Assembly: GCF_000092405.1 (NCBI RefSeq) | Contig: NC_014220.1 | Location: 868,001-932,000, forward strand | Source: Syntrophothermus lipocalidus DSM 12680 | Lineage (GTDB): Bacteria; Bacillota; Syntrophomonadia; Syntrophomonadales; Syntrophothermaceae | Length of the DNA: 64,000 bases | Reading direction: 5' to 3' | Shown here: positions 1 to 64,000 of the stretch, one piece after another | Position numbering within the stretch: position 1 is the stretch's first letter | How the letters are laid out: the number at the start of each line of letters is the position of its first letter | Program-made: the position numbers and the translations under genes | The notes under the pieces: generated by a model | What the model saw: the letters and a program-made list of their open reading frames with translations, nothing else | Database searches by the model: none | What the model was told of the DNA's origin: nothing

Positions 1-54
1 CGGTTTTAGTGATGATGTAATGGTGTTGTTGTAGGAAAAGTTATAATTCTCGGG

Positions 55-522
55 TTGGGTGCAGGATGGCTGCGGAGAGGGGGAAAAAAACTGCACTATT
101 GGATAATAATGCTGACGGTCGCTGGGTTAGATCAACTGACCAAGCTGTGGATACAGGAGTATATGGGTTTGGGACAGAGTGTACCGGTTATCGGTAATGT
201 TTTGCACGTTACGCGGGTATTGAACCAAGGCGGGGCTTTCGGGTTATTGTCAGGGAGATATTTTTTGTTTTTAGCTACAGCTATCGGCTTAATTTTCGTG
301 GCCAGTTATTATGCCGTTTATTACAAACCAAATAAGGCCTTACAGTTTGGGCTAGGTTTGGTGAGCGGGGGAGCTTTGGGTAACCTTGTGGACCGGCTTT
401 GGCATGGGGGAGTCGTGGACTTTATCGATTTGGGATTTTGGCCCGTGTTTAACCTAGCCGATTCGGCTATCGTGGTTGGAACAGCTTGGCTGGCTTTACT
501 GTTGCTCAAGTCAAGGGGCTAG
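55..522 (+). CDS. lspA: Lipoprotein signal peptidase (signal peptidase II)
   Basis: Membrane aspartic peptidase that removes the signal peptide of diacylglyceryl-modified prolipoproteins. About 155 residues, the usual family length, with four hydrophobic segments. The two family signature blocks are present: GALGNLVDRLWHGGVVDF and FNLADSAI; the Asp residues in NLVDR and NLADS are the expected catalytic pair. The family N-terminal block LDQLTK is at residues 25-30. The start is unsure: TTG at 55 lacks a well-placed ribosome binding site, and ATG at 109 would leave only six residues before the conserved Asp. The gene lies nine bases before rluD, a pairing common in Firmicutes. The first bases of the window may be the tail of an upstream gene, too short to name. 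Confidence 0.93.
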   Translation: MGAGWLRRGGKKLHYWIIMLTVAGLDQLTKLWIQEYMGLGQSVPVIGNVLHVTRVLNQGGAFGLLSGRYFLFLATAIGLIFVASYYAVYYKPNKALQFGLGLVSGGALGNLVDRLWHGGVVDFIDLGFWPVFNLADSAIVVGTAWLALLLLKSRG

Positions 523-540
523 GGGAGAAGGTTGGTACGT

Positions 541-1458
541 ATGGAAACGCGAGACGTGGTGATAGAAGGGTCCCACGAAGGCGAACGACTGGACCGGTTC
601 TTGGCCGAGACGTTATGTGACGTTTCACGCAGCCAAGTCAAGAACCTGATCGACGAAGGCTTAGTCTTGGTCGGGGGTAGGCCTCAAAAACCCGGGTACC
701 GTATAAGAAAGGGCGATATCATACAGGTTCGTATCCCAGCGGCTCGAGAGACGGGATTGGTTGCTCAAGAGATGCCTTTGAACATAGTCTACGAAGACCG
801 GGATCTGGTGGTAATAGACAAACCGCAAGGCTTGGTGGTTCATCCTGCACACGGGCATTGGGAAGGGACCCTGGTTAACGCTCTTTTGTATCGGGTAAAA
901 GACTTGTCTGGAATAAACGGGGAGTTGCGACCGGGAATAGTTCACCGCCTGGATAAAGACACCTCTGGCCTCATGGTGGTAGCTAAAAACGATCAGGCTC
1001 ACCGCGACCTGGCTGATCAGATAAAGGCCCGGAAAATACGGCGGGAGTATGTAGCGGTGGTGCATGGGGTGATCAGAGAGAATTCCGGGACTATAGATGC
1101 TCCTATAGGAAGGAGCCCGTCAGACCGCAAAAAGATGGCGGTAGTAAGGGAGGGACGCCCGGCCGTCACCCACTATACTGTTCTTAGGCGATACCGAGAC
1201 TACACTTTAGTTAGAGCGAGGCTTGAGACCGGTCGAACCCACCAGATTCGGGTGCACTTTGCATATATCAGACACCCCGTGGTCGGCGACCAGGTGTATG
1301 GTCCGAGCAGATCGAGGTTTGAGCTCAAAGGCCAGGCTTTGCATGCCTGCTACCTGGCTTTTTATCACCCTACTACTAAAGAACTGCTTGAATTTGATTC
1401 ACCCTTTCCCCCGTATGTTCAGGAGCTTCTGCGGCAACTCGAAAAATCGGGTGCTTGA
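541..1458 (+). CDS. rluD: Pseudouridine synthase, RluD family
   Basis: RNA pseudouridine synthase of the RluA/RluD family, probably modifying large-subunit rRNA; the exact target uridines cannot be read from sequence. An N-terminal S4 RNA-binding domain (about residues 10-70, including RLDRFLAE) precedes the catalytic domain. The catalytic Asp is in HRLDKDTSGLMVVAK, and the later RTHQIRVH block is also typical. I chose ATG at 541 because GGGGAGAAGG at 522-531 is well spaced for it; TTG at 532 lies directly against that site. About 305 residues. The 3' end carries the -35 box of the pyr promoter. Confidence 0.93.
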   Translation: METRDVVIEGSHEGERLDRFLAETLCDVSRSQVKNLIDEGLVLVGGRPQKPGYRIRKGDIIQVRIPAARETGLVAQEMPLNIVYEDRDLVVIDKPQGLVVHPAHGHWEGTLVNALLYRVKDLSGINGELRPGIVHRLDKDTSGLMVVAKNDQAHRDLADQIKARKIRREYVAVVHGVIRENSGTIDAPIGRSPSDRKKMAVVREGRPAVTHYTVLRRYRDYTLVRARLETGRTHQIRVHFAYIRHPVVGDQVYGPSRSRFELKGQALHACYLAFYHPTTKELLEFDSPFPPYVQELLRQLEKSGA

Positions 1459-1483
1459 CACGACTAGGGCCTTGACTTAGAAT
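1455..1483 (+). promoter_or_regulatory. Sigma-A promoter of the pyr operon
   Basis: TTGACA at 1455-1460, a 17-base spacer, then TAGAAT at 1478-1483: a perfect -35 box and a 5/6 match to the -10 box. The -35 box overlaps the rluD stop codon. Transcription should start near 1490, just before the PyrR-binding hairpin, which fits an attenuation-controlled operon. Confidence 0.85.
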
Positions 1484-1494
1484 GACGACAGAAG

Positions 1495-2180
<686 letters not shown>

Positions 2181-2185
2181 AGCAT

Positions 2186-2285
2186 CCCTTTAAAATAGTC
2201 CGGAGAGGCTAGCAAGGGAACCGGCTGGTGCCGGATAATGGAGGTGTGTTTCAAGCCTTCCTTGCTAGCGGGGAAGGCATTTTTA
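2186..2285 (+). promoter_or_regulatory. PyrR attenuator 2, between pyrR and pyrB
   Basis: A complete three-part switch is visible. PyrR-binding hairpin: CCCTT (2186-2190) with AAGGG (2214-2218) and AGTC with GGCT around loop CGGAGA. Antiterminator: GCTAGCAAGG (2208-2217) is perfectly complementary to CCTTGCTAGC (2260-2269). Terminator: GCCTTCC (2255-2261) with GGAAGGC (2272-2278), then ATTTTTATT. Antiterminator and terminator share bases and cannot coexist; the binding hairpin competes with the antiterminator. Confidence 0.93.
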
Positions 2286-2316
2286 TTGGATACACCGCGC
2301 GAGGAGGTAAAGATGA

Positions 2317-3258
2317 ATGGTGTTTAAGCGGCGCAAGGATTTGCTCGGTATTGAGGATCTTTCTCGGGAGGAGATAACTTCGATTCTGGATGTAGCCCAA
2401 CCGATGAAAGACATAATTTTTCGGGACATAAAGAAGGTGCCAACCTTACGGGGAAAGGTGATCGTAACCTTGTTTTACGAACCGAGTACGCGGACAAGAA
2501 CATCGTTCGAGTTGGCAGGCAAATACTTATCGGCGGACACGGTCAACTTGGCGGTTACCACCAGCAGCGTACAGAAAGGCGAAAGTCTTAAGGATACGAT
2601 AAGGACTATTGAGGCGATGGGCGCTGACGTCATTATCATAAGGCATTCCATGAGCGGTGTACCGCACTACGTTGCCCGCAACACCAGCATGCGGGTCATC
2701 AATGCAGGGGATGGAACTCACGAACACCCTACCCAAGCTCTGCTCGACATGTACTCTATTCGGGAGAAAAAGGGGACTTTAGAAGGATTAAAGGTGGCTA
2801 TTCTGGGGGATATATTACACAGTCGGGTAGCTCGTTCCAACATTTTTGGTCTTCAAAAGTTCGGGTGTGAGATCAGAATTATAGGTCCATCTACTCTGAT
2901 GCCGGCTGACATAGAGAACCTGGGAGTCAAAAAGTACTACGACATTGAAGAAGGACTAGAAGGAGTAGACGTTATCAACGTCTTACGAATTCAAAGGGAA
3001 AGGCAAAAGGAAGGTTTGTTTCCGACTTTGGAAGAGTACAGCAATCTTTACTGTCTAACCCGGGAGCGGGTGGCATTGGCCAAGCCTGACGTGCTGGTCT
3101 TGCATCCCGGCCCCATGAACCGGGGAGTGGAAATAGCGGGGGACGTAGCCGATAGCCCCTTTTCAGTCATCGAAGAACAGGTCACCAACGGGGTTGCGGT
3201 CAGAATGGCTTTATTGTACCTGATGATGGGAGGGACGACTGATGAGGTTAATGATTAA
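2317..3258 (+). CDS. pyrB: Aspartate carbamoyltransferase catalytic subunit
   Basis: Transfers the carbamoyl group of carbamoyl phosphate to aspartate, the first committed pyrimidine step. 313 residues, usual for a catalytic chain. Carbamoyl-phosphate-binding loop [15 protein letters not shown], then HPTQALLD and the late [10 protein letters not shown] block are all present. Start ATG at 2317 after GAGGAGGTAAAG. It follows the second PyrR attenuator, and its last 17 bases overlap pyrC, so the two are probably translationally coupled. No regulatory chain (pyrI) is adjacent. Confidence 0.97.
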
Positions 3259-4531
3259 AGGCGGCCGGATCATCGATCCTGTGAACTCGATCGACCTGGT
3301 AGGAGATATCCTTGTCGAAGACGGTCTCGTCCAAGAGATTTCACCTGCGATAAGAACGAAGAAAGCCGAGGTACTGGATGCTAATGGTAAAATTGTTTGC
3401 CCGGGATTCATCGACATGCACGTCCACCTGAGAGAGCCGGGATTCGAATACAAGGAGGATATTGCCTCGGGTACCAGGGCGGCAGCGGTGGGAGGGTTCA
3501 CCACTGTATGCTGCATGCCTAATACCAACCCGGTGATAGACAACGGTGCGGTGGCCGCATTTGTGTGTTCCCGGGCCCGGCAAGTAGGGGTAGTTAACGT
3601 CTTTCCCATCGGCAGCATTACCAAGAAGCAGCAGGGGACCGAGATATCAGAAATGGCTGATCTCGTGCAAGCCGGTTGTGTTGCTGTCTCCGACGACGGG
3701 CGCCCGGTGATGAATGCCGAGATTATGAGGCGGGCTTTGGAATATTCTCGGATGTTCGATATCCCGGTCATTTCCCACTGCGAGGATCTAGATCTTTCCG
3801 AAGATGGACAAATGCACGAAGGGTTTTACTCCACTTTGTACGGACTTAAAGGGATTCCGGCTGCTGCGGAAGAGGTAATGGTGGCCAGAGACATCCTGCT
3901 TGCGGAAACTACGAAAAGCAGGGTTCATTTCGCTCACATCAGCACCCGAGGATCAGTGGAGCTCATCAAAATGGCTAAAAGGAAAGGTCTGGCTGTAACC
4001 TGTGAAGTCACGCCCCACCATTTAACCCTTACCGATGAAATGGTGCGGGATTATGATCCCGATACCAAGGTCAACCCCCCTCTGCGCAGCCGCGAGGACG
4101 TTGAAGCTTTGCGGCAGGGACTGATCGAAGGCGTGATCGATTGCATTGTCACCGACCATGCCCCGCATGAGGTAGAAGCCAAGGACTGCGAGTACAACCT
4201 AGCTTCATGTGGAATTTCTGGGCTGGAGACTGCCGTGGCTGTGATATTAAACGACTTGGTCAATAGTGGGATAGTGGACATATCTGACGTGGTTCGCTTA
4301 ATGTCGGTTAACCCGGCCAATATCTTGAAACTGGACCGGGGCAATCTAGCTCCTGGAAAGGTAGCGGACATAACAATATTAGACTTAGAGCTAGAACGCC
4401 GGGTGGAACCAAGTCGGTTCTTGTCCAAGGGCAAGAACAATCCTTTTAAAGGCCGAGTCTTAAAGGGATGGCCTTGGGCTACAATTGTTCGAGGCCGGCT
4501 GGTGGCTTACAACGGTAAGCTTGTTGTCTAA
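3242..4531 (+). CDS. pyrC: Dihydroorotase, class I
   Basis: Zinc amidohydrolase that cyclises carbamoyl aspartate to dihydroorotate. 429 residues, right for the class I (long) enzymes. Metal-binding [10 protein letters not shown] is near residues 59-68; a later HCED, the CEVTPHHL block and VTDHAPH supply the remaining ligands and catalytic Asp. ATG at 3242 lies inside pyrB; a second ATG at 3251 is possible. Third gene of the pyr operon. In Bacillus carA and carB follow pyrC; here they are absent and pyrK comes next. Confidence 0.96.
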
Positions 4532-4616
4532 AATGGTGCCAATTTAAGATAAGATGCCTGGAGGAATATTTGTCCTGATGTAGAATTCCTTGCATAACAG
4601 TCATCGGGGGTGTTCT

Positions 4617-5408
4617 ATGCGGAAAGTTCAACAAGCCCTTGTTATCAGGCATCGGGAGATAGTTCCCGGGTACTTCGAGTTAGAGTTTATAGCTCCTGAG
4701 ATTGCACGCGAAGCCCTTCCCGGTCAGTTTGTCCACATAAGGGTAACTCAAAGTCTTGACCCGCTACTAAGAAGACCGTTCGGTATCTACAATGTGGAAA
4801 AGAAAATCGGTAGCATAACCGTATTCTACCGGGTGGTAGGTAGGGGCACTAGAATGTTGTCCGATGTGCACACAGCCGAACAACTCGACGTTTTGGGGCC
4901 TTTGGGCAGGCCCTTTTCTTTACCCAGGTATATGCGGCGGGCACTTCTGATAGGCGGGGGAGTCGGGATTGCTCCACTGGTTTATCTGGCCCGTGTCTTG
5001 TGCGAACACAAGGTCGAAGTGACTGTTCTTCTAGGGGCGTCTACCTCTGGGTACCTGGTCGGCAAGGATATTCTCAAACGTATGGGCATAGATTTTATGG
5101 TGTCGACGGATGATGGCAGTGAGGGGATGAAGGGCAGGGTCACCGATTTATTGGAGAGGGTTATCGATAAGAAACAGTTCGACTACATTTATTCGTGCGG
5201 CCCGGAACCGATGATGGCCAAGGTAACCGAGATTGCCCAGGCAAGGGGGATCAACGGAGAGTTGTCACTGGAAGAGCACATGGCCTGCGGCATAGGGGCA
5301 TGTTTGGGTTGTGCCAAAAAGGTTATCAGAAATGGAACCGCAGCCTATGCCAAGGTATGCACCGATGGTCCTGTTTTCAAGATAGGCGAGGTGGTGTTTG
5401 ATGCCTAA
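4617..5408 (+). CDS. pyrK: Dihydroorotate dehydrogenase B, electron-transfer subunit
   Basis: FAD and [2Fe-2S] subunit that passes electrons from dihydroorotate dehydrogenase to NAD+. 263 residues. FAD-binding RRPFGIYN near residue 53, nucleotide-binding GGGVGIAPL, and a C-terminal cysteine cluster (CGIGACLGC, then VCTDGP) that should hold the iron-sulfur centre. ATG at 4617 has GGGGGTG seven bases upstream; a TTG nine codons earlier lacks such a site. It overlaps pyrD by eight bases, as expected for a two-subunit enzyme. Confidence 0.95.
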
Positions 5409-6339
5409 GAAAAAGGAAAAACCGGCCATCAATCTATCGGTAGACTTGGGTGGAATTACATTGAAAAACCCGGTTACGGTCGCTTCGGGGACTTTCGGCT
5501 ATGGAGCGGAATATGAAGAGTTTATAGATCTGTCGGAATTAGGCGCGGTGATCGTAAAAGGCACTACCTTGGAGCCCAGGGACGGGAACCCTCCTCCCCG
5601 GATCGTAGAAACCCCTGCGGGGATGCTTAACGCTATTGGGCTTGAAAATCCTGGAGTGGAAGTGTTGATAAACGTCCACCTTCCCCATCTGCGGGAAAAG
5701 AAGGCCACCGTGATCGTAAACATTGCCGGTAATCAAGTCGAGGATTACGCGCGTTTGGCAGCTATCTTGGACCGACAGCCAGGAATAGCCGGCCTCGAGG
5801 TTAACATTTCTTGCCCCAACGTAAAACAAGGGGGTCTTCAATTCGGAACCGACCCGATTATGATCGACGAAGTAGTAAGGGCTGTACGAGAAAGCACTAG
5901 ATTACCTCTTATAGTCAAGCTATCGCCCAACGTGACCGATATAGTCGCTATGGCTAAAGCAGCGGTCAACGCGGGAGCAAACGCCATTTCTCTTATCAAC
6001 ACGCTTTTGGGGATGGCGATTGATGTGGAAAAGAGACGTCCAGCTCTAGGTAACATCTTTGGCGGGTTATCCGGACCGGCGATCAAGCCGATAGCGGTCA
6101 GAATGGTTTACCAGGTGGCAAAGGAAGTGGACGTGCCTATTCTAGGAATGGGAGGCATCATGAATTACTCCGATGCCTTGGAGTTTATCTTGGCCGGAGC
6201 GACGGCGGTATCAATCGGCACCGGCAACTTTGTAGACCCGGGTATATCTCGACGAATCATAGGGGACCTTGAACAATATTTAGAGAAAAACGGAATATAC
6301 GATATCCAGGAGCTAATCGGGGCAGCCATTATCCGCTAG
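5401..6339 (+). CDS. pyrD: Dihydroorotate dehydrogenase B, catalytic subunit (class 1B)
   Basis: FMN enzyme oxidising dihydroorotate to orotate. 312 residues. The class 1 catalytic cysteine is in [23 protein letters not shown] near the N-terminus and GMGGI and GTGNF near the C-terminus are FMN- and phosphate-binding blocks. With pyrK next to it, this is the NAD-linked 1B type. ATG at 5401 was chosen over the adjoining TTG at 5398. Confidence 0.96.
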
Positions 6340-6374
6340 CAGAGCATTAACCGAGGCAGTAGGAGGCATGAGGC

Positions 6375-7097
6375 ATGAAACCGCCGGAGAGACTCATTGT
6401 GGCCCTCGATGTAGATACAGAAGAGGAGGCCCTGTCTTTAGTTGACGAACTGCGAGATGTAGTGGGGGTTTTCAAGATAGGGATGCAGCTTTTCGACAGC
6501 GCCGGCCCGGACATTGTCAGAAAAATTACCCGGGCAGGCGGCAGAGTATTTGTTGATCTGAAGTTTCATGATATCCCCAATACGGTCAGTGCTGCAGCGA
6601 GGATAATAACCCGGCTAGGAGCATACATGTTTAACGTTCACGTAGCCGGTGGCCGCGAAATGATGAGGCAGACCGCAAAGGCTACCCTGGAGGAAGCCGG
6701 ATGCCTGGGGATTTCTCCGCCCCGGGTACTAGGGGTGACGGTTCTTACCAGCATTTCGGAGCAGCAGTTAAGAGAGGACCTCAAGATTCAATTGGGAATG
6801 GAAGAGCTCGTAGTGGAATGGGCTTTGATGGCCAGGGAATGTGGCCTTTCGGGAGTGGTGGCTTCACCGCACGAAATCGCCGCCATTCGCGAGGCGTGCG
6901 GGCCAGGATTTCTCATAGTCACACCTGGGGTAAGGCCTGTCTGGGCTGACAAAGATGATCAACAGAGGATTACTACTCCCGCCCAGGCTATCCAGTTGGG
7001 GGCAGACTACATCGTGATAGGCCGTCCGATTCTGAGGGGAAAGAATCGAAGAGAAGCGGCAATGAGAATCATTGAAGAATTGGAGGCTTCAATATGA
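6375..7097 (+). CDS. pyrF: Orotidine 5'-phosphate decarboxylase
   Basis: Decarboxylates OMP to UMP. 240 residues. The catalytic block DLKFHDIPNTV gives the Lys-Asp charge network, and GVRP plus GADYIVIGRPI form the phosphate-binding end. Good ribosome binding site (AGGAGGC) before ATG 6375. Overlaps pyrE by four bases (ATGA), typical of coupled translation. Confidence 0.96.
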   Translation: MKPPERLIVALDVDTEEEALSLVDELRDVVGVFKIGMQLFDSAGPDIVRKITRAGGRVFVDLKFHDIPNTVSAAARIITRLGAYMFNVHVAGGREMMRQTAKATLEEAGCLGISPPRVLGVTVLTSISEQQLREDLKIQLGMEELVVEWALMARECGLSGVVASPHEIAAIREACGPGFLIVTPGVRPVWADKDDQQRITTPAQAIQLGADYIVIGRPILRGKNRREAAMRIIEELEASI

Positions 7098-7669
7098 TGA
7101 GCAAAGAGAGGGCAGAACAGATTTTTGCGACCACGGGCGCGCTTCTAGAAGGACATTTTCTATTGAGTTCAGGCAGGCACAGCAATCGTTATATTCAGTG
7201 TGCTTCGGTGCTGCAATACCCGTGTTACACAGAGGAACTGGCCGAGGAATTGGCTTCCCGTTTTCGAAACGACAACGTAGAAGTGGTGATTGGACCAGCT
7301 ATGGGAGGTATCATTGTGGCGTATGAAGTGGCCCGGAAGCTGGGGGTCAAGGGCATGTTTTGCGAGAGGGAAAACGGGGAGATGAAGCTGCGCCGCGGGT
7401 TTACCGTAGTTCCGGGACAGCGTGTACTGGTGGTCGAGGATGTCATTACTACCGGAGGATCAGTGCGAGAAGTAATACAGGTGGTACGAGAAGAAGGAGG
7501 CGCCGTGATTGGAGTAGCAGCGCTAGTAGACCGCAGCGGCGGGAAGGTGGATTTCGGGGTTAGAACGGAGTCGGTGCTGGTAGTCGATATCGAAACCTTC
7601 GAGCCTGATAATTGCCCGTTATGCAAGGCAGGTAAGATCCCTTTAGTGAAACCAGGTAGCCGATACTGA
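7094..7669 (+). CDS. pyrE: Orotate phosphoribosyltransferase
   Basis: Joins orotate and PRPP to give OMP. 191 residues. The PRPP-binding loop VLVVEDVITTGGSV is near residues 112-125. The C-terminal CPLCKAG (a CxxC) is seen in the shorter clostridial-type enzymes. Last gene of the pyr operon. The gene after it is convergent, and the 234-base gap holds copies of a dispersed repeat. Confidence 0.96.
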   Translation: MMSKERAEQIFATTGALLEGHFLLSSGRHSNRYIQCASVLQYPCYTEELAEELASRFRNDNVEVVIGPAMGGIIVAYEVARKLGVKGMFCERENGEMKLRRGFTVVPGQRVLVVEDVITTGGSVREVIQVVREEGGAVIGVAALVDRSGGKVDFGVRTESVLVVDIETFEPDNCPLCKAGKIPLVKPGSRY

Positions 7670-7670
7670 G

Positions 7671-7740
7671 CCACAGATAAACACAAATGGGCACAGATGA
7701 GCACTGATGTGGTTTAGACGCCGATTGACCCAGATTAGTA
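7671..7740 (-). repeat. Degenerate repeat tract after pyrE with one dispersed-repeat copy
   Basis: A run of degenerate units of about 10-11 bases ending in GAT (CCACAGAT, GCACAGAT, GCACTGAT, GCCGATT, CCCAGATT, GCGGATT). Bases 7713-7733 on the minus strand match the 20-base repeat at 35245-35264 and 41050-41069 with about three mismatches. I see no gene in 7670-7903. Confidence 0.6.
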
Positions 7741-7898
7741 GCGGATTGGCAACTGAATGACAATAAATGATAATAAGTAAACAAGTTATGATTGCGAACG
7801 ATTATTCTTTAGACCCTGCAAATTGTCTTTAGTCATCTTAAAGCTTCAGAAGTCCCATACTTATTGGGAAGAGTCATTGCAAATGCAAATCTTAAAAG

Positions 7899-7920
7899 CT
7901 GCGTCAATCCGCGTCAATTT
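7899..7920 (+). repeat. Dispersed-repeat copy overlapping the 3' end of rqcH
   Basis: CTGCGTCAATCC followed by GCGTCAATTT; about 17 of 22 bases agree with the copies at 35 and 41 kb. It is in opposite orientation to the copy at 7713-7733, so the pyrE-rqcH gap is flanked by inverted copies. It supplies the stop codon and last codons of rqcH. Confidence 0.55.
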
Positions 7921-9712
7921 CCGGCTTAAACTCTTTTCGTAGCAGGGATTCTAACCGCGGGTCTTTCAGATTGACGTAAAGGGTCCAGTAGTTGTCGTAG
8001 ACTACCATGCCCGGCTTTGAGCCCTTGGGCTTTTTGACGTTGTTTCTGAAAGTGTAATCTACAGCAACCTTGTCAGATTCCCGGCTTTTGCTGAAATAGG
8101 CAGCTAACAGGGCTGCCTCTTCCAGGGTGTGGTCTGGAACTTCGTGAATACTCTGGATGTTTTTGCTCAACCGGACGATAACGTGACTCCCGGGTACGTC
8201 CTTGGCGTGCAGCCAGAGGTCGTTGTGCCCCGAGGCTTTCAGAGTCAGTTGTTCGTTTTGCAGGTTGTTTCTTCCAACCAGTATTTTGTAGCCGTCTGAA
8301 GACAGGAACATACGGGGTTGCAGCCGTTCCTCCTTGACGCGCGCTTTTCTTTTTTTATCTTTGTTTATATACCCTTCTCTATCCAGTTCTTCTGCTATTT
8401 CTTCTATTTCGTCCATAGTTTCTGCTTGTTCAAGGGCAAATTGTACTGATTCAAGGTAGGCAATTTCTTGTCGGGTTTCCCGTAAACGTTTTTCGGCGTG
8501 AAGGGCTGCGGCTTTACCTTTAGCATACAGTTTGAAGTAGCGCTGGGCGTTTTCGATCGGAGTGAGGTGCGGAAGCAGCCCAACTGTTACCGATTCTCCC
8601 GTATAAAAGTCTATGAGCTCGACTTCGGTTTGACCTTTCTCAATCTGGTGCCCGTAGGCAGTCAGCAGTTCTCCCCAAGTGCGGTAAGGAAAGGTCTTCT
8701 CGGCTTGAACGAGGTCGCCTTCCTGTAAAAGGGCTTTGCGGTAAGCCTTTTCCAGATGGGCTTTGAGGGTTCGCAACAGGTTAGTTTTATACGAGTAGGC
8801 CCTGAGCTGACTGAGCTTATGATAGAAATAATAGTCAACAGCTTGATTAACGGAAGCGAAAGTCAAGACTTCTTCGCCGGCTTCTTGAGAAGCCATCGGT
8901 AACAAAGAAAAAGGGGAAAACTCCAAGACTCCTCGGGGGCCGGTTAGGACCGTCGGGTTTACCCGGCTGTTCTTGGCCTGTTCCCAAAGAGAACGCCAGG
9001 TGAGAAAGAGCTTAGATAATTCCAACTCACCACATTCGTCTGTTGGCAGATCTGGATCCAAGCCTGACCGATGGCATATATATCTAGCAGTAAACTGGCT
9101 GATGCCTGCACATACCCGAAACATTCCTCTATTTAGGCTGCTGTCGCCTGTTTCCCAGAGCCGGGCCGCAAACTCTTCGTAGGTAGCGTTTTCGGCCTCT
9201 AATTTGCCCTGTGCGGGGGGCGGCACATAAGGGTGTCCAGGCAAGATCTCGCGATACGAGTTGCTATCAGGGCCAAATCGCTTGAGGGCGTCTGTGATCA
9301 GATTGGTTTCAGGGTCCATCAATATGATATTAGTATGTTTACCGGTGAACTCACAAACCAGGACTTTTTCTTTCCATTCCAAAAAGTCGTTCAAAGCCTC
9401 ACACCGGATATTGACTACCCGTTCGCTGTCGACCTGAACAATCTCCTTCACTCTGGCTCCATCCAGATGTTTGCGCAACAGCATGCAAAAGGCGAAGGGA
9501 GTAGCCGGATTTTCTTTTCGTTCATCGGTGAGGTGTAACCGGGACCAACCGGGATTGGCGGAAATCACCAATCTCTTGCTTCCCTTGGGTTTGCGCAAAG
9601 ATAGTACAATCTCATCTTTTTCGGGCTGCAGAATCTTATCAATTCGGCAGCCTTGGAGAAAAGGATTCAGTTCCTCACACAGTGCAGCGATGGTAAGCCC
9701 GTCGAAAGGCAT
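7904..9712 (-). CDS. rqcH: RqcH / NFACT-family ribosome quality control protein (FbpA-like)
   Basis: NFACT family. In Bacillus RqcH binds split 50S subunits carrying stalled peptidyl-tRNA and adds C-terminal alanine tails; older annotations call it fibronectin-binding protein. Order: NFACT-N domain (from MPFDGLTIAALCEEL), helical coiled-coil middle (about residues 290-450), then NFACT-R with DLWLHAKDVPGSHVIVR. About 602 residues. I start at ATG 9712 because AGGGGGTGT lies just upstream; ten earlier codons are in frame but sit before this site. The final residues (EIDAD) are encoded by a copy of the dispersed repeat. Confidence 0.93.
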   Translation of the reverse strand: MPFDGLTIAALCEELNPFLQGCRIDKILQPEKDEIVLSLRKPKGSKRLVISANPGWSRLHLTDERKENPATPFAFCMLLRKHLDGARVKEIVQVDSERVVNIRCEALNDFLEWKEKVLVCEFTGKHTNIILMDPETNLITDALKRFGPDSNSYREILPGHPYVPPPAQGKLEAENATYEEFAARLWETGDSSLNRGMFRVCAGISQFTARYICHRSGLDPDLPTDECGELELSKLFLTWRSLWEQAKNSRVNPTVLTGPRGVLEFSPFSLLPMASQEAGEEVLTFASVNQAVDYYFYHKLSQLRAYSYKTNLLRTLKAHLEKAYRKALLQEGDLVQAEKTFPYRTWGELLTAYGHQIEKGQTEVELIDFYTGESVTVGLLPHLTPIENAQRYFKLYAKGKAAALHAEKRLRETRQEIAYLESVQFALEQAETMDEIEEIAEELDREGYINKDKKRKARVKEERLQPRMFLSSDGYKILVGRNNLQNEQLTLKASGHNDLWLHAKDVPGSHVIVRLSKNIQSIHEVPDHTLEEAALLAAYFSKSRESDKVAVDYTFRNNVKKPKGSKPGMVVYDNYWTLYVNLKDPRLESLLRKEFKPEIDAD

Positions 9713-9732
9713 ACGGATACACCCCCTAGGAA

Positions 9733-9761
9733 AGTATAACACTTAGGGTATACTTGCTCAA
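9733..9761 (-). promoter_or_regulatory. Sigma-A promoter of rqcH
   Basis: Read on the minus strand: TTGAGC (9756-9761), a 17-base spacer, TATACT (9733-9738). Both boxes are close to consensus and lie about 20 bases before the rqcH start codon. Confidence 0.75.
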
Positions 9762-9968
9762 CTCGCCCTGGAATGAAGGTGTCAGCCGGAACGGCACTTG
9801 GAGATGAGCAAAGACTATAAGAACCAGCCTTGAATTCTAAAATGGAAAAAGCCCCGCGTGCTTTTGAATCTTATGGGCAGAATCTACCCCCTTTTTGTCG
9901 ACGGATAGAGGAGAATGAAGAAGTGGTGACGAAGATACACCGTGGGGGAAGTCTGGGAGGAGTGTCGC

Positions 9969-10400
9969 ATGTCGGACATGGTAAAAGCCTTTTACCGCGA
10001 TATTCTGTTACAGGTGTTATCGATTGAATCGAGAAAAAGGCAGGTCTCGGAGCGCCTGTTGCTGACCAAGTCTGATAGGTTACGGCTCAGGATCATCAGG
10101 GAATTCCTCAGCTTGGACCTGGACAAACACACTTTGCTCCAGCAGGCGGCTGTAGTCGGATTTCGAAATCAGGCGTTCGATATATTGGATCATTTGCGCA
10201 AGCTCTACGGGGTAGAGGAGTACGACTTGTTGCCTGACCGCATACGAGAAGAAATACGACATACGGAAAGGCTTCTTTTGCCGATCGTGAATGAGATAAA
10301 ATATCCTAAAAGTAGTAGTTTTTTTGAACGCCGTCTCATCCAAGAGGTGAACAAGTACGTTACTTTGCAGGCCAGGGAATACGTCAAGGTTAGACTTTAA
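9969..10400 (+). CDS. Hypothetical protein, helical, 143 residues
   Basis: Not recognised. The product is rich in charged and leucine residues and looks almost wholly alpha-helical (RIIREFLSLDLDKHTLL, REEIRHTERLLLPIVNEIK), with no signal peptide, membrane segment or cysteine motif. Start ATG 9969 follows GGGAGGAG at 9955-9962. It lies 14 bases before the CoA-disulfide reductase gene, so the two are probably co-transcribed; a role linked to that enzyme is only a guess. The 256 bases before it hold the rqcH promoter and no clear forward promoter. Confidence 0.75.
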   Translation: MSDMVKAFYRDILLQVLSIESRKRQVSERLLLTKSDRLRLRIIREFLSLDLDKHTLLQQAAVVGFRNQAFDILDHLRKLYGVEEYDLLPDRIREEIRHTERLLLPIVNEIKYPKSSSFFERRLIQEVNKYVTLQAREYVKVRL

Positions 10401-10414
10401 AGGAGGGGAAAGAA

Positions 10415-12094
10415 ATGAGTAAGAAAGTGGTTATTGTGGGCGGGGTTGCCGGAGGAGCCAGTGCGGCTGCGCGCCTGAGAAGGCTCGATGAAGAGGCCCA
10501 CATCGTGATGTTTGAGCGAGGCGAGTACATCTCTTATGCTAACTGCGGCCTGCCCTACTATGTAGGCGGTGTCATACGGGACAGGAAAAAGCTCTTGGTA
10601 CAAACCCCCGAAGCGATGCGCCGGAGGTTCAACATCGATGTGCGCACTTTGAGTGAAGTCGTGCGCATATTGCCTGGGGAGAAAGAGGTGGAGGTCAAAA
10701 ACCTGGCCACTGGAGAGGCGTACAGGGAGAGCTATGATTACCTTGTTCTATCCCCCGGAGCCAGTCCGGTAGTTCCGGATATACCGGGGGCCAACCTGGA
10801 GAATGTCTTTACCATCCGTAACGTGCCGGACAGTGATGCTATTAAGGCCCACATCGAGACTCGAAAGCCTTCAACGGCGGTTGTTGTCGGTGGTGGTTTC
10901 ATTGGCTTGGAAATGGCAGAGGTCTTAATGGCCTGTGGTACCAAAGTAACGTTGGTGGAAGCCGATACTCAGGTAATGCGGGCTCTAGATCCTGAAATGG
11001 CGGCGATAGTCCATTGCTATTTACGTGACAACGGGGTAGACTTGCGCCTCGGCGACAAGTTAGTGTCTATAAAAGGTTCTTCTGGAGTGGAAGAGGTAGA
11101 GCTTGCCAGCGGAAAGACCTTGCCAGCAGAACTTGTCATTTTGGGGATAGGGGTTCGGCCTGAGGTCTGGCTGGCAAAGGAAGCGGGGCTAGAAATCGGC
11201 CCTACTGGCGGTATCCTAGTAGACGAGTACCTGCGTACCTCGGATCCTTTTATTTACGCGATAGGAGATGCGATTCAGGTCAAGGATTACGTTACTGGTC
11301 AAGATGTCCTGATTCCTCTCGCCGGACCTGCCAACAGACAAGGGAGGCTGGTTGCTGACACCATAGCCGGGCAGCCCACGCCATATAAAGGTAGCCAGGG
11401 AACTGCTATCGTAAAAATAATGGACATGGTAGTGGCGGTGACCGGGAGCAACGAGAAAACCCTGAACCGATTGGGACGTGAACACCTGGCCTGTCATACT
11501 CATCCCGCTCCCCACGCCACTTATTACCCGGGCGGGACCCCGATGGCCATGAAACTTATATTCTCACCGGGTGACGGGAAGGTGCTGGGAGCGCAGATCG
11601 TGGGCTATGAAGGGGTTGATAAACGTATCGATGTCCTGGCAACTGCGATAAGAGCAGGAATGACGGTTTTCGACCTGCAGGATTTGCAGTTGGCGTATGC
11701 TCCCCCATTTTCTTCCGCTAAGGATCCGGTGAATATGATCGGGTACGTTGCTGGTAATATGGTACAGGGTAATGTAGAGATAGCTCACTGGCATGAAGTT
11801 GACAAAAGACTGGCCCAGGGGGCGCTGCTTTTGGATGTTCGAACCAAGAGGGAAGTAGAAGACGGGGCAGTGCCAGGGGCCCTTAACATCCCCGTTGACA
11901 ACCTGCGCGAAAGGCTCAGTGAATTACCAAAAGACAAAGAGATTTTGGTTTATTGCCAAGTTGGCTTGAGGAGCTATATCGCTTATCGCATTTTGCGACA
12001 ACATGGATTCACAGCTAAAAGCATCAGCGGGGGCTACCGCACATACCATATGGTCGGCAAGGACAAGGCCTGCTTCGAGAGTGGTAACGCGTAG
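10415..12094 (+). CDS. CoA-disulfide reductase with C-terminal rhodanese domain
   Basis: FAD-dependent disulfide reductase of the CoADR/NADH oxidase/polysulfide reductase group fused to a rhodanese domain. 559 residues. FAD-binding GGVAGGASAAARLRRL at the N-terminus. The single active-site Cys of the family is in SYANCGLPYYVGG. Second nucleotide-binding block VVVGGGFIGLEMAEVL; FAD block YAIGDAI. The rhodanese part starts near residue 465 and has its active Cys in VYCQVGLRS. Such fusions reduce CoA disulfide, CoA persulfide or polysulfide; the substrate here is not decided by sequence. AGGAGGGG precedes ATG 10415. Confidence 0.92.
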   Translation: MSKKVVIVGGVAGGASAAARLRRLDEEAHIVMFERGEYISYANCGLPYYVGGVIRDRKKLLVQTPEAMRRRFNIDVRTLSEVVRILPGEKEVEVKNLATGEAYRESYDYLVLSPGASPVVPDIPGANLENVFTIRNVPDSDAIKAHIETRKPSTAVVVGGGFIGLEMAEVLMACGTKVTLVEADTQVMRALDPEMAAIVHCYLRDNGVDLRLGDKLVSIKGSSGVEEVELASGKTLPAELVILGIGVRPEVWLAKEAGLEIGPTGGILVDEYLRTSDPFIYAIGDAIQVKDYVTGQDVLIPLAGPANRQGRLVADTIAGQPTPYKGSQGTAIVKIMDMVVAVTGSNEKTLNRLGREHLACHTHPAPHATYYPGGTPMAMKLIFSPGDGKVLGAQIVGYEGVDKRIDVLATAIRAGMTVFDLQDLQLAYAPPFSSAKDPVNMIGYVAGNMVQGNVEIAHWHEVDKRLAQGALLLDVRTKREVEDGAVPGALNIPVDNLRERLSELPKDKEILVYCQVGLRSYIAYRILRQHGFTAKSISGGYRTYHMVGKDKACFESGNA

Positions 12095-12287
12095 TAGTAT
12101 CTTTTCTTGCCAATCCCCACCATGGTCGTTCAGCGCGCCGGTGTAGTAAAATGGAACGTGTGGTGTGTGATTTCACAGGCGGGAACAAATGGCAAGGCTT
12201 TTAGGCGTAGAAGATTAGAGAAGTTTTGAACGGCAACCATTAGAAAAACATGGCGAGTGCTGACGATAGGGGAGGGCAAAAAGCATC

Positions 12288-12635
12288 ATGGAACTGTATC
12301 CACAGTGTCGCTTCTGTGAGGTTGAAAGCTTTTGCCGTAAGACCCAGGATGAGTGTGATGTTTATCACCATTATTATGGATGGGAAACCCAAACATCCAC
12401 TTCTGATGCTAGATATTGGAAGACCTACGAAAACACTGGGTGGATTAACCGCTTCACAGGAGAGGTAATCAGGGTCATCCACGGCGACTTCATGGCTCAA
12501 GTTACTGTAAGATTCGGAGAGAACCAACATATTACTGGGGTAATACCAGTACAGGAGATGGACAGGATGAAAATCAGAGAAGGCGATGTCGCAACTGTCG
12601 TGGTGAAAGCTATCGACATAGTTGTAACGAAGTAG
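12288..12635 (+). CDS. Small protein: N-terminal Cys cluster plus MOP/TOBE-like domain
   Basis: 115 residues. The first 25 carry a cysteine-rich stretch (CRFCEVESFCRKTQDEC) of the metal-binding kind. From about residue 52 the pattern INRFTGEVIRVIHGDFMAQVT to GDVATVVVKAIDIVV fits the molybdate-binding MOP (TOBE) fold found in molbindins and ModE/ModC. This assignment is by pattern only. Start ATG 12288 after GGGGAGGG. No molybdate transport or cofactor gene is adjacent. A strong terminator follows. The 193 bases before it show nothing I can name. Confidence 0.7.
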   Translation: MELYPQCRFCEVESFCRKTQDECDVYHHYYGWETQTSTSDARYWKTYENTGWINRFTGEVIRVIHGDFMAQVTVRFGENQHITGVIPVQEMDRMKIREGDVATVVVKAIDIVVTK

Positions 12636-12650
12636 CTCTGATTTAGAAAC

Positions 12651-12687
12651 CGTTCCTGCTTTTCCCGCCGACAGGAACGTTTTTTTT
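12651..12687 (+). terminator. Intrinsic terminator after the MOP-like gene
   Basis: CGTTCCTG (12651-12658) pairs with CAGGAACG (12672-12679), followed by eight T. Confidence 0.92.
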
Positions 12688-12768
12688 GATCTGTTGGTTA
12701 TCCAGTCTTCGGCTTGCTTAGCCTCGAGGGATTCCCGGCAATATTTTAGGAAAGGGGGAACTTATGAA

Positions 12769-13167
12769 ATGGATGAGCACGAGATCTTCACCGGTCTTGA
12801 AGACGTTAAGCTAACACTTTTTGATAGCACGGAATGGCGAGAGATCTGTAACCGGGAAAACTCTATCGGACCTGAAGCTCTGCTGGAAGAGATACTCGAC
12901 AAGAGAGTGTGGAGTAACGTAGAAATACTCTGGGTGGTAAAGAGGATGTTGTTTTATTACGGGTCCAAAGACAGCGTTCTAAAGAAGGCTCCGCCCGAAA
13001 GGCTACTCCTCAACATGGCTGCGGTGCTCCGGGTGTTGTACATGTTTGTAGACTACACCAACCCCGAGCTAGATGACAACATCCGTTCTTATATTTCGAG
13101 CAAGCTGACCGATGCTACATGGGGCATTAATCAACGGACCCGGCAGTATTTGCGCAAGCGCGATTGA
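12769..13167 (+). CDS. Hypothetical protein, 132 residues
   Basis: Not recognised. Acidic N-terminus (MDEHEIFTGLEDVKLTLFD), then helical segments, and a basic C-terminus (NQRTRQYLRKRD). No signal peptide, and no convincing membrane segment although LLLNMAAVLRVLYMFV is hydrophobic. Start ATG 12769 is set by GGAAAGGGGG at 12749-12758. Terminators on both sides suggest a single-gene unit, but I found no clear promoter. Confidence 0.75.
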   Translation: MDEHEIFTGLEDVKLTLFDSTEWREICNRENSIGPEALLEEILDKRVWSNVEILWVVKRMLFYYGSKDSVLKKAPPERLLLNMAAVLRVLYMFVDYTNPELDDNIRSYISSKLTDATWGINQRTRQYLRKRD

Positions 13168-13182
13168 TGTGTCTCGCTTTGG

Positions 13183-13220
13183 AAGCCGCCTTTTCCTCGC
13201 GAAGGCGGCTTTTTTGTTTC
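13183..13220 (+). terminator. Intrinsic terminator
   Basis: AAGCCGCCTT (13183-13192) pairs with AAGGCGGCTT (13202-13211), followed by a T-rich run. Ends the 132-residue hypothetical gene. Confidence 0.93.
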
Positions 13221-13365
13221 CTCAATAGCCAAACAATATCGCCGCGGTCCGGCACAAAATCTTCCGTTACCACAGTTCTTTTCCCACTGGACAACCGGTA
13301 TCTGCTTCACTGTGAATGATCCCGGCATGTTTACTGAAGCTGGAGGGTTGAAAGAAACCAGTGTT

Positions 13366-13411
13366 GCTTGGCCAGCGAGAAGACGACAGGCGATACGCAA
13401 GCTGGCCAAGC
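13366..13411 (+). repeat. 11-bp inverted repeat in the P-ATPase leader
   Basis: GCTTGGCCAGC (13366-13376) and GCTGGCCAAGC (13401-13411) are perfectly complementary around a 24-base loop. It lies about 150 bases before the ATPase start, in a 396-base gap (13168-13563) that otherwise holds only the terminator above. There is no T-run, so it is not a terminator; an operator or leader hairpin is possible. Confidence 0.55.
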
Positions 13412-13563
13412 TTGTTTACCGGGAACGTTGTGCGTGTCTCTTTTATCAAGGCCCATCAGCTTCTTGTTTTTTCAGCAGAAGCTTCGAGTGCTCCGCTGTC
13501 GATTCTTTTCCTGCCCCGCGACGAATAATATTTTGTCAGAGCGAGGAAGAGGGGTGGGGAAAT

Positions 13564-16278
13564 ATGTTCGAGGTTGCATGGCATGAACAACCGTGGCCTG
13601 AAGTAGTCCGTCGATTGAGAACCGACTTCAAGAAGGGGCTGTCGTCCAGAGAAGCCGAGAAGAGGTTGAGGGACGGACTTAACAAAATAGATCAGGAAAA
13701 ACGGGGCAGTCCTTTGAAAAAGTTCATCGGGCAGTTCACCGACACGATGGTCCTGGTCTTGCTCGCGGCCACAGTGGTGTCAGGGCTGCTGGGAGAAATG
13801 GTGGACGCGGTCACCATTCTTGCTATAGTAATAGTCAACGCCGTTTTGGGTTTTATTCAGGAGTACCGGGCTGAGAGATCGTTAGAAGTGATAAAAAAGA
13901 TGTCTTCTCCCGTTGCTACAGTGATTCGGGACGGACGCAAGCAAAAGATTATGGCTGAAAAACTGGTTCCCGGAGATGTAGTGGTCTTAGAAACCGGAGA
14001 TCGAGTTCCGGCTGACCTTAGATTGATTGAAACCTACAGTCTCGAGATCGAAGAATCAGCCTTGACCGGGGAATCGGTTCCGGTGAACAAAACGGCGGAT
14101 GTTATTCTACCTGTAAACATACCCTTGGCAGAGATGGCCAACCGGGCTTTTATGGGGACGGTAGTAACCAGGGGGAGAGGGAAAGGGGTGGTTGTGGCCA
14201 CCGGAATGAAGACGGTTATGGGAGAGATAGCCTTCATGATGAAGGTGTCGCGTCCAGAGCCAACTCCCTTGCAAGCGAAGCTGGACCAATTAGGTAATAC
14301 CCTCATAGTGCTCTGTATTGGCGTTTGTATATTCGTATCGATACTGGGAATAGTCCGAGGGGAGCCACCGTTGTCGATGTTCATGGCCGGGGTCAGCCTG
14401 GCGGTAGCGGCCATACCAGAAGGGCTGCCAGCAGTGGTTACCGTGGTTTTGGCTTTGGGGGTTCAGCGTATGGCCAGGCGCAACGCCGTGGTAAGAAAAC
14501 TGTCGGCAGTAGAAACTTTGGGCTGTACCACCATAATCTGTTCTGACAAAACCGGTACCTTAACCCAAAACCAGATGACCGTAAAAAGGATTGCTACCTG
14601 GGAGCAAGAAGCTACAATTACCGGCGAAGGGTATAGTTTAGAAGGACGGTTCATGGCTGGCCAAAGGGTATTAGATGCTTTAGCGAACAATGCCGTGTCT
14701 TTGTTGATAAAGTGTGCCTACCACTGTAATCATGCCGAAATAGACCTGGAGAACCGTGAACAGGTGCTTTATGGAGATCCTACCGAAGGGGCGTTACTAG
14801 TTATGGCCTTAAAGGCGGGCTACAAGGGATCGAGGGATGTAGTAAGAGAAGTTCCCTTCGATTCCGAGCGTAAGCTTATGACCGTGGTAGTGGCAGGAGA
14901 CAACGGTTTTAGGGTTTACGTTAAAGGAGCCTTAGACGTTCTCTTGGATCGGTGTTCCAGAATCGCTCGCCAAGCTGGTACCGCAGTGTTGACAGATGAA
15001 GTCAGAAAACGGTTTCTTGGCTTGCAGCAAGAGTGGGCCCAGGAAGCTTATAGGGTTCTAGCTTTTGCTTACAAGGACCTAAGTGAAGCTGAACTGGAAG
15101 TTTCCGATGATGCCGCCCTGGAAAATGACCTGATTCTACTAGGAGTTGGAGGTATGGTGGATCCTCCGAGGCCGCAAGCACGCACGTCGGTATCCAGGTG
15201 TTTGCGAGCTGGTATTATTCCGGTAATGATAACTGGGGATTATCCGGCCACCGCTTTAGCTGTCGCCAAAAGCGTAGGTATTACTACGAAAGAACAGGTG
15301 ATAGCCGGATCCGAAATTGACCAGTTAACCGACAAGGAGCTGGTCAATTGTGCCGAAACCGTTAGGGTATTCGCGCGGGTTTCGCCGCAGCACAAGTTTC
15401 GTATAGTTAAGGCGTTGAAGAAAGCGGGACACGTGGTAGCTATGACCGGTGACGGGGTGAATGACGCGCCGGCTGTTAAGGAAGCCGATATAGGGATTGC
15501 CATGGGAATTAACGGTACCGAGATTACCAAAGAAGCTTCGTGTATGGTATTGGCTGACGATGATTTTTCAACGATTGAAGCTGCTGTTCATGAGGGGCGG
15601 GCTATTTATGACAACATCCGCAAGTTTGTGCGTTATCTGTTGGGATGCAACGTCGGGGAAGTCCTAACCATGTTTTTGGCCGCTGTGTTGGGGATGCCGT
15701 TGCCCTTGCTTCCCATCCAGATTCTTTGGGTAAACTTGGTTACGGACGGGCTACCGGCAATGGCTCTGGGGGTTGAGCCACCTGAACCAGGGGTTATGAA
15801 GAGGAAGCCTCGTCCTAAGAATGAGAGTTTATTTGCCCGCGGTTTAGGTTTGGGAATTCTGGGGCGCGGGTTGTTTATCAGTTTGACGACTCTGGTCATT
15901 TTTACCGTCGGTATAGTCTGCGGGAAATTGGCGGGACAGGTCGACCTGGCCTTGGCCCGAACCATGGCCTTTACTTACCTGGTTGCGGCTCAGTTGTTTT
16001 ACGTGCTCGAGTGTCGTTCGGAACAGTTCACTCCCTTTGAAATCGGATTTTTCGGTAACAAATTTCTCATAGCAGCGATTCTCTCCTCTGCCATGCTTCA
16101 GGGATTGGCGGTTTATTCTCACCGGTTGCAGCCGGTATTTGACACAGTACCGCTTTGTCCTTGGCAATGGCTGATGATACTGGGACTGGCGGGAAGCAAG
16201 ATGTGCTACCAAGCTGTAAAAACGGTCTTTTCAAGAAAGCTTTTACTTTATGAGAATTATGCTAAAATTAGAGCTTAA
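13564..16278 (+). CDS. Calcium-transporting P-type ATPase (P2A, SERCA/PMR1 type)
   Basis: ATP-driven cation pump, probably Ca2+ export. About 904 residues, normal for P2A. N-terminal cation ATPase domain, TGES actuator motif, PEGLPAVVT in transmembrane helix 4 (a Ca2+-site motif), phosphorylated Asp in DKTGTLTQNQMT near residue 328, and the hinge TGDGVNDAPAVK. The C-terminal membrane half includes NLVTDGLPAMALG. Start ATG 13564 has GGGTGGGGA before it and begins at the conserved domain; an in-frame extension of 84 codons upstream has no family similarity that I can see. The metal could also be Mn2+. Confidence 0.92.
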   Translation: MFEVAWHEQPWPEVVRRLRTDFKKGLSSREAEKRLRDGLNKIDQEKRGSPLKKFIGQFTDTMVLVLLAATVVSGLLGEMVDAVTILAIVIVNAVLGFIQEYRAERSLEVIKKMSSPVATVIRDGRKQKIMAEKLVPGDVVVLETGDRVPADLRLIETYSLEIEESALTGESVPVNKTADVILPVNIPLAEMANRAFMGTVVTRGRGKGVVVATGMKTVMGEIAFMMKVSRPEPTPLQAKLDQLGNTLIVLCIGVCIFVSILGIVRGEPPLSMFMAGVSLAVAAIPEGLPAVVTVVLALGVQRMARRNAVVRKLSAVETLGCTTIICSDKTGTLTQNQMTVKRIATWEQEATITGEGYSLEGRFMAGQRVLDALANNAVSLLIKCAYHCNHAEIDLENREQVLYGDPTEGALLVMALKAGYKGSRDVVREVPFDSERKLMTVVVAGDNGFRVYVKGALDVLLDRCSRIARQAGTAVLTDEVRKRFLGLQQEWAQEAYRVLAFAYKDLSEAELEVSDDAALENDLILLGVGGMVDPPRPQARTSVSRCLRAGIIPVMITGDYPATALAVAKSVGITTKEQVIAGSEIDQLTDKELVNCAETVRVFARVSPQHKFRIVKALKKAGHVVAMTGDGVNDAPAVKEADIGIAMGINGTEITKEASCMVLADDDFSTIEAAVHEGRAIYDNIRKFVRYLLGCNVGEVLTMFLAAVLGMPLPLLPIQILWVNLVTDGLPAMALGVEPPEPGVMKRKPRPKNESLFARGLGLGILGRGLFISLTTLVIFTVGIVCGKLAGQVDLALARTMAFTYLVAAQLFYVLECRSEQFTPFEIGFFGNKFLIAAILSSAMLQGLAVYSHRLQPVFDTVPLCPWQWLMILGLAGSKMCYQAVKTVFSRKLLLYENYAKIRA

Positions 16279-16310
16279 GAACAGCACAAGCTGAGCGGAG
16301 GATGGAGCCT

Positions 16311-17159
16311 GTGAGATTTACGAAGATGCACGGATTGGGTAATGACTTTATCGTAATCGAAGCCGAAAAAAGCGAGCTCTCGCCTGAGGATTATTCCAGA
16401 ACAGCGATCAAGCTATGCGATCGCCACTTCGGGATCGGGGGCGACGGTTTGGTCATAGTGGGGAAAGACCGGGAGTTAGACGTTTTTATGAGGATATTTA
16501 ACCCCGATGGTTCAGAACCGGAGATGTGCGGGAATGCCATTCGCTGTGTATCCAAGTTCGTTTGGGAAAGAGGACTCGTTTCCACGACCAGGATATCGGT
16601 GAATACTCTGGCCGGCCCGCGTTATCCTGAGGTCATACTAAAGAACGGAGAGGTAGAAAAGGTCAGGGTGGATATGGGGGAACCGATTCTGGAAAGAAGC
16701 TTGATTCCGATGCTAGGAAGCCCGGGTAAGGTAGTCGGCGAGGAGTTGGACACCACGGCCGGGCGGTTTCGGATTACGGCGGTGTCTATGGGCAATCCCC
16801 ACTGTGTGGTGTTTGTGGATGAGTTCTCCTCTGTCCCTGTCAGTGAATGGGGGCCAGTGCTCGAAAACCACCCGGTTTTCCCAAGCAGGACAAATGTGGA
16901 GTTCGCTAAGATCGAGGACGAAAACACGGTGAGCATGCGGGTATGGGAGCGCGGTGCAGGCGAGACCTTGGCCTGCGGTACCGGGGCTTGCGCAACTTTG
17001 GTAGCTTCTTACCTGAACGACCTTACCGGGCGCCGGGCTACCGTGCGGCTGAAAGGCGGAGAGCTGATAATCGAATGGGACCCGGACAACAACCATGTTT
17101 ACATGACCGGGGAAGCCAAGGAGGTTTTTACCGGTGAGGTCGATTTAAGAAAGCTTTAG
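16311..17159 (+). CDS. dapF: Diaminopimelate epimerase
   Basis: Converts LL- to meso-diaminopimelate for lysine and peptidoglycan. About 282 residues. Two catalytic cysteines: one in EPEMCGNAIRC and one in ACGTGACA; the N-terminal FTKMHGLGNDF block is typical. I prefer GTG at 16311, nine bases after GGAGG, over ATG at 16302, which touches that site. It is followed 14 bases later by the LL-diaminopimelate aminotransferase gene, which makes its substrate. Confidence 0.95.
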   Translation: MRFTKMHGLGNDFIVIEAEKSELSPEDYSRTAIKLCDRHFGIGGDGLVIVGKDRELDVFMRIFNPDGSEPEMCGNAIRCVSKFVWERGLVSTTRISVNTLAGPRYPEVILKNGEVEKVRVDMGEPILERSLIPMLGSPGKVVGEELDTTAGRFRITAVSMGNPHCVVFVDEFSSVPVSEWGPVLENHPVFPSRTNVEFAKIEDENTVSMRVWERGAGETLACGTGACATLVASYLNDLTGRRATVRLKGGELIIEWDPDNNHVYMTGEAKEVFTGEVDLRKL

Positions 17160-17173
17160 GAGGGGTATAGGAA

Positions 17174-18346
17174 GTGAAAGAGAACCAGGCAATGCAAAAA
17201 CTGCCACCGTATCTCTTTGCCAGGATCGAAAAGAAGATCGAAGAGGCTCGTGAGCAGGGAGTAGACGTCATCAGCTTAGGCATAGGAGACCCGGACCGAC
17301 CTACTCCGCCTCACATAATAGAACGGATGGAACAAGCTATTAAGGATCCGGCCAATCACCAGTACCCGAGTTCTGTAGGAATGCTTAGGTTCCGAGAGGC
17401 CGTGGCATCCTGGTTTCTTGATCGTTTCGGGGTTGAACTGGACCCGAAATCGGAAATAGTATCCTTGTTAGGTTCAAAAGAAGGCATAGCCCACATATCT
17501 TTTTGTTTTGTCGATCCGGGAGATGTGAGCCTGGTACCCGACCCTGGTTATCCGGTCTATAATATAGGTGCAATCTTGGCTGGAGCAGAACCTTATCAGA
17601 TGCCGCTTACAGCCGAGAATCGGTTTTTGCCTGCCCTTGAAGATATACCGCAAGAAAAAGCCAAAAGAGCGAAGTTGATGTTCTTAAATTATCCGAACAA
17701 CCCGACCGGTGCCGTGGCCGATGCTGAGTTCTTCAAAAAAGTGGTTGAATTTGCTCGGTATTACGATATCCTGGTATGTCACGACCACGCCTATTCCGAG
17801 ATCGCTTTTGACGGGTTCAAGCCCATCAGTTTTCTGGAAGTGGAAGGGGCGAGGAGCGTCGGCATCGAGTTCCACTCGTTGTCGAAGACTTTTAATATGA
17901 CCGGATGGAGAATAGGCTGGGCGTGTGGAAACAGGGACGCGGTTGAGGTTTTAACCAGGTTCAAGTCTAACGTGGATTCCGGGGTGTTCCAGGCTGTTCA
18001 GGAAGCAGGGATAGCCGCGTTGGAAGGGCCACAAGACTGTGTCGAGGCTATGCGGAACCTGTATCAAAGAAGACGCGATGTGGTGATCGAGGGGTTAAAC
18101 GAGATGGGGTGGAGGCTGGAGCCTCCTAAAGGGAGTATTTACGTGTGGGCTCCGGTGCCCAAAGGGTATACTTCTGCTAGCTTCGCTGAACTGGTATTAG
18201 AAAAGGCGGGGGTTATCATCACTCCTGGGACCGGATACGGGGATTACGGAGAGGGTTACTTCAGGATCGCTCTTACCGTAGAGGAGGACCGGCTCAGAGA
18301 AGCTCTACAGAGGATGCATGATGCATTGGGGAAGGTCGAGTTTTAA
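17174..18346 (+). CDS. dapL: LL-diaminopimelate aminotransferase
   Basis: PLP enzyme that makes LL-diaminopimelate directly from tetrahydrodipicolinate and glutamate, bypassing the succinylase and acetylase steps. 390 residues, fold-type I. N-terminal [15 protein letters not shown], then [10 protein letters not shown], and the PLP-binding Lys in [16 protein letters not shown]. Adjacency to dapF supports DapL over a general aspartate aminotransferase; the exact substrate is inferred. GTG start with AGGAGGGG upstream. Confidence 0.88.
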
Positions 18347-18388
18347 TCAGGCCGTAACTACAAGTACTATACCTAGGAGCTGACTATA

Positions 18389-19270
18389 GTGACGATTAGA
18401 AGTATGACGGGATTTGGTCGGGCTGATGTATCCGACGACTTTTACCGGGTGACCTGCGAAGTTAAAGGCGTTAACCATCGTTTTTTTGACCTACATATCA
18501 GACTCTCCCGGAGATATGCGGGTTTAGAAGACCGGATTCGGGAGCAGGTCAAGAGGCACGTAATCAGAGGTCGAATCGAGATGAGCCTTAACGTCGAGCG
18601 GATTGGCGAGGCCGAACGGAGCCTGAAAGTTGACAAAGGTTTGGCGATGGCTTATCATAAATCCTTGATAGAATTGGCAGAATATCTAGGGATTTCATCC
18701 GATTTCTCGGTAATCGACGTCTTCAAACTTCCAGAAGTCTTCAACTTGGAAGACGAAACCGAGGACATGGACGCTGTGTGGCGGACTATAACCAGGGCTG
18801 TCGATGAGGCCCTTTTGCTCTTGTTGGGAATGAGGGAGAGGGAGGGCGAGAATCTTAGGCAGGATATCCTTTCACGTAACCAACAGATAAAGACAATGGT
18901 AGACAAAATAGAAGAGCAGGCAGCCGTTATTCCTAAGGAGTACGCTGATAGGTTGAGAATAAGGGTACAAGAACTTTTGCCTGACATGAGGCTTGACGAG
19001 AACAGGATATACCAGGAAATCGCACTCTTTGCCGACAGGGTTAACATCACAGAAGAGATTGTAAGGTTAAGGAGCCATATAGAACAACTGACGGGTCTAT
19101 TGGCTGCGGGAGGCGCCGTAGGCAGGACAGGTGATTTTTTGTTGCAGGAGATGTTTCGGGAGATAAACACTATCGGTTCCAAGGCCAATAACCTGCTGGT
19201 CAGCCAGTTGGTGGTTGGGGTTAAAGCCGAATTGGAGAAGATGCGAGAACAATTTCAGAACATAGAATGA
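18389..19270 (+). CDS. YicC family protein (endoribonuclease family)
   Basis: 293 residues. N-terminal SMTGFGRA and the C-terminal [15 protein letters not shown] match the YicC N-terminal and DUF1732 blocks. E. coli YicC is reported to act as an endoribonuclease; the role here is inferred. GTG start at 18389. Upstream of remA-gmk-rpoZ, a common Firmicutes order. Confidence 0.9.
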
Positions 19271-19274
19271 TTAC

Positions 19275-19305
19275 AGGAGGTGGAACCCCGCATAGCGGGG
19301 GCGTT
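19275..19305 (+). promoter_or_regulatory. Shine-Dalgarno separated from the remA start by a hairpin
   Basis: AGGAGG at 19275-19280 is 25 bases from ATG 19306, too far for normal use. Between them CCCCGC (19286-19291) pairs with GCGGGG (19295-19300) around loop ATA. If folded, the effective spacing is 10 bases. This decides the start choice for remA. Confidence 0.65.
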
Positions 19306-19572
19306 ATGGAGATAAGGCTAGTTAACATTGGTTTTGGGAACATAGTAGCAGCCAACCGGATCGTGGCCATAGTGAGCCCCGAATCAGCTCCGATCAAGCG
19401 TATAATTCAAGAGGCCCGGGAAAAAGGGGTATTAATCGATGCTACCTACGGTCGTCGTACGCGGGCAGTTATAATCGTAGACAGCGGGCATGTGGTTCTT
19501 TCCGCGGTACAACCAGAAACCGTGGCCAACCGTCTCTCGGTCAAGGAAACTACCAGTGCGGAAGAGGAATAG
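19306..19572 (+). CDS. remA: RemA family extracellular-matrix regulator (DUF370)
   Basis: Small DNA-binding regulator; in Bacillus RemA activates biofilm matrix and osmoprotection genes. 88 residues from ATG 19306, the usual family size, and the conserved start is [14 protein letters not shown] with [13 protein letters not shown] next. An in-frame ATG at 19267, overlapping the yicC stop, would add 13 residues unlike the family and has no ribosome binding site. The true site is separated from 19306 by a hairpin (see the entry at 19275). Confidence 0.9.
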
Positions 19573-19574
19573 GC

Positions 19575-20207
19575 GTGCATGATGGGGTATTACCGAAACG
19601 AAAAGGTATACTGTTTGTGATTTCTGGGCCTTCGGGTGTAGGCAAAGGCACTCTAAAGGACACTTTACTCAAACAGCAGATCGATATACAGTATTCGGTG
19701 TCAGCTACCACCCGACCTCCACGTCCTGGCGAAGTGCACGGAGAGCATTACTTTTTTCTATCGAAAGATACTTTTTGCCAGTTGGTAGAGCAGGGCGAAT
19801 TCCTGGAATGGGCTCTCGTTTATGATCATTATTACGGGACGCCTCGTAGCTTTGTTTTAGAAAACTTGCAAAAAGGACAAGACGTGCTGCTGGAGATCGA
19901 CATTCAAGGGGCAAGGCAGATCAGACACCAGTTCCCTGAAGGAGTTTTCATCTTTATAGCCCCTCCTGATGTTCAAGAACTCGCCCGCCGTTTACGTAAG
20001 CGGGGAAAGGACTCAATTGAGGCGATTGAAAAGAGGTTGTCCAGTTACGCTGAGGAAATGGCCCAGCTCCAGCATTATGATTATCTCGTGGTTAACGATC
20101 GCGTGGAAGCGGCGGCGGAGAAGTTGGTGGCGATTATGGTGGCAGAACGATGCAGGGTAACAAGATTGATAAGGGGGGAAGATAATGAGACCGCCTTCGA
20201 TAAATAA
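19575..20207 (+). CDS. gmk: Guanylate kinase
   Basis: Phosphorylates GMP to GDP. 210 residues. P-loop ISGPSGVGKGTL at residues 15-26; GMP-binding TTRPPRPGEVHGEHY follows. GTG start at 19575, three bases after remA. The last 23 bases overlap rpoZ. Confidence 0.96.
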   Translation: MHDGVLPKRKGILFVISGPSGVGKGTLKDTLLKQQIDIQYSVSATTRPPRPGEVHGEHYFFLSKDTFCQLVEQGEFLEWALVYDHYYGTPRSFVLENLQKGQDVLLEIDIQGARQIRHQFPEGVFIFIAPPDVQELARRLRKRGKDSIEAIEKRLSSYAEEMAQLQHYDYLVVNDRVEAAAEKLVAIMVAERCRVTRLIRGEDNETAFDK

Positions 20208-20382
20208 GTTGATGAAGGTCAGTGACAGTAAGTACGCCATAGTCGTGGCTGTAGCCAAACGAGCGAGGGCATTATCTGAACTCCACAAGAAAGATGAAAA
20301 CTGGAGACTATCCAGTATGGTTTCCTTAGCGTTAGATGAGGTTAGCGGAGGCAAGGTCAGGATCAAGTATAAGAAACCGTAA
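20185..20382 (+). CDS. rpoZ: RNA polymerase omega subunit
   Basis: Small RNA polymerase assembly subunit, 65 residues. MRPPSINKLMKV, then YAIVVAVAKRARAL, is the omega pattern. ATG 20185 after GGGGGGAAG. The position after gmk is conserved in bacteria. Confidence 0.93.
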   Translation: MRPPSINKLMKVSDSKYAIVVAVAKRARALSELHKKDENWRLSSMVSLALDEVSGGKVRIKYKKP

Positions 20383-20400
20383 CGGGTGGGGGCTGCCTTT

Positions 20401-21591
20401 ATGGAATTTAACAAAACGGTGGGCATAGGTGTAAGCGGTGGTATTGCCGCGTACAAGACGGCAGACCTGGTTAGCCGGTTGGCGAAAGCCGGAGCCGATG
20501 TACATGTGATAATGACTCGGAATGCCACCAGGTTTGTTACCCCTTTAACTTTCAGGACCTTATCGGGCAACCCGGTGTTGGTTGATTCTTTTGAGGAAAA
20601 TAACAGGTGGAAAGTCCAGCATATCGGTGTTGCCGAAGAGATAGATGTTTTGGTCATCTGTCCAGCCACGGCCAATATAATTGGCAAAATGGCTCACGGG
20701 CTGGCCGATGATTTGTTATCTACCGTGGTTTTAGCAACCCGAGCGCCCATACTTGTGGTGCCGGCTATGAACACCAATATGTACGCCAACCGGATCGTAC
20801 AGGATAACCTCCAGAGATTGCGGGAATACGGGTTTCATGTTTTGGAACCGGAGGAAGGGGAGTTGGCCTGTGGAGCGAAGGGGAAAGGGAGGCTTCCCGA
20901 TATCGAAGGAATCTATCATAAAATAATGAGCTTGTTGAACCCACGGTTGGATTTCGCCGGCAAAACCGTGCTCGTAACCTCGGGCCCAACCCGAGAGGCT
21001 ATTGATCCTGTCAGGTTCATCAGCAATCGCAGCACCGGGAAAATGGGGCACGCTCTAGCCAGAGCTGCTTTAGCACGGGGGGCCAAGGTAATTCTGGTGA
21101 GTGGGCCGACTGATTTGCCGGTTCCGCTAGGTGTAGAATATGTTCCGGTTACCAGTGCTGAAGAGATGTATCGTAGGGTGCGAGACTACTATAGGGATTG
21201 TGATGTGGTGATAGGGGCGGCGGCAGTAGCCGATTACCGGCCCCGCCAATTCAGCCAGCAAAAGTTGAAGAAAGGCGATAGCGACCTGGTCATCGAACTT
21301 ACCCGGAACCCGGACATTTTGGCCGAATTAGGCAAAGACAAAGGTAACCGGATACTAGTCGGCTTTGCCGCAGAAACCCAGGATTTGATCGCCAACGCTG
21401 TGGACAAGATGCACAAGAAGAATCTTGATCTGCTCGTAGCCAATGATGTTACCTTGGAGGGAGCAGGATTCGGGACAGACACCAACATCGTTACCATAAT
21501 CTCTAGACAAGGTGATACTACCCCGTTGCCTGGTATGGCAAAATCTGACCTAGCAAATGTTATTTTGGACCGCATATCGGAATTGTTCTGA
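20401..21591 (+). CDS. coaBC: Bifunctional phosphopantothenoylcysteine decarboxylase / synthetase
   Basis: Two steps of CoA synthesis. About 396 residues. N-terminal CoaC half: GVSGGIAAYKTADLV, catalytic His in VQHIGVAEE, PAMNTNMY, and the Cys block ACGAKGKGRLPD. C-terminal CoaB half from about residue 185, with TSGPTREAIDPVRFISN. ATG 20401 is chosen with GGGTGGGGG upstream; a GTG five codons earlier lies inside that site. Confidence 0.96.
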   Translation: MEFNKTVGIGVSGGIAAYKTADLVSRLAKAGADVHVIMTRNATRFVTPLTFRTLSGNPVLVDSFEENNRWKVQHIGVAEEIDVLVICPATANIIGKMAHGLADDLLSTVVLATRAPILVVPAMNTNMYANRIVQDNLQRLREYGFHVLEPEEGELACGAKGKGRLPDIEGIYHKIMSLLNPRLDFAGKTVLVTSGPTREAIDPVRFISNRSTGKMGHALARAALARGAKVILVSGPTDLPVPLGVEYVPVTSAEEMYRRVRDYYRDCDVVIGAAAVADYRPRQFSQQKLKKGDSDLVIELTRNPDILAELGKDKGNRILVGFAAETQDLIANAVDKMHKKNLDLLVANDVTLEGAGFGTDTNIVTIISRQGDTTPLPGMAKSDLANVILDRISELF

Positions 21592-21640
21592 GGCGGTTTT
21601 CAGGCGTCGTCCTGTATTTTATTAAAGGAGCTGAAGTTGC

Positions 21641-22825
21641 ATGAAGCGGTTGTTCACTTCGGAATCGGTTACCGAGGGGCACCCGGACAAGATTGCGGAT
21701 CAGATTTCAGATGCGGTCTTGGACGCCATCTTGACTGAAGACCCGATGGGAAGGGTAGCTTGTGAGACCCTGGTTACTACCGGTTTGGTCATGGTAGCCG
21801 GGGAGATTACTACCAGCTGCTATGTAGATATCCCGAGACTGGTTCGGGAAACCATACGTGAGATAGGGTATACGCGGGCTAAATTCGGTTTTGATTGTGA
21901 CACTTGTGCGGTAATAACGTCAATCGACGAGCAGTCCCCGGATATAGCTATGGGCGTGGACCGGGCATTAGAGGCTAAGATGGGGGAGATCACCGAGGAA
22001 GAACTGGCCACAGGGGCTGGTGACCAGGGGATGATGTTTGGTTACGCTACTAATGAGACAGAAGAACTCATGCCTCTGCCTATAATGCTTGCTCATAAGC
22101 TGGCCATGCGTTTGGCTGAAGTTCGCAAGTCCGGTATAATTCCCTATCTACGACCTGATGGGAAAACACAGGTTACGGTCGAATATGACGGCGATACCCC
22201 TGTTCGTGTGGAGACCGTGGTCGTGTCTACTCAGCACCATCCTGATATTTCGCTTGCGACCATAAGAGAAGACATTATAGAAAACGTAATCGAAACCGTG
22301 ATTCCGCCTCATATGCTGGACCGCAATACCCGTTACCTCATTAATCCTACCGGAAGGTTTGTCATCGGAGGTCCCCAGGGGGACACCGGGTTAACCGGGA
22401 GGAAGATTATAGCCGATACGTACGGAGGCATGGCTCGCCATGGAGGAGGAGCTTTTTCTGGCAAGGATCCTACGAAAGTGGACCGGTCGGCGACATACGC
22501 TGCTCGTTACGTGGCCAAAAACCTGGTAGCTGCAGGTATTGCGGATCGATGCGAGCTGCAGTTGGCTTACGCCATAGGGGTAGCCAGGCCGATTTCCGTT
22601 TCTGTCGATACTTTCAGCACTGGTAAGATAGCGGAGTCGAAGATCGTGGATATTATCAACGAAGTTTTCGACCTTCGTCCTGCGGCTATCATCAGGGATC
22701 TTAACCTGCGCCGGCCTATTTACAAGAAGACCGCAGCATACGGGCATTTTGGCCGAAACGATGAGGACTTTACCTGGGAAAAGACAGACAAGGCGGAGGA
22801 ATTAAGGAGACTGGCAGGGCTCTGA
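21641..22825 (+). CDS. metK: S-adenosylmethionine synthetase
   Basis: Makes S-adenosylmethionine from methionine and ATP. 394 residues. [20 protein letters not shown] at the N-terminus, [12 protein letters not shown], and the P-loop-like [17 protein letters not shown] are all present. AAAGGAGCTG precedes ATG 21641. The 49 bases upstream leave no room for a SAM riboswitch, so it is probably read from the upstream operon. Confidence 0.97.
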
Positions 22826-22911
22826 GGTAGGAGTTGTGAAGGTTCGTAGCATGAGAACTACGTGCTTTTAATGCAAGTGTCAATCAGTAGCTATTTTGGG
22901 TAATTACTTTG

Positions 22912-22936
22912 GCCGGGTTTTGTACCCGGCTTCTTG
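22912..22936 (+). terminator. Probable terminator after metK
   Basis: GCCGGGT (22912-22918) pairs with ACCCGGC (22924-22930), followed by TTCTTGGTTT. The T-run is imperfect, so termination may be partial and priA may receive read-through. Confidence 0.6.
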
Positions 22937-22954
22937 GTTTAGGGGGAGCTAAGG

Positions 22955-25351
22955 ATGTATGCCGAGGTCTTGATAAATTTGGGTTTGGCTAGCGTAGATA
23001 GAGTTTATGTTTACGAGGTTCCGCTTGAACTGGCTTCTAAGATAAAGGTTGGAATGCGGGTGTTAGTTCCTCTAGGAAAGAGTCACCGCGAAGGGTACGT
23101 GCTGCGTTTCACAGACAAGCCAGGAGTGGCAAGATTGAAGTGCATTATCAAACTGCTGGATGATGAACCGGTTTTGACGGAAGACATCTTGAAACTGGCA
23201 GAATGGATGGCCGAATACTACCTGTGCTCAGTCGGTGCCGTGCTTAATAGCGTCATCCCGCATTCGCTAAGAAAGAAGAGGAAAGCCTGTCTTGTTCCTT
23301 TGGTAGACCAGGCCCAAGGCGTGGCAGTGGTTCAAGCCTTTGGTAATGATAAAGTACTTGATCTAATGGTTCGTCTTTGGGAGGAGGGAGAGGTAGATGT
23401 CAAAGAAGCTTACCGTATGCTAGAAGGCGAGGTGTTGCTAAAGACCCTTGAAGATAAGGGACTGGTTGCGCGCACTGGCAGATATGGACTGTATCGAACT
23501 GTTTCGACCCAACAAGTTTATGAATTGGGACCTAAGTTTGCTTCAACGGAACTGCCGCATCTAGAACGAAGAGCCCCGCGTCAGTTTGAAATTGTTAGAT
23601 GGTTGTACGAACGCGGGCAAGTTGGTGCCCAGGAGCTAGAGAAGAGGTTCCCTCGGTCAAGCTTAGCCAGTCTTCTGGGTAAAGGCATTATCACCAAAAA
23701 ACGGGTGACTGACAGCCCGAGTGAACAGCCGCTTCTGCCGACTTCGCACCAACAGAACGCCATACAGGTTATTTCATCTTTGGTTAACTCGGGACAATTC
23801 GCCCGTTGCCTGCTGTTCGGGGTTACGGGAAGCGGCAAGACCGAGGTCTACCTTCAGGTGGTAGAGCGGGTTCTGGCTTTGCGCAAGCAAGTGATGGTTT
23901 TGGTGCCGGAAATCGCCTTGGCCCAACAGATGATACGCGTTTTCTCCGCCAGGGTAGGCTCTCGTATGGCAGTCTTGCATAGCGGGCTTTCTGATGCCGA
24001 AAGATACGAGGAATACCGGCGCATTCTAACCGGCGAAGTGGACCTGGTGTTGGGGGCTCGTTCCGCTGTATTTGCTCCTCTTAACAACCTGGGATTGATT
24101 ATTATCGATGAAGAGCAGGAATACACGTTCAAACAGGAAAATTTTCCCCGGTATCATGCGCGGGAGGTAGCCCAGAGGCGGGCTCAGCTGCAAAATGCGG
24201 TTCTGTTGCTAGGCAGCGCTACCCCCTCGGTCGAGACTTTCTACAGGGCTCAGATTGGGGATTACAAGTTATTGGAACTTCCAGAACGTATTGGCAGTAA
24301 TATGTTGCCCAGGATGCAGGTTGTCGATATGAGAGCTGAGTTTAAGAATGGTAATCGCAGCATATTCTCGGACTTATTACGACAAAAAATAGGAGAACGG
24401 TTGGATAAGGGCGAGCAGGTGATACTTTTCTTGAATAGGCGGGGTTTTTTTACCTTCGTCATGTGTCGTGAATGCGGGTTGGTTTTGACCTGTCCACATT
24501 GTTCGGTGCCCTTGGCTTATCACCGGGTTACGGGAAAGCTACACTGTCATTACTGTTTTTCCCAAATACACCATCAGGAGACATGTCCGCGCTGTGGGAG
24601 CGTGTATATGCGGAAGCTTGGAGTGGGCACGCAAAAGGTGGAAGAGGAAGTCATGAAGACTTTCCCCCGAGCCAGGGTTGCCAGGCTGGACACCGATACG
24701 ACTCATAGGAAGAACTCTCCTCGCCAAATCGTCGAAGCTATGACAAGGGGAGAAATCGACGTCCTGGTGGGAACCCAAATGGTGGCCAAGGGGTTTGATT
24801 TTCACGGTGTTACCTTAGTAGGGGTTGTTCTCGCCGACACTATGCTGAACCTGCCGGATTTCAGGGCTTGCGAGCGTAGCTTTCAACTGTTGCTCCAGGC
24901 GGCAGGACGGGCGGGCAGAGGGTCTAATCCGGGCGAGGTAATAATCCAGACCTACCAGCCTGATAGCCACGCGATCAAATACGTTATTCAGCACGATTAT
25001 CCTTCATTTTATCATCAAGAGATCGGGTTTAGAAAGTCGATGAAATATCCACCGTTTAGCCGGCTGATAAGGATTATAGTTAGTTCAGCCACGGAAAGAA
25101 GGGCTGAAGCGACGGCTTCAGAACTGGGCCGATTAATAAGAGAACTGTTGTCTGGCCACGATGAAAGTGTGGATATTCTTGGACCGGGCCCTTGCTACCT
25201 GGCTAAATTGCGGGATAGGTACCGGTTTCAGATATTGCTGAAAGGGTCAAACCAGGACTTATTGACCAGCGTAGGAAGGTATATAATAGAGAAAAGCAGA
25301 TCCAGCAATATTAGAATAGATGTCGACGTTGATCCACTGTTCATGATGTGA
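22955..25351 (+). CDS. priA: Primosomal protein N' (replication restart helicase PriA)
   Basis: Restarts stalled replication forks. 798 residues. N-terminal DNA-binding domain, Walker A GVTGSGKTEVYLQ near residue 290, IIDEEQ as the Walker B (DEEQ in place of DEAH), then the zinc region with eight cysteines in CRECGLVLTCPHC and CHYC...CPRC. C-terminal helicase block QAAGRAGRG. First gene of a priA-def-fmt cluster, a common order. Confidence 0.97.
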   Translation: MYAEVLINLGLASVDRVYVYEVPLELASKIKVGMRVLVPLGKSHREGYVLRFTDKPGVARLKCIIKLLDDEPVLTEDILKLAEWMAEYYLCSVGAVLNSVIPHSLRKKRKACLVPLVDQAQGVAVVQAFGNDKVLDLMVRLWEEGEVDVKEAYRMLEGEVLLKTLEDKGLVARTGRYGLYRTVSTQQVYELGPKFASTELPHLERRAPRQFEIVRWLYERGQVGAQELEKRFPRSSLASLLGKGIITKKRVTDSPSEQPLLPTSHQQNAIQVISSLVNSGQFARCLLFGVTGSGKTEVYLQVVERVLALRKQVMVLVPEIALAQQMIRVFSARVGSRMAVLHSGLSDAERYEEYRRILTGEVDLVLGARSAVFAPLNNLGLIIIDEEQEYTFKQENFPRYHAREVAQRRAQLQNAVLLLGSATPSVETFYRAQIGDYKLLELPERIGSNMLPRMQVVDMRAEFKNGNRSIFSDLLRQKIGERLDKGEQVILFLNRRGFFTFVMCRECGLVLTCPHCSVPLAYHRVTGKLHCHYCFSQIHHQETCPRCGSVYMRKLGVGTQKVEEEVMKTFPRARVARLDTDTTHRKNSPRQIVEAMTRGEIDVLVGTQMVAKGFDFHGVTLVGVVLADTMLNLPDFRACERSFQLLLQAAGRAGRGSNPGEVIIQTYQPDSHAIKYVIQHDYPSFYHQEIGFRKSMKYPPFSRLIRIIVSSATERRAEATASELGRLIRELLSGHDESVDILGPGPCYLAKLRDRYRFQILLKGSNQDLLTSVGRYIIEKSRSSNIRIDVDVDPLFMM

Positions 25352-25385
25352 CCGCGGAAATTTAGTTTGGGAAAGGGGAACGAAA

Positions 25386-25847
25386 TTGGCCGCTTATCAG
25401 ATAGTTGTGGTGCCGGATCCTGTATTGAGGGAAAAAGCCCTGCCGGTAACCAGTTTTAATCAAGGCCTAATCAGACTTTTAGAGAACATGAAAGATAGCT
25501 TATACGAAGCTGAAGGGGTGGGATTGGCTGCCCCCCAGATCGGGGTTTTGCGCAGGGTTGTCGTTTTCGATGCAGGTGATGGGTTAGTCGAACTTATTAA
25601 CCCCCGCATTTTGGAAGAGGAAGGGGAAGAAGCGGGCATCGAGGGGTGCCTGAGTATCCCCAACACCAGGGGCTTAGTTAAGAGAGCCAAACGGGTAGTG
25701 GTTGAAGCGTTAAACCGTTATGGAGAAAACATCAGGATTGAGGGGGAAGGGTTGGTAGCTCGGGTTATACAACACGAGATCGACCATCTTGATGGGATTT
25801 TATTCACCGACCGGGCAGAATGGGTAGAAGGAAACGGGAGGAAGTAA
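25386..25847 (+). CDS. def: Peptide deformylase
   Basis: Removes the N-formyl group from new proteins. 153 residues. All three motifs are present: GVGLAAPQIG, EGCLSIP (metal Cys) and QHEIDHLDG (metal His and catalytic Glu). TTG start at 25386. Adjacent to fmt, which makes the formyl-Met-tRNA. Confidence 0.96.
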   Translation: MAAYQIVVVPDPVLREKALPVTSFNQGLIRLLENMKDSLYEAEGVGLAAPQIGVLRRVVVFDAGDGLVELINPRILEEEGEEAGIEGCLSIPNTRGLVKRAKRVVVEALNRYGENIRIEGEGLVARVIQHEIDHLDGILFTDRAEWVEGNGRK

Positions 25848-25850
25848 GAG

Positions 25851-26798
25851 TTGCGTATAGTTTTTATGGGAACTGCTGAGTTTGCCGTTCCCTCCCTGTA
25901 TAGATTGATAATGGCCGGACATGATGTGGCCTTAGTGGTGACTCAGCCGGATCGTCCCCGGGGACGGGGGAAGAGAGTAGCCTCGTCACCTGTGAAGCTG
26001 CTGGCCGAGGAGTTTGGAGTCAGACTTTTTCAGCCTGAACGCATTAAGGACGAAGAATCCATAAAAACCATCAAGTCGTGTGACCCGGACCTCATCGTGG
26101 TAGTAGCTTACGGGCAGATTTTGCCATCAAAGCTTTTGTACCATCCCCCGTTTGGTTGTGTCAACCTCCACGGGTCGCTGCTTCCGCGCTATCGAGGGGC
26201 GGCTCCTATCCAGCGCGCTATAATGGCAGGCGAAAGGGTAGTAGGGGTTACTACGATGTACATGAACGAGTCAATGGACGGTGGCGATATCATCCTTCAG
26301 AAATCCGTCGAGATTTCAGACGATGCCACCTTCGGAGAAGTATACCAGGAACTATCCGAGATCGGCGGAGACCTGCTATTAGAAACCGTGGACCAAATAG
26401 GATGGGGGACGGCACCGAGAATACCTCAAGACGATTCGCGGGCCACTTACGCGCCGGTCATCCGGGCAGAAGACGAAGTAATCGATTGGAGACGAGAAGC
26501 CCGAGAGATATCTAATCAGATCCGGGCTCTAAATCCTCAACCAGGCGCCTCAACCACATTGGATGGAGTCAGGTTAAAGTTCTTCCGAAGCCGGGTTCTG
26601 GAGGATGAAGCTGATGCCTTACCGGGACAGGTAGTTCAGGTTATCGACGAGGAAGGATTCATAGTTCAGACTGGAAAAGGGCAACTGGTGATTTTGGAAG
26701 TTCAGAGGGAAGGAAAGAAGCGGTTGCCGGCAAGTGAGTTTATTAAAGGTTATCGGGTTACGCCTGGTTTAATACTAGGTTGTACACGTCAGGGATGA
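25851..26798 (+). CDS. fmt: Methionyl-tRNA formyltransferase
   Basis: Formylates initiator Met-tRNA with 10-formyltetrahydrofolate. 315 residues. N-terminal formyltransferase domain with LHGSLLPRYRGAAPIQRAI (catalytic Asn and His nearby), C-terminal tRNA-binding domain with ALNPQPGA. TTG start after GGGAGGAAG, three bases after def. Confidence 0.96.
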   Translation: MRIVFMGTAEFAVPSLYRLIMAGHDVALVVTQPDRPRGRGKRVASSPVKLLAEEFGVRLFQPERIKDEESIKTIKSCDPDLIVVVAYGQILPSKLLYHPPFGCVNLHGSLLPRYRGAAPIQRAIMAGERVVGVTTMYMNESMDGGDIILQKSVEISDDATFGEVYQELSEIGGDLLLETVDQIGWGTAPRIPQDDSRATYAPVIRAEDEVIDWRREAREISNQIRALNPQPGASTTLDGVRLKFFRSRVLEDEADALPGQVVQVIDEEGFIVQTGKGQLVILEVQREGKKRLPASEFIKGYRVTPGLILGCTRQG

Positions 26799-26830
26799 GG
26801 GGAAATCCGATTCTCGGAGGGACCACGGAC

Positions 26831-27580
26831 GTGAGGATAAAACGGAGGGTGTATGTCGGCCTTCTGGTCGCTAGTCTTTTCTTGCTAGCAGGGTTGGCAA
26901 CCGGCGGATGGTACCTGGTTACGCACAGGAGTATAGTTGTAAGCAGGATAATATTGACTGCTGCTTTAATCGCCGGTGGAATCGGATTTATAATAATCGG
27001 ATGCGGAATTCTTGCTATAGTGTTGACTATCATCAGGTGCCGGTCAATTCCGTCCTTTGATGGAATGATGAGGGCGGCCAATCAGTTGCTCTTCCCTTTG
27101 GCTGTTTTTCTGGGAACCCTGGTAGGGATCGGGAGAGAGAAGGTCTGGCAGTCTTTCATAGCCGTCAACAATACTTTGGTTAAGGCTAAGAGTAGTCTGG
27201 CATCTCCGTCGCGTTTGATGATCCTGGTTCCGCACTGTCTTCAGGATTCGGAATGTCCTCACAAGATTACGGCCGATGTGAATAACTGTAAGAAATGCGG
27301 CAAATGCTGCATAAAAGATCTAATAGAGCTAGCAGAAAAGTACCATGCTGTATTGAAAGTAGCTACTGGCGGAACCCTGGCCCGCAAGTATATATCTGAT
27401 TTCCGGCCCCAGGCAGTAGTGGCGGTGGCTTGCGAACGCGATTTGTCTTCGGGCATCCAAGATGCTGGGGTTTTGCCGGTTTTGGGCGTTCTTAATTCCA
27501 GGCCCAACGGCCCTTGTTTTAATACCAAAGTGGCGATAGAAGAGGTCGAAAATGCTATAAAGACGATTATTAAGATTTGA
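26831..27580 (+). CDS. DUF116 membrane protein with cysteine cluster
   Basis: About 249 residues. Two hydrophobic N-terminal segments (about residues 8-28 and 38-65), then a soluble domain with cysteines in PHCLQDSECPHKI and CKKCGKCC, suggesting an iron-sulfur or zinc site, and a later VAVACERDLSSGI block. These fit the DUF116 family, whose function is unknown. GTG 26831 is chosen because GGAGGG lies nine bases before it; an earlier TTG at 26780 would overlap fmt. Confidence 0.82.
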   Translation: MRIKRRVYVGLLVASLFLLAGLATGGWYLVTHRSIVVSRIILTAALIAGGIGFIIIGCGILAIVLTIIRCRSIPSFDGMMRAANQLLFPLAVFLGTLVGIGREKVWQSFIAVNNTLVKAKSSLASPSRLMILVPHCLQDSECPHKITADVNNCKKCGKCCIKDLIELAEKYHAVLKVATGGTLARKYISDFRPQAVVAVACERDLSSGIQDAGVLPVLGVLNSRPNGPCFNTKVAIEEVENAIKTIIKI

Positions 27581-27596
27581 GAAGGAGGCTGATGAG

Positions 27597-28286
27597 ATGT
27601 TTTTCCCGATGGATCCGACTTTTATTTTGCTCATACCAGCCATAATTCTTTCTTTGTACGCCCAGATTAAAATTCAGAGTACTTTTGCCAAGTATTCAAA
27701 TGTACCCTCATCCAGTCGGCTAACGGGCGCAGAGCTGGCAACCCGGCTGCTGTATGGAGGAGGATTGCGAGGGGTCAGGGTTGACTACGTTCCCGGCACT
27801 CTTACCGACCATTATGATCCCAGCCAACAGGTTCTGCGTTTATCTGAACCGGTGTATGCCAGCAGTTCAGTGGCGGCTTTAGGGGTAGCCGCTCATGAAG
27901 TGGGGCATGCCCTGCAGCACGGTGAAAGGTATTTGCCTCTGATACTGCGCAATTCCATAGTACCAGTAGCCAACCTGGCTTCTACTGCGGCTTTTCCCTT
28001 ACTCTTTTTAGGGTTGATCCTGAGGTGGGCAAACCTTATTTGGTTGGGAGCCCTGCTTTTCACCGGGGTTGTTCTTTTTCAAATCATAACTTTGCCTGTA
28101 GAGTTGAATGCATCGCGCCGGGCAGTAAATCTGTTGGCTAGAGGTGGTTACCTAGATAGTCGGGAGCTACCGATGGTGAAGAAGGTACTGGGAGCGGCAG
28201 CTCTTACTTACGTGGCGGCAGCCCTGATGAGCTTGCTTAACCTGGCCCGGTTTCTGATACTAGCTGGACTGAACCGGGAGGATTGA
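27597..28286 (+). CDS. Membrane zinc metallopeptidase (YugP type)
   Basis: 229 residues. Zinc-binding HEVGHALQHGE near residue 100, with several membrane segments before and after it. The family is widely found in Firmicutes; its substrate is unknown. Lies between the DUF116 gene and rsmB with good ribosome binding site AAGGAGG. Confidence 0.88.
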   Translation: MFFPMDPTFILLIPAIILSLYAQIKIQSTFAKYSNVPSSSRLTGAELATRLLYGGGLRGVRVDYVPGTLTDHYDPSQQVLRLSEPVYASSSVAALGVAAHEVGHALQHGERYLPLILRNSIVPVANLASTAAFPLLFLGLILRWANLIWLGALLFTGVVLFQIITLPVELNASRRAVNLLARGGYLDSRELPMVKKVLGAAALTYVAAALMSLLNLARFLILAGLNRED

Positions 28287-28290
28287 GGGT

Positions 28291-29673
28291 TTGGGGGCAA
28301 AGACTAGGTATCATCGGGACCCGCGAGAGGTGGCTCTTAATCTTCTGTACCGAGTCGAGCACAAGGGTGCTTACGCCAACCTGGCCGTGGACCGTGAGCT
28401 AGACAGGTATGAAGATAATGGGAGTCAGCACGCTTTAGTGACTGAACTGGTAAACGGGACTGTGAGGATGAGAAAGCACCTGGATTGGGTGCTTAATCTC
28501 TTTTTGTCCAAGCCGATACAGAAACAGAATCCGTGGCTGCGAGAGATTTTAAGGATGTCGGTTTATCAACTGTTGTTCATGGATAATGTTCCGGAATACG
28601 CTGTTGTGAACGAAGCGGTGGGGTTGGCCGGACGCAAGTTAGATAGAGGTTTGTCAGCCGTGGTCAACGGGGTTCTCCGCAACGTCATACGAAATCGAGG
28701 CGAGATTCCGTACCCGGATATGTACCAGAATCCCGTAGAGTACCTATCTGTCTATTATTCTCACCCCGAATGGATGGTGGCTCGGTGGGTAGAGAGGTAC
28801 GGTTTGAAAGGTGCCTGCCAGTTGTTGGAACACAACAACGTCAGGCCTCGGGTCGCACTTAGAACCAACTTACTGAAGGTAGACAGAGAGGAGCTCTTCC
28901 GCAGCTTGACAGACGAGGGTTGCCGGTGCACTTTGAGCTGCCTTACGCCTTGGGGGGTATGGGTTGAGGAGACCGGTAAACCTTTGCGGAAACTCCATTC
29001 ATATAGAGAAGGCTGGTTTTATGTACAGGACGACGCGTCTATGCTTGTTTCTGCGGCTTGTGCTCCCGAGGCAGGGCAGGTGGTTTACGACCTAGCAGCT
29101 GGGGTAGGGGGAAAGACCAGTCATCTGGCCGAGCTTATGGGAAACCAAGGAATAATCCGGGCAGTGGAAATACTTCCTAAGAAAGTTGAAATATTAAAAG
29201 AAAATATCCGGCGACTAGGGATCACTATCGTCGATATCTGGACGGGAGACGCTTTGGGGCCACTAGCACCAGGATGGGGTGAGGGTGATGTGGTACTGCT
29301 CGACGCCCCGTGTTCGGGTTTGGGGGTTTTGAGAAGAAGGTCTGATGCGCGCTGGAGAAAAAGCGAAAAAGATATTACTGTCTTAAGTGAGCTCCAAAAG
29401 AGGCTGTTGAAGAGAGGGGCGCAACTAGTAAGACCCGGAGGTGTATTGGTTTACAGTACCTGCACGCTCGAACCGGAAGAGAACGAAGAGGTTATAGACT
29501 GGTTCTTGGGAGAAGAGACAGGTTTCGTATTGGATGACCTGTCACAGCCGTTACGGTTTTTTCCTTTTAGCCCGGAAGATGCGAAAGCAGCGTCACGAGG
29601 GATGCTGGTTCTATTCCCCCCCCGTTACGGGACAGATGGGATGTTCATAGCCAGGTTAAGAAGGACCAGATGA
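28291..29673 (+). CDS. rsmB: 16S rRNA m5C967 methyltransferase
   Basis: SAM-dependent methyltransferase acting on 16S rRNA C967 in E. coli. 460 residues. N-terminal NusB-like domain (about 1-140), C-terminal Rossmann domain with LLDAPCSGLGVLRRR (motif IV Cys) and YSTCTLEPEENEE (motif VI catalytic Cys). TTG start at 28291. Overlaps rlmN by four bases. Confidence 0.93.
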   Translation: MGAKTRYHRDPREVALNLLYRVEHKGAYANLAVDRELDRYEDNGSQHALVTELVNGTVRMRKHLDWVLNLFLSKPIQKQNPWLREILRMSVYQLLFMDNVPEYAVVNEAVGLAGRKLDRGLSAVVNGVLRNVIRNRGEIPYPDMYQNPVEYLSVYYSHPEWMVARWVERYGLKGACQLLEHNNVRPRVALRTNLLKVDREELFRSLTDEGCRCTLSCLTPWGVWVEETGKPLRKLHSYREGWFYVQDDASMLVSAACAPEAGQVVYDLAAGVGGKTSHLAELMGNQGIIRAVEILPKKVEILKENIRRLGITIVDIWTGDALGPLAPGWGEGDVVLLDAPCSGLGVLRRRSDARWRKSEKDITVLSELQKRLLKRGAQLVRPGGVLVYSTCTLEPEENEEVIDWFLGEETGFVLDDLSQPLRFFPFSPEDAKAASRGMLVLFPPRYGTDGMFIARLRRTR

Positions 29674-30785
29674 AGAAGGAACTAATAGGTATGACCAAAA
29701 CCGATCTGGAGAGTATGGTGAAGAGCCTGGGAGGAGAAGCTTTCCGAAGTCGCCAATTGTACCGTTGGTTGTATAAGAACCTGGTTTTCGAATTTGAAAA
29801 CATGACCGACCTGCCGCGGGACCTCCGAGACCGGGTTAAGCAGGTAGCATCTATTACTCTACCGGTGGTTGAAAGGGAGAGGATATCGAGAGACGGTACC
29901 GTTAAGGTTCTGTTGGGGCTGCAAGATGGGCAACATGTCGAAATGGTTATGATTCCACAAACGAGGGCCGGACGTCACCGCTATACTCTTTGTATCTCCT
30001 CACAGGTGGGATGTCCTATCGGCTGTCCGTTTTGTGCGACGGGACGGAGCGGATTTGTCCGGAACCTGGCGGTTAACGAGATCACCGGGCAAGTTCTCCT
30101 GGGATTACTCAGGCTGAGAAACTCGAACACCTTCGAAACACAAGGCTCGGCCACAAGATTAACCAACGTGGTATTCATGGGAATGGGAGAACCTTTCTTG
30201 AACTACAGCGCGGTTATGAAGTGCATTCGGCTGATGAACGACCCAGATGGTTTGAACATTGGCCAGAGACACATTACTGTTTCGACGGCGGGAGAGGTTC
30301 GAGGTATTCGCAGGCTGGCCCAAGAAGGTTTGCAGGTTACTTTGGCCGTCTCTTTGCATTCTGCCCGAGATGAGGTAAGAGACTGGTTGGTGCCCTTGAA
30401 TCGGAAATATCCCTTGTCAGAGTTAGAGGAGGCTCTCCGATTTTACTGCGGCGTTACCAAAAGAAGAGTTACCCTGGAATATGTTCTGTTGGAGGGAGTT
30501 AATACTTCTAGACAAGACGTTGCTAGTCTTATCGACTTTGCCAGGCCTTTGCTCTGCAATGTCAACTTGATTCCATATAACCAGATAGAAAAAGCAGAAT
30601 TCAGGCGCCCTTCTCCTTCGACTGTTCTTCGATTCCAGCAATGGTTAAAGGAAGCGGGGGTAAACTCGGTCGTGCGCGAGGAGAGAGGCGGCGACATCGA
30701 GGGGGCGTGCGGGCAGTTGCGCGCCCGGGTTTGCTTTAAACCGGGCAGGAGAATTACCGGTAAGGGTAGAAAAATTAATGGATAG
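29670..30785 (+). CDS. rlmN: 23S rRNA/tRNA adenine-C2 methyltransferase
   Basis: Radical SAM enzyme methylating A2503 of 23S rRNA, and often A37 of tRNA. 371 residues. The radical SAM cluster CPIGCPFCATG is near residue 113-123; the C-terminal catalytic Cys is in GDIEGACGQL. VSLHSARD and the SAM-binding GMGEPF block are also present. Its last eight bases overlap an in-frame upstream ATG of the next gene, but not the start I prefer. Confidence 0.96.
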   Translation: MKKELIGMTKTDLESMVKSLGGEAFRSRQLYRWLYKNLVFEFENMTDLPRDLRDRVKQVASITLPVVERERISRDGTVKVLLGLQDGQHVEMVMIPQTRAGRHRYTLCISSQVGCPIGCPFCATGRSGFVRNLAVNEITGQVLLGLLRLRNSNTFETQGSATRLTNVVFMGMGEPFLNYSAVMKCIRLMNDPDGLNIGQRHITVSTAGEVRGIRRLAQEGLQVTLAVSLHSARDEVRDWLVPLNRKYPLSELEEALRFYCGVTKRRVTLEYVLLEGVNTSRQDVASLIDFARPLLCNVNLIPYNQIEKAEFRRPSPSTVLRFQQWLKEAGVNSVVREERGGDIEGACGQLRARVCFKPGRRITGKGRKING

Positions 30786-30819
30786 GAATAATCATGGTAA
30801 CGGGGCTCGAGGTGTAGTT

Positions 30820-31515
30820 ATGCAAGTGGCGGCGATAAGTGATACTGGTTTAGTACGGGGCAAGAACGAGGACCGGTTTTTGGCAAGGCCGAAGCAAGGG
30901 CTTTTTGCGGTGTGCGATGGCATGGGAGGGCACAAGGGAGGAGAGGTAGCAGCTAGCTTGGCTGTGGACGTGATTGATATGGGGTACAGTGAAAGCGAAG
31001 ACCCGGTTTCGTCTCTTGCAGCTTGTGTTGATACGGCCAATCAGCTTATATTTAGCATTGGTAACCGTGTGCCCGAGTACCAGGGTATGGGTACAACCCT
31101 AACAGCCGTACTCGTTCGTGATAATCGTTTGTGGGTAGCCCACATCGGGGACAGCAGCCTTTACTGTTTATCGGGGGGAAGGCTCCAAAAGATAACCCAC
31201 GACCATACCTTAGCCCAGAAGATGGTGGATCAAGGTTTGATGGCTCCGGCGGAAGGCAAGAAGCATCCGTTCAGCCATATCCTAACCCGGGCTTTGGGAA
31301 TGGAGGTTTCGGTTGAGGCAGACTATATTTGCAGGACCCTGAAGAAAGGGGATTATATATTACTGGCTACCGATGGTTTGACTGATCTAGTTGAGGATAG
31401 GGAAATAGAGGAACTGATTAACCGGTTTGGAATAGAGTCGCATATTCACATGGTAAAAACAGCTCTGCAAAGGGGCGGCCACGACAACATTACCGTGGTA
31501 TTAGTTAAGGTATAA
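30820..31515 (+). CDS. prpC: PP2C-family protein serine/threonine phosphatase
   Basis: Stp1/PrpC-type phosphatase that reverses the partner kinase downstream. 231 residues. Metal-binding Asp residues in VRGKNEDRF, VCDGMGGHKGGEVAA, GDSSLY and GGHDNITVV. Start ATG 30820 is chosen from GAGGTG at 30808-30813 and because the family starts at this point; an upstream ATG at 30778 would add 14 residues. Paired with the PASTA kinase, as in most Firmicutes. Confidence 0.93.
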   Translation: MQVAAISDTGLVRGKNEDRFLARPKQGLFAVCDGMGGHKGGEVAASLAVDVIDMGYSESEDPVSSLAACVDTANQLIFSIGNRVPEYQGMGTTLTAVLVRDNRLWVAHIGDSSLYCLSGGRLQKITHDHTLAQKMVDQGLMAPAEGKKHPFSHILTRALGMEVSVEADYICRTLKKGDYILLATDGLTDLVEDREIEELINRFGIESHIHMVKTALQRGGHDNITVVLVKV

Positions 31516-31536
31516 GCGAATTGGGGGTACTCGGTT

Positions 31537-33378
31537 TTGACTAAAAGATTACTGCATAACCGATACGAGTTATTAGAGGAAATAGGCGATGGAGGGACGG
31601 CCATAGTCTACAAAGCCCGTTGCACATTGCTGGACCGTATCGTAGCGGTGAAGATTCTGAAAGAAGAACTGGCACGTGACCAGGCCTTTGTCCGCAAGTT
31701 CAGGAGTGAGGCCCAGGCGGCGGCTCAACTCAGCCATCCTAACATCGTGAACGTATACGATGTGGGGGAAGAAAACGGGTTGCATTTTATCGTAATGGAG
31801 TACGTGGAAGGCGTTTCTTTGAAAAAATACTTAGAGGAGCATGGGCCTCTAACGCCACAAGAAGCAGTGAGGATTGCCGTTCTTATTTGCGGTGCTCTGG
31901 AACAAGCACACCAGAAAGGGATTGTTCACCGGGATATCAAACCCCACAATATACTCATGACAAGTGACGGTTCTATTAAGGTTGCAGATTTCGGGATAGC
32001 CCGGGCTTCAAACAGCAGCACCATAACGTATAGCGGAAACATTATGGGGTCTGTTCATTATATCTCACCCGAGCAGGCCCGAGGGACCGCGGTAGGTGCT
32101 ACTACTGATATCTATTCTCTAGGATGCCTGATGTACGAAATGCTGACCGGAAAGGTCCCTTTTGACGCGGAGAGTCCGATTACGGTCGCTCTGAAACACA
32201 TTCATGAAGAACCGGTTCCCCTGAGAGCGATAAACAGTGCCATTCCACCCAAGCTTGAGCGGATTGTGCTCAAAGCCATGGCAAAGGACCCTCATCTGCG
32301 CTTTCGAACGGCTACAGAGATGAAGCAGGCCTTGATGAGCCTGTCATATTCGGGTCAACTAATAGAACAGGAAGCTGGAGCCAACCTAGTAGCTGATCCA
32401 GCTTTTGGCACCGAAGGGGATGGTGAAATAATGTCTGCCAAGAGAAGGAAAATGAAGCCTATCGGCAAACTAGTGGTATTGGTCGCCTTAATCGGGCTTT
32501 TAGCCGGTTTGGTCTACGGGTTACGAGGCCAGTTCTTTGGCAAGGAGGTGGTGGTTCCAAGCGTTGAGGGGTATTCTACCAAGGAAGCATATGAGAAGTT
32601 AGCCGAAGTTGGTTTGAAAATGACTAAAGTAGGAGAGGAATATAACGATGAGGTTGAGGCCGGGTGCGTAGTCACCCAGGACCCTGCTCCTGGAAAAAAA
32701 GTTAAGGAGGGGCGGGAAGTCAGGGTCATATTAAGCAAAGGCCCGGAGATGGTGCGAGTACCGGACCTTACAGGGTTGGCTATAGCGGATGCCAGATTGG
32801 AGCTGACAAATGTGGGGCTGCGGATGGGAAATATCGAGTATGTTTTTGACCAGGAAGTTCCCGAAGGTGTCATTATTTCCCAGGAACCCCGGGCTAACCA
32901 GCGCCTAAAGGTTAACGAGAAGGTCGACGTTGCTGTAAGCAAAGGACCGCAACCTAATCAGGTCCAAGTGCCCAGTTTATTAGGTTTGTCCCTCGACGAA
33001 GCTAAGAGCCGTTTGGCGGAGAATAAGCTGGTTTTGGGCTCAATCAGCGAACGTGAGAGCTTGGACTATTTCCCTGGTCAAGTCATAGCTCAGACTCCGG
33101 GAGCTGGAACCATGGTAACAGAAGGGCAAAGCGTTGATTTGGTAGCAAGCAAAGGCCCCGGTCCTTTGCCCCGGACGGTGCCGCTGACTTTTAGCCTGCC
33201 CGAAGACCAAGATTTCTACAAGGTAGTGGTAAAAGTGAACGATGCCAAGGGAGTGCGCGAGGCGGAGAGCAACGTGTACGTTGGAGGGGATGAAGTAAAC
33301 CTGTCTTTGACCTGCTATGGAAAAGCGATTATCGAAGTGTATCTGGACGGTACGCTTTACAAGAGGTACTCTGCATAA
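31537..33378 (+). CDS. prkC: PASTA-domain serine/threonine protein kinase
   Basis: Membrane kinase that senses muropeptides or cell-wall state. 613 residues. Kinase domain about 10-270 with VAVKIL, HRDIKPHNIL, ADFGIA and the P+1 region GSVHYISPEQ. One membrane helix near 311-328. Three PASTA repeats outside the cell, starting near residues 337, 406 and 476, then about 70 residues of unassigned tail. TTG start. Between PP2C and rsgA. Confidence 0.95.
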   Translation: MTKRLLHNRYELLEEIGDGGTAIVYKARCTLLDRIVAVKILKEELARDQAFVRKFRSEAQAAAQLSHPNIVNVYDVGEENGLHFIVMEYVEGVSLKKYLEEHGPLTPQEAVRIAVLICGALEQAHQKGIVHRDIKPHNILMTSDGSIKVADFGIARASNSSTITYSGNIMGSVHYISPEQARGTAVGATTDIYSLGCLMYEMLTGKVPFDAESPITVALKHIHEEPVPLRAINSAIPPKLERIVLKAMAKDPHLRFRTATEMKQALMSLSYSGQLIEQEAGANLVADPAFGTEGDGEIMSAKRRKMKPIGKLVVLVALIGLLAGLVYGLRGQFFGKEVVVPSVEGYSTKEAYEKLAEVGLKMTKVGEEYNDEVEAGCVVTQDPAPGKKVKEGREVRVILSKGPEMVRVPDLTGLAIADARLELTNVGLRMGNIEYVFDQEVPEGVIISQEPRANQRLKVNEKVDVAVSKGPQPNQVQVPSLLGLSLDEAKSRLAENKLVLGSISERESLDYFPGQVIAQTPGAGTMVTEGQSVDLVASKGPGPLPRTVPLTFSLPEDQDFYKVVVKVNDAKGVREAESNVYVGGDEVNLSLTCYGKAIIEVYLDGTLYKRYSA

Positions 33379-33484
33379 GGGGGTTTGCGGGCGCTGATTT
33401 ATCCTTTGGGGCGGGGTTCCATGATAATTCTTGGTGCCACTGCCGTCATCAGCGTCAAAAACCTGTCTCAATAAGGGGGAGAGT

Positions 33485-34366
33485 ATGTCGGAGACCCAGC
33501 GGGAAGGTCTGGTCGTAAGAAGATACGGCGGTTTTTACTACGTGTTCACCGGCGAGGCTGTTCTAGCCTGTAAGCTTAGAGGAAAGATCAGGGATCAGGT
33601 TGTGACCGGGGATCGCGTGGTAATCACAGTCCTGGGAACGGGAACAGGAGTTGTGGAAAAAGTCCTACCCCGTCGCACCGAGTTGGTACGACCTCGTATT
33701 GCCAATGTAGATAAGGTATTCATCGTGTTTTCGTGCAATTGTCCGGAACCGAGCTTGGTTTTACTGGACAGGTTGCTGGTTTTGGCAAGCTGTCATGGCC
33801 TTTATCCTTACATAGTATTGAACAAATGCGACCTGGATCCTGCACCGCGGGCTGTAGACATTATAGACTACTACCCTCGAGCAGGTTACAAATTGATCCT
33901 GACCTCAGCCGTAAACGGCGAAGGTATTGACGAGGTTGTTAAAGAAGTCGAAGGTTCGATATCTGTTTTAGCCGGGCCTTCGGGAGTGGGCAAGTCTAGT
34001 CTCTTGAACGCCGTTTTCCCTGACAGATATCTCCCTACTCAAGAAATATCAGAAAAAACGGGACGGGGACGGCATACTACGCGCCATGTTGAACTTTTTT
34101 CTTTAGAAAACGGAGGCTGGATAGCGGACACGCCGGGCTTCAGTGTCATGGACCTGCCTCGCATGAAAAGAGAGGATTTGGCCCGGCATTTCATCGAGTT
34201 CGAGCCTCTGGCAGCCTACTGCCGGTTTGCCGATTGTTTGCACTATCAAGAGGAAAACTGTGCGGTCAAGGAATCGGTGTCCCGAGGGGAGATCGCTCAG
34301 TTCCGCTATCAAAACTATTGTTCTTTCTTAGGAGAGGTTATTGAAGCCGAGAGGTGTTATCGATGA
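33485..34366 (+). CDS. rsgA: Ribosome small subunit-dependent GTPase RsgA
   Basis: Circularly permuted GTPase that aids 30S maturation. About 293 residues. G motifs are in the order NKCD (G4), then GPSGVGKSSLLNAV (G1), then DTPGF (G3), as expected for the family. The C-terminal zinc site is in CRFADCLHYQEENCAV. ATG 33485 follows GGGGGAG; 18 codons upstream in frame are not family-like. Overlaps rpe by four bases (ATGA). Confidence 0.96.
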   Translation: MSETQREGLVVRRYGGFYYVFTGEAVLACKLRGKIRDQVVTGDRVVITVLGTGTGVVEKVLPRRTELVRPRIANVDKVFIVFSCNCPEPSLVLLDRLLVLASCHGLYPYIVLNKCDLDPAPRAVDIIDYYPRAGYKLILTSAVNGEGIDEVVKEVEGSISVLAGPSGVGKSSLLNAVFPDRYLPTQEISEKTGRGRHTTRHVELFSLENGGWIADTPGFSVMDLPRMKREDLARHFIEFEPLAAYCRFADCLHYQEENCAVKESVSRGEIAQFRYQNYCSFLGEVIEAERCYR

Positions 34367-35019
34367 TATTGATTGCTCCTTCCATATTATCCGCCAATTT
34401 TGCCCATCTCGCGAGGGAAGTCAAGGTTGTCGAAAAAGCTGGAGCGGATTGGCTTCACGTTGACGTGATGGACGGGCACTTTGTACCTAATTTGACCATT
34501 GGGCCACAGGTGGTGAAAGATTTGCGCCAGGAAACTGGCCTTTTGTTTGATGTTCATCTGATGATAGACAACCCCGATGATTATGTTCAGGCCTTTTACC
34601 AGGCTGGAGCTGACATCATTACCGTCCACGCCGAGGCTAGTGTTCACTTACACCGGACTGTCAGCAATATAAAAAGCTTGGGAATAATGGCAGGGATAGC
34701 ATTAAACCCGGCCACGCCACTTAACGTGCTGGATTTCATTTTGGGTGAGGTTGACTTGGTTTTGATCATGAGCGTGAATCCGGGCTTCGGAGGACAAGAG
34801 TTTATCCAAGAATCAACCCGGAAGATCTCCATGCTGCGTCAAATGTTGAACGAACGTGGCTTAAAGGCATACATCCAGGTAGACGGAGGTATCAACGCCG
34901 CGACCGCCGCCCTATGTGTCCAATCTGGGGCCGATGTTCTGGTGGCCGGATCATATATTTTCAAATCGCCTGAACCGGAAAAGGCGATCCTAACTTTAAA
35001 AGAGACAGGTAATAGCTAA
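34363..35019 (+). CDS. rpe: Ribulose-phosphate 3-epimerase
   Basis: Interconverts ribulose 5-phosphate and xylulose 5-phosphate. 218 residues, TIM barrel. N-terminal APSILSANFAHL, metal-binding HVDVMDGHFVPN, DVHLMIDNPDDY, SVNPGFGGQ, and the C-terminal DGGI and GADVLVAGS phosphate sites. Follows rsgA, a conserved pairing. Confidence 0.97.
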   Translation: MILIAPSILSANFAHLAREVKVVEKAGADWLHVDVMDGHFVPNLTIGPQVVKDLRQETGLLFDVHLMIDNPDDYVQAFYQAGADIITVHAEASVHLHRTVSNIKSLGIMAGIALNPATPLNVLDFILGEVDLVLIMSVNPGFGGQEFIQESTRKISMLRQMLNERGLKAYIQVDGGINAATAALCVQSGADVLVAGSYIFKSPEPEKAILTLKETGNS

Positions 35020-35133
35020 TTTGTTTGTATACATGATAAACTCTCGATAAGGAAGGTGCATTGTAACAGGAGTACCAGCCGTTCTGTAGAATTTCAGGAG
35101 GTTGTAGACGGTTTAAAACGTCCGGCCGCAGTG

Positions 35134-35162
35134 TTGACCATTTCGGGTGCGAGTGTTATCAT
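35134..35162 (+). promoter_or_regulatory. Sigma-A promoter of the riboflavin operon
   Basis: TTGACC (35134-35139), 17-base spacer, TATCAT (35157-35162): 5/6 matches at both boxes. The expected start near 35169 puts a hairpin, a dispersed repeat and then the FMN riboswitch in the leader. Confidence 0.75.
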
Positions 35163-35176
35163 CTTAACATAAATTT

Positions 35177-35264
35177 GATTTCACTGCCTAAACCCCTTCG
35201 GTTGACGAGTGAAATCACATGTGATTATTCTTTTTATAGTATCTGCGTAAATCAGCGTCTAAAT
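35177..35264 (+). repeat. Hairpin plus dispersed 20-base repeat in the rib leader
   Basis: GATTTCACT and AGTGAAATC are complementary 9-base arms around a loop holding CCCCTTCGGTTGAC. Downstream, 35245-35264 reads GCGTAAATCAGCGTCTAAAT, identical over 20 bases to 41050-41069, where a similar CACTGC...CCCCTCGGTTGG block also precedes it. This looks like a small mobile or structural repeat of unknown function. Confidence 0.65.
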
Positions 35265-35291
35265 AAGATTTAAATTTAATTAAAAGGATGA

Positions 35292-35421
35292 CCTTTCCTT
35301 CGGGGATCGGCGAAATTCCGTACCGGCGGTGTAGGCGAAGAGCCTGTAGCCCGCGAGCCTTCGGGCAGGATCCGGTGAGAGTCCGGAGCCGACAGTGAAA
35401 GTCTGGATGGGAGAAGGAAGG
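35292..35421 (+). ncRNA. FMN riboswitch (RFN element)
   Basis: The conserved RFN blocks are present in order: GATCGGCGAAATTCCG, ACCGGCGGT, AGCCCGCGAGC, GATCCGGTGAGAGTCCGG, AGCCGACAGT and AAAGTCTGGATGGGAGAAGG. The P1 stem is formed by CCTTTCCTTC near 35292 and GAAGGAAGG near 35413-35421. It precedes ribD, so it controls the whole riboflavin operon. FMN binding should favour the terminator downstream. Confidence 0.97.
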
Positions 35422-35476
35422 ATCGGTGGCTTATGCCCATAACAGGTCATAGCCCGCCGGACTTTTGCTTGACCAG

Positions 35477-35510
35477 AACACCCCGAGGGATTCGAGGTGT
35501 TTTTTGTTTT
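35477..35510 (+). terminator. Riboswitch-controlled terminator before ribD
   Basis: AACACC (35477-35482) pairs with GGTGTT (35496-35501); the stem continues inward through one mismatch (CGA with TCG), followed by TTTTTGTTTT. Position 56 bases after the RFN element fits an expression platform. Confidence 0.9.
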
Positions 35511-35543
35511 CTATCTAGTGTACTCAGGGGGGTACAGACAGTT

Positions 35544-36638
35544 GTGAGCATCGATGAGAAGTACATGGGGAGGGCAGTTGAGCTTGCTGTTCAGGCCTTG
35601 GGCAGGACCAGTCCTAATCCGGTTGTCGGTGCTGTGGTAGTGCTTGAGGGCGAGGTAGTGGGAGAAGGGTATCACCAGCTGGCGGGAACACCGCATGCAG
35701 AGATACACGCGTTAAACCAAGCGGGAGAACGCGCTCGAGGGGCTACTCTTTACGTGACTTTGGAACCGTGCTGTCATTATGGCAAGACTCCTCCTTGTGT
35801 AGATGCCATTATCGGCTCCGGCATAAAACGGGTGGTAGTAGCCATTCAAGACCCTAACCCGCAGGTGTCAGGTCAGGGGATAGCCAGGTTGAAAGCAGCT
35901 GGAATAGAGGTTGAGGTTGGGGTATTGGAGGAGGAAGCGCGCCGGGCTAACGAATTCTTTTTTAAATTTATCACTACCGGGATGCCGTTTGTCGCTTTAA
36001 AGACGGCGATGACTATGGACGGGAAAATAGCCACTAGGACGGGTGATTCGCGTTGGGTCACAGGAGAGAAGGCCAGGCGTTTCGTACACGAGCTAAGAAA
36101 TATCTACGATGCCGTTTTGGTAGGAGTCGGTACTGTCCTCAAAGATAATCCTATGTTGAACACCCGTTTAGATGTCGCGGGCAAAAGGGATCCGATGCGG
36201 GTAATCTTGGATGGGAGGTTGGAAATACCTCTTGACAGTCAAATAGTCTTAACCTCGAACCAGCAGTGTACCCTGGTAGTCACGAGCAGGAAGGCAGATA
36301 TAGGTAAGATCGCCGTTTTGGAAGACGCGGGGGTTGAGGTACTCCAGCTAGGTGATAAGCCTGACTTCATTCCTTTGGTGCCGGTTTTAGAGGAACTGGC
36401 TAGGCTCGGGGTTACCAGTATACTGGTAGAGGGCGGGGGACAAGTAAACGCTTCATTTTTAGAGGCAGGGTTAGTGGACAAGGTGTACTGGTTTATTGCT
36501 CCTAAGATCTGCGGGGGCGAGTCAGCTCCGACTCCAGTGAGGGGTACGGGAGTCGAGATGATGGACCAAGCCAGGAAACTTAGGCAATTTGATCTAAGCC
36601 GTTTTGATGACGATGTTTTAATTACCGGGTATTTCTAA
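35544..36638 (+). CDS. ribD: Bifunctional riboflavin deaminase / reductase
   Basis: Deaminates and then reduces the pyrimidine intermediate of riboflavin synthesis. About 364 residues. N-terminal deaminase with zinc motifs PHAEIHAL and PCCHYGKTPPC; C-terminal reductase from about residue 147 with LKTAMTMDGKIAT and LVEGGGQVNASF. GTG 35544 follows GGGGGG and lies after the riboswitch terminator. A longer frame from 35433 would have to be translated through that terminator and is rejected. Confidence 0.95.
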   Translation: MSIDEKYMGRAVELAVQALGRTSPNPVVGAVVVLEGEVVGEGYHQLAGTPHAEIHALNQAGERARGATLYVTLEPCCHYGKTPPCVDAIIGSGIKRVVVAIQDPNPQVSGQGIARLKAAGIEVEVGVLEEEARRANEFFFKFITTGMPFVALKTAMTMDGKIATRTGDSRWVTGEKARRFVHELRNIYDAVLVGVGTVLKDNPMLNTRLDVAGKRDPMRVILDGRLEIPLDSQIVLTSNQQCTLVVTSRKADIGKIAVLEDAGVEVLQLGDKPDFIPLVPVLEELARLGVTSILVEGGGQVNASFLEAGLVDKVYWFIAPKICGGESAPTPVRGTGVEMMDQARKLRQFDLSRFDDDVLITGYF

Positions 36639-36685
36639 AAACCAGGCCCAGTAGTGGGTTAAAGGACCAAAAGGAGTGAACTGCT

Positions 36686-37339
36686 ATTTTTACCGGTATC
36701 ATTGAAGAAGTGGGAACAATAAGAGAAGTGAGAAAAAGCAGTTTTTCGTGTCAACTTGTCATCAAAGCCGAACAGGTCTTGGGAGATGTAAAGTTAGGAG
36801 ACAGCATAGCCGTTAACGGGGTTTGCCTGACCGTAATCGATTTTGACCGTGACCAGTTCGTGGCTGATGTTATGTTTGAGACTTTGAAAAAGACAACCCT
36901 TGGTTACCTGAGGAGCGGGGAAAAAGTCAACCTGGAAAGAGCTTTGCGCCTTTCCGATCGACTGGGTGGCCACATCGTACTGGGACATGTTGATGGAGTT
37001 GGAAGGATAAAGGAACAAACCAAAGTCGATATTTCGGTTGTTACGAGGATTAGCGCTTCGCCCGATATCTTGCGTTATGTGATTCCAAGGGGTTCGATTG
37101 CGGTAGACGGGATAAGCTTGACGGTGGTGGAGGTGTGGCCTGATAGTTTTAGTGTTTCTCTAATACCTCATACCGCCGAAAAGACGACGCTAGGCTTCAA
37201 GAAGCCGGGGGACTATGTGAACCTTGAGGCAGACATAATCGGGAGGTACGTGGAAAGGCTGTCATGTTCGGGAGACAGGAGCTCTAAGGATGGCTCGGTA
37301 GATATTGATTTCCTGCGGGAACACGGCTTCGCTACATAG
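36686..37339 (+). CDS. ribE: Riboflavin synthase alpha chain, apparent AUU start
   Basis: Joins two lumazines to give riboflavin. 217 residues. The family begins with M-F-T-G-I-I-E-E, and here the codons are ATT TTT ACC GGT ATC ATT GAA GAA. A stop codon lies in frame at 36677-36679 and no ATG, GTG or TTG stands between it and the conserved block. AAGGAG at 36671-36676 is nine bases from ATT 36686. The next usual start, GTG 36710, would remove the conserved N-terminus. The second barrel repeats the fold (ISLTVVEVWPDSF). AUU starts are known in infC and pcnB of E. coli. A base error in the sequence is the alternative. Confidence 0.9.
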   Translation: MFTGIIEEVGTIREVRKSSFSCQLVIKAEQVLGDVKLGDSIAVNGVCLTVIDFDRDQFVADVMFETLKKTTLGYLRSGEKVNLERALRLSDRLGGHIVLGHVDGVGRIKEQTKVDISVVTRISASPDILRYVIPRGSIAVDGISLTVVEVWPDSFSVSLIPHTAEKTTLGFKKPGDYVNLEADIIGRYVERLSCSGDRSSKDGSVDIDFLREHGFAT

Positions 37340-37363
37340 GAGGTAGTAAAGGGGGTTTAGATC

Positions 37364-38560
37364 ATGTTCAATTCAGTCGAAGAGGCTATAGAGGATATCA
37401 AGGCCGGGAAAATGCTCATCGTCGTCGATGACGAGGACCGTGAAAATGAAGGCGATCTAGTAATGGCAGCAGAGAAAGTTACTCCTCAGGCTATTAACTT
37501 CATGGCCACCTATGGGCGGGGTCTTATCTGTGTGCCGATGAAAGGAGAGCGGTTGGATGAGCTAGACATCAGACAAATGGTTTTTGATAACACCGATAAC
37601 CACGAAACCGCTTTTACGGTATCAGTTGATTACAAGACTACGAGAACGGGAATTTCCGCTTTTGAGAGGGCAGAAACTATCCAGGCTCTCATTTCACCCC
37701 AGGTCAAACCTTCTGATTTCCGGCGCCCTGGCCACGTGTTTCCTCTCCGGTACAAAGAAGGCGGGGTTTTACGGCGGGCTGGACACACGGAGGCCGCTGT
37801 GGACCTGGCAGTATTAGCAGGCTTGTATCCGGCCGGGACGATTTGTGAGATAATGAATGACGACGGGACGATGGCGCGAGTTCCTGAATTAATGGAATTT
37901 GCGCGGGTTCACGGTTTGAAGATAATTACAATAGCCGATTTGATTCAGTACCGGCGCCGAAAGGAAGTCTTAGTAAGAAGAGTGGAATCAATACGTTTGC
38001 CTACCCAGTTTGGGGATTTTACGGCCGTAGCTTACGAGTCCCTGCTGGACGGTAAAGGGCACTTGGCTTTGGTTAAAGGTGAATGGAAAGAAGACGAGCC
38101 GATCTTGGTAAGAGTGCATTCCGAGTGTCTTACCGGTGACGTGTTTGCTTCCAAGCGTTGTGACTGTGGGGATCAATTGGCCCGTGCTCTTTCGATGATA
38201 GAAGAAGCCGGGAAAGGAGTTCTGTTGTATATGCGCCAGGAAGGACGGGGCATAGGGCTGCTCAACAAGATCCGGGCCTACAAACTTCAGGAAGAGGGGA
38301 AAGACACGGTTGAGGCTAATGAGGCTTTAGGCTTTCCGGCGGATTTGCGTGACTACGGAATCGGTGCGCAGATACTGGTAGATTTAGGGGTACGCAAAAT
38401 GCGTTTGATGACTAACAATCCCAAGAAGATTCATGGATTGGAAGGTTACGGTTTATCAATGGTGGAACGGGTGCCGATTGAGATACAGGTGAAAAAAGAG
38501 AATGAACGGTACATGAGGACCAAGAAAGAGAAGATGGGGCACCTTTTAGCTACGATTTAA
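37364..38560 (+). CDS. ribBA: Bifunctional DHBP synthase / GTP cyclohydrolase II
   Basis: Supplies both precursors of riboflavin. 398 residues. N-terminal RibB domain (about 1-200) with the acidic loop [10 protein letters not shown] and [10 protein letters not shown]-terminal RibA domain with the zinc cysteines in [20 protein letters not shown] and the [12 protein letters not shown] block. Between ribE and ribH in the usual operon order. Confidence 0.97.
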
Positions 38561-38603
38561 TTTGTTCGCTTATTCATGATATCAAGACTTAGGGGGTTTA
38601 AGA

Positions 38604-39065
38604 GTGGCGAAAGTGTACGAAGGAAAACTGCTGGCTGAAGGGCTTCGTTTTGGCATCGTGGTATCCAGATTCAACGAGTTCATTACCCAGAAACTCTTAT
38701 CGGGGTGTATCGACGGCCTTACCCGGCATGGGGCTTCGATGGAAAACATAGAGATAGCCTGGGTACCGGGTGCTTTTGAGATGCCCGTGGTTGCCCAGAA
38801 GATGGCTAGCAAGGACTACGCCGCTGTGATATGCCTAGGGGCAGTCATCCGGGGAGCAACTCCCCATTTCGAGTACGTGGCGGCTGAGGTAACCAAAGGT
38901 ATTGCTCAGGTGGGGCTGCGGGCAGGTATTCCAGTTGTTTACGGAGTCATAACCGCTGATACGATTGAACAGGCCATCGAGCGTGCGGGTACAAAGTCAG
39001 GCAACAAGGGTTTCGATGCCGCTCTTACTGCCATCGAGATGGCCAACCTTCTCAAAGAGTTGTAA
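38604..39065 (+). CDS. ribH: 6,7-dimethyl-8-ribityllumazine synthase
   Basis: Condenses the two RibBA/RibD products to lumazine. 153 residues. [16 protein letters not shown], and [14 protein letters not shown] with the catalytic His. GTG start at 38604 after GGGGG. Last gene of the rib operon; a MarR-type gene follows 45 bases later without a terminator. Confidence 0.96.
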
Positions 39066-39110
39066 AGAGTGGTACCTGGCTTAACTTTAGTTTTGAAGGG
39101 GTTATGGAGA

Positions 39111-39536
39111 ATGGAATTAGAACAGTGCGTGAATTTCGTGCTCACGAAGGCCCAAAATGCCGTTCATCAGCTGTTCAAGGCTGAGCTGGCTCCATATGGG
39201 GTCACACCTGGGCAATACGGGGTTTTACGATGTCTCTGGGACCAGAACGGGATGACGGCTAAACAGTTGGCTGATCGTCTCAGTTTAGACGGATCTACGA
39301 TTACGGGTATCCTTGATCGCATGGAACAAAGGGGTTTGATAGAAAGGCATACCGACCCCAAAGATAGGCGGGCGTTGAAAGTAATGCTGACCGAACACGG
39401 GTTGCGGCTTAAGGAGCCGCTTACCAAGGCTATCGAAGAAGCCAACCGCAAGGCGCTGCGGAGTTTCAGCCAAGAACAGGCTCAACTTTTGAAAAAACTC
39501 TTAGATGAAATAAGCGAAACCACTACCACAAAATAG
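39111..39536 (+). CDS. MarR-family transcriptional regulator
   Basis: 141 residues. Winged helix with MTAKQLADRLSLDGSTITGILDRME as the DNA-recognition region and DPKDRRALKVMLTEHG as the wing. One cysteine near the N-terminus (ELEQCVNFV) and one at RCLWD. ATG 39111 follows AAGGGG. It stands just before a promoter and an acyl-CoA dehydrogenase gene, so control of the acd-etf unit is a fair guess; MarR proteins in such places often sense acyl- or aryl-CoA. Confidence 0.9.
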   Translation: MELEQCVNFVLTKAQNAVHQLFKAELAPYGVTPGQYGVLRCLWDQNGMTAKQLADRLSLDGSTITGILDRMEQRGLIERHTDPKDRRALKVMLTEHGLRLKEPLTKAIEEANRKALRSFSQEQAQLLKKLLDEISETTTTK

Positions 39537-39555
39537 TTGGCACACAATTAAATGG

Positions 39556-39584
39556 TTGACGAAATAGTGGCTTTTAGATAAGAT
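39556..39584 (+). promoter_or_regulatory. Sigma-A promoter of the acyl-CoA dehydrogenase/etf unit
   Basis: TTGACG (39556-39561), 17-base spacer, TAAGAT (39579-39584). It lies 19 bases after the MarR gene. A hairpin, GAAAGGCT (39598-39605) with AGCCTTTC (39609-39616), comes at the very start of the expected transcript. Confidence 0.7.
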
Positions 39585-39664
39585 AGAGATTAGGGAGGAA
39601 AGGCTGTCAGCCTTTCGATATTAGTCTGGCCATGGGCCAAGAACAGGCGAGAGGAGAGATGGTA

Positions 39665-40804
39665 ATGGAGTTCAGGTTGACGGAAGAGCAGGAACTTATC
39701 CGCGCCAACATGAGGGAGTTTTGTCAAAAATATTTAGATCCGATCGCAGCAGAGATCGATGAAAACAGCCGTTATCCCGCAGAAGTTATCGCCAAGCTGG
39801 CCGAGGGAGGGTGGATGGGCATGCCTTGGCCGGCAGAGTACGGCGGAGCAGGTCTCGATTTTCTCACCTACACGATGGTCATCGAAGAAATATCCCGTTC
39901 ATGTGCGGCAACAGGATTTACGGTTTCTTGCCACACTTCACTGGCGAGCGGTCCCATATATTTCTTCGGGACGGAAGAGCAAAAGCAGAAGTATTTGAAA
40001 CCATTGGCCAAAGGTGAAAAGATAGGGGCTTTCGCCATAACTGAACCCGGGGCCGGAACCGACGTTGGGGCTGCAACCACGACTGCGGTTTTGGATGGTG
40101 ACGAATACGTAATAAACGGCACCAAGACCTTCACTTCTAATGGACCTGTCGCTGACACCTTCATTATTTTCGCCTGGACTGACAAGTCCCAGGGACCCAA
40201 AGGGATGAGCGCTTTTATCGTACCCAAGGAAGCGCCCGGGCTAAAAGTGGGACAACACTTCTTGAAGATGGGGATCCGGGCTTCGCAGACTTCCGAAATA
40301 ATCCTGAAAGATTGCCGTGTACCGAAGGAGAACCTGCTTGGTAAAGAGGGCGAAGGACTTAAGATCGCAATGGCCAGTTTTGACAATGGCAGGATCGGGA
40401 TCGCGGCCCAGGCGGTAGGGATCATGCAGGCAGCTTTAGACGAATCCATCAGTTATTCTAAGCAAAGGGTTCAGTTTGGGAAACCCATAGCCAGACACCA
40501 GGCCATTCAGTGGATGATAGCAGACATGGCCACCGACTTGGCTGCGGCTAGGTTCCTTACCTATTACGCAGCTTGGTTAAAGGAGCAAGGATTACCGTAC
40601 TCCAAAGAAGCTGCCATGGCCAAAGTTTTTGCTGCGGAGGCGGCTACGAAACATACTTCCAAGGCAGTTCAGATTCACGGAGGATATGGTTACTGCAAAG
40701 GGTTTAAGGTAGAGCGCCTAATGCGCGACGCGAAGATTACGGAGATCTACGAGGGGACTTCTGAAGCCCAGCGCATGGTTATTGCGGGGAACTTATTGCG
40801 GTAG
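39665..40804 (+). CDS. Acyl-CoA dehydrogenase (about 380 residues)
   Basis: FAD enzyme oxidising a short- or medium-chain acyl-CoA to the enoyl-CoA. 379 residues. N-terminal FRLTEEQELIRANMREF, FAD/substrate block AITEPGAGTDVG, TFTSNGPVADTF, and the C-terminal IHGGYGYCKGFKVERLMRDAKITEIYEGTSE. The catalytic Glu of the family is in the IYEGTSE region. ATG 39665 is favoured by AGGAG eight bases before; ATG 39632 and 39659 are alternatives. The next genes encode its electron acceptor. Confidence 0.93.
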   Translation: MEFRLTEEQELIRANMREFCQKYLDPIAAEIDENSRYPAEVIAKLAEGGWMGMPWPAEYGGAGLDFLTYTMVIEEISRSCAATGFTVSCHTSLASGPIYFFGTEEQKQKYLKPLAKGEKIGAFAITEPGAGTDVGAATTTAVLDGDEYVINGTKTFTSNGPVADTFIIFAWTDKSQGPKGMSAFIVPKEAPGLKVGQHFLKMGIRASQTSEIILKDCRVPKENLLGKEGEGLKIAMASFDNGRIGIAAQAVGIMQAALDESISYSKQRVQFGKPIARHQAIQWMIADMATDLAAARFLTYYAAWLKEQGLPYSKEAAMAKVFAAEAATKHTSKAVQIHGGYGYCKGFKVERLMRDAKITEIYEGTSEAQRMVIAGNLLR

Positions 40805-40825
40805 TGTGAAAAAAGATAGATACGG

Positions 40826-41010
40826 GACCAAAGGCCCCTTTGCGGGTCACTACGAACCTGGTTTTGCCTGGTGACAGGAATATCCAAGAGCTTATGGGAT
40901 GCCTTTGATATGGAGCTTATGACCGGATCAATTCCTGACTGTTCGTAAAGTAAAAGCCAACTGCGGGGATCCCGGGAATCACACTGTTGAAAGCTTTCCA
41001 TGTCAAAGGC
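40826..41010 (+). other. Structured 5' region upstream of etfB
   Basis: The 290-base gap before etfB holds three hairpin candidates. GACC (40826) with GGTC (40845) around AAAG/CTTT; GTCACTA (40846-40852) with TGGTGAC (40869-40875); and a long arm pair, 40901-40918 (GCCTTTGATATGGAGCTT) with 40991-41010, complementary except for one G-U and a two-base bulge. There is no T-run. I do not recognise a riboswitch family; it could be a small inverted-repeat element. Confidence 0.5.
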
Positions 41011-41049
41011 TTTACTGTTCACTGCAAAAACCCCCTCGGTTGGCACGTG

Positions 41050-41069
41050 GCGTAAATCAGCGTCTAAAT
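41050..41069 (+). repeat. Dispersed 20-base repeat upstream of etfB
   Basis: GCGTAAATCAGCGTCTAAAT, identical to 35245-35264. A CACTGC...CCCCTCGGTTGG block precedes it, as at the other site. Confidence 0.7.
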
Positions 41070-41094
41070 CAATTTTTGAAACACAGGAGAGGCG

Positions 41095-41865
41095 ATGTGC
41101 ATGCCAGATATTATAGTTTGTTACAAATGGGTTATCGACTCAGCCGACATCAAGATAGCTCCCGATTCACGTGAGTTGATACTGGACCGGGTTGACTACC
41201 GGATAAGCGATTATGACCGCAACGCAATCGAAGAAGCGGTACGTTTGCAGGAACGGTATGGGGGAACCGTAACGGCGGTAACGGCTGGAACTCCTGCTGC
41301 CAAGAAAAGCCTCAAAGACGTTTTGTCGCGCGGACCGGAAAAGGCCTGTTTCGTCTGGGATCCTGCTTTTGCTGAACTGGAACCCTCGCAAACGGCGGCT
41401 ATCCTAGCTTCTGTAATCAGTTCTCACCTGAAGTATGATCTCATTATATGCGGGGAAGGTTCAGGCGACCTTTATGCCCAGCAGGTGGGGCCGCGTTTAG
41501 CCGAGAATCTGGGAATTCCTAGCGCGGCATTTGTTAGCAAGATAACCATAGAAGACGGCCACGTTATAGCGGAACGCAAGGTAGAAGAAGGCATCGAGGT
41601 GGTTTCCATGCCACTGCCAGCTCTGGTGACGGTTTTGCCGGAGATAAACACCCCTAGGGTCCCCGGGTTGAAGGATACTTTGGCAGCTGCCAAAAAGCCG
41701 GTGCTGGAGATCAAAGGGGCTGACTTAGGGCAATTCAAGCCTTGCCTGCAAACGGTGAAGGTTCTGGGGGCCAAGATGGAACGGCAGGGAGAAAAGTTCG
41801 GTGCTGAACCGAGCGAGATCGGCCGGTTCATAGGGGCTCTGTTTAAAGAAGGAGTAATAGCTTAG
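41095..41865 (+). CDS. etfB: Electron transfer flavoprotein beta subunit (EtfB/FixA)
   Basis: Takes electrons from acyl-CoA dehydrogenase, as a heterodimer with EtfA. 256 residues. N-terminal DIIVCYKWVIDS and EEAVRLQERYGGTVTAVTAG, and the later LPALVTVLPEINTPRVP block, fit EtfB. AGGAG is five bases before ATG 41095; ATG 41101 is also possible. The fixC and fixX genes downstream point to a Fix-type complex delivering electrons to quinone. Confidence 0.93.
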   Translation: MCMPDIIVCYKWVIDSADIKIAPDSRELILDRVDYRISDYDRNAIEEAVRLQERYGGTVTAVTAGTPAAKKSLKDVLSRGPEKACFVWDPAFAELEPSQTAAILASVISSHLKYDLIICGEGSGDLYAQQVGPRLAENLGIPSAAFVSKITIEDGHVIAERKVEEGIEVVSMPLPALVTVLPEINTPRVPGLKDTLAAAKKPVLEIKGADLGQFKPCLQTVKVLGAKMERQGEKFGAEPSEIGRFIGALFKEGVIA

Positions 41866-41879
41866 GGGAGTGACTGCAA

Positions 41880-42839
41880 ATGGCAGGAGTCTGGGTTTTA
41901 GCGGAGACAGAAGAGCGTATGTTTGAGCTTTTGGGACTAGGGAAGGAGCTGTCAAAGCAACTGGGCTGCAAGCTTTTTGCCCTGGCATGGGGACAGCAAG
42001 ACGATGGCCGGAGATATATTGAGCACGGTGCCGACGAGGTAATGTTGATGGATCCCCCTGGCAGCGACCAGCCTTTGATTGCATATGTTCCTGTAATAGC
42101 TGAAGAGGCTAGAAACCATGATCCGGACGTGATATTGGTCGCCGCGACGGCTCGGGGCAAAGAGTTGGCTGCTCGGCTGGCAAGTGCTTTGGGGACAGGT
42201 CTTGTCAGCGAATGTACTTCTTTCAGGCTGCGGGAAGATGGGAAGACTTTTGACATGGAGAGGATGGTTTTCGGAGGAGCTGCTGTACAAACGGTGACGT
42301 GTGTTACTCGCCCGCAGATGGCTACAATTCCTCCAAGGTGTTTCAGCAAAGCCTTACCTGAATCCGGGCGGCAAGGAGAGATACGGGTTTTGCCAGCTCC
42401 TCCCTCCTGCCCCGTGCGCGTTGTCGACAAGAAGCCGAGGGCCCAGCAGGCCGGGAACATAGAAGAGGCGAGAGTAGTTATCTGCGTCGGGCGCGGCTTG
42501 GAAAAAGAGGAAGACTTAAAGCTGGTTCGGGACCTAGCCGAAGTCGTGGGCGGAGAGATTGCCTGTACCCGTCCATTAGCTGAGGAGTTGAAATGGTTGC
42601 CCGAAGAGACGTATGTCGGACTTTCAGGCAAGAAAGTGAAGCCGGATCTGTATGTCGGAGTAGGCGTTTCGGGTCAGGTTCAACATACTACTGGAATCCG
42701 CGATGCCAAGATAATATGTGCCATCAACAAAGATGAGAATGCTCCGATTTTTAGCATGGCGGATCTGGGTATCGTCGGGGACCTCTACCAGGTTCTGCCT
42801 GAGCTCACTAAACAATTGAGAGAAGCTATTAAGAGATGA
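41880..42839 (+). CDS. etfA: Electron transfer flavoprotein alpha subunit (EtfA/FixB)
   Basis: FAD-binding partner of EtfB. 319 residues. The C-terminal FAD signature is VGVSGQVQHTTGIRDAKIIC, followed by INKDENAPIF. The N-terminal half has VLVAATARGKELAARLA. Fifteen bases after etfB. Confidence 0.95.
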   Translation: MAGVWVLAETEERMFELLGLGKELSKQLGCKLFALAWGQQDDGRRYIEHGADEVMLMDPPGSDQPLIAYVPVIAEEARNHDPDVILVAATARGKELAARLASALGTGLVSECTSFRLREDGKTFDMERMVFGGAAVQTVTCVTRPQMATIPPRCFSKALPESGRQGEIRVLPAPPSCPVRVVDKKPRAQQAGNIEEARVVICVGRGLEKEEDLKLVRDLAEVVGGEIACTRPLAEELKWLPEETYVGLSGKKVKPDLYVGVGVSGQVQHTTGIRDAKIICAINKDENAPIFSMADLGIVGDLYQVLPELTKQLREAIKR

Positions 42840-42852
42840 GGTGAGATGGGCT

Positions 42853-44148
42853 GTGGCAGAGGAAAAGTTTACAGCAGTTGTAGTAGGGGCAGGACCTGCG
42901 GGAAGTACGGCTGCCTATACGATGGCCAGAGAAGGCCTGGATGTTCTTCTCATTGACCGGGCTGATTCTCCCGGGGCCAAGAACATGTTCGGTGGCCGCA
43001 TGTATAGTTACGCTCTGAACCGGGTCATTCCTGGGTTTTGGGAAGAGGCGCCTTTAGAAAGACCTGTGGTGCGTGAAGCCATGGTAATTGTAGACGGGGA
43101 GCGGGTTGTTACCTTTACCTGCCAGGACGAGAAGTGGTTAAAAGAACCTCATCACTCTTTTACCCTCTTTCGGGCAGAGTTCGATGCTTGGTTGGCTGGC
43201 AAAGCGGAAGAGGCTGGTGCCTTGCTGGCATGTGGGATAAGGGTCGACGACGTGCTGATGAAGGACGGGAAAGTGGTAGGGGTCCGAGCAGGAGAAGACG
43301 AAATACTTGCGGACGTAGTGATTGCGGCTGATGGAGCTAATTCTCTCATTACAGAAAAAACAGGTTTAAGGAAAAAAGTATTGGCCCGGGAAGTTGCTAC
43401 CGGGGTTAAACAGGTTATCGAGCTACCACCGGGCGCCATAAACGAGCGGTTTAACCTCGCTGGCGACGGTGGTCAGGCCAGCCTCTATATCGGCGATTGC
43501 ACGAAAGGAATGACGGGGGGCGGGTTCCTTTATACGAATAAATCGAGTATTTCCCTAGGCTTGGTGATTAAGGCATCGGAACTCCAGGACGATCAGTACA
43601 GGATAGTCGACCTCATTGAGGATTTCAAGGTTCATCCGGCAATTGCACCTTTAATCGAGGGAGGAGAAGTGGTGGAGTATTCGGCCCATTTGGTACCGGA
43701 GGGCGGGATGTCGATGATGCCTACCCTTGTCTCCGATGGCATCCTGGTGACCGGGGATGCCGCGGGGTTTGTACTCAACCTGGGGTATCAGGTCAGGGGA
43801 ATGGATCTTGCCATCGCATCGGGGCAGGCGGCAGCTCAGGCTGTGCTAAAAGCCAAGTCTAACAACGATTTTACCAAAGAGGGCCTTAAGGGTTATTTAG
43901 ATTTTCTGAAACAGAACCTGGTGCTGTCAGAAATGGAGTTCTACAAAGAAGCACCTCACTTTCTGGAAAACAAGAGGTTTTATAAAACTTATCCTTCCCT
44001 GATTTCAGCAACTTTTTCGGAAATGTTTACAGTCAATGGGTCTCCTCCGGTTCATCTCTTGGGACGGTTTATGAGCCAGTTGAAGATGAACGGGATCGGC
44101 TTAGGAAGACTTGTAGGTGATATATGGAAAGGGGTGCGGGTGTTTTGA
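42853..44148 (+). CDS. fixC: FixC-type ETF:quinone oxidoreductase flavoprotein
   Basis: FAD dehydrogenase of the geranylgeranyl-reductase/ETF-QO superfamily, expected to pass ETF electrons to (mena)quinone at the membrane. About 431 residues. N-terminal FAD fold VVVGAGPAGSTAAYTMARE, AADGANSLITEKTG, and GDAAGFVLNLGYQVRGMDLA. GTG 42853 has GAGGTGAG seven bases upstream; GTG 42841 is in frame too. FixX overlaps its 3' end. Confidence 0.92.
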   Translation: MAEEKFTAVVVGAGPAGSTAAYTMAREGLDVLLIDRADSPGAKNMFGGRMYSYALNRVIPGFWEEAPLERPVVREAMVIVDGERVVTFTCQDEKWLKEPHHSFTLFRAEFDAWLAGKAEEAGALLACGIRVDDVLMKDGKVVGVRAGEDEILADVVIAADGANSLITEKTGLRKKVLAREVATGVKQVIELPPGAINERFNLAGDGGQASLYIGDCTKGMTGGGFLYTNKSSISLGLVIKASELQDDQYRIVDLIEDFKVHPAIAPLIEGGEVVEYSAHLVPEGGMSMMPTLVSDGILVTGDAAGFVLNLGYQVRGMDLAIASGQAAAQAVLKAKSNNDFTKEGLKGYLDFLKQNLVLSEMEFYKEAPHFLENKRFYKTYPSLISATFSEMFTVNGSPPVHLLGRFMSQLKMNGIGLGRLVGDIWKGVRVF

Positions 44149-44423
44149 AACGCTTAGCTCCAGAACAGTTGCTGGCTATAGACAAGTTTTTAGTAGATGA
44201 CGAATACCGACACATAGTTTTGGATCGGGACAAGTGCAAGTCATGTCACGGTAGACCGTGTATTTACGCTTGCCCGGCTGGGTTGTACAATCTTAAGGAC
44301 GGCGAAGTTACTTTCGATTGTGCAGGTTGTTTGGAGTGTGGGACCTGCCGGGTTGTTTGCCCTCAATCGCTGCAGTGGGAATACCCCAGGGGCGGGTTTG
44401 GTATCGTTTATCGTTATGGGTAG
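44124..44423 (+). CDS. fixX: FixX ferredoxin-like protein
   Basis: Ferredoxin-like partner of FixC, holding iron-sulfur centres of the ETF-QO type. 99 residues. Cysteines in CKSCHGRPCIYACPAGLY and in CAGCLECGTCRVVCP; the HIVLDRDKC and GGFGIVYRYG blocks are FixX signatures. ATG 44124 overlaps fixC by 25 bases; TTG 44145, overlapping the fixC stop (TTGA), is a plausible alternative. Last gene of the unit. Confidence 0.92.
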   Translation: MERGAGVLKRLAPEQLLAIDKFLVDDEYRHIVLDRDKCKSCHGRPCIYACPAGLYNLKDGEVTFDCAGCLECGTCRVVCPQSLQWEYPRGGFGIVYRYG

Positions 44424-44461
44424 ACACAAAACGCTCGCAAATCAAGGAGGTTAAAGAGTTT

Positions 44462-44490
44462 TCCCCCGGTGATGGGGGATTTTTTGTTTT
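44462..44490 (+). terminator. Intrinsic terminator after fixX
   Basis: TCCCCC (44462-44467) pairs with GGGGGA (44474-44479) around GGTGAT, followed by TTTTTTGTTTT. Confidence 0.92.
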
Positions 44491-44552
44491 TATGGACTTT
44501 GAAAAACTGTTAAAATAATAATCAAGGCCGGGAATGGTTGGAGGGATTCCAG

Positions 44553-46646
44553 GTGAGGGTAAAGGATGTCATGACTACAGATCTGGTGGTAATACGGCCT
44601 GAACAGACTATCCGGGAAGTGGCAGGGGTATTATCGGAACCGAGCATCGACAGCCTGCCGGTAGTAGACGAGGCAGGAAGGTTGTTAGGGCTTGTCAGCA
44701 AGAGCGATGTTTTGAAAGCTTTTACGAAGAGCCTAGACCCGAATACTCCTGTTAGCGAAATCATGACGGGGAATGAGGTTAAAGTAGCGCACCCCGAAGA
44801 TGCAGTTGAAGAAGATTCGGCAGAAATCAGTTGTCTGCCTGTAGTGTATAAAGAAAAGCTGGTAGGTGTTTGTACCCGGTCGAATCTGACCAGAGCTGTG
44901 ATCGAAAAGTTGCAGCATGTTCGGGACGAGCTGTTCACGATTATAAACTCTATCCACAACCCGATAGTCTCGATAGACAATCGGGGAGCGGTTAGGGTCA
45001 TAAACCGGTCTGCAGAAAAGTTGTTGGGCAAGGGGTCAGATAGGGTCATAGGGAAGAATGTCAGGGCTGTTTTCTTTACTACCAAGTTATTAGAGACCCT
45101 TAAGACTGGCAAAACCGAGACTTCTCAAAAGATAAAACTGAACGACAAGTATTTTATTTCCAATCGCACCCCAATAGTCAGAGACGGAAAGATCGTGGGC
45201 GCGGTCGCGATTATGCAAGACATTACCGAGTTGGAGGAAGTGTCGAGAGAGCTGCGCAATGTAAAAGAACTGAATTCGGAACTAGATGCGATAATCCAGT
45301 CTTCATTTGACGGGTTATTTGTTACTGACAGCGAAGGCCGAGTGGTTCGGGTGAACCGGGCATACGAACGCATAACCGGTTTGAACGAGAAGGACTTGTT
45401 AGGCAAGACCATGGAGGATATGATAGAAGAAGGCATGTTTTCTAATTCTGCATCCTTGTTGGTTCTTGAGAAAAAAGAACCGGTGACTATCATCCAGGAA
45501 AACCGGAATGGTAAAGTAACGCTGGTAACCGGTAACCCTGTGTTTGACGACAGCGGAGAGATTTTTCGGGTGGTAACCAATGTAAGGGATATAACTGAGC
45601 TCAACCCATTGAAACAGGAACTGGAACAGGCCCGCGGTTTGACCAGGCATTACGAGCATCAACTGCAGCAGTTGCGTATAGTGTATTCTGGCGGAAAGCT
45701 CGTTGTTAACTCGGATAAAATGCGGGCTCTTGTAGATTTGGTCATGCGTTTGGCCCAGGTTGATTCCACCATATTGATTCAAGGGGAATCCGGAGTCGGA
45801 AAAGAGCTGATAGCCGAGACTATCCATAACAACAGCCCGCGTAAAGACGGGCCGTTCATTAAGGTTAACTGCGGCGCCATTCCCGAAAATCTTCTGGAGT
45901 CAGAGCTTTTTGGTTATGAGGATGGCGCGTTTACCGGAGCACGCAAGGAAGGGAAAATAGGCCTGTTTGAACTGGCAGCCGGGGGTACCCTATTCCTAGA
46001 TGAGATCAGCGAATTGCCGCTGAATCTTCAAGTCAAGCTGTTGCGAACAATTCAGGAAAAAGAGGTCACTCGAGTGGGCGGGGCGCACCCTATCAAGGTG
46101 GATATACGAATTATTGCCGGTAGCAACCGGGACTTGGCTGCCATGGTCAAGGCGAAAAAATTCAGAGAGGACCTGTATTACCGCCTCAATGTGGTGCCGG
46201 TTTACGTTCCGCCTCTGAGGGAGAGAAAAGAGGAGATACCGGCTTTAGTGGCTCACTTTTTAAATAGGTTTAACGAGCAGTATAATTTGAACAAGAACGT
46301 AGCACCGGCAGTGGTAGACGTGTTCATGGGCTACGATTGGCCTGGGAATGTCAGAGAATTGGAGAATCTGATTGAGAGATTAGTAGTAATAACCCCCGGA
46401 GACGTGATTACGACGGATGAATTGCCTCCCTATTTACTCAGTAAGCCTTCCGACATCAGCGTGCGGGTATCGGTTGCAGATGTTGTACCTCTCAAGCATG
46501 CGATCGAGAGTGTGGAGAGACAGATACTAGAGAAAGCCTTTTCCAGGTTTAAAAGCACCCGCCGGGTAGCGAAGGAACTGGGAGTCAATCAATCCACCGT
46601 GGTTCGAAAAGCAGCCAAGTATAATATAGCTATTTTGGACAGGTGA
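44553..46646 (+). CDS. Sigma-54-dependent activator: CBS pair, two PAS, AAA+, TyrR/Fis-type HTH (copy 1)
   Basis: Enhancer-binding protein for sigma-54 RNA polymerase, about 697 residues. A CBS pair (about 1-120) may sense an adenine nucleotide or CoA-like ligand. Two PAS domains follow (about 125-230 and 245-350). AAA+ domain: Walker A GESGVGKE near 411, GAFTGA near 458 (contacts sigma-54), Walker B GGTLFLDE. C-terminal HTH, TRRVAKELGVNQSTVVRKAAKY. GTG 44553 is set by GGAGGG upstream. No receiver domain, so the signal is likely a ligand. The first site of the palindrome array overlaps its stop codon. Closely related to the copy at 53201. Confidence 0.95.
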   Translation: MRVKDVMTTDLVVIRPEQTIREVAGVLSEPSIDSLPVVDEAGRLLGLVSKSDVLKAFTKSLDPNTPVSEIMTGNEVKVAHPEDAVEEDSAEISCLPVVYKEKLVGVCTRSNLTRAVIEKLQHVRDELFTIINSIHNPIVSIDNRGAVRVINRSAEKLLGKGSDRVIGKNVRAVFFTTKLLETLKTGKTETSQKIKLNDKYFISNRTPIVRDGKIVGAVAIMQDITELEEVSRELRNVKELNSELDAIIQSSFDGLFVTDSEGRVVRVNRAYERITGLNEKDLLGKTMEDMIEEGMFSNSASLLVLEKKEPVTIIQENRNGKVTLVTGNPVFDDSGEIFRVVTNVRDITELNPLKQELEQARGLTRHYEHQLQQLRIVYSGGKLVVNSDKMRALVDLVMRLAQVDSTILIQGESGVGKELIAETIHNNSPRKDGPFIKVNCGAIPENLLESELFGYEDGAFTGARKEGKIGLFELAAGGTLFLDEISELPLNLQVKLLRTIQEKEVTRVGGAHPIKVDIRIIAGSNRDLAAMVKAKKFREDLYYRLNVVPVYVPPLRERKEEIPALVAHFLNRFNEQYNLNKNVAPAVVDVFMGYDWPGNVRELENLIERLVVITPGDVITTDELPPYLLSKPSDISVRVSVADVVPLKHAIESVERQILEKAFSRFKSTRRVAKELGVNQSTVVRKAAKYNIAILDR

Positions 46647-46759
46647 TGCTACGGCGCATCGAACGATGCAAATGAGCATCATTCGATGCCTGCCATTGCC
46701 CCGTCTTTTTGAATAATCCGTCTAAGCTAGTATCCTGCCTACTGATGCGTTTCTGCATC
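46645..46759 (+). promoter_or_regulatory. Palindrome array 1 (GATGC-N6-GCATC), likely activator sites
   Basis: Three perfect GATGC-N6-GCATC sites at 46645-46660, 46665-46680 and 46744-46759. The first two are separated by four bases, so centres are 20 bases apart, and a half site follows at 46685-46689. They lie 123-222 bases before the -24/-12 promoter at 46882. An 8-base inverted repeat, ATGCATTC (46820-46827) with GAATGCAT (46843-46850), lies between. Confidence 0.75.
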
Positions 46760-46881
46760 GAATTTCCGCTTACATGCACTGCATTTTTATTTTGTCAAAA
46801 TTTTTGTCAAGTCTTCTTAATGCATTCTGTTAAAGAAGCTTGGAATGCATATTTATACATAGACTGCAAAAAGGACCATGG

Positions 46882-46897
46882 AGGCATAAGTTTTGCA
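46882..46897 (+). promoter_or_regulatory. Sigma-54 (-24/-12) promoter of the thiolase unit
   Basis: AGGCATAAGTTTTGCA: GG at 46883-46884 and GC at 46895-46896 are ten bases apart, as required, with TTGC at the -12 element. Less perfect than the other two promoters in this region. The start should be near 46908, about 880 bases before the thiolase gene. Confidence 0.65.
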
Positions 46898-46922
46898 AAT
46901 TATACAGAGGCGGAGGTTGATG

Positions 46923-46960
46923 GCCTTCGAAGCCCCTGGGGGCCCAAGGCTTGTTTTTAC
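46923..46960 (+). terminator. Terminator-like hairpin just after the sigma-54 start
   Basis: GCCTT (46923-46927) pairs with AAGGC (46946-46950) with an inner GCCC/GGGC stem, followed by TTGTTTTTA. It would end a transcript of about 50 nt unless read through. Confidence 0.6.
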
Positions 46961-47785
46961 GAGGGCCGGGGCAAATATGGGATGGGGAGGTGAGCTAAGG
47001 CTTAGAATTCCGGATTGACGGGGATCAGTCAGGGGGATTCAGGGGGATGTTAGCAATTAGAGGGACAAGACTAATATAATAATGATCATTTGTAACGTAT
47101 AAATGTCGTGGTTTGCGTAAGGCTTAGTTGTAATGATTTTATGATGGCGGGGGATAGGGTCAAGTACAGTACGGTTAAGAGAAGAAAGGAAAAGAGACAA
47201 TTATAACTAGGAATATAGGGAGATCAAGAAAAGGCATAGATGACGTGCCTTGTGGAGACGACGGGCCTTACAAGCTTCGTAATCAACGGGAGTCGGAACT
47301 ACCTCCGAGGGCGGCAACGGAGGCCCGGCCTATGTGTAAGTGAAGGATTCAAAGCGTTGAATCCAGGTTCATGGTGGTTAGAGGGACGGGGTGAAGGAAG
47401 TGGGTCTATGGTCGTCGGTAGTACGGGTTTTGTGCGGAAAGCAGGGAGGAGTACGGCGCAGGCGACATCTACGTAACTACTTTCACCTTCTTGCATTACC
47501 AACAGACCATAGAGATGCTGGGGGATGTTGTCTTTATTATCACAGATGAATAAAGAGATAAAGTGATGAGAATGGAGGAGTTTTGGGCTGTGGCTCGTAG
47601 TGGCTGGGTTGGGAGGGTGTGTAGGACGGGATAACGTATATTTAAAGGTGAACAAGACATAACAAGCAAACATCTGCACATAATGTCTGGGGGGAGGGAT
47701 CGGAAACCTGCCCGGGGGAGTTAGGTGGTTTAGAAGAAGACATCAAGTTCAGTTTTTTTAAGTTATCTTTTGAGGAGGTAAGAGG
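46961..47785 (+). other. Long leader before thiolase, no convincing gene
   Basis: About 825 bases, GA-rich on the plus strand, with no ORF that has both a ribosome binding site and protein-like composition. Structure candidates: CGGGCCT (47262-47268) with AGGCCCG (47321-47327), enclosing TCGGA/TCCGA (47293-47297 with 47304-47308); GGATTCAA (47345-47352) with TTGAATCC (47357-47364) around AGCG; and CAACA/TGTTG near 47501-47530 followed by TCTTTATT. This may be a structured leader RNA or an independent non-coding RNA. The thiolase ribosome binding site GAGGAGG ends it. Confidence 0.5.
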
Positions 47786-48970
47786 ATGAGCAGAGAGGTC
47801 GTTTTGGTAGGGGCATGTCGCACTCCGATAGGGACTTTTGGAGGGACTCTTAAGGACATGACGGCGGTACAGTTGGGTACAATCGTCATGAAGGAAGCAT
47901 TGAAGAGAGCCGGGATCTCAGGGGACCAGGTAGATGAGGTAATATTCGGATGTGTGTTGCAGGCAGGACAGGGACAGAACGTTGCCCGCCAGTGTGCTAT
48001 TCATGCGGGGATACCGGAAACGGTCACGTCGTTCACCATTAACAAGGTATGCGGTTCTGGTCTAAGAGCAGTCAGCCTTGCGGCGCAGATCATCAAAGCA
48101 GGGGACGCTGACATTGTATTGGCTGGCGGCACCGAGAGCATGACCAACGCTCCTTATCTGGTTCCTAAAGCCCGTTACGGATATCGCATGGGCGACGGCA
48201 AGCTGGTGGACGAGATGGTGTTCGGCGGGTTGACCGACATCTTCAACGGGTATCACATGGGGATTACCGCGGAGAATGTAAACGAAATGTATGGGATAAC
48301 CAGGGAGGAACAGGACGAATTTGGATTAAGGAGCCAGGAGAGGGCTTTCGCAGCTATAGAATCTGGCAGATTTAAGGACGAGATCGTGCCGGTAGTCATC
48401 AAGACCAAGAAGGGCGAGGTAGTTTTCGATACAGATGAACATCCCCGCCGTACTACGATGGAGGCCTTGGCCAAGCTAAAACCGGCGTTTAAGAAAGACG
48501 GCAGTGTAACTGCAGGTAACGCTTCGGGGATAAACGACGGGGCAGCGGCGGTAGTAGTCATGTCGAAAGAAAAGGCGGACGAACTGGGAATCAAGCCGAT
48601 GGCCAGAGTAGTAAGCTATGCCTCGGGCGGGGTGGATCCCAAGATTATGGGTGTAGGACCTGTACCTGCTACTAAGAAAGCATTAGCCAAAGCCGGATTA
48701 ACCTTAGACGATATAGATCTGATTGAAGCCAACGAAGCATTTGCTGCCCAATCCATAGCGGTGGCACGCGATATGGGCTGGGACAAGATGATGGACAAGG
48801 TTAACGTAAACGGAGGGGCAATAGCCCTGGGTCATCCGATCGGAGCTTCTGGTTGTCGTATACTCGTAACTCTGCTCTATGAAATGCAAAAGAGGAACGC
48901 GAAGCGGGGACTGGCAACCTTGTGTATCGGTGGTGGACAAGGGACCACGCTTATTGTCGAGAGTTTATAG
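47786..48970 (+). CDS. Acetyl-CoA acetyltransferase (thiolase)
   Basis: Cleaves or forms acetoacetyl-CoA; in a fatty-acid oxidiser the last beta-oxidation step. 394 residues. Acyl-accepting Cys in [11 protein letters not shown], active His in [17 protein letters not shown], second Cys in [15 protein letters not shown] precedes ATG 47786. Followed 96 bases later by a large acyl-CoA dehydrogenase, probably in one transcript driven by the sigma-54 promoter at 46882. Confidence 0.95.
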
Positions 48971-49066
48971 TGGGTCAGTCCTGTACAGAGACTGGATGAC
49001 GGTCTGAAAGCCAATGATATTGGCGGGAAGACATAGTCAGACATAAATAGTAAGGAGGGAATTGTT

Positions 49067-50899
49067 GTGCCTCATAATAACTATTTGCTCCAGACGCGCG
49101 ATATTAAGTTTGTTATTAAAGAATGGCTGGAGACGGAAAGGCTGCTGTCCATGGATGCCTACAAAGACTACTACGGAGTTGACGATTTTGATTCTATCCT
49201 CGACGTCAACTACAAGGTCTGCCGCGATGTAATGTGCCCGGCCAACAAGGACGCAGATGAGATTGGAATGAAGTTTGTCGGCGGCAACGAGCAGGCGGTT
49301 GTGAGTCCAGAGTCCTTCAAGAAAGTCTATAATACGGTGATGGAAGCCGGGTTGGGCCCACAGTTTGGAGACCGTTCCGCGGAAGGGCGCATGCCGCTCA
49401 GCTGGTACGCCCCCATCCTGGAGATGCAGACGGCTGCGTCGCCGGCTATCGTCATGTTTTGGTGCCTGACCCAAGGGGCGACCACCATTATTCAATATAA
49501 CTGTTCAGAGTTTCTGAAGAACCTTTTCCTGCCTAAAATGTATACGGGCGAATGGGCTGGAACCATGTGTCTGACCGAGCCCCAGGCTGGTTCTGACCTG
49601 AACGCGGTTGCTACCCGCGCATTCCCTACGGACAAGAAAGGGATCTACAAGATTAAGGGACAGAAGTGCTTCATTACTTCGGGGGACCACGATCTGAGCA
49701 AGAATATAATTCACATGGTTTTGGCTAAGACCCCGGATGCTCTGCCTGGCACCGCCGGTATTTCGTTGTTTATTGTTCCTAAGTTCTGGGTAGATGAGAA
49801 CGGGAACGTGGGGGGCTGGAACGACGTAACCACCGTCGGCATCGAGCACAAGATGGGGCTCCATGGATCCTCTACCTGTACCCTGGCGTTTGGCGAGAAC
49901 GATAACTGCTACGGCTATCTAGTAGGCGAGGAGCCGGTAGGAGGGCGCGGCAAAGGCCTGTCCTACATGTTCCAGATGATGAACGAAGAGCGCCTGAACA
50001 CCGGGTTGTTCGCTCTTGGAACCATCACATCGGCATACTATGCAGCTCTAGACTACACCAAAATTCGCGTGCAGAGCCCGTCCTTCAAAAACCCGAAAGG
50101 GCCGGCTGTACGTATAATCGAGCACGAGGACGTCAGGCGCATGCTCATGTATCAGAAGTCCTGTATGGAAGCGATTAGAGCTCTCATCTACTCGACCTAT
50201 TTCCATGTCGACCTGATTCACGATTCCCCTGACCCAGCAGAGCGGGAGTGGGCTGACGACGTCTTCATGATTCAGAACCCGCTGTGCAAAGCATACTCCT
50301 CCGATATGGCTTGGTTATTGACTGCGGAAGCTATCCAGTGTCACGGCGGTTACGGCTATATGGAAGAGTACGCTCCGGCTTCACTGGCACGTGACTGCAA
50401 GATCTACGCTATATGGGAAGGAACTAACTTCATCCAGGCCAATGACCTTACCGGCCGCAAGTTCTCCATGAAGAAGGGAGAACCGTTTAGGAAGTGGGTC
50501 GACGCTATTGGTGAATTCATAGCCCAGAAGAAGACGCCGGAGTTTGCTAACGAATTCGCGATGATGGAAGAGGCGTTTGCCACCTACAAACAAATCTTAG
50601 CGACTAACGAGTCCTGGAAAGCTACCCGTCCCGAACTAACACCGTTATTCGCAACTCGCATACTGCACGCGACTGCCATGGTTAAGTGCGGCCAGCTTCT
50701 GCTCGACCAGGGTTTGTTAGCAGCCAAGAAACTGGCTGAACTAGGCGAAGACCATTACGATGCCAATTTCTACAAGGGCAAGATCGCAAGCGCCAAGTTC
50801 TATGTTATGAACGTTGTACCTAACGTGTTTGGTATCGACAAGGCCATGAAGGCAGCGGACACCAGCGCTATCGATCTGCCAGAAGAGGCATATATGTAA
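49067..50899 (+). CDS. Acyl-CoA dehydrogenase, large type (610 residues)
   Basis: FAD acyl-CoA dehydrogenase with a C-terminal extension, the type of about 600 residues found in several beta-oxidisers. An N-terminal segment precedes the catalytic core; CLTEPQAGSDLNAV is the FAD/substrate block, GYGYMEEYAPASLARDCKIYAIWEGTNFIQ the end of the core, split here as GYGYMEEYA and DCKIYAIWEGTN; about 140 further residues follow. Codon use looks somewhat more GC-rich than neighbours. GTG start after AAGGAGGG. The substrate chain length cannot be read. Confidence 0.93.
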   Translation: MPHNNYLLQTRDIKFVIKEWLETERLLSMDAYKDYYGVDDFDSILDVNYKVCRDVMCPANKDADEIGMKFVGGNEQAVVSPESFKKVYNTVMEAGLGPQFGDRSAEGRMPLSWYAPILEMQTAASPAIVMFWCLTQGATTIIQYNCSEFLKNLFLPKMYTGEWAGTMCLTEPQAGSDLNAVATRAFPTDKKGIYKIKGQKCFITSGDHDLSKNIIHMVLAKTPDALPGTAGISLFIVPKFWVDENGNVGGWNDVTTVGIEHKMGLHGSSTCTLAFGENDNCYGYLVGEEPVGGRGKGLSYMFQMMNEERLNTGLFALGTITSAYYAALDYTKIRVQSPSFKNPKGPAVRIIEHEDVRRMLMYQKSCMEAIRALIYSTYFHVDLIHDSPDPAEREWADDVFMIQNPLCKAYSSDMAWLLTAEAIQCHGGYGYMEEYAPASLARDCKIYAIWEGTNFIQANDLTGRKFSMKKGEPFRKWVDAIGEFIAQKKTPEFANEFAMMEEAFATYKQILATNESWKATRPELTPLFATRILHATAMVKCGQLLLDQGLLAAKKLAELGEDHYDANFYKGKIASAKFYVMNVVPNVFGIDKAMKAADTSAIDLPEEAYM

Positions 50900-50978
50900 A
50901 CGTGATAGCCAGGGGGTCGAAGCAAGCTCGTGTTTTAAGGTACGATTAGACCAGGGAAAATATAACTACTGAAACGTC

Positions 50979-51007
50979 GGCGGGGTCTATAGACCTCGCC
51001 TTCTTTT
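50979..51007 (+). terminator. Intrinsic terminator after the large acyl-CoA dehydrogenase
   Basis: GGCGGGGTC (50979-50987) pairs with GACCTCGCC (50992-51000) with one G-U, followed by TTCTTTTG. Confidence 0.85.
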
Positions 51008-51017
51008 GTGTAGAGCA

Positions 51018-51215
51018 GTTGCAACAGCGCATCATAAGATGCAGAGCGACATCTACCGATTTACTTTGTCGGTGGCAGCAAGATACTGAAGAGCGACATA
51101 AATAGGCGTCAATCGCCCCGCGGCGCGGAATATATTGTTTTGACGGTGAGAGCGCAGGTCTGCGAGATGCGCGATGGCATCAGACGTGGGGGATGACATG
51201 ATGATAAAGTGCATC
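51018..51215 (+). promoter_or_regulatory. Palindrome array 2 (GATGY-N6-RCATC), likely activator sites
   Basis: Exact sites at 51038-51053 (GATGC/ACATC) and 51166-51181 (GATGC/GCATC); one-mismatch sites at 51018-51033 (GTTGC/GCATC) and 51200-51215 (GATGA/GCATC). The distal pair has the same four-base gap as array 1. Distances from site end to the TGG of the promoter are 283, 155 and 121 bases. Confidence 0.75.
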
Positions 51216-51335
51216 ACAAACAAGCTGTTAAGTGTTTTCTATGACTTAAAGAGATACGATTTGCGGTGAATTGAAGCTAGAAAGGTCCGGGTAAACCGCG
51301 GTGTGGCGGGCGTTTATCATTAAGGAGGGGTCACA

Positions 51336-51351
51336 TGGCACGGTAGTTGCT
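51336..51351 (+). promoter_or_regulatory. Sigma-54 (-24/-12) promoter of the CoA-transferase gene
   Basis: TGGCACGGTAGTTGCT, a full consensus match; GG and GC are ten bases apart. The start should be near 51362. Confidence 0.9.
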
Positions 51352-51407
51352 TATATGTAGTCATTGGGATACGAGTATAACAGCGCATCGACCTAGAGAA
51401 AGAGATC

Positions 51408-51554
51408 GACTCCCTCGCCATGCTGCTCTATGGTGCAGGGGTGTAAGGGGCAATAGGATTCTCTAGTAGAGGTAAGAGTAGCAGGTGTCATAGGAAGAAT
51501 GATAACCAAGTACCCGTACAAGTTGCCTGTATCATAGAGCGGCGGCCTTTTTTT
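51408..51554 (+). ncRNA. Conserved leader RNA, copy A (upstream of CoA-transferase)
   Basis: The 5' block at 51408-51436 (from GACTCCCTCGCC to CTATGGTGC) matches 55810-55838 at 27 of 29 bases. The 3' block at 51525-51547 matches 55923-55944. The two blocks pair: 51422-51439 (from GCTGCTCTATG) with 51526-51543 (to CATAGAGCGGC), about 18 pairs with a few G-U, enclosing about 86 variable bases, then seven T. It begins about 46 bases after the expected sigma-54 start. It can act as a terminator or a sensory leader; I do not recognise it. Confidence 0.75.
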
Positions 51555-51603
51555 ATTAGGCACCAAAATAAAAAGATAAATGAGAGAAGGAGGGTGTTTT
51601 GTA

Positions 51604-52962
51604 GTGGGGTTGATGGATGAGTACAGAAGCAAGCTAGTCACAGCAGAGCAGGCAGTCAAGGTTGTAAAATCGGGGGACTGGGTTGATTACGGCTGGTGCG
51701 TCGGACATGCATATGAACTGGACAAAGCCCTAGCCGCCCGGGCCGAGGAGCTTACCGACGTAAAAGTCAGAGGCGGAGTAACCCTGTGGATGCCAGAAAT
51801 ATTCAAGATTGAAAACCCGGGAGACCATTTCACGTGGATGAGCTGGCATTTTATGGGAGTTGATCGCAAAATCTACGAGATGGGTTGTGGATATTACGGC
51901 CCCATCAAGTACAATGAACTACCCCGGTACTATCGTAACCACGTTAAAGATGTAGATGTGGCGATGTTCCAAGTAGCCCCTATGGACAGGCACGGTTACT
52001 TCAATTTTGGACCGCAAACATCGCACATGATGGCAGTCTGCGAGCGAGCCAAGATCATCATCGTTGAAGTCAACGAAAACATGCCGAGGTGTTTGGGGGG
52101 GTACGAGAGCGAGATTCACATATCTAAGGTAGACTACATTGTAGAAGGACCCAATCCTCCTCTGGCTCAGCTTCCGTCGGCTCCACCTACGGAAGTGGAC
52201 AAAAGAGTAGCAGAATTAATAGTGAGCCAGATTGGCGACGGAGCTTGTCTGCAGCTGGGGACAGGCTGGATGCCAAATGCGGTCGGGACGATGATAGCCG
52301 AGTCCGACTTGAAGGATCTCGGGGTACACACCGAGATGTACGTCGACGCGTTCGTTGATATTTACAATGCTGGGAAAATAACGGGAGCCAGAAAATCCAT
52401 TGATCGCTTCCGGCAGGCTTTTGCTTTTGGAGCAGGTACGAATAAACTGTACGAGTTCGTGAACGATAATCCCGGAGTAGCCAGCTATCCCGTAGATTAT
52501 ACCAATCATCCCTCTCAGGTAGCCAAGCTGGACAACTTTATTTCCATAAACAACGCGATTGAGATAGACTTATTCGGGCAGGTTTGTTCGGAGTCTTCAG
52601 GTATTCGACACATAAGCGGCACCGGGGGACAGCTTGATTTCGTGCAGGGGGCGTATGATTCCCGAGGAGGGAAGAGTTTCATCTGTTTATCCTCAACCTA
52701 TGGTAAGAAAGGAGAACTTAAATCCAGAATAGTTCCTACTTTGACTCCGGGAAGCATTGTTACCGACCCTCGTACGGCGACGCACATAATTGTTACCGAA
52801 TATGGAATGGCTAACCTAAAGGGATTGAGTACCTGGGAAAGAGCTGAAGCTATAATCAACATCGCTCATCCTGACTTCCGGGACCAGCTGATTGCCGAAG
52901 CTGAAAAAATGAAGATCTGGAGGAGAAGCAACAAGCGGGGTTCGCAAACGGTTGTGGCTTAG
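51604..52962 (+). CDS. CoA-transferase, acetyl-CoA hydrolase/4-hydroxybutyrate CoA-transferase family
   Basis: Moves CoA between an acyl-CoA and a free acid, probably butyryl-CoA and acetate in this setting. About 452 residues. [18 protein letters not shown] in the middle, the C-terminal signature [20 protein letters not shown], and a conserved Glu in CSESSGIRH likely to be the catalytic one. GTG 51604 lies nine bases after AGGAGGG; ATG 51580 lies before that site. Only gene of its unit, read from the sigma-54 promoter at 51336 through the leader RNA. Confidence 0.9.
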
Positions 52963-53057
52963 AATTCGAAGGTCTGGACAGGCTGGAGAAAGTTTTGTGG
53001 TTTTACAGGTTCCGGTTGCATTTTAGAGAAGGTGCTGATATTTGAGGAATCTCCGTA

Positions 53058-53090
53058 ACAGCGGGGTTGGAGAAACCCCGCTGTAAGTTT
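53058..53090 (+). terminator. Probable terminator after the CoA-transferase
   Basis: ACAGCGGGGTT (53058-53068) and AACCCCGCTGT (53074-53084) form an 11-bp stem; the T-run is weak (AAGTTTAT). The rest of the 238-base gap shows no strong promoter; TCGAAT-N17-TAGAAT near 53130-53158 is a weak candidate for the next gene. Confidence 0.7.
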
Positions 53091-53200
53091 ATGATTCGTG
53101 AACTGATAGGGGCGATGTTGCTATCGAATTAGAGCTGCTTGTGTTATAGAATAAGTTAATGGGGAAAACAAGATGAAACTGGATGGGGTGAGGGAGAGCT

Positions 53201-55393
53201 ATGAAGTTTAAAGAAGTTATGACCCCTAATCCGCTGACTTTGAGCCCTGACCAGACGGTTAGAGAGGTCGCCTCGATTTTCTTAGGAAGACGTATCGACG
53301 GTGCTCCAGTAGTAAACGAGTGGGGTGAGCTCATCGGGCTTTTTACCAAAAGCCATATAATGCGGGTAGTGGCCGAAGGAAGGGATCTCGATACACCGGT
53401 AAGAGACTTGATGACTAAGGACAACATAATAACCGCAGGGCCAGAGGACGACATCGACGATTTCTATCAAGGACCGGAAGAGATATCGGGGACCAAGGTC
53501 ATCGACCCCTTACACGGGTTTATGGGGGGCGAGGTTGCCATCCAAAAAGCCCAGTTCGGAAGGCTGCCTATTGTCGAAGGTAAGAAAGTCGTAGGTATGT
53601 TTACCCGGACTGATACCACCAAGGTGTTCCTGGAGCAGTTGCAAAAGGTAGGCAGCGAGTTGGTGACCATACTCGATTCGGTTCACAACGGGATACTGTC
53701 TGTGGATCGCCGTGGGGACATCAGGGTATTCAACCGGGCTGCCGAAAGGCTCTTGGGGAAATCGGCAGAGGCGGTTCTGGGCAAAAACGCCAAAGCCTGT
53801 TTTCCCACCACCAAGATACTGGAAACCCTGAAAACCGGTGAAGCCAGGTACGCGGTGAGGGTGAACATCAACAACAAGACCTTGATTTCGAACCACGCAC
53901 CGATTATCAAAGACGGGGAAATCATAGGGGCGGTTGCGGTTTTTCAGGATATCACGGAACTGGAAGAGATATCACGAGAATTGGAGTACACCAAAGAGTT
54001 AAACGCGGAACTAGACGCCATCTTCGAGTCTTCCTATGACGGGCTTTTCGTTACCGACGGGAACGGGGTTGTGGTTAGGTTAAACAAGGCTTTGGAAAGG
54101 ACTACTGGCCTCAAAGGGGAAGAAATGCTGGGCAAAAACATGAGGGAACTGGTGGACACGGGTTACTTTTCCGATTCAGTCACTTTGCTGGCTATTGAGA
54201 AACGGGAACCCGTTACCTTGCTGGAGAAAACCGGTGCTGGGAAAATAATCTTGGTTACAGGTAACCCAATATTCAACCAAAAGGGAGAAGTTGTACGGGT
54301 TTTGACCAACTGCCGGGATATCACTGAGCTTACGGAACTGCGGGATAAGCTGGAGCGGATGCAGGGGTTGTCGAAACACTATGCTACCCAATTACAGCAA
54401 CTGCGTATGAAATATGCGGAGTGGCAGCACATGGTTATCAGTTCTGCGAAGATGGAGAACCTCATGGAGTTGGTGGTACGGCTGGCTCAAGTAGATTCCA
54501 CGATACTGATACAAGGGGAATCCGGGGTCGGCAAAGAGTTAATCGCGGAGACTATTCACGCCAACAGCCCCCGGCGCAAGGGGCCTTTCATCAAGGTTAA
54601 CTGCGGTGCGATTCCCGAGAACCTTTTGGAGTCGGAGCTCTTCGGTTATGAGGAAGGGGCTTTTACCGGGGCCAGAAAAGAGGGTAAAGCCGGGACCTTT
54701 GAACTGGCCGGCGGGGGCATCCTGTTCTTAGACGAAATAGGCGAATTGCCCCTGAACCTGCAGGTGAAACTGCTAAGGGTGCTGCAGGATCGGGAAATCA
54801 CCCGGGTAGGCGGAACCAAGTCTATCCCCATAGATGTCCGTATAATCGCAGGTACTAACCGAGACCTGGCTAAAATGGTGGAAGAGAAACTGTTCCGTGA
54901 AGACCTCTTTTACCGTTTAAACGTGGTACCTCTGGTAGTTCCTCCTCTGCGCGAGCGTTTGGAGGAGATTCCCGCTTTTGTGAGCCATTTTCTTAACAAG
55001 TATAACCAGAGGTACAGTTTGCACAAGCGAGTGGCACCAGAGGTGATCGACGCTTTCATGCAGTATAACTGGCCCGGTAACGTACGTGAATTAGAAAACT
55101 TGATTGAACGATTGGTTGTTACTACTGCGCACGATACCATAACCTGCGAAGACTTGCCGCCCTATTTGGGAGGAAGCAGGGCTAATCAGGTCACTTCTGA
55201 GATAGCAGTCTCGGAAGTAATTCCGTTGAGGTATGCCATTGAAGCCTTGGAAAAGCAATTGCTGGAGAAGGCTTTTGCCAAGTACAAAACAACCCGTAAA
55301 ATAGCCAAAGAGTTAGGCGTAAACCAGTCAACCGTGGTCAGGAAAGCGGCAAAGTACGGGTTAGGTACCCACCGAACCGCTGTGAATACCTAA
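53201..55393 (+). CDS. Sigma-54-dependent activator: CBS pair, two PAS, AAA+, TyrR/Fis-type HTH (copy 2)
   Basis: Paralogue of the activator at 44553, 730 residues. Extra residues sit in the second CBS unit (around DDFYQGPEEISGTKVIDPLHG), making the CBS region about 160 long. PAS domains near 155-260 and 275-380, Walker A GESGVGKE near 439, GAFTGA near 486, GGGILFLDEI, and HTH TTRKIAKELGVNQSTVVRKAA. The HTH is nearly the same as in copy 1, so both may bind the same palindrome, while the CBS and PAS parts differ more and may respond to different signals. ATG 53201 after GGGAGAG. Followed by palindrome array 3. Confidence 0.95.
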   Translation: MKFKEVMTPNPLTLSPDQTVREVASIFLGRRIDGAPVVNEWGELIGLFTKSHIMRVVAEGRDLDTPVRDLMTKDNIITAGPEDDIDDFYQGPEEISGTKVIDPLHGFMGGEVAIQKAQFGRLPIVEGKKVVGMFTRTDTTKVFLEQLQKVGSELVTILDSVHNGILSVDRRGDIRVFNRAAERLLGKSAEAVLGKNAKACFPTTKILETLKTGEARYAVRVNINNKTLISNHAPIIKDGEIIGAVAVFQDITELEEISRELEYTKELNAELDAIFESSYDGLFVTDGNGVVVRLNKALERTTGLKGEEMLGKNMRELVDTGYFSDSVTLLAIEKREPVTLLEKTGAGKIILVTGNPIFNQKGEVVRVLTNCRDITELTELRDKLERMQGLSKHYATQLQQLRMKYAEWQHMVISSAKMENLMELVVRLAQVDSTILIQGESGVGKELIAETIHANSPRRKGPFIKVNCGAIPENLLESELFGYEEGAFTGARKEGKAGTFELAGGGILFLDEIGELPLNLQVKLLRVLQDREITRVGGTKSIPIDVRIIAGTNRDLAKMVEEKLFREDLFYRLNVVPLVVPPLRERLEEIPAFVSHFLNKYNQRYSLHKRVAPEVIDAFMQYNWPGNVRELENLIERLVVTTAHDTITCEDLPPYLGGSRANQVTSEIAVSEVIPLRYAIEALEKQLLEKAFAKYKTTRKIAKELGVNQSTVVRKAAKYGLGTHRTAVNT

Positions 55394-55445
55394 CGATATT
55401 GATGCAATAGGGCAATAATCGATGCACTAGTGCGCAGTAGTGTGC

Positions 55446-55616
55446 GATGTCGTAGGGCATCGTTAGCGACTAAATGCTATCCTGGTTAGGGCTTGTAAAG
55501 GCGAAAACCGCTGTGAAATATATAACAATTGAGCAAGAAGGGTGTCGGTCTTGCAGGGTGGGCGTCCGGGGATGCAGCTAAGCATCGAAAATCAAGATGT
55601 GATGTCGAATGACATC
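55446..55616 (+). promoter_or_regulatory. Palindrome array 3 (GATGY-N6-RCATC), likely activator sites
   Basis: Three exact sites: 55446-55461 (GATGT/GCATC), 55571-55586 (GATGC/GCATC) and 55601-55616 (GATGT/ACATC). Distances from site end to the promoter TGG are 284, 159 and 129 bases, close to those in array 2. Both half-site variants (GC and GT ends) occur as matched pairs here. Confidence 0.75.
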
Positions 55617-55744
55617 AACCTGTTCGCCCGCCGCGAGTTTCTTCAAGCCCAAGCTCAAAGTTGTCTTCTGAGAAGTTCAGGCTGGACGGGCATTCCTGGG
55701 ACCGGCGTATAAGCGAGAAAAAAGCTTAGGAGACGGACAAAACT

Positions 55745-55760
55745 TGGCACATTAATTGCA
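55745..55760 (+). promoter_or_regulatory. Sigma-54 (-24/-12) promoter of the third acyl-CoA dehydrogenase unit
   Basis: TGGCACATTAATTGCA, a full consensus match with the required spacing. The start should be near 55771, about 420 bases before the gene. Confidence 0.9.
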
Positions 55761-55809
55761 TCTTCTATAGGGTGTGGGTATAATAACTAATGGTTAACGG
55801 TTTAGTTTT

Positions 55810-55952
55810 GACTCCCTCGCCATGCTGCTCTACGGTACGGAACTTGAATAGAAGGTTTTGCCTTAGTGGCTGGAAACCTTGTTGATACAGTGACGTGTCT
55901 AGTGGTCTGCCCACAGATAGATGCCTGTATCGTAGAGCGGCGGCTTTTTTTT
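55810..55952 (+). ncRNA. Conserved leader RNA, copy B (upstream of acyl-CoA dehydrogenase 3)
   Basis: Second copy of the RNA at 51408. The stem pairs 55824-55840 with 55925-55940 and is followed by eight T. Compared with copy A, CTCTATGG became CTCTACGG while the opposite strand ATCATAGAG became ATCGTAGAG: a U-A pair replaced by C-G. Two other changes keep pairing through G-U. The enclosed 82-84 bases differ strongly from copy A. It begins about 39 bases after the expected start. Confidence 0.75.
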
Positions 55953-56073
55953 ATGTGGTAGTAGTGGATGGTAGTGCATGGAAAAGTATACAGGGAATTT
56001 ATGGGCTCGGTTAAGCTATCCATAACCAGCCCTTTTACAAAATCATGGATACGAGCACACGGTTCCGACTAGA

Positions 56074-56106
56074 AACTGGGAAGTAGTTATTATCCCAGTT
56101 TTTTTT
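56074..56106 (+). terminator. Second terminator in the leader of acyl-CoA dehydrogenase 3
   Basis: AACTGGGA (56074-56081) pairs with TCCCAGTT (56093-56100), followed by six more T. It lies between leader RNA copy B and the gene, so transcripts would have to pass two terminators. A TATAAT at 56112-56117 just after it has no good -35 box. Confidence 0.85.
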
Positions 56107-56193
56107 ATGTTTATAATGGATGTTAGTGGAGTATATTGCCCTTGCTTGCAAAAACCAAAGGGATTGGCGTACACTGGTGAGGGAGGGGGAACC

Positions 56194-57336
56194 GTGCATT
56201 TCCGACTGAGCGAAGATCAGCAGATGTTCAAGAAAATGGTGAGGGATTTCGCCGAGAATGAGATACTACCGACTGCTGCGGAAAGGGATCGGGAACAAAG
56301 GTTTGATCCCAGTATATGGCGCAAGATGGCAGAGCTGGACTTGTGTGGCATCCCGTTTGAGCAAGAGTACGGTGGAGCCGGACTTGGCTATCTCAGCTAC
56401 ATCATCGCGGTAGAAGAATTATCGCGCGTGTGTGCCGCTACCGGCATAACTCTTTCTTCCCATATTTCGCTTTGCTGCTGGCCTATTCATGAATACGCTC
56501 GACCAGAGCAAAAGGCGAAGTATCTAAGGATGCTGACGTCAGGCGAAAAGATGGGGGCGTTTGCTATGACGGAGCCTTGGGCGGGGAGTGATGCCAGCAG
56601 CATACGAACCCGTTGTCGGCTAGAGGGAGATGAGTGGGTCTTGGACGGCACCAAGTTATTTACCACTAATGCTCCCTACGCGGACATCTACATTGTGATG
56701 GCGCGGACAGGCAGCGCCGATGACAGGCACCGTAATACATGCGCCCTGGTGGTTGAAAAGGGTTCCCCGGGGTTTACTTTTGGTAGGCAGGATGACAAGA
56801 TGGGTATTCGTGGTTCAGCTACGTGCCAACTGGTGTTCGATAACTGCCGCATACCGAGGGAGAACCTGTTGGGACAGGTAGGAGAAGGCTTTGCCATAGC
56901 TATGAGGACTTTGGACGGGGGTCGAATCGGAGTGGCAGCTCAGGCTGTGGGTATTGCCCAAGCGGCTTACGAATACGCTCTCAGGTACGCGAAGGAGAGG
57001 ATTCAGTTCGAGAAGCCAATAGCTACTTTTCAAGCTATACAGTTTAAGCTGGCTGATATGGCGACGAGGATTGAAGCAGCTCGTCTTTTGACCTATCAAG
57101 CGGCCTGGCTCCAAGAAAACGGTTTTCCTTACTCCAAAGAAAGCGCCTTCGCGAAGGTGTTCGCTGGCGACGTGGCTATGTGGGTTACTACAGAGGCGGT
57201 ACAGGTGCTGGGAGGGCATGGCTATATAAAAGACCACCCGGTGGAGCGCTATATGAGGGATGCTAAGATAACTCAGATCTATGAAGGAACGGCTGAGGTC
57301 CAAAAGATGGTTATAGCGAATCACATCCTCAAGTGA
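56194..57336 (+). CDS. Acyl-CoA dehydrogenase (380 residues)
   Basis: FAD acyl-CoA dehydrogenase, probably short-chain. HFRLSEDQQMFKKMVRDF at the start, AMTEPWAGSDASS (Trp in place of the usual Gly), KLFTTNAPYADIYIV, and LGGHGYIKDHPVERYMRDA with IYEGTAE at the end. GTG 56194 follows GGGAGGGGG and starts at the family N-terminus; an upstream ATG at 56107 sits in the terminator tail and adds 29 unrelated residues. Similar overall to the gene at 39665. Lies convergent to the GGDEF gene. Confidence 0.93.
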   Translation: MHFRLSEDQQMFKKMVRDFAENEILPTAAERDREQRFDPSIWRKMAELDLCGIPFEQEYGGAGLGYLSYIIAVEELSRVCAATGITLSSHISLCCWPIHEYARPEQKAKYLRMLTSGEKMGAFAMTEPWAGSDASSIRTRCRLEGDEWVLDGTKLFTTNAPYADIYIVMARTGSADDRHRNTCALVVEKGSPGFTFGRQDDKMGIRGSATCQLVFDNCRIPRENLLGQVGEGFAIAMRTLDGGRIGVAAQAVGIAQAAYEYALRYAKERIQFEKPIATFQAIQFKLADMATRIEAARLLTYQAAWLQENGFPYSKESAFAKVFAGDVAMWVTTEAVQVLGGHGYIKDHPVERYMRDAKITQIYEGTAEVQKMVIANHILK

Positions 57337-57365
57337 ATCGCATGCGGGCTTCCTTCTGACAGTTG

Positions 57366-58319
57366 TTACTCTTCTCTAAATACTCTGATTGAGTTTCTAC
57401 CAGCGTTCTTGGCTAGGTACAGCGCTTGGTCAGCTTTGCGGATGATCTCGTAGTAACTGAAGTCCGGATTGTCCGGTTGGAAACAGCTGATACCTATACT
57501 GACGGTAAGACGGTTATGTGGCGGGTTAGCAGGATGCACGATGTTTTTCTTCGCGATTTCTTCCTGGATGCGTTGTGCAATGCGCATTCCGTCGGGACAG
57601 TCCGTCTGAGGAAGGATGACTACGATTTCTTCTCCTCCGTAGCGAGCCACGAAGTCGTAGGAGCGGACGGAGTTTTTGAATATCTCCCCTAGGGTTCTGA
57701 GAACACGGTCACCGGCCTGGTGTCCGAAGTAATCATTGAATTTTTTAAAGAAGTCAATGTCGGCGATGAGTAAACAATACGGTTGATGTAATCTTACGGC
57801 CTGGTTGTGAACTCTTTCGATTTCCATTTCGAAGGCGCGGCGGTTTCCTATCAGCATCAACTCGTCGGTCAAAGACAGTATTTGGAGCTTTTCGGCCAAC
57901 AGCGACAGCTGCTCGTTCTTTTCTTTGAGTTCGTCTGCATACTGTTTCAGTTTGAGCTGAGTCTTGACTCGCACCCATATTTCCTCGAGGAAAAAAGGCT
58001 TGGTGACAAAATCTACTGCTCCCTCTTCAAAGGCCTTCACAATAGCTTCCCGGTCGTTGCGCGACGTGACAAATATCACGGGGATATCTTTTGTGAGTTC
58101 ATTTTCCTTGAGCGCAGCGCAAACCTCGAAACCGTTCTTGTCGGGTAGAACCAAATCCAACAAAATAATATCAGGCTCCAACAACTTGGCCATCTCAATA
58201 CCGGAGCTGCCGGTCGCCGCCCAGAAAGATTCCCAATCCTCTTTGGCAAATATCTGTTCCAAGAGTCTAAAACTCAGCTTTTCGTCATCGACTACCAGAA
58301 CCCTAGTCTTGCGCGACAT
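57366..58319 (-). CDS. Response regulator with GGDEF (diguanylate cyclase) domain
   Basis: Receiver domain (about 1-125) with phosphorylated Asp in PDIILLDLVLPDK, a short coiled coil (about 125-160), then a GGDEF domain with RYGGEEIVVILP as the active-site loop. An RxxD inhibitory site (RSYD) lies five residues before it, so product inhibition is likely. About 317 residues. ATG 58319 has AGGAGA upstream; an earlier start would add 14 residues. No partner histidine kinase is adjacent. Confidence 0.93.
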   Translation of the reverse strand: MSRKTRVLVVDDEKLSFRLLEQIFAKEDWESFWAATGSSGIEMAKLLEPDIILLDLVLPDKNGFEVCAALKENELTKDIPVIFVTSRNDREAIVKAFEEGAVDFVTKPFFLEEIWVRVKTQLKLKQYADELKEKNEQLSLLAEKLQILSLTDELMLIGNRRAFEMEIERVHNQAVRLHQPYCLLIADIDFFKKFNDYFGHQAGDRVLRTLGEIFKNSVRSYDFVARYGGEEIVVILPQTDCPDGMRIAQRIQEEIAKKNIVHPANPPHNRLTVSIGISCFQPDNPDFSYYEIIRKADQALYLAKNAGRNSIRVFREE

Positions 58320-58690
58320 TATCTCGTATCTCCTCACTTCCGCGGCTACAGAACCGGTCACAGGCCCACGACTATATTATAGCAGGATGAAAAACCTTGG
58401 GTAACAAAAATCAGGGGCCCGGATCGGTATTCATTGTTCATTGCTTTTCCATCGAACAACCGGCTTTTAGATTTTCCTACCGAAACACTAGGTTGGTCAT
58501 TACCAGACTGAGGTTCGAATTTTCGAGAATTTATGGTAAGATGTTGATTACTGGGACCGGTACCATGGCGCAACGATTGTTCGTAACAACTGGACAGGCC
58601 TTTGCATTGAGGGAAGCGCCTGTGGTTGCAATCACCGGGAAAAAAGCAATGATTGGGCCAGGCGATGATGATAGGAGGAGCGGGAAGGAA

Positions 58691-58957
58691 ATGGAGGAGT
58701 ATAAAGGATTAAGCGGTGCTCTAACGGATTCTAGAATTGGGACTGTTGATAAATTACGGCTTGGAGTAATAGCTGCCCAAGTAAAGAGGACCAGGGATCC
58801 GGCTAGACTAAGAGAAATACTGGAACAGAACCGGGATTTGGTGCAACGGTTAATAAAGAAAGGCGTGGTCAGTTCCCAGCAGGTAGAAGAGGCGGAAAAG
58901 AAACTGAAAGAGATGGAGGCCAAAGGTGAGCTTTGCGACCTAAGCAGCTTTCTATGA
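58691..58957 (+). CDS. Hypothetical protein, 88 residues, helical
   Basis: Not recognised. The N-terminal half (GLSGALTDSRIGTVDKLRLGVI) is followed by two likely helices, DPARLREILEQNRDLVQRL and QQVEEAEKKLKEMEAK. Start ATG 58691 is set by AGGAGG and GGAAGGA upstream. The frame is open for 98 more codons before it, but that part reads through the likely promoter region and is not protein-like. The 371 bases between this and the divergent GGDEF gene otherwise show only a weak -10-like TAAGAT near 58538. Confidence 0.65.
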   Translation: MEEYKGLSGALTDSRIGTVDKLRLGVIAAQVKRTRDPARLREILEQNRDLVQRLIKKGVVSSQQVEEAEKKLKEMEAKGELCDLSSFL

Positions 58958-59065
58958 GAAAAAGCGGGGCATTTTTGATATTGCGGCGGGAAGGCAGGAT
59001 GTTGGCTGAGGGTGTCGTATACATGATTATATGAGAAAACGTGAGACACTTACGAGGGTGGAGGA

Positions 59066-60421
59066 GTGAAGACTGACGTGAGAAGAGCCTTGGTCATTTT
59101 CACTGTTATGGCCTGGTTGGGGATGTTTTTCGGTTATCTTCCTTCGGCTCACGCAGCCGATAACGGGCTTAAGATAATGATAAATGGTAGCTCGATAAAG
59201 GTGCCAGCGGGCGACCAGGCACCGTTTTGCCTGCAGGGACGTACATATGTCCCGCTCCGGGTTATTAGCGAAGGACTCGGAGCCCGGGTTGAATGGCGGG
59301 CAAGTACCAGGCAAGTGGTAATTTACACTCCAGGTGCTGTGGTTTCGCCAGTAGCCCAACCTGTTTTAAGGAACGGGAATCGGAGCGATATTGAGGTCGT
59401 AATAAATGGGCAGGTTCTGGTCATACCGCCTGAGTATGGCAGGGTAATGGTAACCAGGTTAGGGAGAACTGTGGTTCCTATGAGGGTCATCGGCCAGGCC
59501 CTGGGGTGTCAGGTGACCTGGGATGCTGCTACGCGGACCGTGTTTGTCACTTCTAATCCTGTGGCTTCCGATTCTACCGAGGATTCCACCGGGGGTCCTA
59601 ACGGAGGGGTTGATGAAAACGCAGACAAGACGCGTTTGGTACAGGAACTAGCCAGCTATCATACCAACCTGAAGTTGTCGGACGGGACGGTAATCAATAC
59701 ACAGGATCTGACTTCGAAAGATATTTCCACGTTCAGCGAGGCTGACCTTCAGTTATTCCAGACGGCCTTGAAAGAGCTTCAGAAGTATACAAAAGAAATA
59801 CAATTGCCCGACGGTACAGTTATTCCCACCTGGTCTCTGGAGATCAAAGGGAAGTCGATTGCTACTGCCGACCAGCTAAAATCCTGGATACAGGCAGAAA
59901 CCCCGAGGATCCAGGCTAAGATGGAGCAGAACGGCCGGGTTTTCCAGCCGATACCGCTCGAGCTTGTAGATCTTTACCTCCAAATAGGTTCTGAATATGG
60001 AATCAGAGGCGATCTGGCTTTTTGCCAGGCGGTTAAGGAAACCGAGTACTTCCAGTTCACGGGTCTGGTTCAGTCGTGGCAGAATAACTACTGCGGGTTG
60101 TGGGCTACAGGCTCTGCTTGCACGGGGCAGGAATCCCTGAACGGGGCAGATCCTGGTATGGTAAAGTTCCAGCCTGGAGTGCACGGGGCCATATTCTCGT
60201 CGCCGGCTGCAGGGGTAGAAGCCCACATACAGCATCTCTACGCTTATGCAACCAAGGAATCATTACCATCAGGAAAGGTGCTGTGTGATCCCCGGTTTGG
60301 GCTGGTAGCCAGGGGAAGTGCTCCTACTTGGCAAGGATTAAATGCTCGCTGGGCAGTTCCGGGAATTACCTACGGGCAGAGCATAATCCAAGATTACTGG
60401 CTAAAAGCCTTAAACAGGTAA
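59066..60421 (+). CDS. Secreted cell-wall hydrolase: two copper-amine-oxidase-N domains plus glucosaminidase domain
   Basis: 451 residues. Signal peptide with hydrophobic ALVIFTVMAWLGMFFGYL and cleavage likely after AHA. Two domains of the copper amine oxidase N-terminal type (about 35-95 and 105-165; GRTYVPLRVISEGLGARVEW and RTVVPMRVIGQALGCQVTW), which serve as wall-anchoring or structural units in clostridia. A linker follows, then a C-terminal glucosaminidase-like domain (about 300-451) with GDLAFCQAVKETEYF, whose Glu is a candidate catalytic residue, and NNYCGLWATG. It probably trims peptidoglycan outside the cell. GTG 59066 is kept; GTG 59078 is possible. Confidence 0.85.
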   Translation: MKTDVRRALVIFTVMAWLGMFFGYLPSAHAADNGLKIMINGSSIKVPAGDQAPFCLQGRTYVPLRVISEGLGARVEWRASTRQVVIYTPGAVVSPVAQPVLRNGNRSDIEVVINGQVLVIPPEYGRVMVTRLGRTVVPMRVIGQALGCQVTWDAATRTVFVTSNPVASDSTEDSTGGPNGGVDENADKTRLVQELASYHTNLKLSDGTVINTQDLTSKDISTFSEADLQLFQTALKELQKYTKEIQLPDGTVIPTWSLEIKGKSIATADQLKSWIQAETPRIQAKMEQNGRVFQPIPLELVDLYLQIGSEYGIRGDLAFCQAVKETEYFQFTGLVQSWQNNYCGLWATGSACTGQESLNGADPGMVKFQPGVHGAIFSSPAAGVEAHIQHLYAYATKESLPSGKVLCDPRFGLVARGSAPTWQGLNARWAVPGITYGQSIIQDYWLKALNR

Positions 60422-60431
60422 AACAAAACTT

Positions 60432-60460
60432 AAGCCTTAGACTGGGCTAAGGCTTGTGTT
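60432..60460 (+). terminator. Hairpin terminator between convergent genes
   Basis: AAGCCTTAG (60432-60440) pairs with CTAAGGCTT (60447-60455), followed by GTGTT on the plus strand and AGTTTTGTTT-type sequence on the minus strand. It may serve both the wall hydrolase and rpmB. Confidence 0.75.
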
Positions 60461-60465
60461 ATCAA

Positions 60466-60654
60466 CTATATGGCTCTTTGAACTTTGCCGGAACGAAGAC
60501 AGCGGGTACATACGTATGTCTTCTGGGGTTGGCCGTCAACCAGAATTCGGACTTTCTGCACATTTGGTTTCCATTTGCGGTTGGTTCTTATGTGGGAGTG
60601 GCTGTACTGCTTCCCAAAAACAATTCCCTTGCCGCAGATTTCACACTTGGCCAC
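60466..60654 (-). CDS. rpmB: 50S ribosomal protein L28
   Basis: 62 residues on the minus strand. AKCEICGKGIVFGKQYSHSH is the L28 N-terminus, and a second CxxC (VCTRCLRSGKV) marks the zinc-binding version. GTG start at 60654 with AGGAGGAAG upstream. In many Firmicutes rpmB lies opposite the asp23-fakA-recG genes, as here. Confidence 0.95.
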   Translation of the reverse strand: MAKCEICGKGIVFGKQYSHSHIRTNRKWKPNVQKVRILVDGQPQKTYVCTRCLRSGKVQRAI

Positions 60655-60690
60655 TTTTGCTTCCTCCTCTCGTTGAAAGTACACGCTCCC

Positions 60691-60719
60691 ATTGTATCAA
60701 AACGGGCGGGAGAGGGCAA
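60691..60719 (-). promoter_or_regulatory. Sigma-A promoter of rpmB
   Basis: Minus strand: TTGCCC (60714-60719), 17-base spacer, TACAAT (60691-60696), about 37 bases before the rpmB start codon. Confidence 0.78.
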
Positions 60720-60793
60720 GAAAACCGGGTATACATTTCTGGACTCAGGCAATGATGTGAATATAAATATAGTAACAAGGAGGAGCGGTAAGT

Positions 60794-61153
60794 ATGTTCT
60801 TGGTTGCTGAGAGCGAGTTGGGTAAAGTGGATATCAGTAGAGAAGCCGTGGAGACAGTTGTAGGCCTGGCCACGGTCGATTGTTATGGCTTGGTGGGAAT
60901 GGTTCCACGCAAGTGGGCAGATGGTGTCAGCGATATTCTGGGCCGCGAATCCGTGCGAAAAGGGGTTGAGGTCAAGGAAGAGGAAGAAGGGCTGATCGTG
61001 GATGTTTTCGTCGTAATCAGTTATGGGACTAAGATATCGGAGGTGGCCCTAAACATTATGCAGAAAATAAGGTACGTGATGCAGGAGGTTGCGGGGCTTA
61101 GGGTGGCAAGAGTCAACGTAAATGTTCAAAGTGTCAGGGTTATCAAGGAGTAG
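60794..61153 (+). CDS. Asp23/Gls24 family envelope stress protein
   Basis: 119 residues. VDISREAVETVVGLATVDCYGLVGM and the later VDVFVVISYGTKISEVA fit Asp23/Gls24. Members are cytoplasmic, membrane-associated and linked to envelope stress. AAGGAGG precedes ATG 60794. Next to a DAK-phosphatase gene, as usual in Firmicutes. Confidence 0.92.
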   Translation: MFLVAESELGKVDISREAVETVVGLATVDCYGLVGMVPRKWADGVSDILGRESVRKGVEVKEEEEGLIVDVFVVISYGTKISEVALNIMQKIRYVMQEVAGLRVARVNVNVQSVRVIKE

Positions 61154-61166
61154 GGAGGATATTCAT

Positions 61167-62813
61167 TTGAACCTAGAACGAATGAACGGGCAAGATCTAG
61201 CTAACATGCTGAAAGCCGGTTGTGCAAACCTTGAGTTACATAAAGAAAAAGTCAACGCTATGAACGTTTTTCCGGTACCTGATGGAGATACGGGAACCAA
61301 CATGTATTTGACCCTGGTAGCTACCGTCAAAGAGGTGGAAAAGGAAAAGAGCACGTCAATAGGTACGGTAGCTCAAGCTATGGCCAGGGGTTCTCTGATG
61401 GGAGCTCGTGGCAATTCTGGGGTAATACTATCCCAGGTTTTCAGGGGGATGGCTAAGTATCTCGACGGTAAAGAAGAGATTACTTCATTGGAACTTGGTA
61501 GGGCTTTGCAGGCAGGCTGTGACACAGCCTATCGAGCGGTTATGAAACCGGTAGAAGGTACCATCCTTACTTTTGTTAAAGAAATAGCCCGGGCAGCGGT
61601 GACCGCGGCTGGGAGTGGGCTTGATATAATTGGAACCTTACAGGCAGGCCTTGATCAAGGGAGAAAAACACTAGCCAAGACCCCGCAGATGTTGCCGATT
61701 CTAAGGGAAGCCGGGGTAGTAGATGCTGGAGGGCAGGGGCTTTTATATTTTCTTGAGGGAGCCTTGAACGCATGGAGCTTTTATGAAAGCGGGCAAGTAG
61801 TGGATGTAGCTAAAGAAACCGGCTATGTGCCTCAGGATGTACGGGAAGCAGGGAAGGTAGATCTCGAGTTTCGCTATTGTACTGAGGTGCTCATCCAGGG
61901 ACAGAAACTCGACCAAGATGCTATCAGGGACAGGCTTTTAGGTATAGGGGATTCGCTTTTGGTGGTGGGGGATGATAGCCTGATAAAGGTGCATATTCAT
62001 TCCAATCACCCGGGTAAAGTACTTGAGGCATGTATCGAATTTGGCAGCCTGCATGATATCAAGATTAATAACATGCAGGATGAAAGCGAGGAGCGCCAGC
62101 GTAACTTGACGGAGGAATCTAACATAATTCAGGATTCCTGGGCAGAACCAAAACGAAGGTTAGGAGTCGTGGCAGTAGCAGCAGGTACTGGCATAAATGA
62201 GATTTTTAAGAGCCTAGGGGTTGACCAGGTGGTCGAAGGAGGGCAGACCATGAACCCGAGTACGGAGGAGCTGGTTCGGGCCTGTGAAGCCGTTAATGCG
62301 GAGCAGGTAATCATTTTGCCTAATAACAGCAACGTAATCCTGGCGGCCGAACAAGCAAAATATCTGTGCCAGCGACGGATCGAAGTTGTTCCCACCAGAA
62401 GCATTACGGAAGGTATGGCAGCTCTTATCGCGTATGATGCTGAAGGTGATCCGGAAGGCGTGATTTCCGCTATGAAAGAAAGGATGGCCAGCATCAAGAG
62501 TGCGGAAATAACCTATGCGGTTCGGGATACGGTCATAAACGGGATTGACATGAAGGCAGGTAACATTATCGGGCTAGTTGATGGCGAGGTAAGAGTGGCA
62601 GGAGAAACCGTTGAGGCCGTAGTCTTGAACCTCCTCCGCGAGATAGTCGATCCTGATACCCATGAGCTGATTACCCTCATATACGGCGAACACGTTGCCG
62701 CCGAGGACGCGGAAGCGCTGAAGACGAAGGTTGGAGAGACTTTCCCTTTCTGTGAGGTTGATCTGCACTTTGGAGGCCAGCCTCATTACCACTACTTCAT
62801 ATCTGTCGAGTAG
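61167..62813 (+). CDS. fakA: DAK2/DegV-type protein, fatty acid kinase FakA-like
   Basis: About 548 residues. N-terminal DhaL (DAK2) domain with VNAMNVFPVPDGDTGTNM, whose Asp residues bind Mg-ATP, and GARGNSGVILSQ; a middle domain; and a C-terminal FakB/DegV-like half with HFGGQPHYHYFISVE at the end. In Staphylococcus FakA phosphorylates FakB-bound fatty acids to feed lipid synthesis. TTG 61167 is set by GGGAGGA seven bases before; ATG 61182 is possible. No FakB gene is in this window. Confidence 0.9.
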   Translation: MNLERMNGQDLANMLKAGCANLELHKEKVNAMNVFPVPDGDTGTNMYLTLVATVKEVEKEKSTSIGTVAQAMARGSLMGARGNSGVILSQVFRGMAKYLDGKEEITSLELGRALQAGCDTAYRAVMKPVEGTILTFVKEIARAAVTAAGSGLDIIGTLQAGLDQGRKTLAKTPQMLPILREAGVVDAGGQGLLYFLEGALNAWSFYESGQVVDVAKETGYVPQDVREAGKVDLEFRYCTEVLIQGQKLDQDAIRDRLLGIGDSLLVVGDDSLIKVHIHSNHPGKVLEACIEFGSLHDIKINNMQDESEERQRNLTEESNIIQDSWAEPKRRLGVVAVAAGTGINEIFKSLGVDQVVEGGQTMNPSTEELVRACEAVNAEQVIILPNNSNVILAAEQAKYLCQRRIEVVPTRSITEGMAALIAYDAEGDPEGVISAMKERMASIKSAEITYAVRDTVINGIDMKAGNIIGLVDGEVRVAGETVEAVVLNLLREIVDPDTHELITLIYGEHVAAEDAEALKTKVGETFPFCEVDLHFGGQPHYHYFISVE

Positions 62814-62861
62814 GGGTTTCAAGCCTCGGGACTTATATGGTGCCGGTTCGAGGAATTGACC

Positions 62862-64000
62862 ATGGAGGTAGACCTGAGTTACTTAGAGAAATCTATTCGC
62901 TTTATTAAGGGTGTTGGACCAGGCCGCTTTGCTTCTTTACAGAGGTTGGGGATAGAGAGCGTCTGGGACATGCTGTGGCATGTTCCCAGACATTATTTTG
63001 ACTGGGCTGCAGCCAAGGGCTTGGATCAGATTCGGGTGGGACAAGTGAATACCGTCAAAGGGATTGTTAAGAGCATCAGTTTGACCAAGTCAGCCCGGGG
63101 GACTGTTGTAGTGAAGGCTTGGCTGGAAGATGGGAACGCCGGGATCGTCGCCGTTTGGTTCAACCAAAGATACATCAAGCAAGTATTGCACCCCGGGATC
63201 CCTATTCTGGTAACAGGCAAGGTGAATATGATCCGGGGCAACCCAGAACTTTGGGTAAGTCAGTACGAGACTTTAAACAGCGGGAGTCCTGCCTATCGGG
63301 TTGGGATTGTGCCATTTTACCCTTCTACCGAGGGGTTGAACCAGAGGGTGTTACGTAGCATAGCTTACCAGGTGGTGCAGGAATATGCTGAAAAATATCC
63401 CGATATCATAGATCCGGTTGCTAGGAAAAGAATAGGATTGATCGATATTGAGTCTGCGATAAGAAACTTGCATTTCCCTAAAAATGTCCTAGACGTGGAA
63501 CCGGCGCGGAGGCGGCTGGCTTTTGAAGAACTGCTCCTCTGGCAGTGGAACGTGAGACAGTTAAAGAATAGAGCGCGTGGTGAGTTGAAGGGACGGGGAG
63601 TAGCGCATCTTGGTGGTGATGAACTGGTTGAACAAGTGATATCTGCCTTGCCTTTTCAGCTGACTAAGGCCCAGCGTAGAGTGTTGGCAGAGATACGCGA
63701 TGACCTAACTCGCCCCGACCCGATGAACAGGCTACTGCAGGGGGATGTAGGTTCGGGGAAAACTGTAGTAGCTGCTCTAGCCGCAGCTAAGATGGCCGGA
63801 GACGGTTATCAGATTGCTTTTATGGCTCCGACCGAGATACTGGCGGTTCAGCACTATAATTCCCTTCTGCGACTGGTGAGTCGCGTTCCCATAAGAGTGG
63901 CTTTGCTTACGGGCAAGACACCTTACAGCGAAAAGCGAAAGATCGTTGAAATGGCTAAAAGGCATGAACTCGACATCCTGGTAGGAACCCATGCGCTTAT
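62862..64000 (+). CDS. recG: ATP-dependent DNA helicase RecG, 5' part
   Basis: Starts at ATG 62862 after GAGGAA and runs off the window end, about 379 codons. RFIKGVGPGRFASLQRLGI opens the wedge domain, an OB-fold region follows, and the helicase part has Walker A GDVGSGKTVVAALAA and the following APTEILAVQHY (motif Ia). RecG remodels stalled forks and Holliday junctions. Downstream of fakA in the common order asp23-fakA-recG. Confidence 0.96.
   Translation, partial: MEVDLSYLEKSIRFIKGVGPGRFASLQRLGIESVWDMLWHVPRHYFDWAAAKGLDQIRVGQVNTVKGIVKSISLTKSARGTVVVKAWLEDGNAGIVAVWFNQRYIKQVLHPGIPILVTGKVNMIRGNPELWVSQYETLNSGSPAYRVGIVPFYPSTEGLNQRVLRSIAYQVVQEYAEKYPDIIDPVARKRIGLIDIESAIRNLHFPKNVLDVEPARRRLAFEELLLWQWNVRQLKNRARGELKGRGVAHLGGDELVEQVISALPFQLTKAQRRVLAEIRDDLTRPDPMNRLLQGDVGSGKTVVAALAAAKMAGDGYQIAFMAPTEILAVQHYNSLLRLVSRVPIRVALLTGKTPYSEKRKIVEMAKRHELDILVGTHAL

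Follow-up and report, generated by a model that had tools for sequence, protein, structure and literature searches.

At the level of the promoter, the closest described systems are those of the PrdR/AtoC type, in which sigma-54 is combined with an AAA+ enhancer-binding protein. The thiolase locus of Syntrophothermus lipocalidus shares with them a -24/-12 promoter, palindromes upstream of this promoter and an adjacent regulator of CBS-PAS-AAA+-HTH architecture; it differs from them in the 878-nt length of the leader of the thiolase operon and in falling short of the NCBIfam equivalog cut-offs for PrdR and AtoC. At the level of RNA, the points of comparison are (i) intrinsic terminators and attenuators, (ii) RoxS and RsaE, which are C-rich trans-acting small RNAs of Firmicutes, and (iii) the leader families of Rfam 15, two of which are found in the 64-kb window (the whole stretch of DNA that was analysed), i.e. 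an FMN riboswitch (RF00050, 35292-35422, 104.7 bits) and a PyrR binding site (RF00515, 2183-2286, 57.1 bits). The thiolase leader and the sister elements described below have a cis-regulatory leader position in common with these two families and, unlike them, have no match at the gathering threshold.

Little is known about the ways in which obligate syntrophs, close to thermodynamic equilibrium, adjust their beta-oxidation genes. According to PMC3035303, S. lipocalidus TGB-C1 is able to degrade butyrate and isobutyrate in partnership with a methanogen. The genome is a single contig of 2,405,559 bases, and the stretch considered here sits inside a fatty-acid oxidation gene cluster at 44538-57336 of the window. 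We suggest, with a probability of roughly 0.6, that positions 46908-47785 form the untranslated 5' leader of the operon for thiolase and acyl-CoA dehydrogenase, and that this leader is transcribed by sigma-54 RNA polymerase under the control of an enhancer-binding protein and is without coding content or conserved structure that could be discerned.

Predicted sigma-54 promoters and regulators of the butyrate cluster

The cluster contains the following features, in the order of their positions in the window:

44538-46646, plus strand: sigma-54 enhancer-binding protein 1 with CBS, PAS, AAA+ sigma-54 activator and HTH_50 domains (open reading frame with listed TTG start, predicted; Pfam)
46645-46689, unstranded: operator-like array GATGC-N6-GCATC-N4-GATGC-N6-GCATC-N4-GATGC, candidate upstream activating sites (regular expression)
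46744-46759, unstranded: additional operator-like site GATGC-N6-GCATC (regular expression)
46882-46896, plus strand: sigma-54-type promoter AGGCATAAGTTTTGC (8/10 consensus positions; GG and GC kept at 10-nt spacing)
46908-47785, plus strand: predicted untranslated leader of the thiolase operon (start placed from promoter spacing; GC skew 0.40)
47786-48970, plus strand: thiolase, acetyl-CoA C-acyltransferase (Pfam, NCBIfam)
49067-50899, plus strand: acyl-CoA dehydrogenase-like protein, 610 aa (Pfam)
51029-51181, unstranded: two operator-like sites (51029 and 51166) upstream of the second sigma-54 promoter (regular expression)
51336-51350, plus strand: sigma-54 promoter TGGCACGGTAGTTGC (10/10 consensus)
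51580-52962, plus strand: butyryl-CoA:acetate CoA-transferase (TIGR03948 above cut-off; listed start, predicted)
53201-55393, plus strand: sigma-54 enhancer-binding protein 2, domain order as in protein 1 (Pfam)
55571-55586, unstranded: operator-like site upstream of the third sigma-54 promoter (regular expression)
55745-55759, plus strand: sigma-54 promoter TGGCACATTAATTGC (10/10 consensus)
56107-57336, plus strand: acyl-CoA dehydrogenase, 409 aa (Pfam, NCBIfam)

The promoter at 46882-46896 ends 12 nt before the predicted leader start at 46908 and is the weakest of the three in the cluster, its first T being replaced by A. Since eight further plus-strand sites in the window match the sigma-54 consensus equally well at 8/10 positions, this promoter taken alone would be weak evidence, and its position and company outweigh its score. 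In the 64 kb, GCATC-N4-GATGC or GATGC-N6-GCATC is matched eight times, each time upstream of one of the three sigma-54 promoters, a count that is to be read with the pattern having been derived from these very sites. Together, the palindromes and the three promoters support a single regulon and a transcription start near 46908, and the palindromes are likely binding sites of the enhancer-binding proteins. The two enhancer-binding proteins are paralogues and both carry the Sigma54_activat domain (Pfam). In both, a CBS domain precedes the PAS domains, which may hint at nucleotide sensing. A search of the genome contigs with the enhancer-binding protein found no relative.

Based on this arrangement, we suggest that sigma-54 RNA polymerase would transcribe the leader from 46882-46896 and that the activator, bound at the palindromes 120-240 bp upstream, would be the enhancer-binding protein encoded at 44538-46646 or its paralogue encoded at 53201-55393.

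Alternatively, transcription of the thiolase gene could start close to the gene, the gap then being mostly untranscribed spacer or decayed DNA. In line with this model are the imperfect promoter at 46882, the sites of equal quality elsewhere in the window and a comparison of the leader DNA with 150 other genomes, in which the only counterpart found was a 47-bp match, in a single genome, that covers the ribosome-binding site. The leader itself contains neither a sigma-70-like site on the plus strand nor a second sigma-54 site, and both the composition of the leader (see below) and the thiolase loci of relatives speak against such a start. In five relatives (Sw1, G009a, G050a, G021 and G039), a 79-81% identical thiolase is preceded by a sigma-54 promoter, at a distance of 280-593 nt, and its leader carries the conserved hairpin described below. 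In Syntrophomonas a sigma-54 promoter lies several hundred bases upstream of an approximately 80% identical thiolase, and this leader is conserved between two genomes (G005 and G009); in G050, G021 and G039, promoter, hairpin and thiolase follow one another as in Syntrophomonas. Among the best 80 of 542 thiolase loci, the highest identity is 83% and no congener of S. lipocalidus is present, although this list may omit the records nearest to S. lipocalidus. Taking these observations together, we consider a start near the gene unlikely and favor the model of a long leader.

Three sigma-70-like consensus sites are present in antisense orientation inside the leader (minus strand, 47227-47200, 47163-47136 and 47103-47076), and five sigma-70-like sites were found in the region where 1.8 were expected.

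Coding potential and composition of the leader

The gap between the stop codon of the regulator gene (46646) and the thiolase ATG (47786) comprises 1,139 bp and ranks third by length among 203 gaps longer than 50 bp in the window and a 400-kb sample, with genes delimited by a crude gene caller that may miss genes. The description of the stretch before the thiolase gene as unusually long in the initial annotation thus agrees with the ranking. That most of it would be transcribed as a long thiolase leader is suggested by the promoter at 46882-46896, the operator-like palindromes, the gene for the enhancer-binding protein and the five relatives.

The scored open reading frames of the gap do not resemble genes, as had been proposed. 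Five of them have codon scores of -7.5 to -25.6 bits compared to +108 for the thiolase gene, the score of 47057-47200 is also negative and that of the 41-aa frame at 46893-47018 is close to zero (+0.005 per codon compared to a median of 0.19 for long open reading frames), i.e. six of the seven scored frames are negative and one is near zero. The frames 47240-47473 on the plus strand and 47299-47676 on the minus strand gave zero matches in NCBIfam. On the basis of the codon scores and NCBIfam, a coding or decayed gene in the leader was rejected.

The GA-rich strand bias noted in the initial annotation proved to be extreme. The leader has a GC skew of 0.40 and a purine content of 62%, and an absolute skew of at least 0.40 is found in only three of 8,923 windows of 878 nt, all of which overlap the thiolase leader, making it the most G-skewed stretch of its length in the 464 kb of S. 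lipocalidus surveyed (the 64-kb window and 20 sampled 20-kb stretches); the next most skewed stretch reaches 0.354. Seven runs of at least five G residues are present compared to 0.875 per kb on the plus strand of the genome sample. One strict G-quadruplex pattern is located approximately 55 nt below the predicted start, with a background, over the window and sample, of 0.018 per kb and strand:

46963-46987, plus strand: strict G-quadruplex pattern of four G3+ runs (pattern search)

The excess of G over C continues from the predicted start into the thiolase gene, which fits a single transcribed unit and argues against a start near the gene. Rho prefers C-rich, G-poor RNA. We suggest that the extreme excess of G over C would be a trait of a long, transcribed and untranslated RNA, for instance by the avoidance of Rho loading sites, and this is the reason for the skew that we prefer. 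Alternatively, a mutational strand bias could have generated a C-poor leader; against this alternative, the leader is not only depleted in C but also enriched in G.

Folding of the leader

The following inverted repeats were analysed in the leader:

46922-46958, plus strand: weak terminator-like hairpin with TTGTTTTT (one found compared to 1.3 expected; not above chance)
47262-47327, plus strand: stems of 7 bp and 5 bp from the initial annotation (present; stability not above shuffles)
47345-47364, plus strand: perfect 8-bp hairpin with AGCG loop (equal length in 2% of 200 shuffled leaders)
47405-47513, plus strand: 9-bp stem with arms 47405-47413/47505-47513 (reached by 17% of shuffles)

The initial annotation had proposed local RNA structure in this stretch and, by extension, a structured leader or a separate non-coding RNA. 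The perfect stems that it listed are present exactly where it placed them, i.e. 47262-47268/47321-47327 (CGGGCCT/AGGCCCG), 47293-47297/47304-47308 and 47345-47352/47357-47364 (loop AGCG). Folding of 47255-47370, which contains these stems (z-score -0.27), and of 47395-47545 (z-score -0.84) is at the level of shuffled sequences; the exceptions are the 8-bp hairpin and the fold of the entire leader (z -1.65), as stable as which none of 20 shuffles was. A U-rich tail had been reported near 47537; the longest T run there is at most three and the z-score of 47485-47545 is +0.09. Across the gap, 34 windows of 120 nt covering 46648-47757 have a mean z-score of -0.39 compared to +0.06 (standard deviation 0.98, 3.3% below -2) for 60 random control windows. 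The lowest value in the gap (-3.4) belongs to the stretch with the operator palindromes, before the leader starts, and the lowest value inside the leader (-2.68 at 47398-47517) coincides with the 9-bp stem that 17% of the shuffles also give. The weak hairpin at 46922-46958 is at the same distance from the promoter as the conserved hairpin in relatives; the region around it (46908-46965) has a z-score of +0.57. In Rfam 15, the leader has no match at the gathering threshold and none that is credible at E-values up to 10.

A structured cis-regulatory RNA or a separate non-coding RNA at approximately 47200-47540 would draw on the 8-bp hairpin, the minimum at 47398-47517 and the stability of the leader as a whole; the near-zero z-scores of its individual regions, the ease with which shuffles produce the 9-bp stem, and the lack of an Rfam family and of a T-run make it improbable. 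Of the two parts of the original proposal, we therefore retain the long leader, which is suggested by the promoter context, and find no support for the structured element at 47200-47540. The hairpins of the leader look like chance, being about what is expected for 878 nt of such composition.

A conserved hairpin element at the two sister promoters

Downstream of the second and third sigma-54 promoters of the cluster, two copies of a sequence element are found that we refer to as the sister element:

51404-51556, plus strand: conserved sigma-54 leader hairpin element, copy C, with T7 at its end (E 6.6e-13, copy included in the model; fold z -2.71)
55805-55954, plus strand: conserved sigma-54 leader hairpin element, copy E, with T8 ending at 55952 (E 2e-13, copy included in the model; fold z -4.26)

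Both copies are long hairpins with near-identical arms followed by a T-run, and they start 68 nt (copy C) and 60 nt (copy E) from the first base of their promoters. They align with the thiolase leaders of Syntrophomonas over a C-rich stretch, arms of the GCTGCTC type and a C/U tail. Two covariance models were built, R1 from seven seeds and R2 from 23 rows, and the promoter lies outside both models. In the alignment of the seven seeds (A3), changes on both sides of a pair are found in 5 of 17 pairs, a count reached by 4 of 500 shuffles. In the alignment of 23 rows (A5), they are found in 9 of 17 pairs and none of 500 shuffles is as high, while structures slid along the alignment score far lower; the rows of A5 were found with R1 and are in this sense selected by its structure, whereas those of A3 are not, although the stems had played a part when copies C and E were first recognised. 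The number of further pair types is not unusual in A3 or A5 (reached by 52 and 105 of 500 shuffles, respectively), and one A5 pair is unpaired in 13 of the 23 rows.

This raises the question of whether a copy of the element, decayed or strongly diverged, is present in the thiolase leader of S. lipocalidus, with the arms TCTATGGTC/GACCATAGA at 47405/47505. The letters of these arms and the length of the loop are similar to those of copies C and E. With filters off and E-values up to 10 allowed, neither R1 nor R2 matched the sense strand of the leader, and local alignment scores as good as those to copies C and E were reached by 47% and 18% of shuffled leaders, respectively. Moreover, the lower stem, the C-tract and the T-run are missing, and the arms lie approximately 520 nt from the first base of the promoter compared to 33-102 nt in accepted copies. 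A diverged copy is thus largely refuted and in our opinion very improbable. R2 has one minus-strand match in the leader, at 47190-47231 (10.2 bits, E 0.038), which is without the arms. Pairing of the sister RNAs with the leader was rejected, as in four duplex tests 11.5-76.5% of shuffles were as good.

Distribution of the element and coupling to sigma-54 promoters

Using the covariance models, 27 copies were accepted in 22 of 63 genomes of the order Syntrophomonadales, distributed over three of four genomes of the family of S. lipocalidus, none of five of a second family and 19 of 54 of a third. In addition to the seeds, R1 contributed 16 accepted copies and R2 four more within the order. Every accepted copy is preceded on the same strand by a sigma-54 site matching at least 9 of 10 consensus positions, the first base of which lies 33-102 nt before the element; as the promoter was used for acceptance, this 27/27 is a description of the accepted copies. 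Since acceptance excluded matches without a promoter, the coupling is more fairly expressed by all 26 non-seed sense matches, 20 of which have a sigma-54 promoter, the six promoterless ones being the three weakest sense matches of R1 and three matches outside the order. In the S. lipocalidus sample, to which this estimate is confined, sigma-54 sites of at least 9/10 have a density of 0.029 per kb and strand.

In the R1 search of the genomes, 32 rows were obtained, of which 26 are in sense (7 seeds, 16 accepted and 3 dropped) and 6 are antisense, reflecting the palindromic stem. The three dropped sense matches (G021:C68, G030:C77 and G056:C170; E 0.016-0.088) and the three dropped R2 matches outside the order (G215, G092 and G121) have no sigma-54 site. 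Another list of 42 matches consists of 22 accepted copies, 14 antisense matches over copies and six weak matches (E 0.088-0.44) outside the accepted set, and a third match in the genome of S. lipocalidus (E 5.8) was dropped. The two large genome searches were run with strict prefilters, so that copies may be missed, and the model searches covered sequences other than the best 80 of the 542 thiolase loci. A search with a degenerate pattern gave seven matches: one is the known copy in G021, and six, which are without an upstream sigma-54 site or R2 match and by eye resemble coding sequence, were rejected.

Each of the 27 accepted copies is closely followed, in the same orientation, by a beta-oxidation gene, i.e. 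enoyl-CoA hydratase (13), thiolase (6), CoA-transferase (5), 3-hydroxyacyl-CoA dehydrogenase (2) and acyl-CoA dehydrogenase (1), as read from the sequence and, for one hydratase and one hydroxyacyl-CoA dehydrogenase, confirmed by Pfam. One of the six downstream thiolases is only 47% identical to that of S. lipocalidus. In G061 the copy is a bare hairpin with a small loop, and the loop thus seems dispensable.

Two of the dropped matches (G021:C68 and G030:C77, loci L074 and L075) contain the unpaired 5' stretch of the element, a C-run followed by TATATNATT, without the hairpin or a sigma-54 site. This may reflect chance or a separate motif.

Possible functions of the element

The placement of a terminator-like hairpin after an activator-dependent promoter and ahead of the gene suggests attenuation. 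The sister hairpin and its U-run, situated near the start site, most probably act as a terminator or attenuator or form the body of a short sigma-54-dependent RNA, and we infer that the element is a previously undescribed sigma-54-coupled attenuator or small RNA. Copies C and E resemble intrinsic terminators and attenuators in that long hairpins followed by T7-T8 are placed between promoter and gene. They differ from them in (i) the conserved sequence of the arms, (ii) a C-rich stretch that precedes the hairpin in 20 of 27 copies, (iii) C residues that separate stem and T-run in many copies, (iv) the coupling to sigma-54 and (v) having no antiterminator that was identified.

As the main alternative, the element could be the 3' part of a trans-acting small RNA of approximately 130-200 nt, the C-rich tracts of which would act on G-rich ribosome-binding sites in the manner of RoxS/RsaE. 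Like these RNAs, the element has short C-rich tracts beside a terminator hairpin (in 20 of 27 copies the first 41 nt contain CCCTC or a run of at least four C residues), the tails of 25 of 27 copies contain T5 or longer, and the C residues between stem and T-run in many Syntrophomonadaceae copies are unusual for a plain terminator. In contrast to RoxS/RsaE, the element is embedded in the leaders of beta-oxidation operons and has a sigma-54 promoter, and its role as a small RNA is putative. Moreover, the beta-oxidation gene that closely follows every accepted copy in the same orientation makes action in cis the simpler explanation, and in the S. lipocalidus copies the C-tract has shrunk to CTCCCTC. 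We give a trans-acting RNA less than even odds.

Returning to action in cis, we tentatively propose, as a model with rather less than even odds, that a family of sigma-54-coupled leader RNAs constitutes a second, RNA-level switch on the thiolase, crotonase, hydroxybutyryl-CoA dehydrogenase, CoA-transferase and acyl-CoA dehydrogenase operons of the syntrophic fatty-acid oxidisers of Syntrophomonadales, and that the thiolase operon of S. lipocalidus has lost the hairpin, its 878-nt, extremely G-skewed leader doing an equal job in another way. A shared sigma-54 regulon together with a conserved hairpin below its promoters provides a compact and testable regulatory hypothesis for one bacterial order.

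The conserved sister hairpin seems not to have been described before: among the matches listed in searches of open-access PubMed Central (Syntrophomonas or syntrophic butyrate with sigma-54, ncRNA, riboswitch and sigma-54 attenuation) no description of the element was found, nor was one found in passages of PMC4324140. In Rfam 15, neither copies C and E nor the copies in loci L080, L083, L085 and L090 have a match at the gathering threshold. Locus L083 also contains a fluoride riboswitch (RF01734) at 10369-10448.
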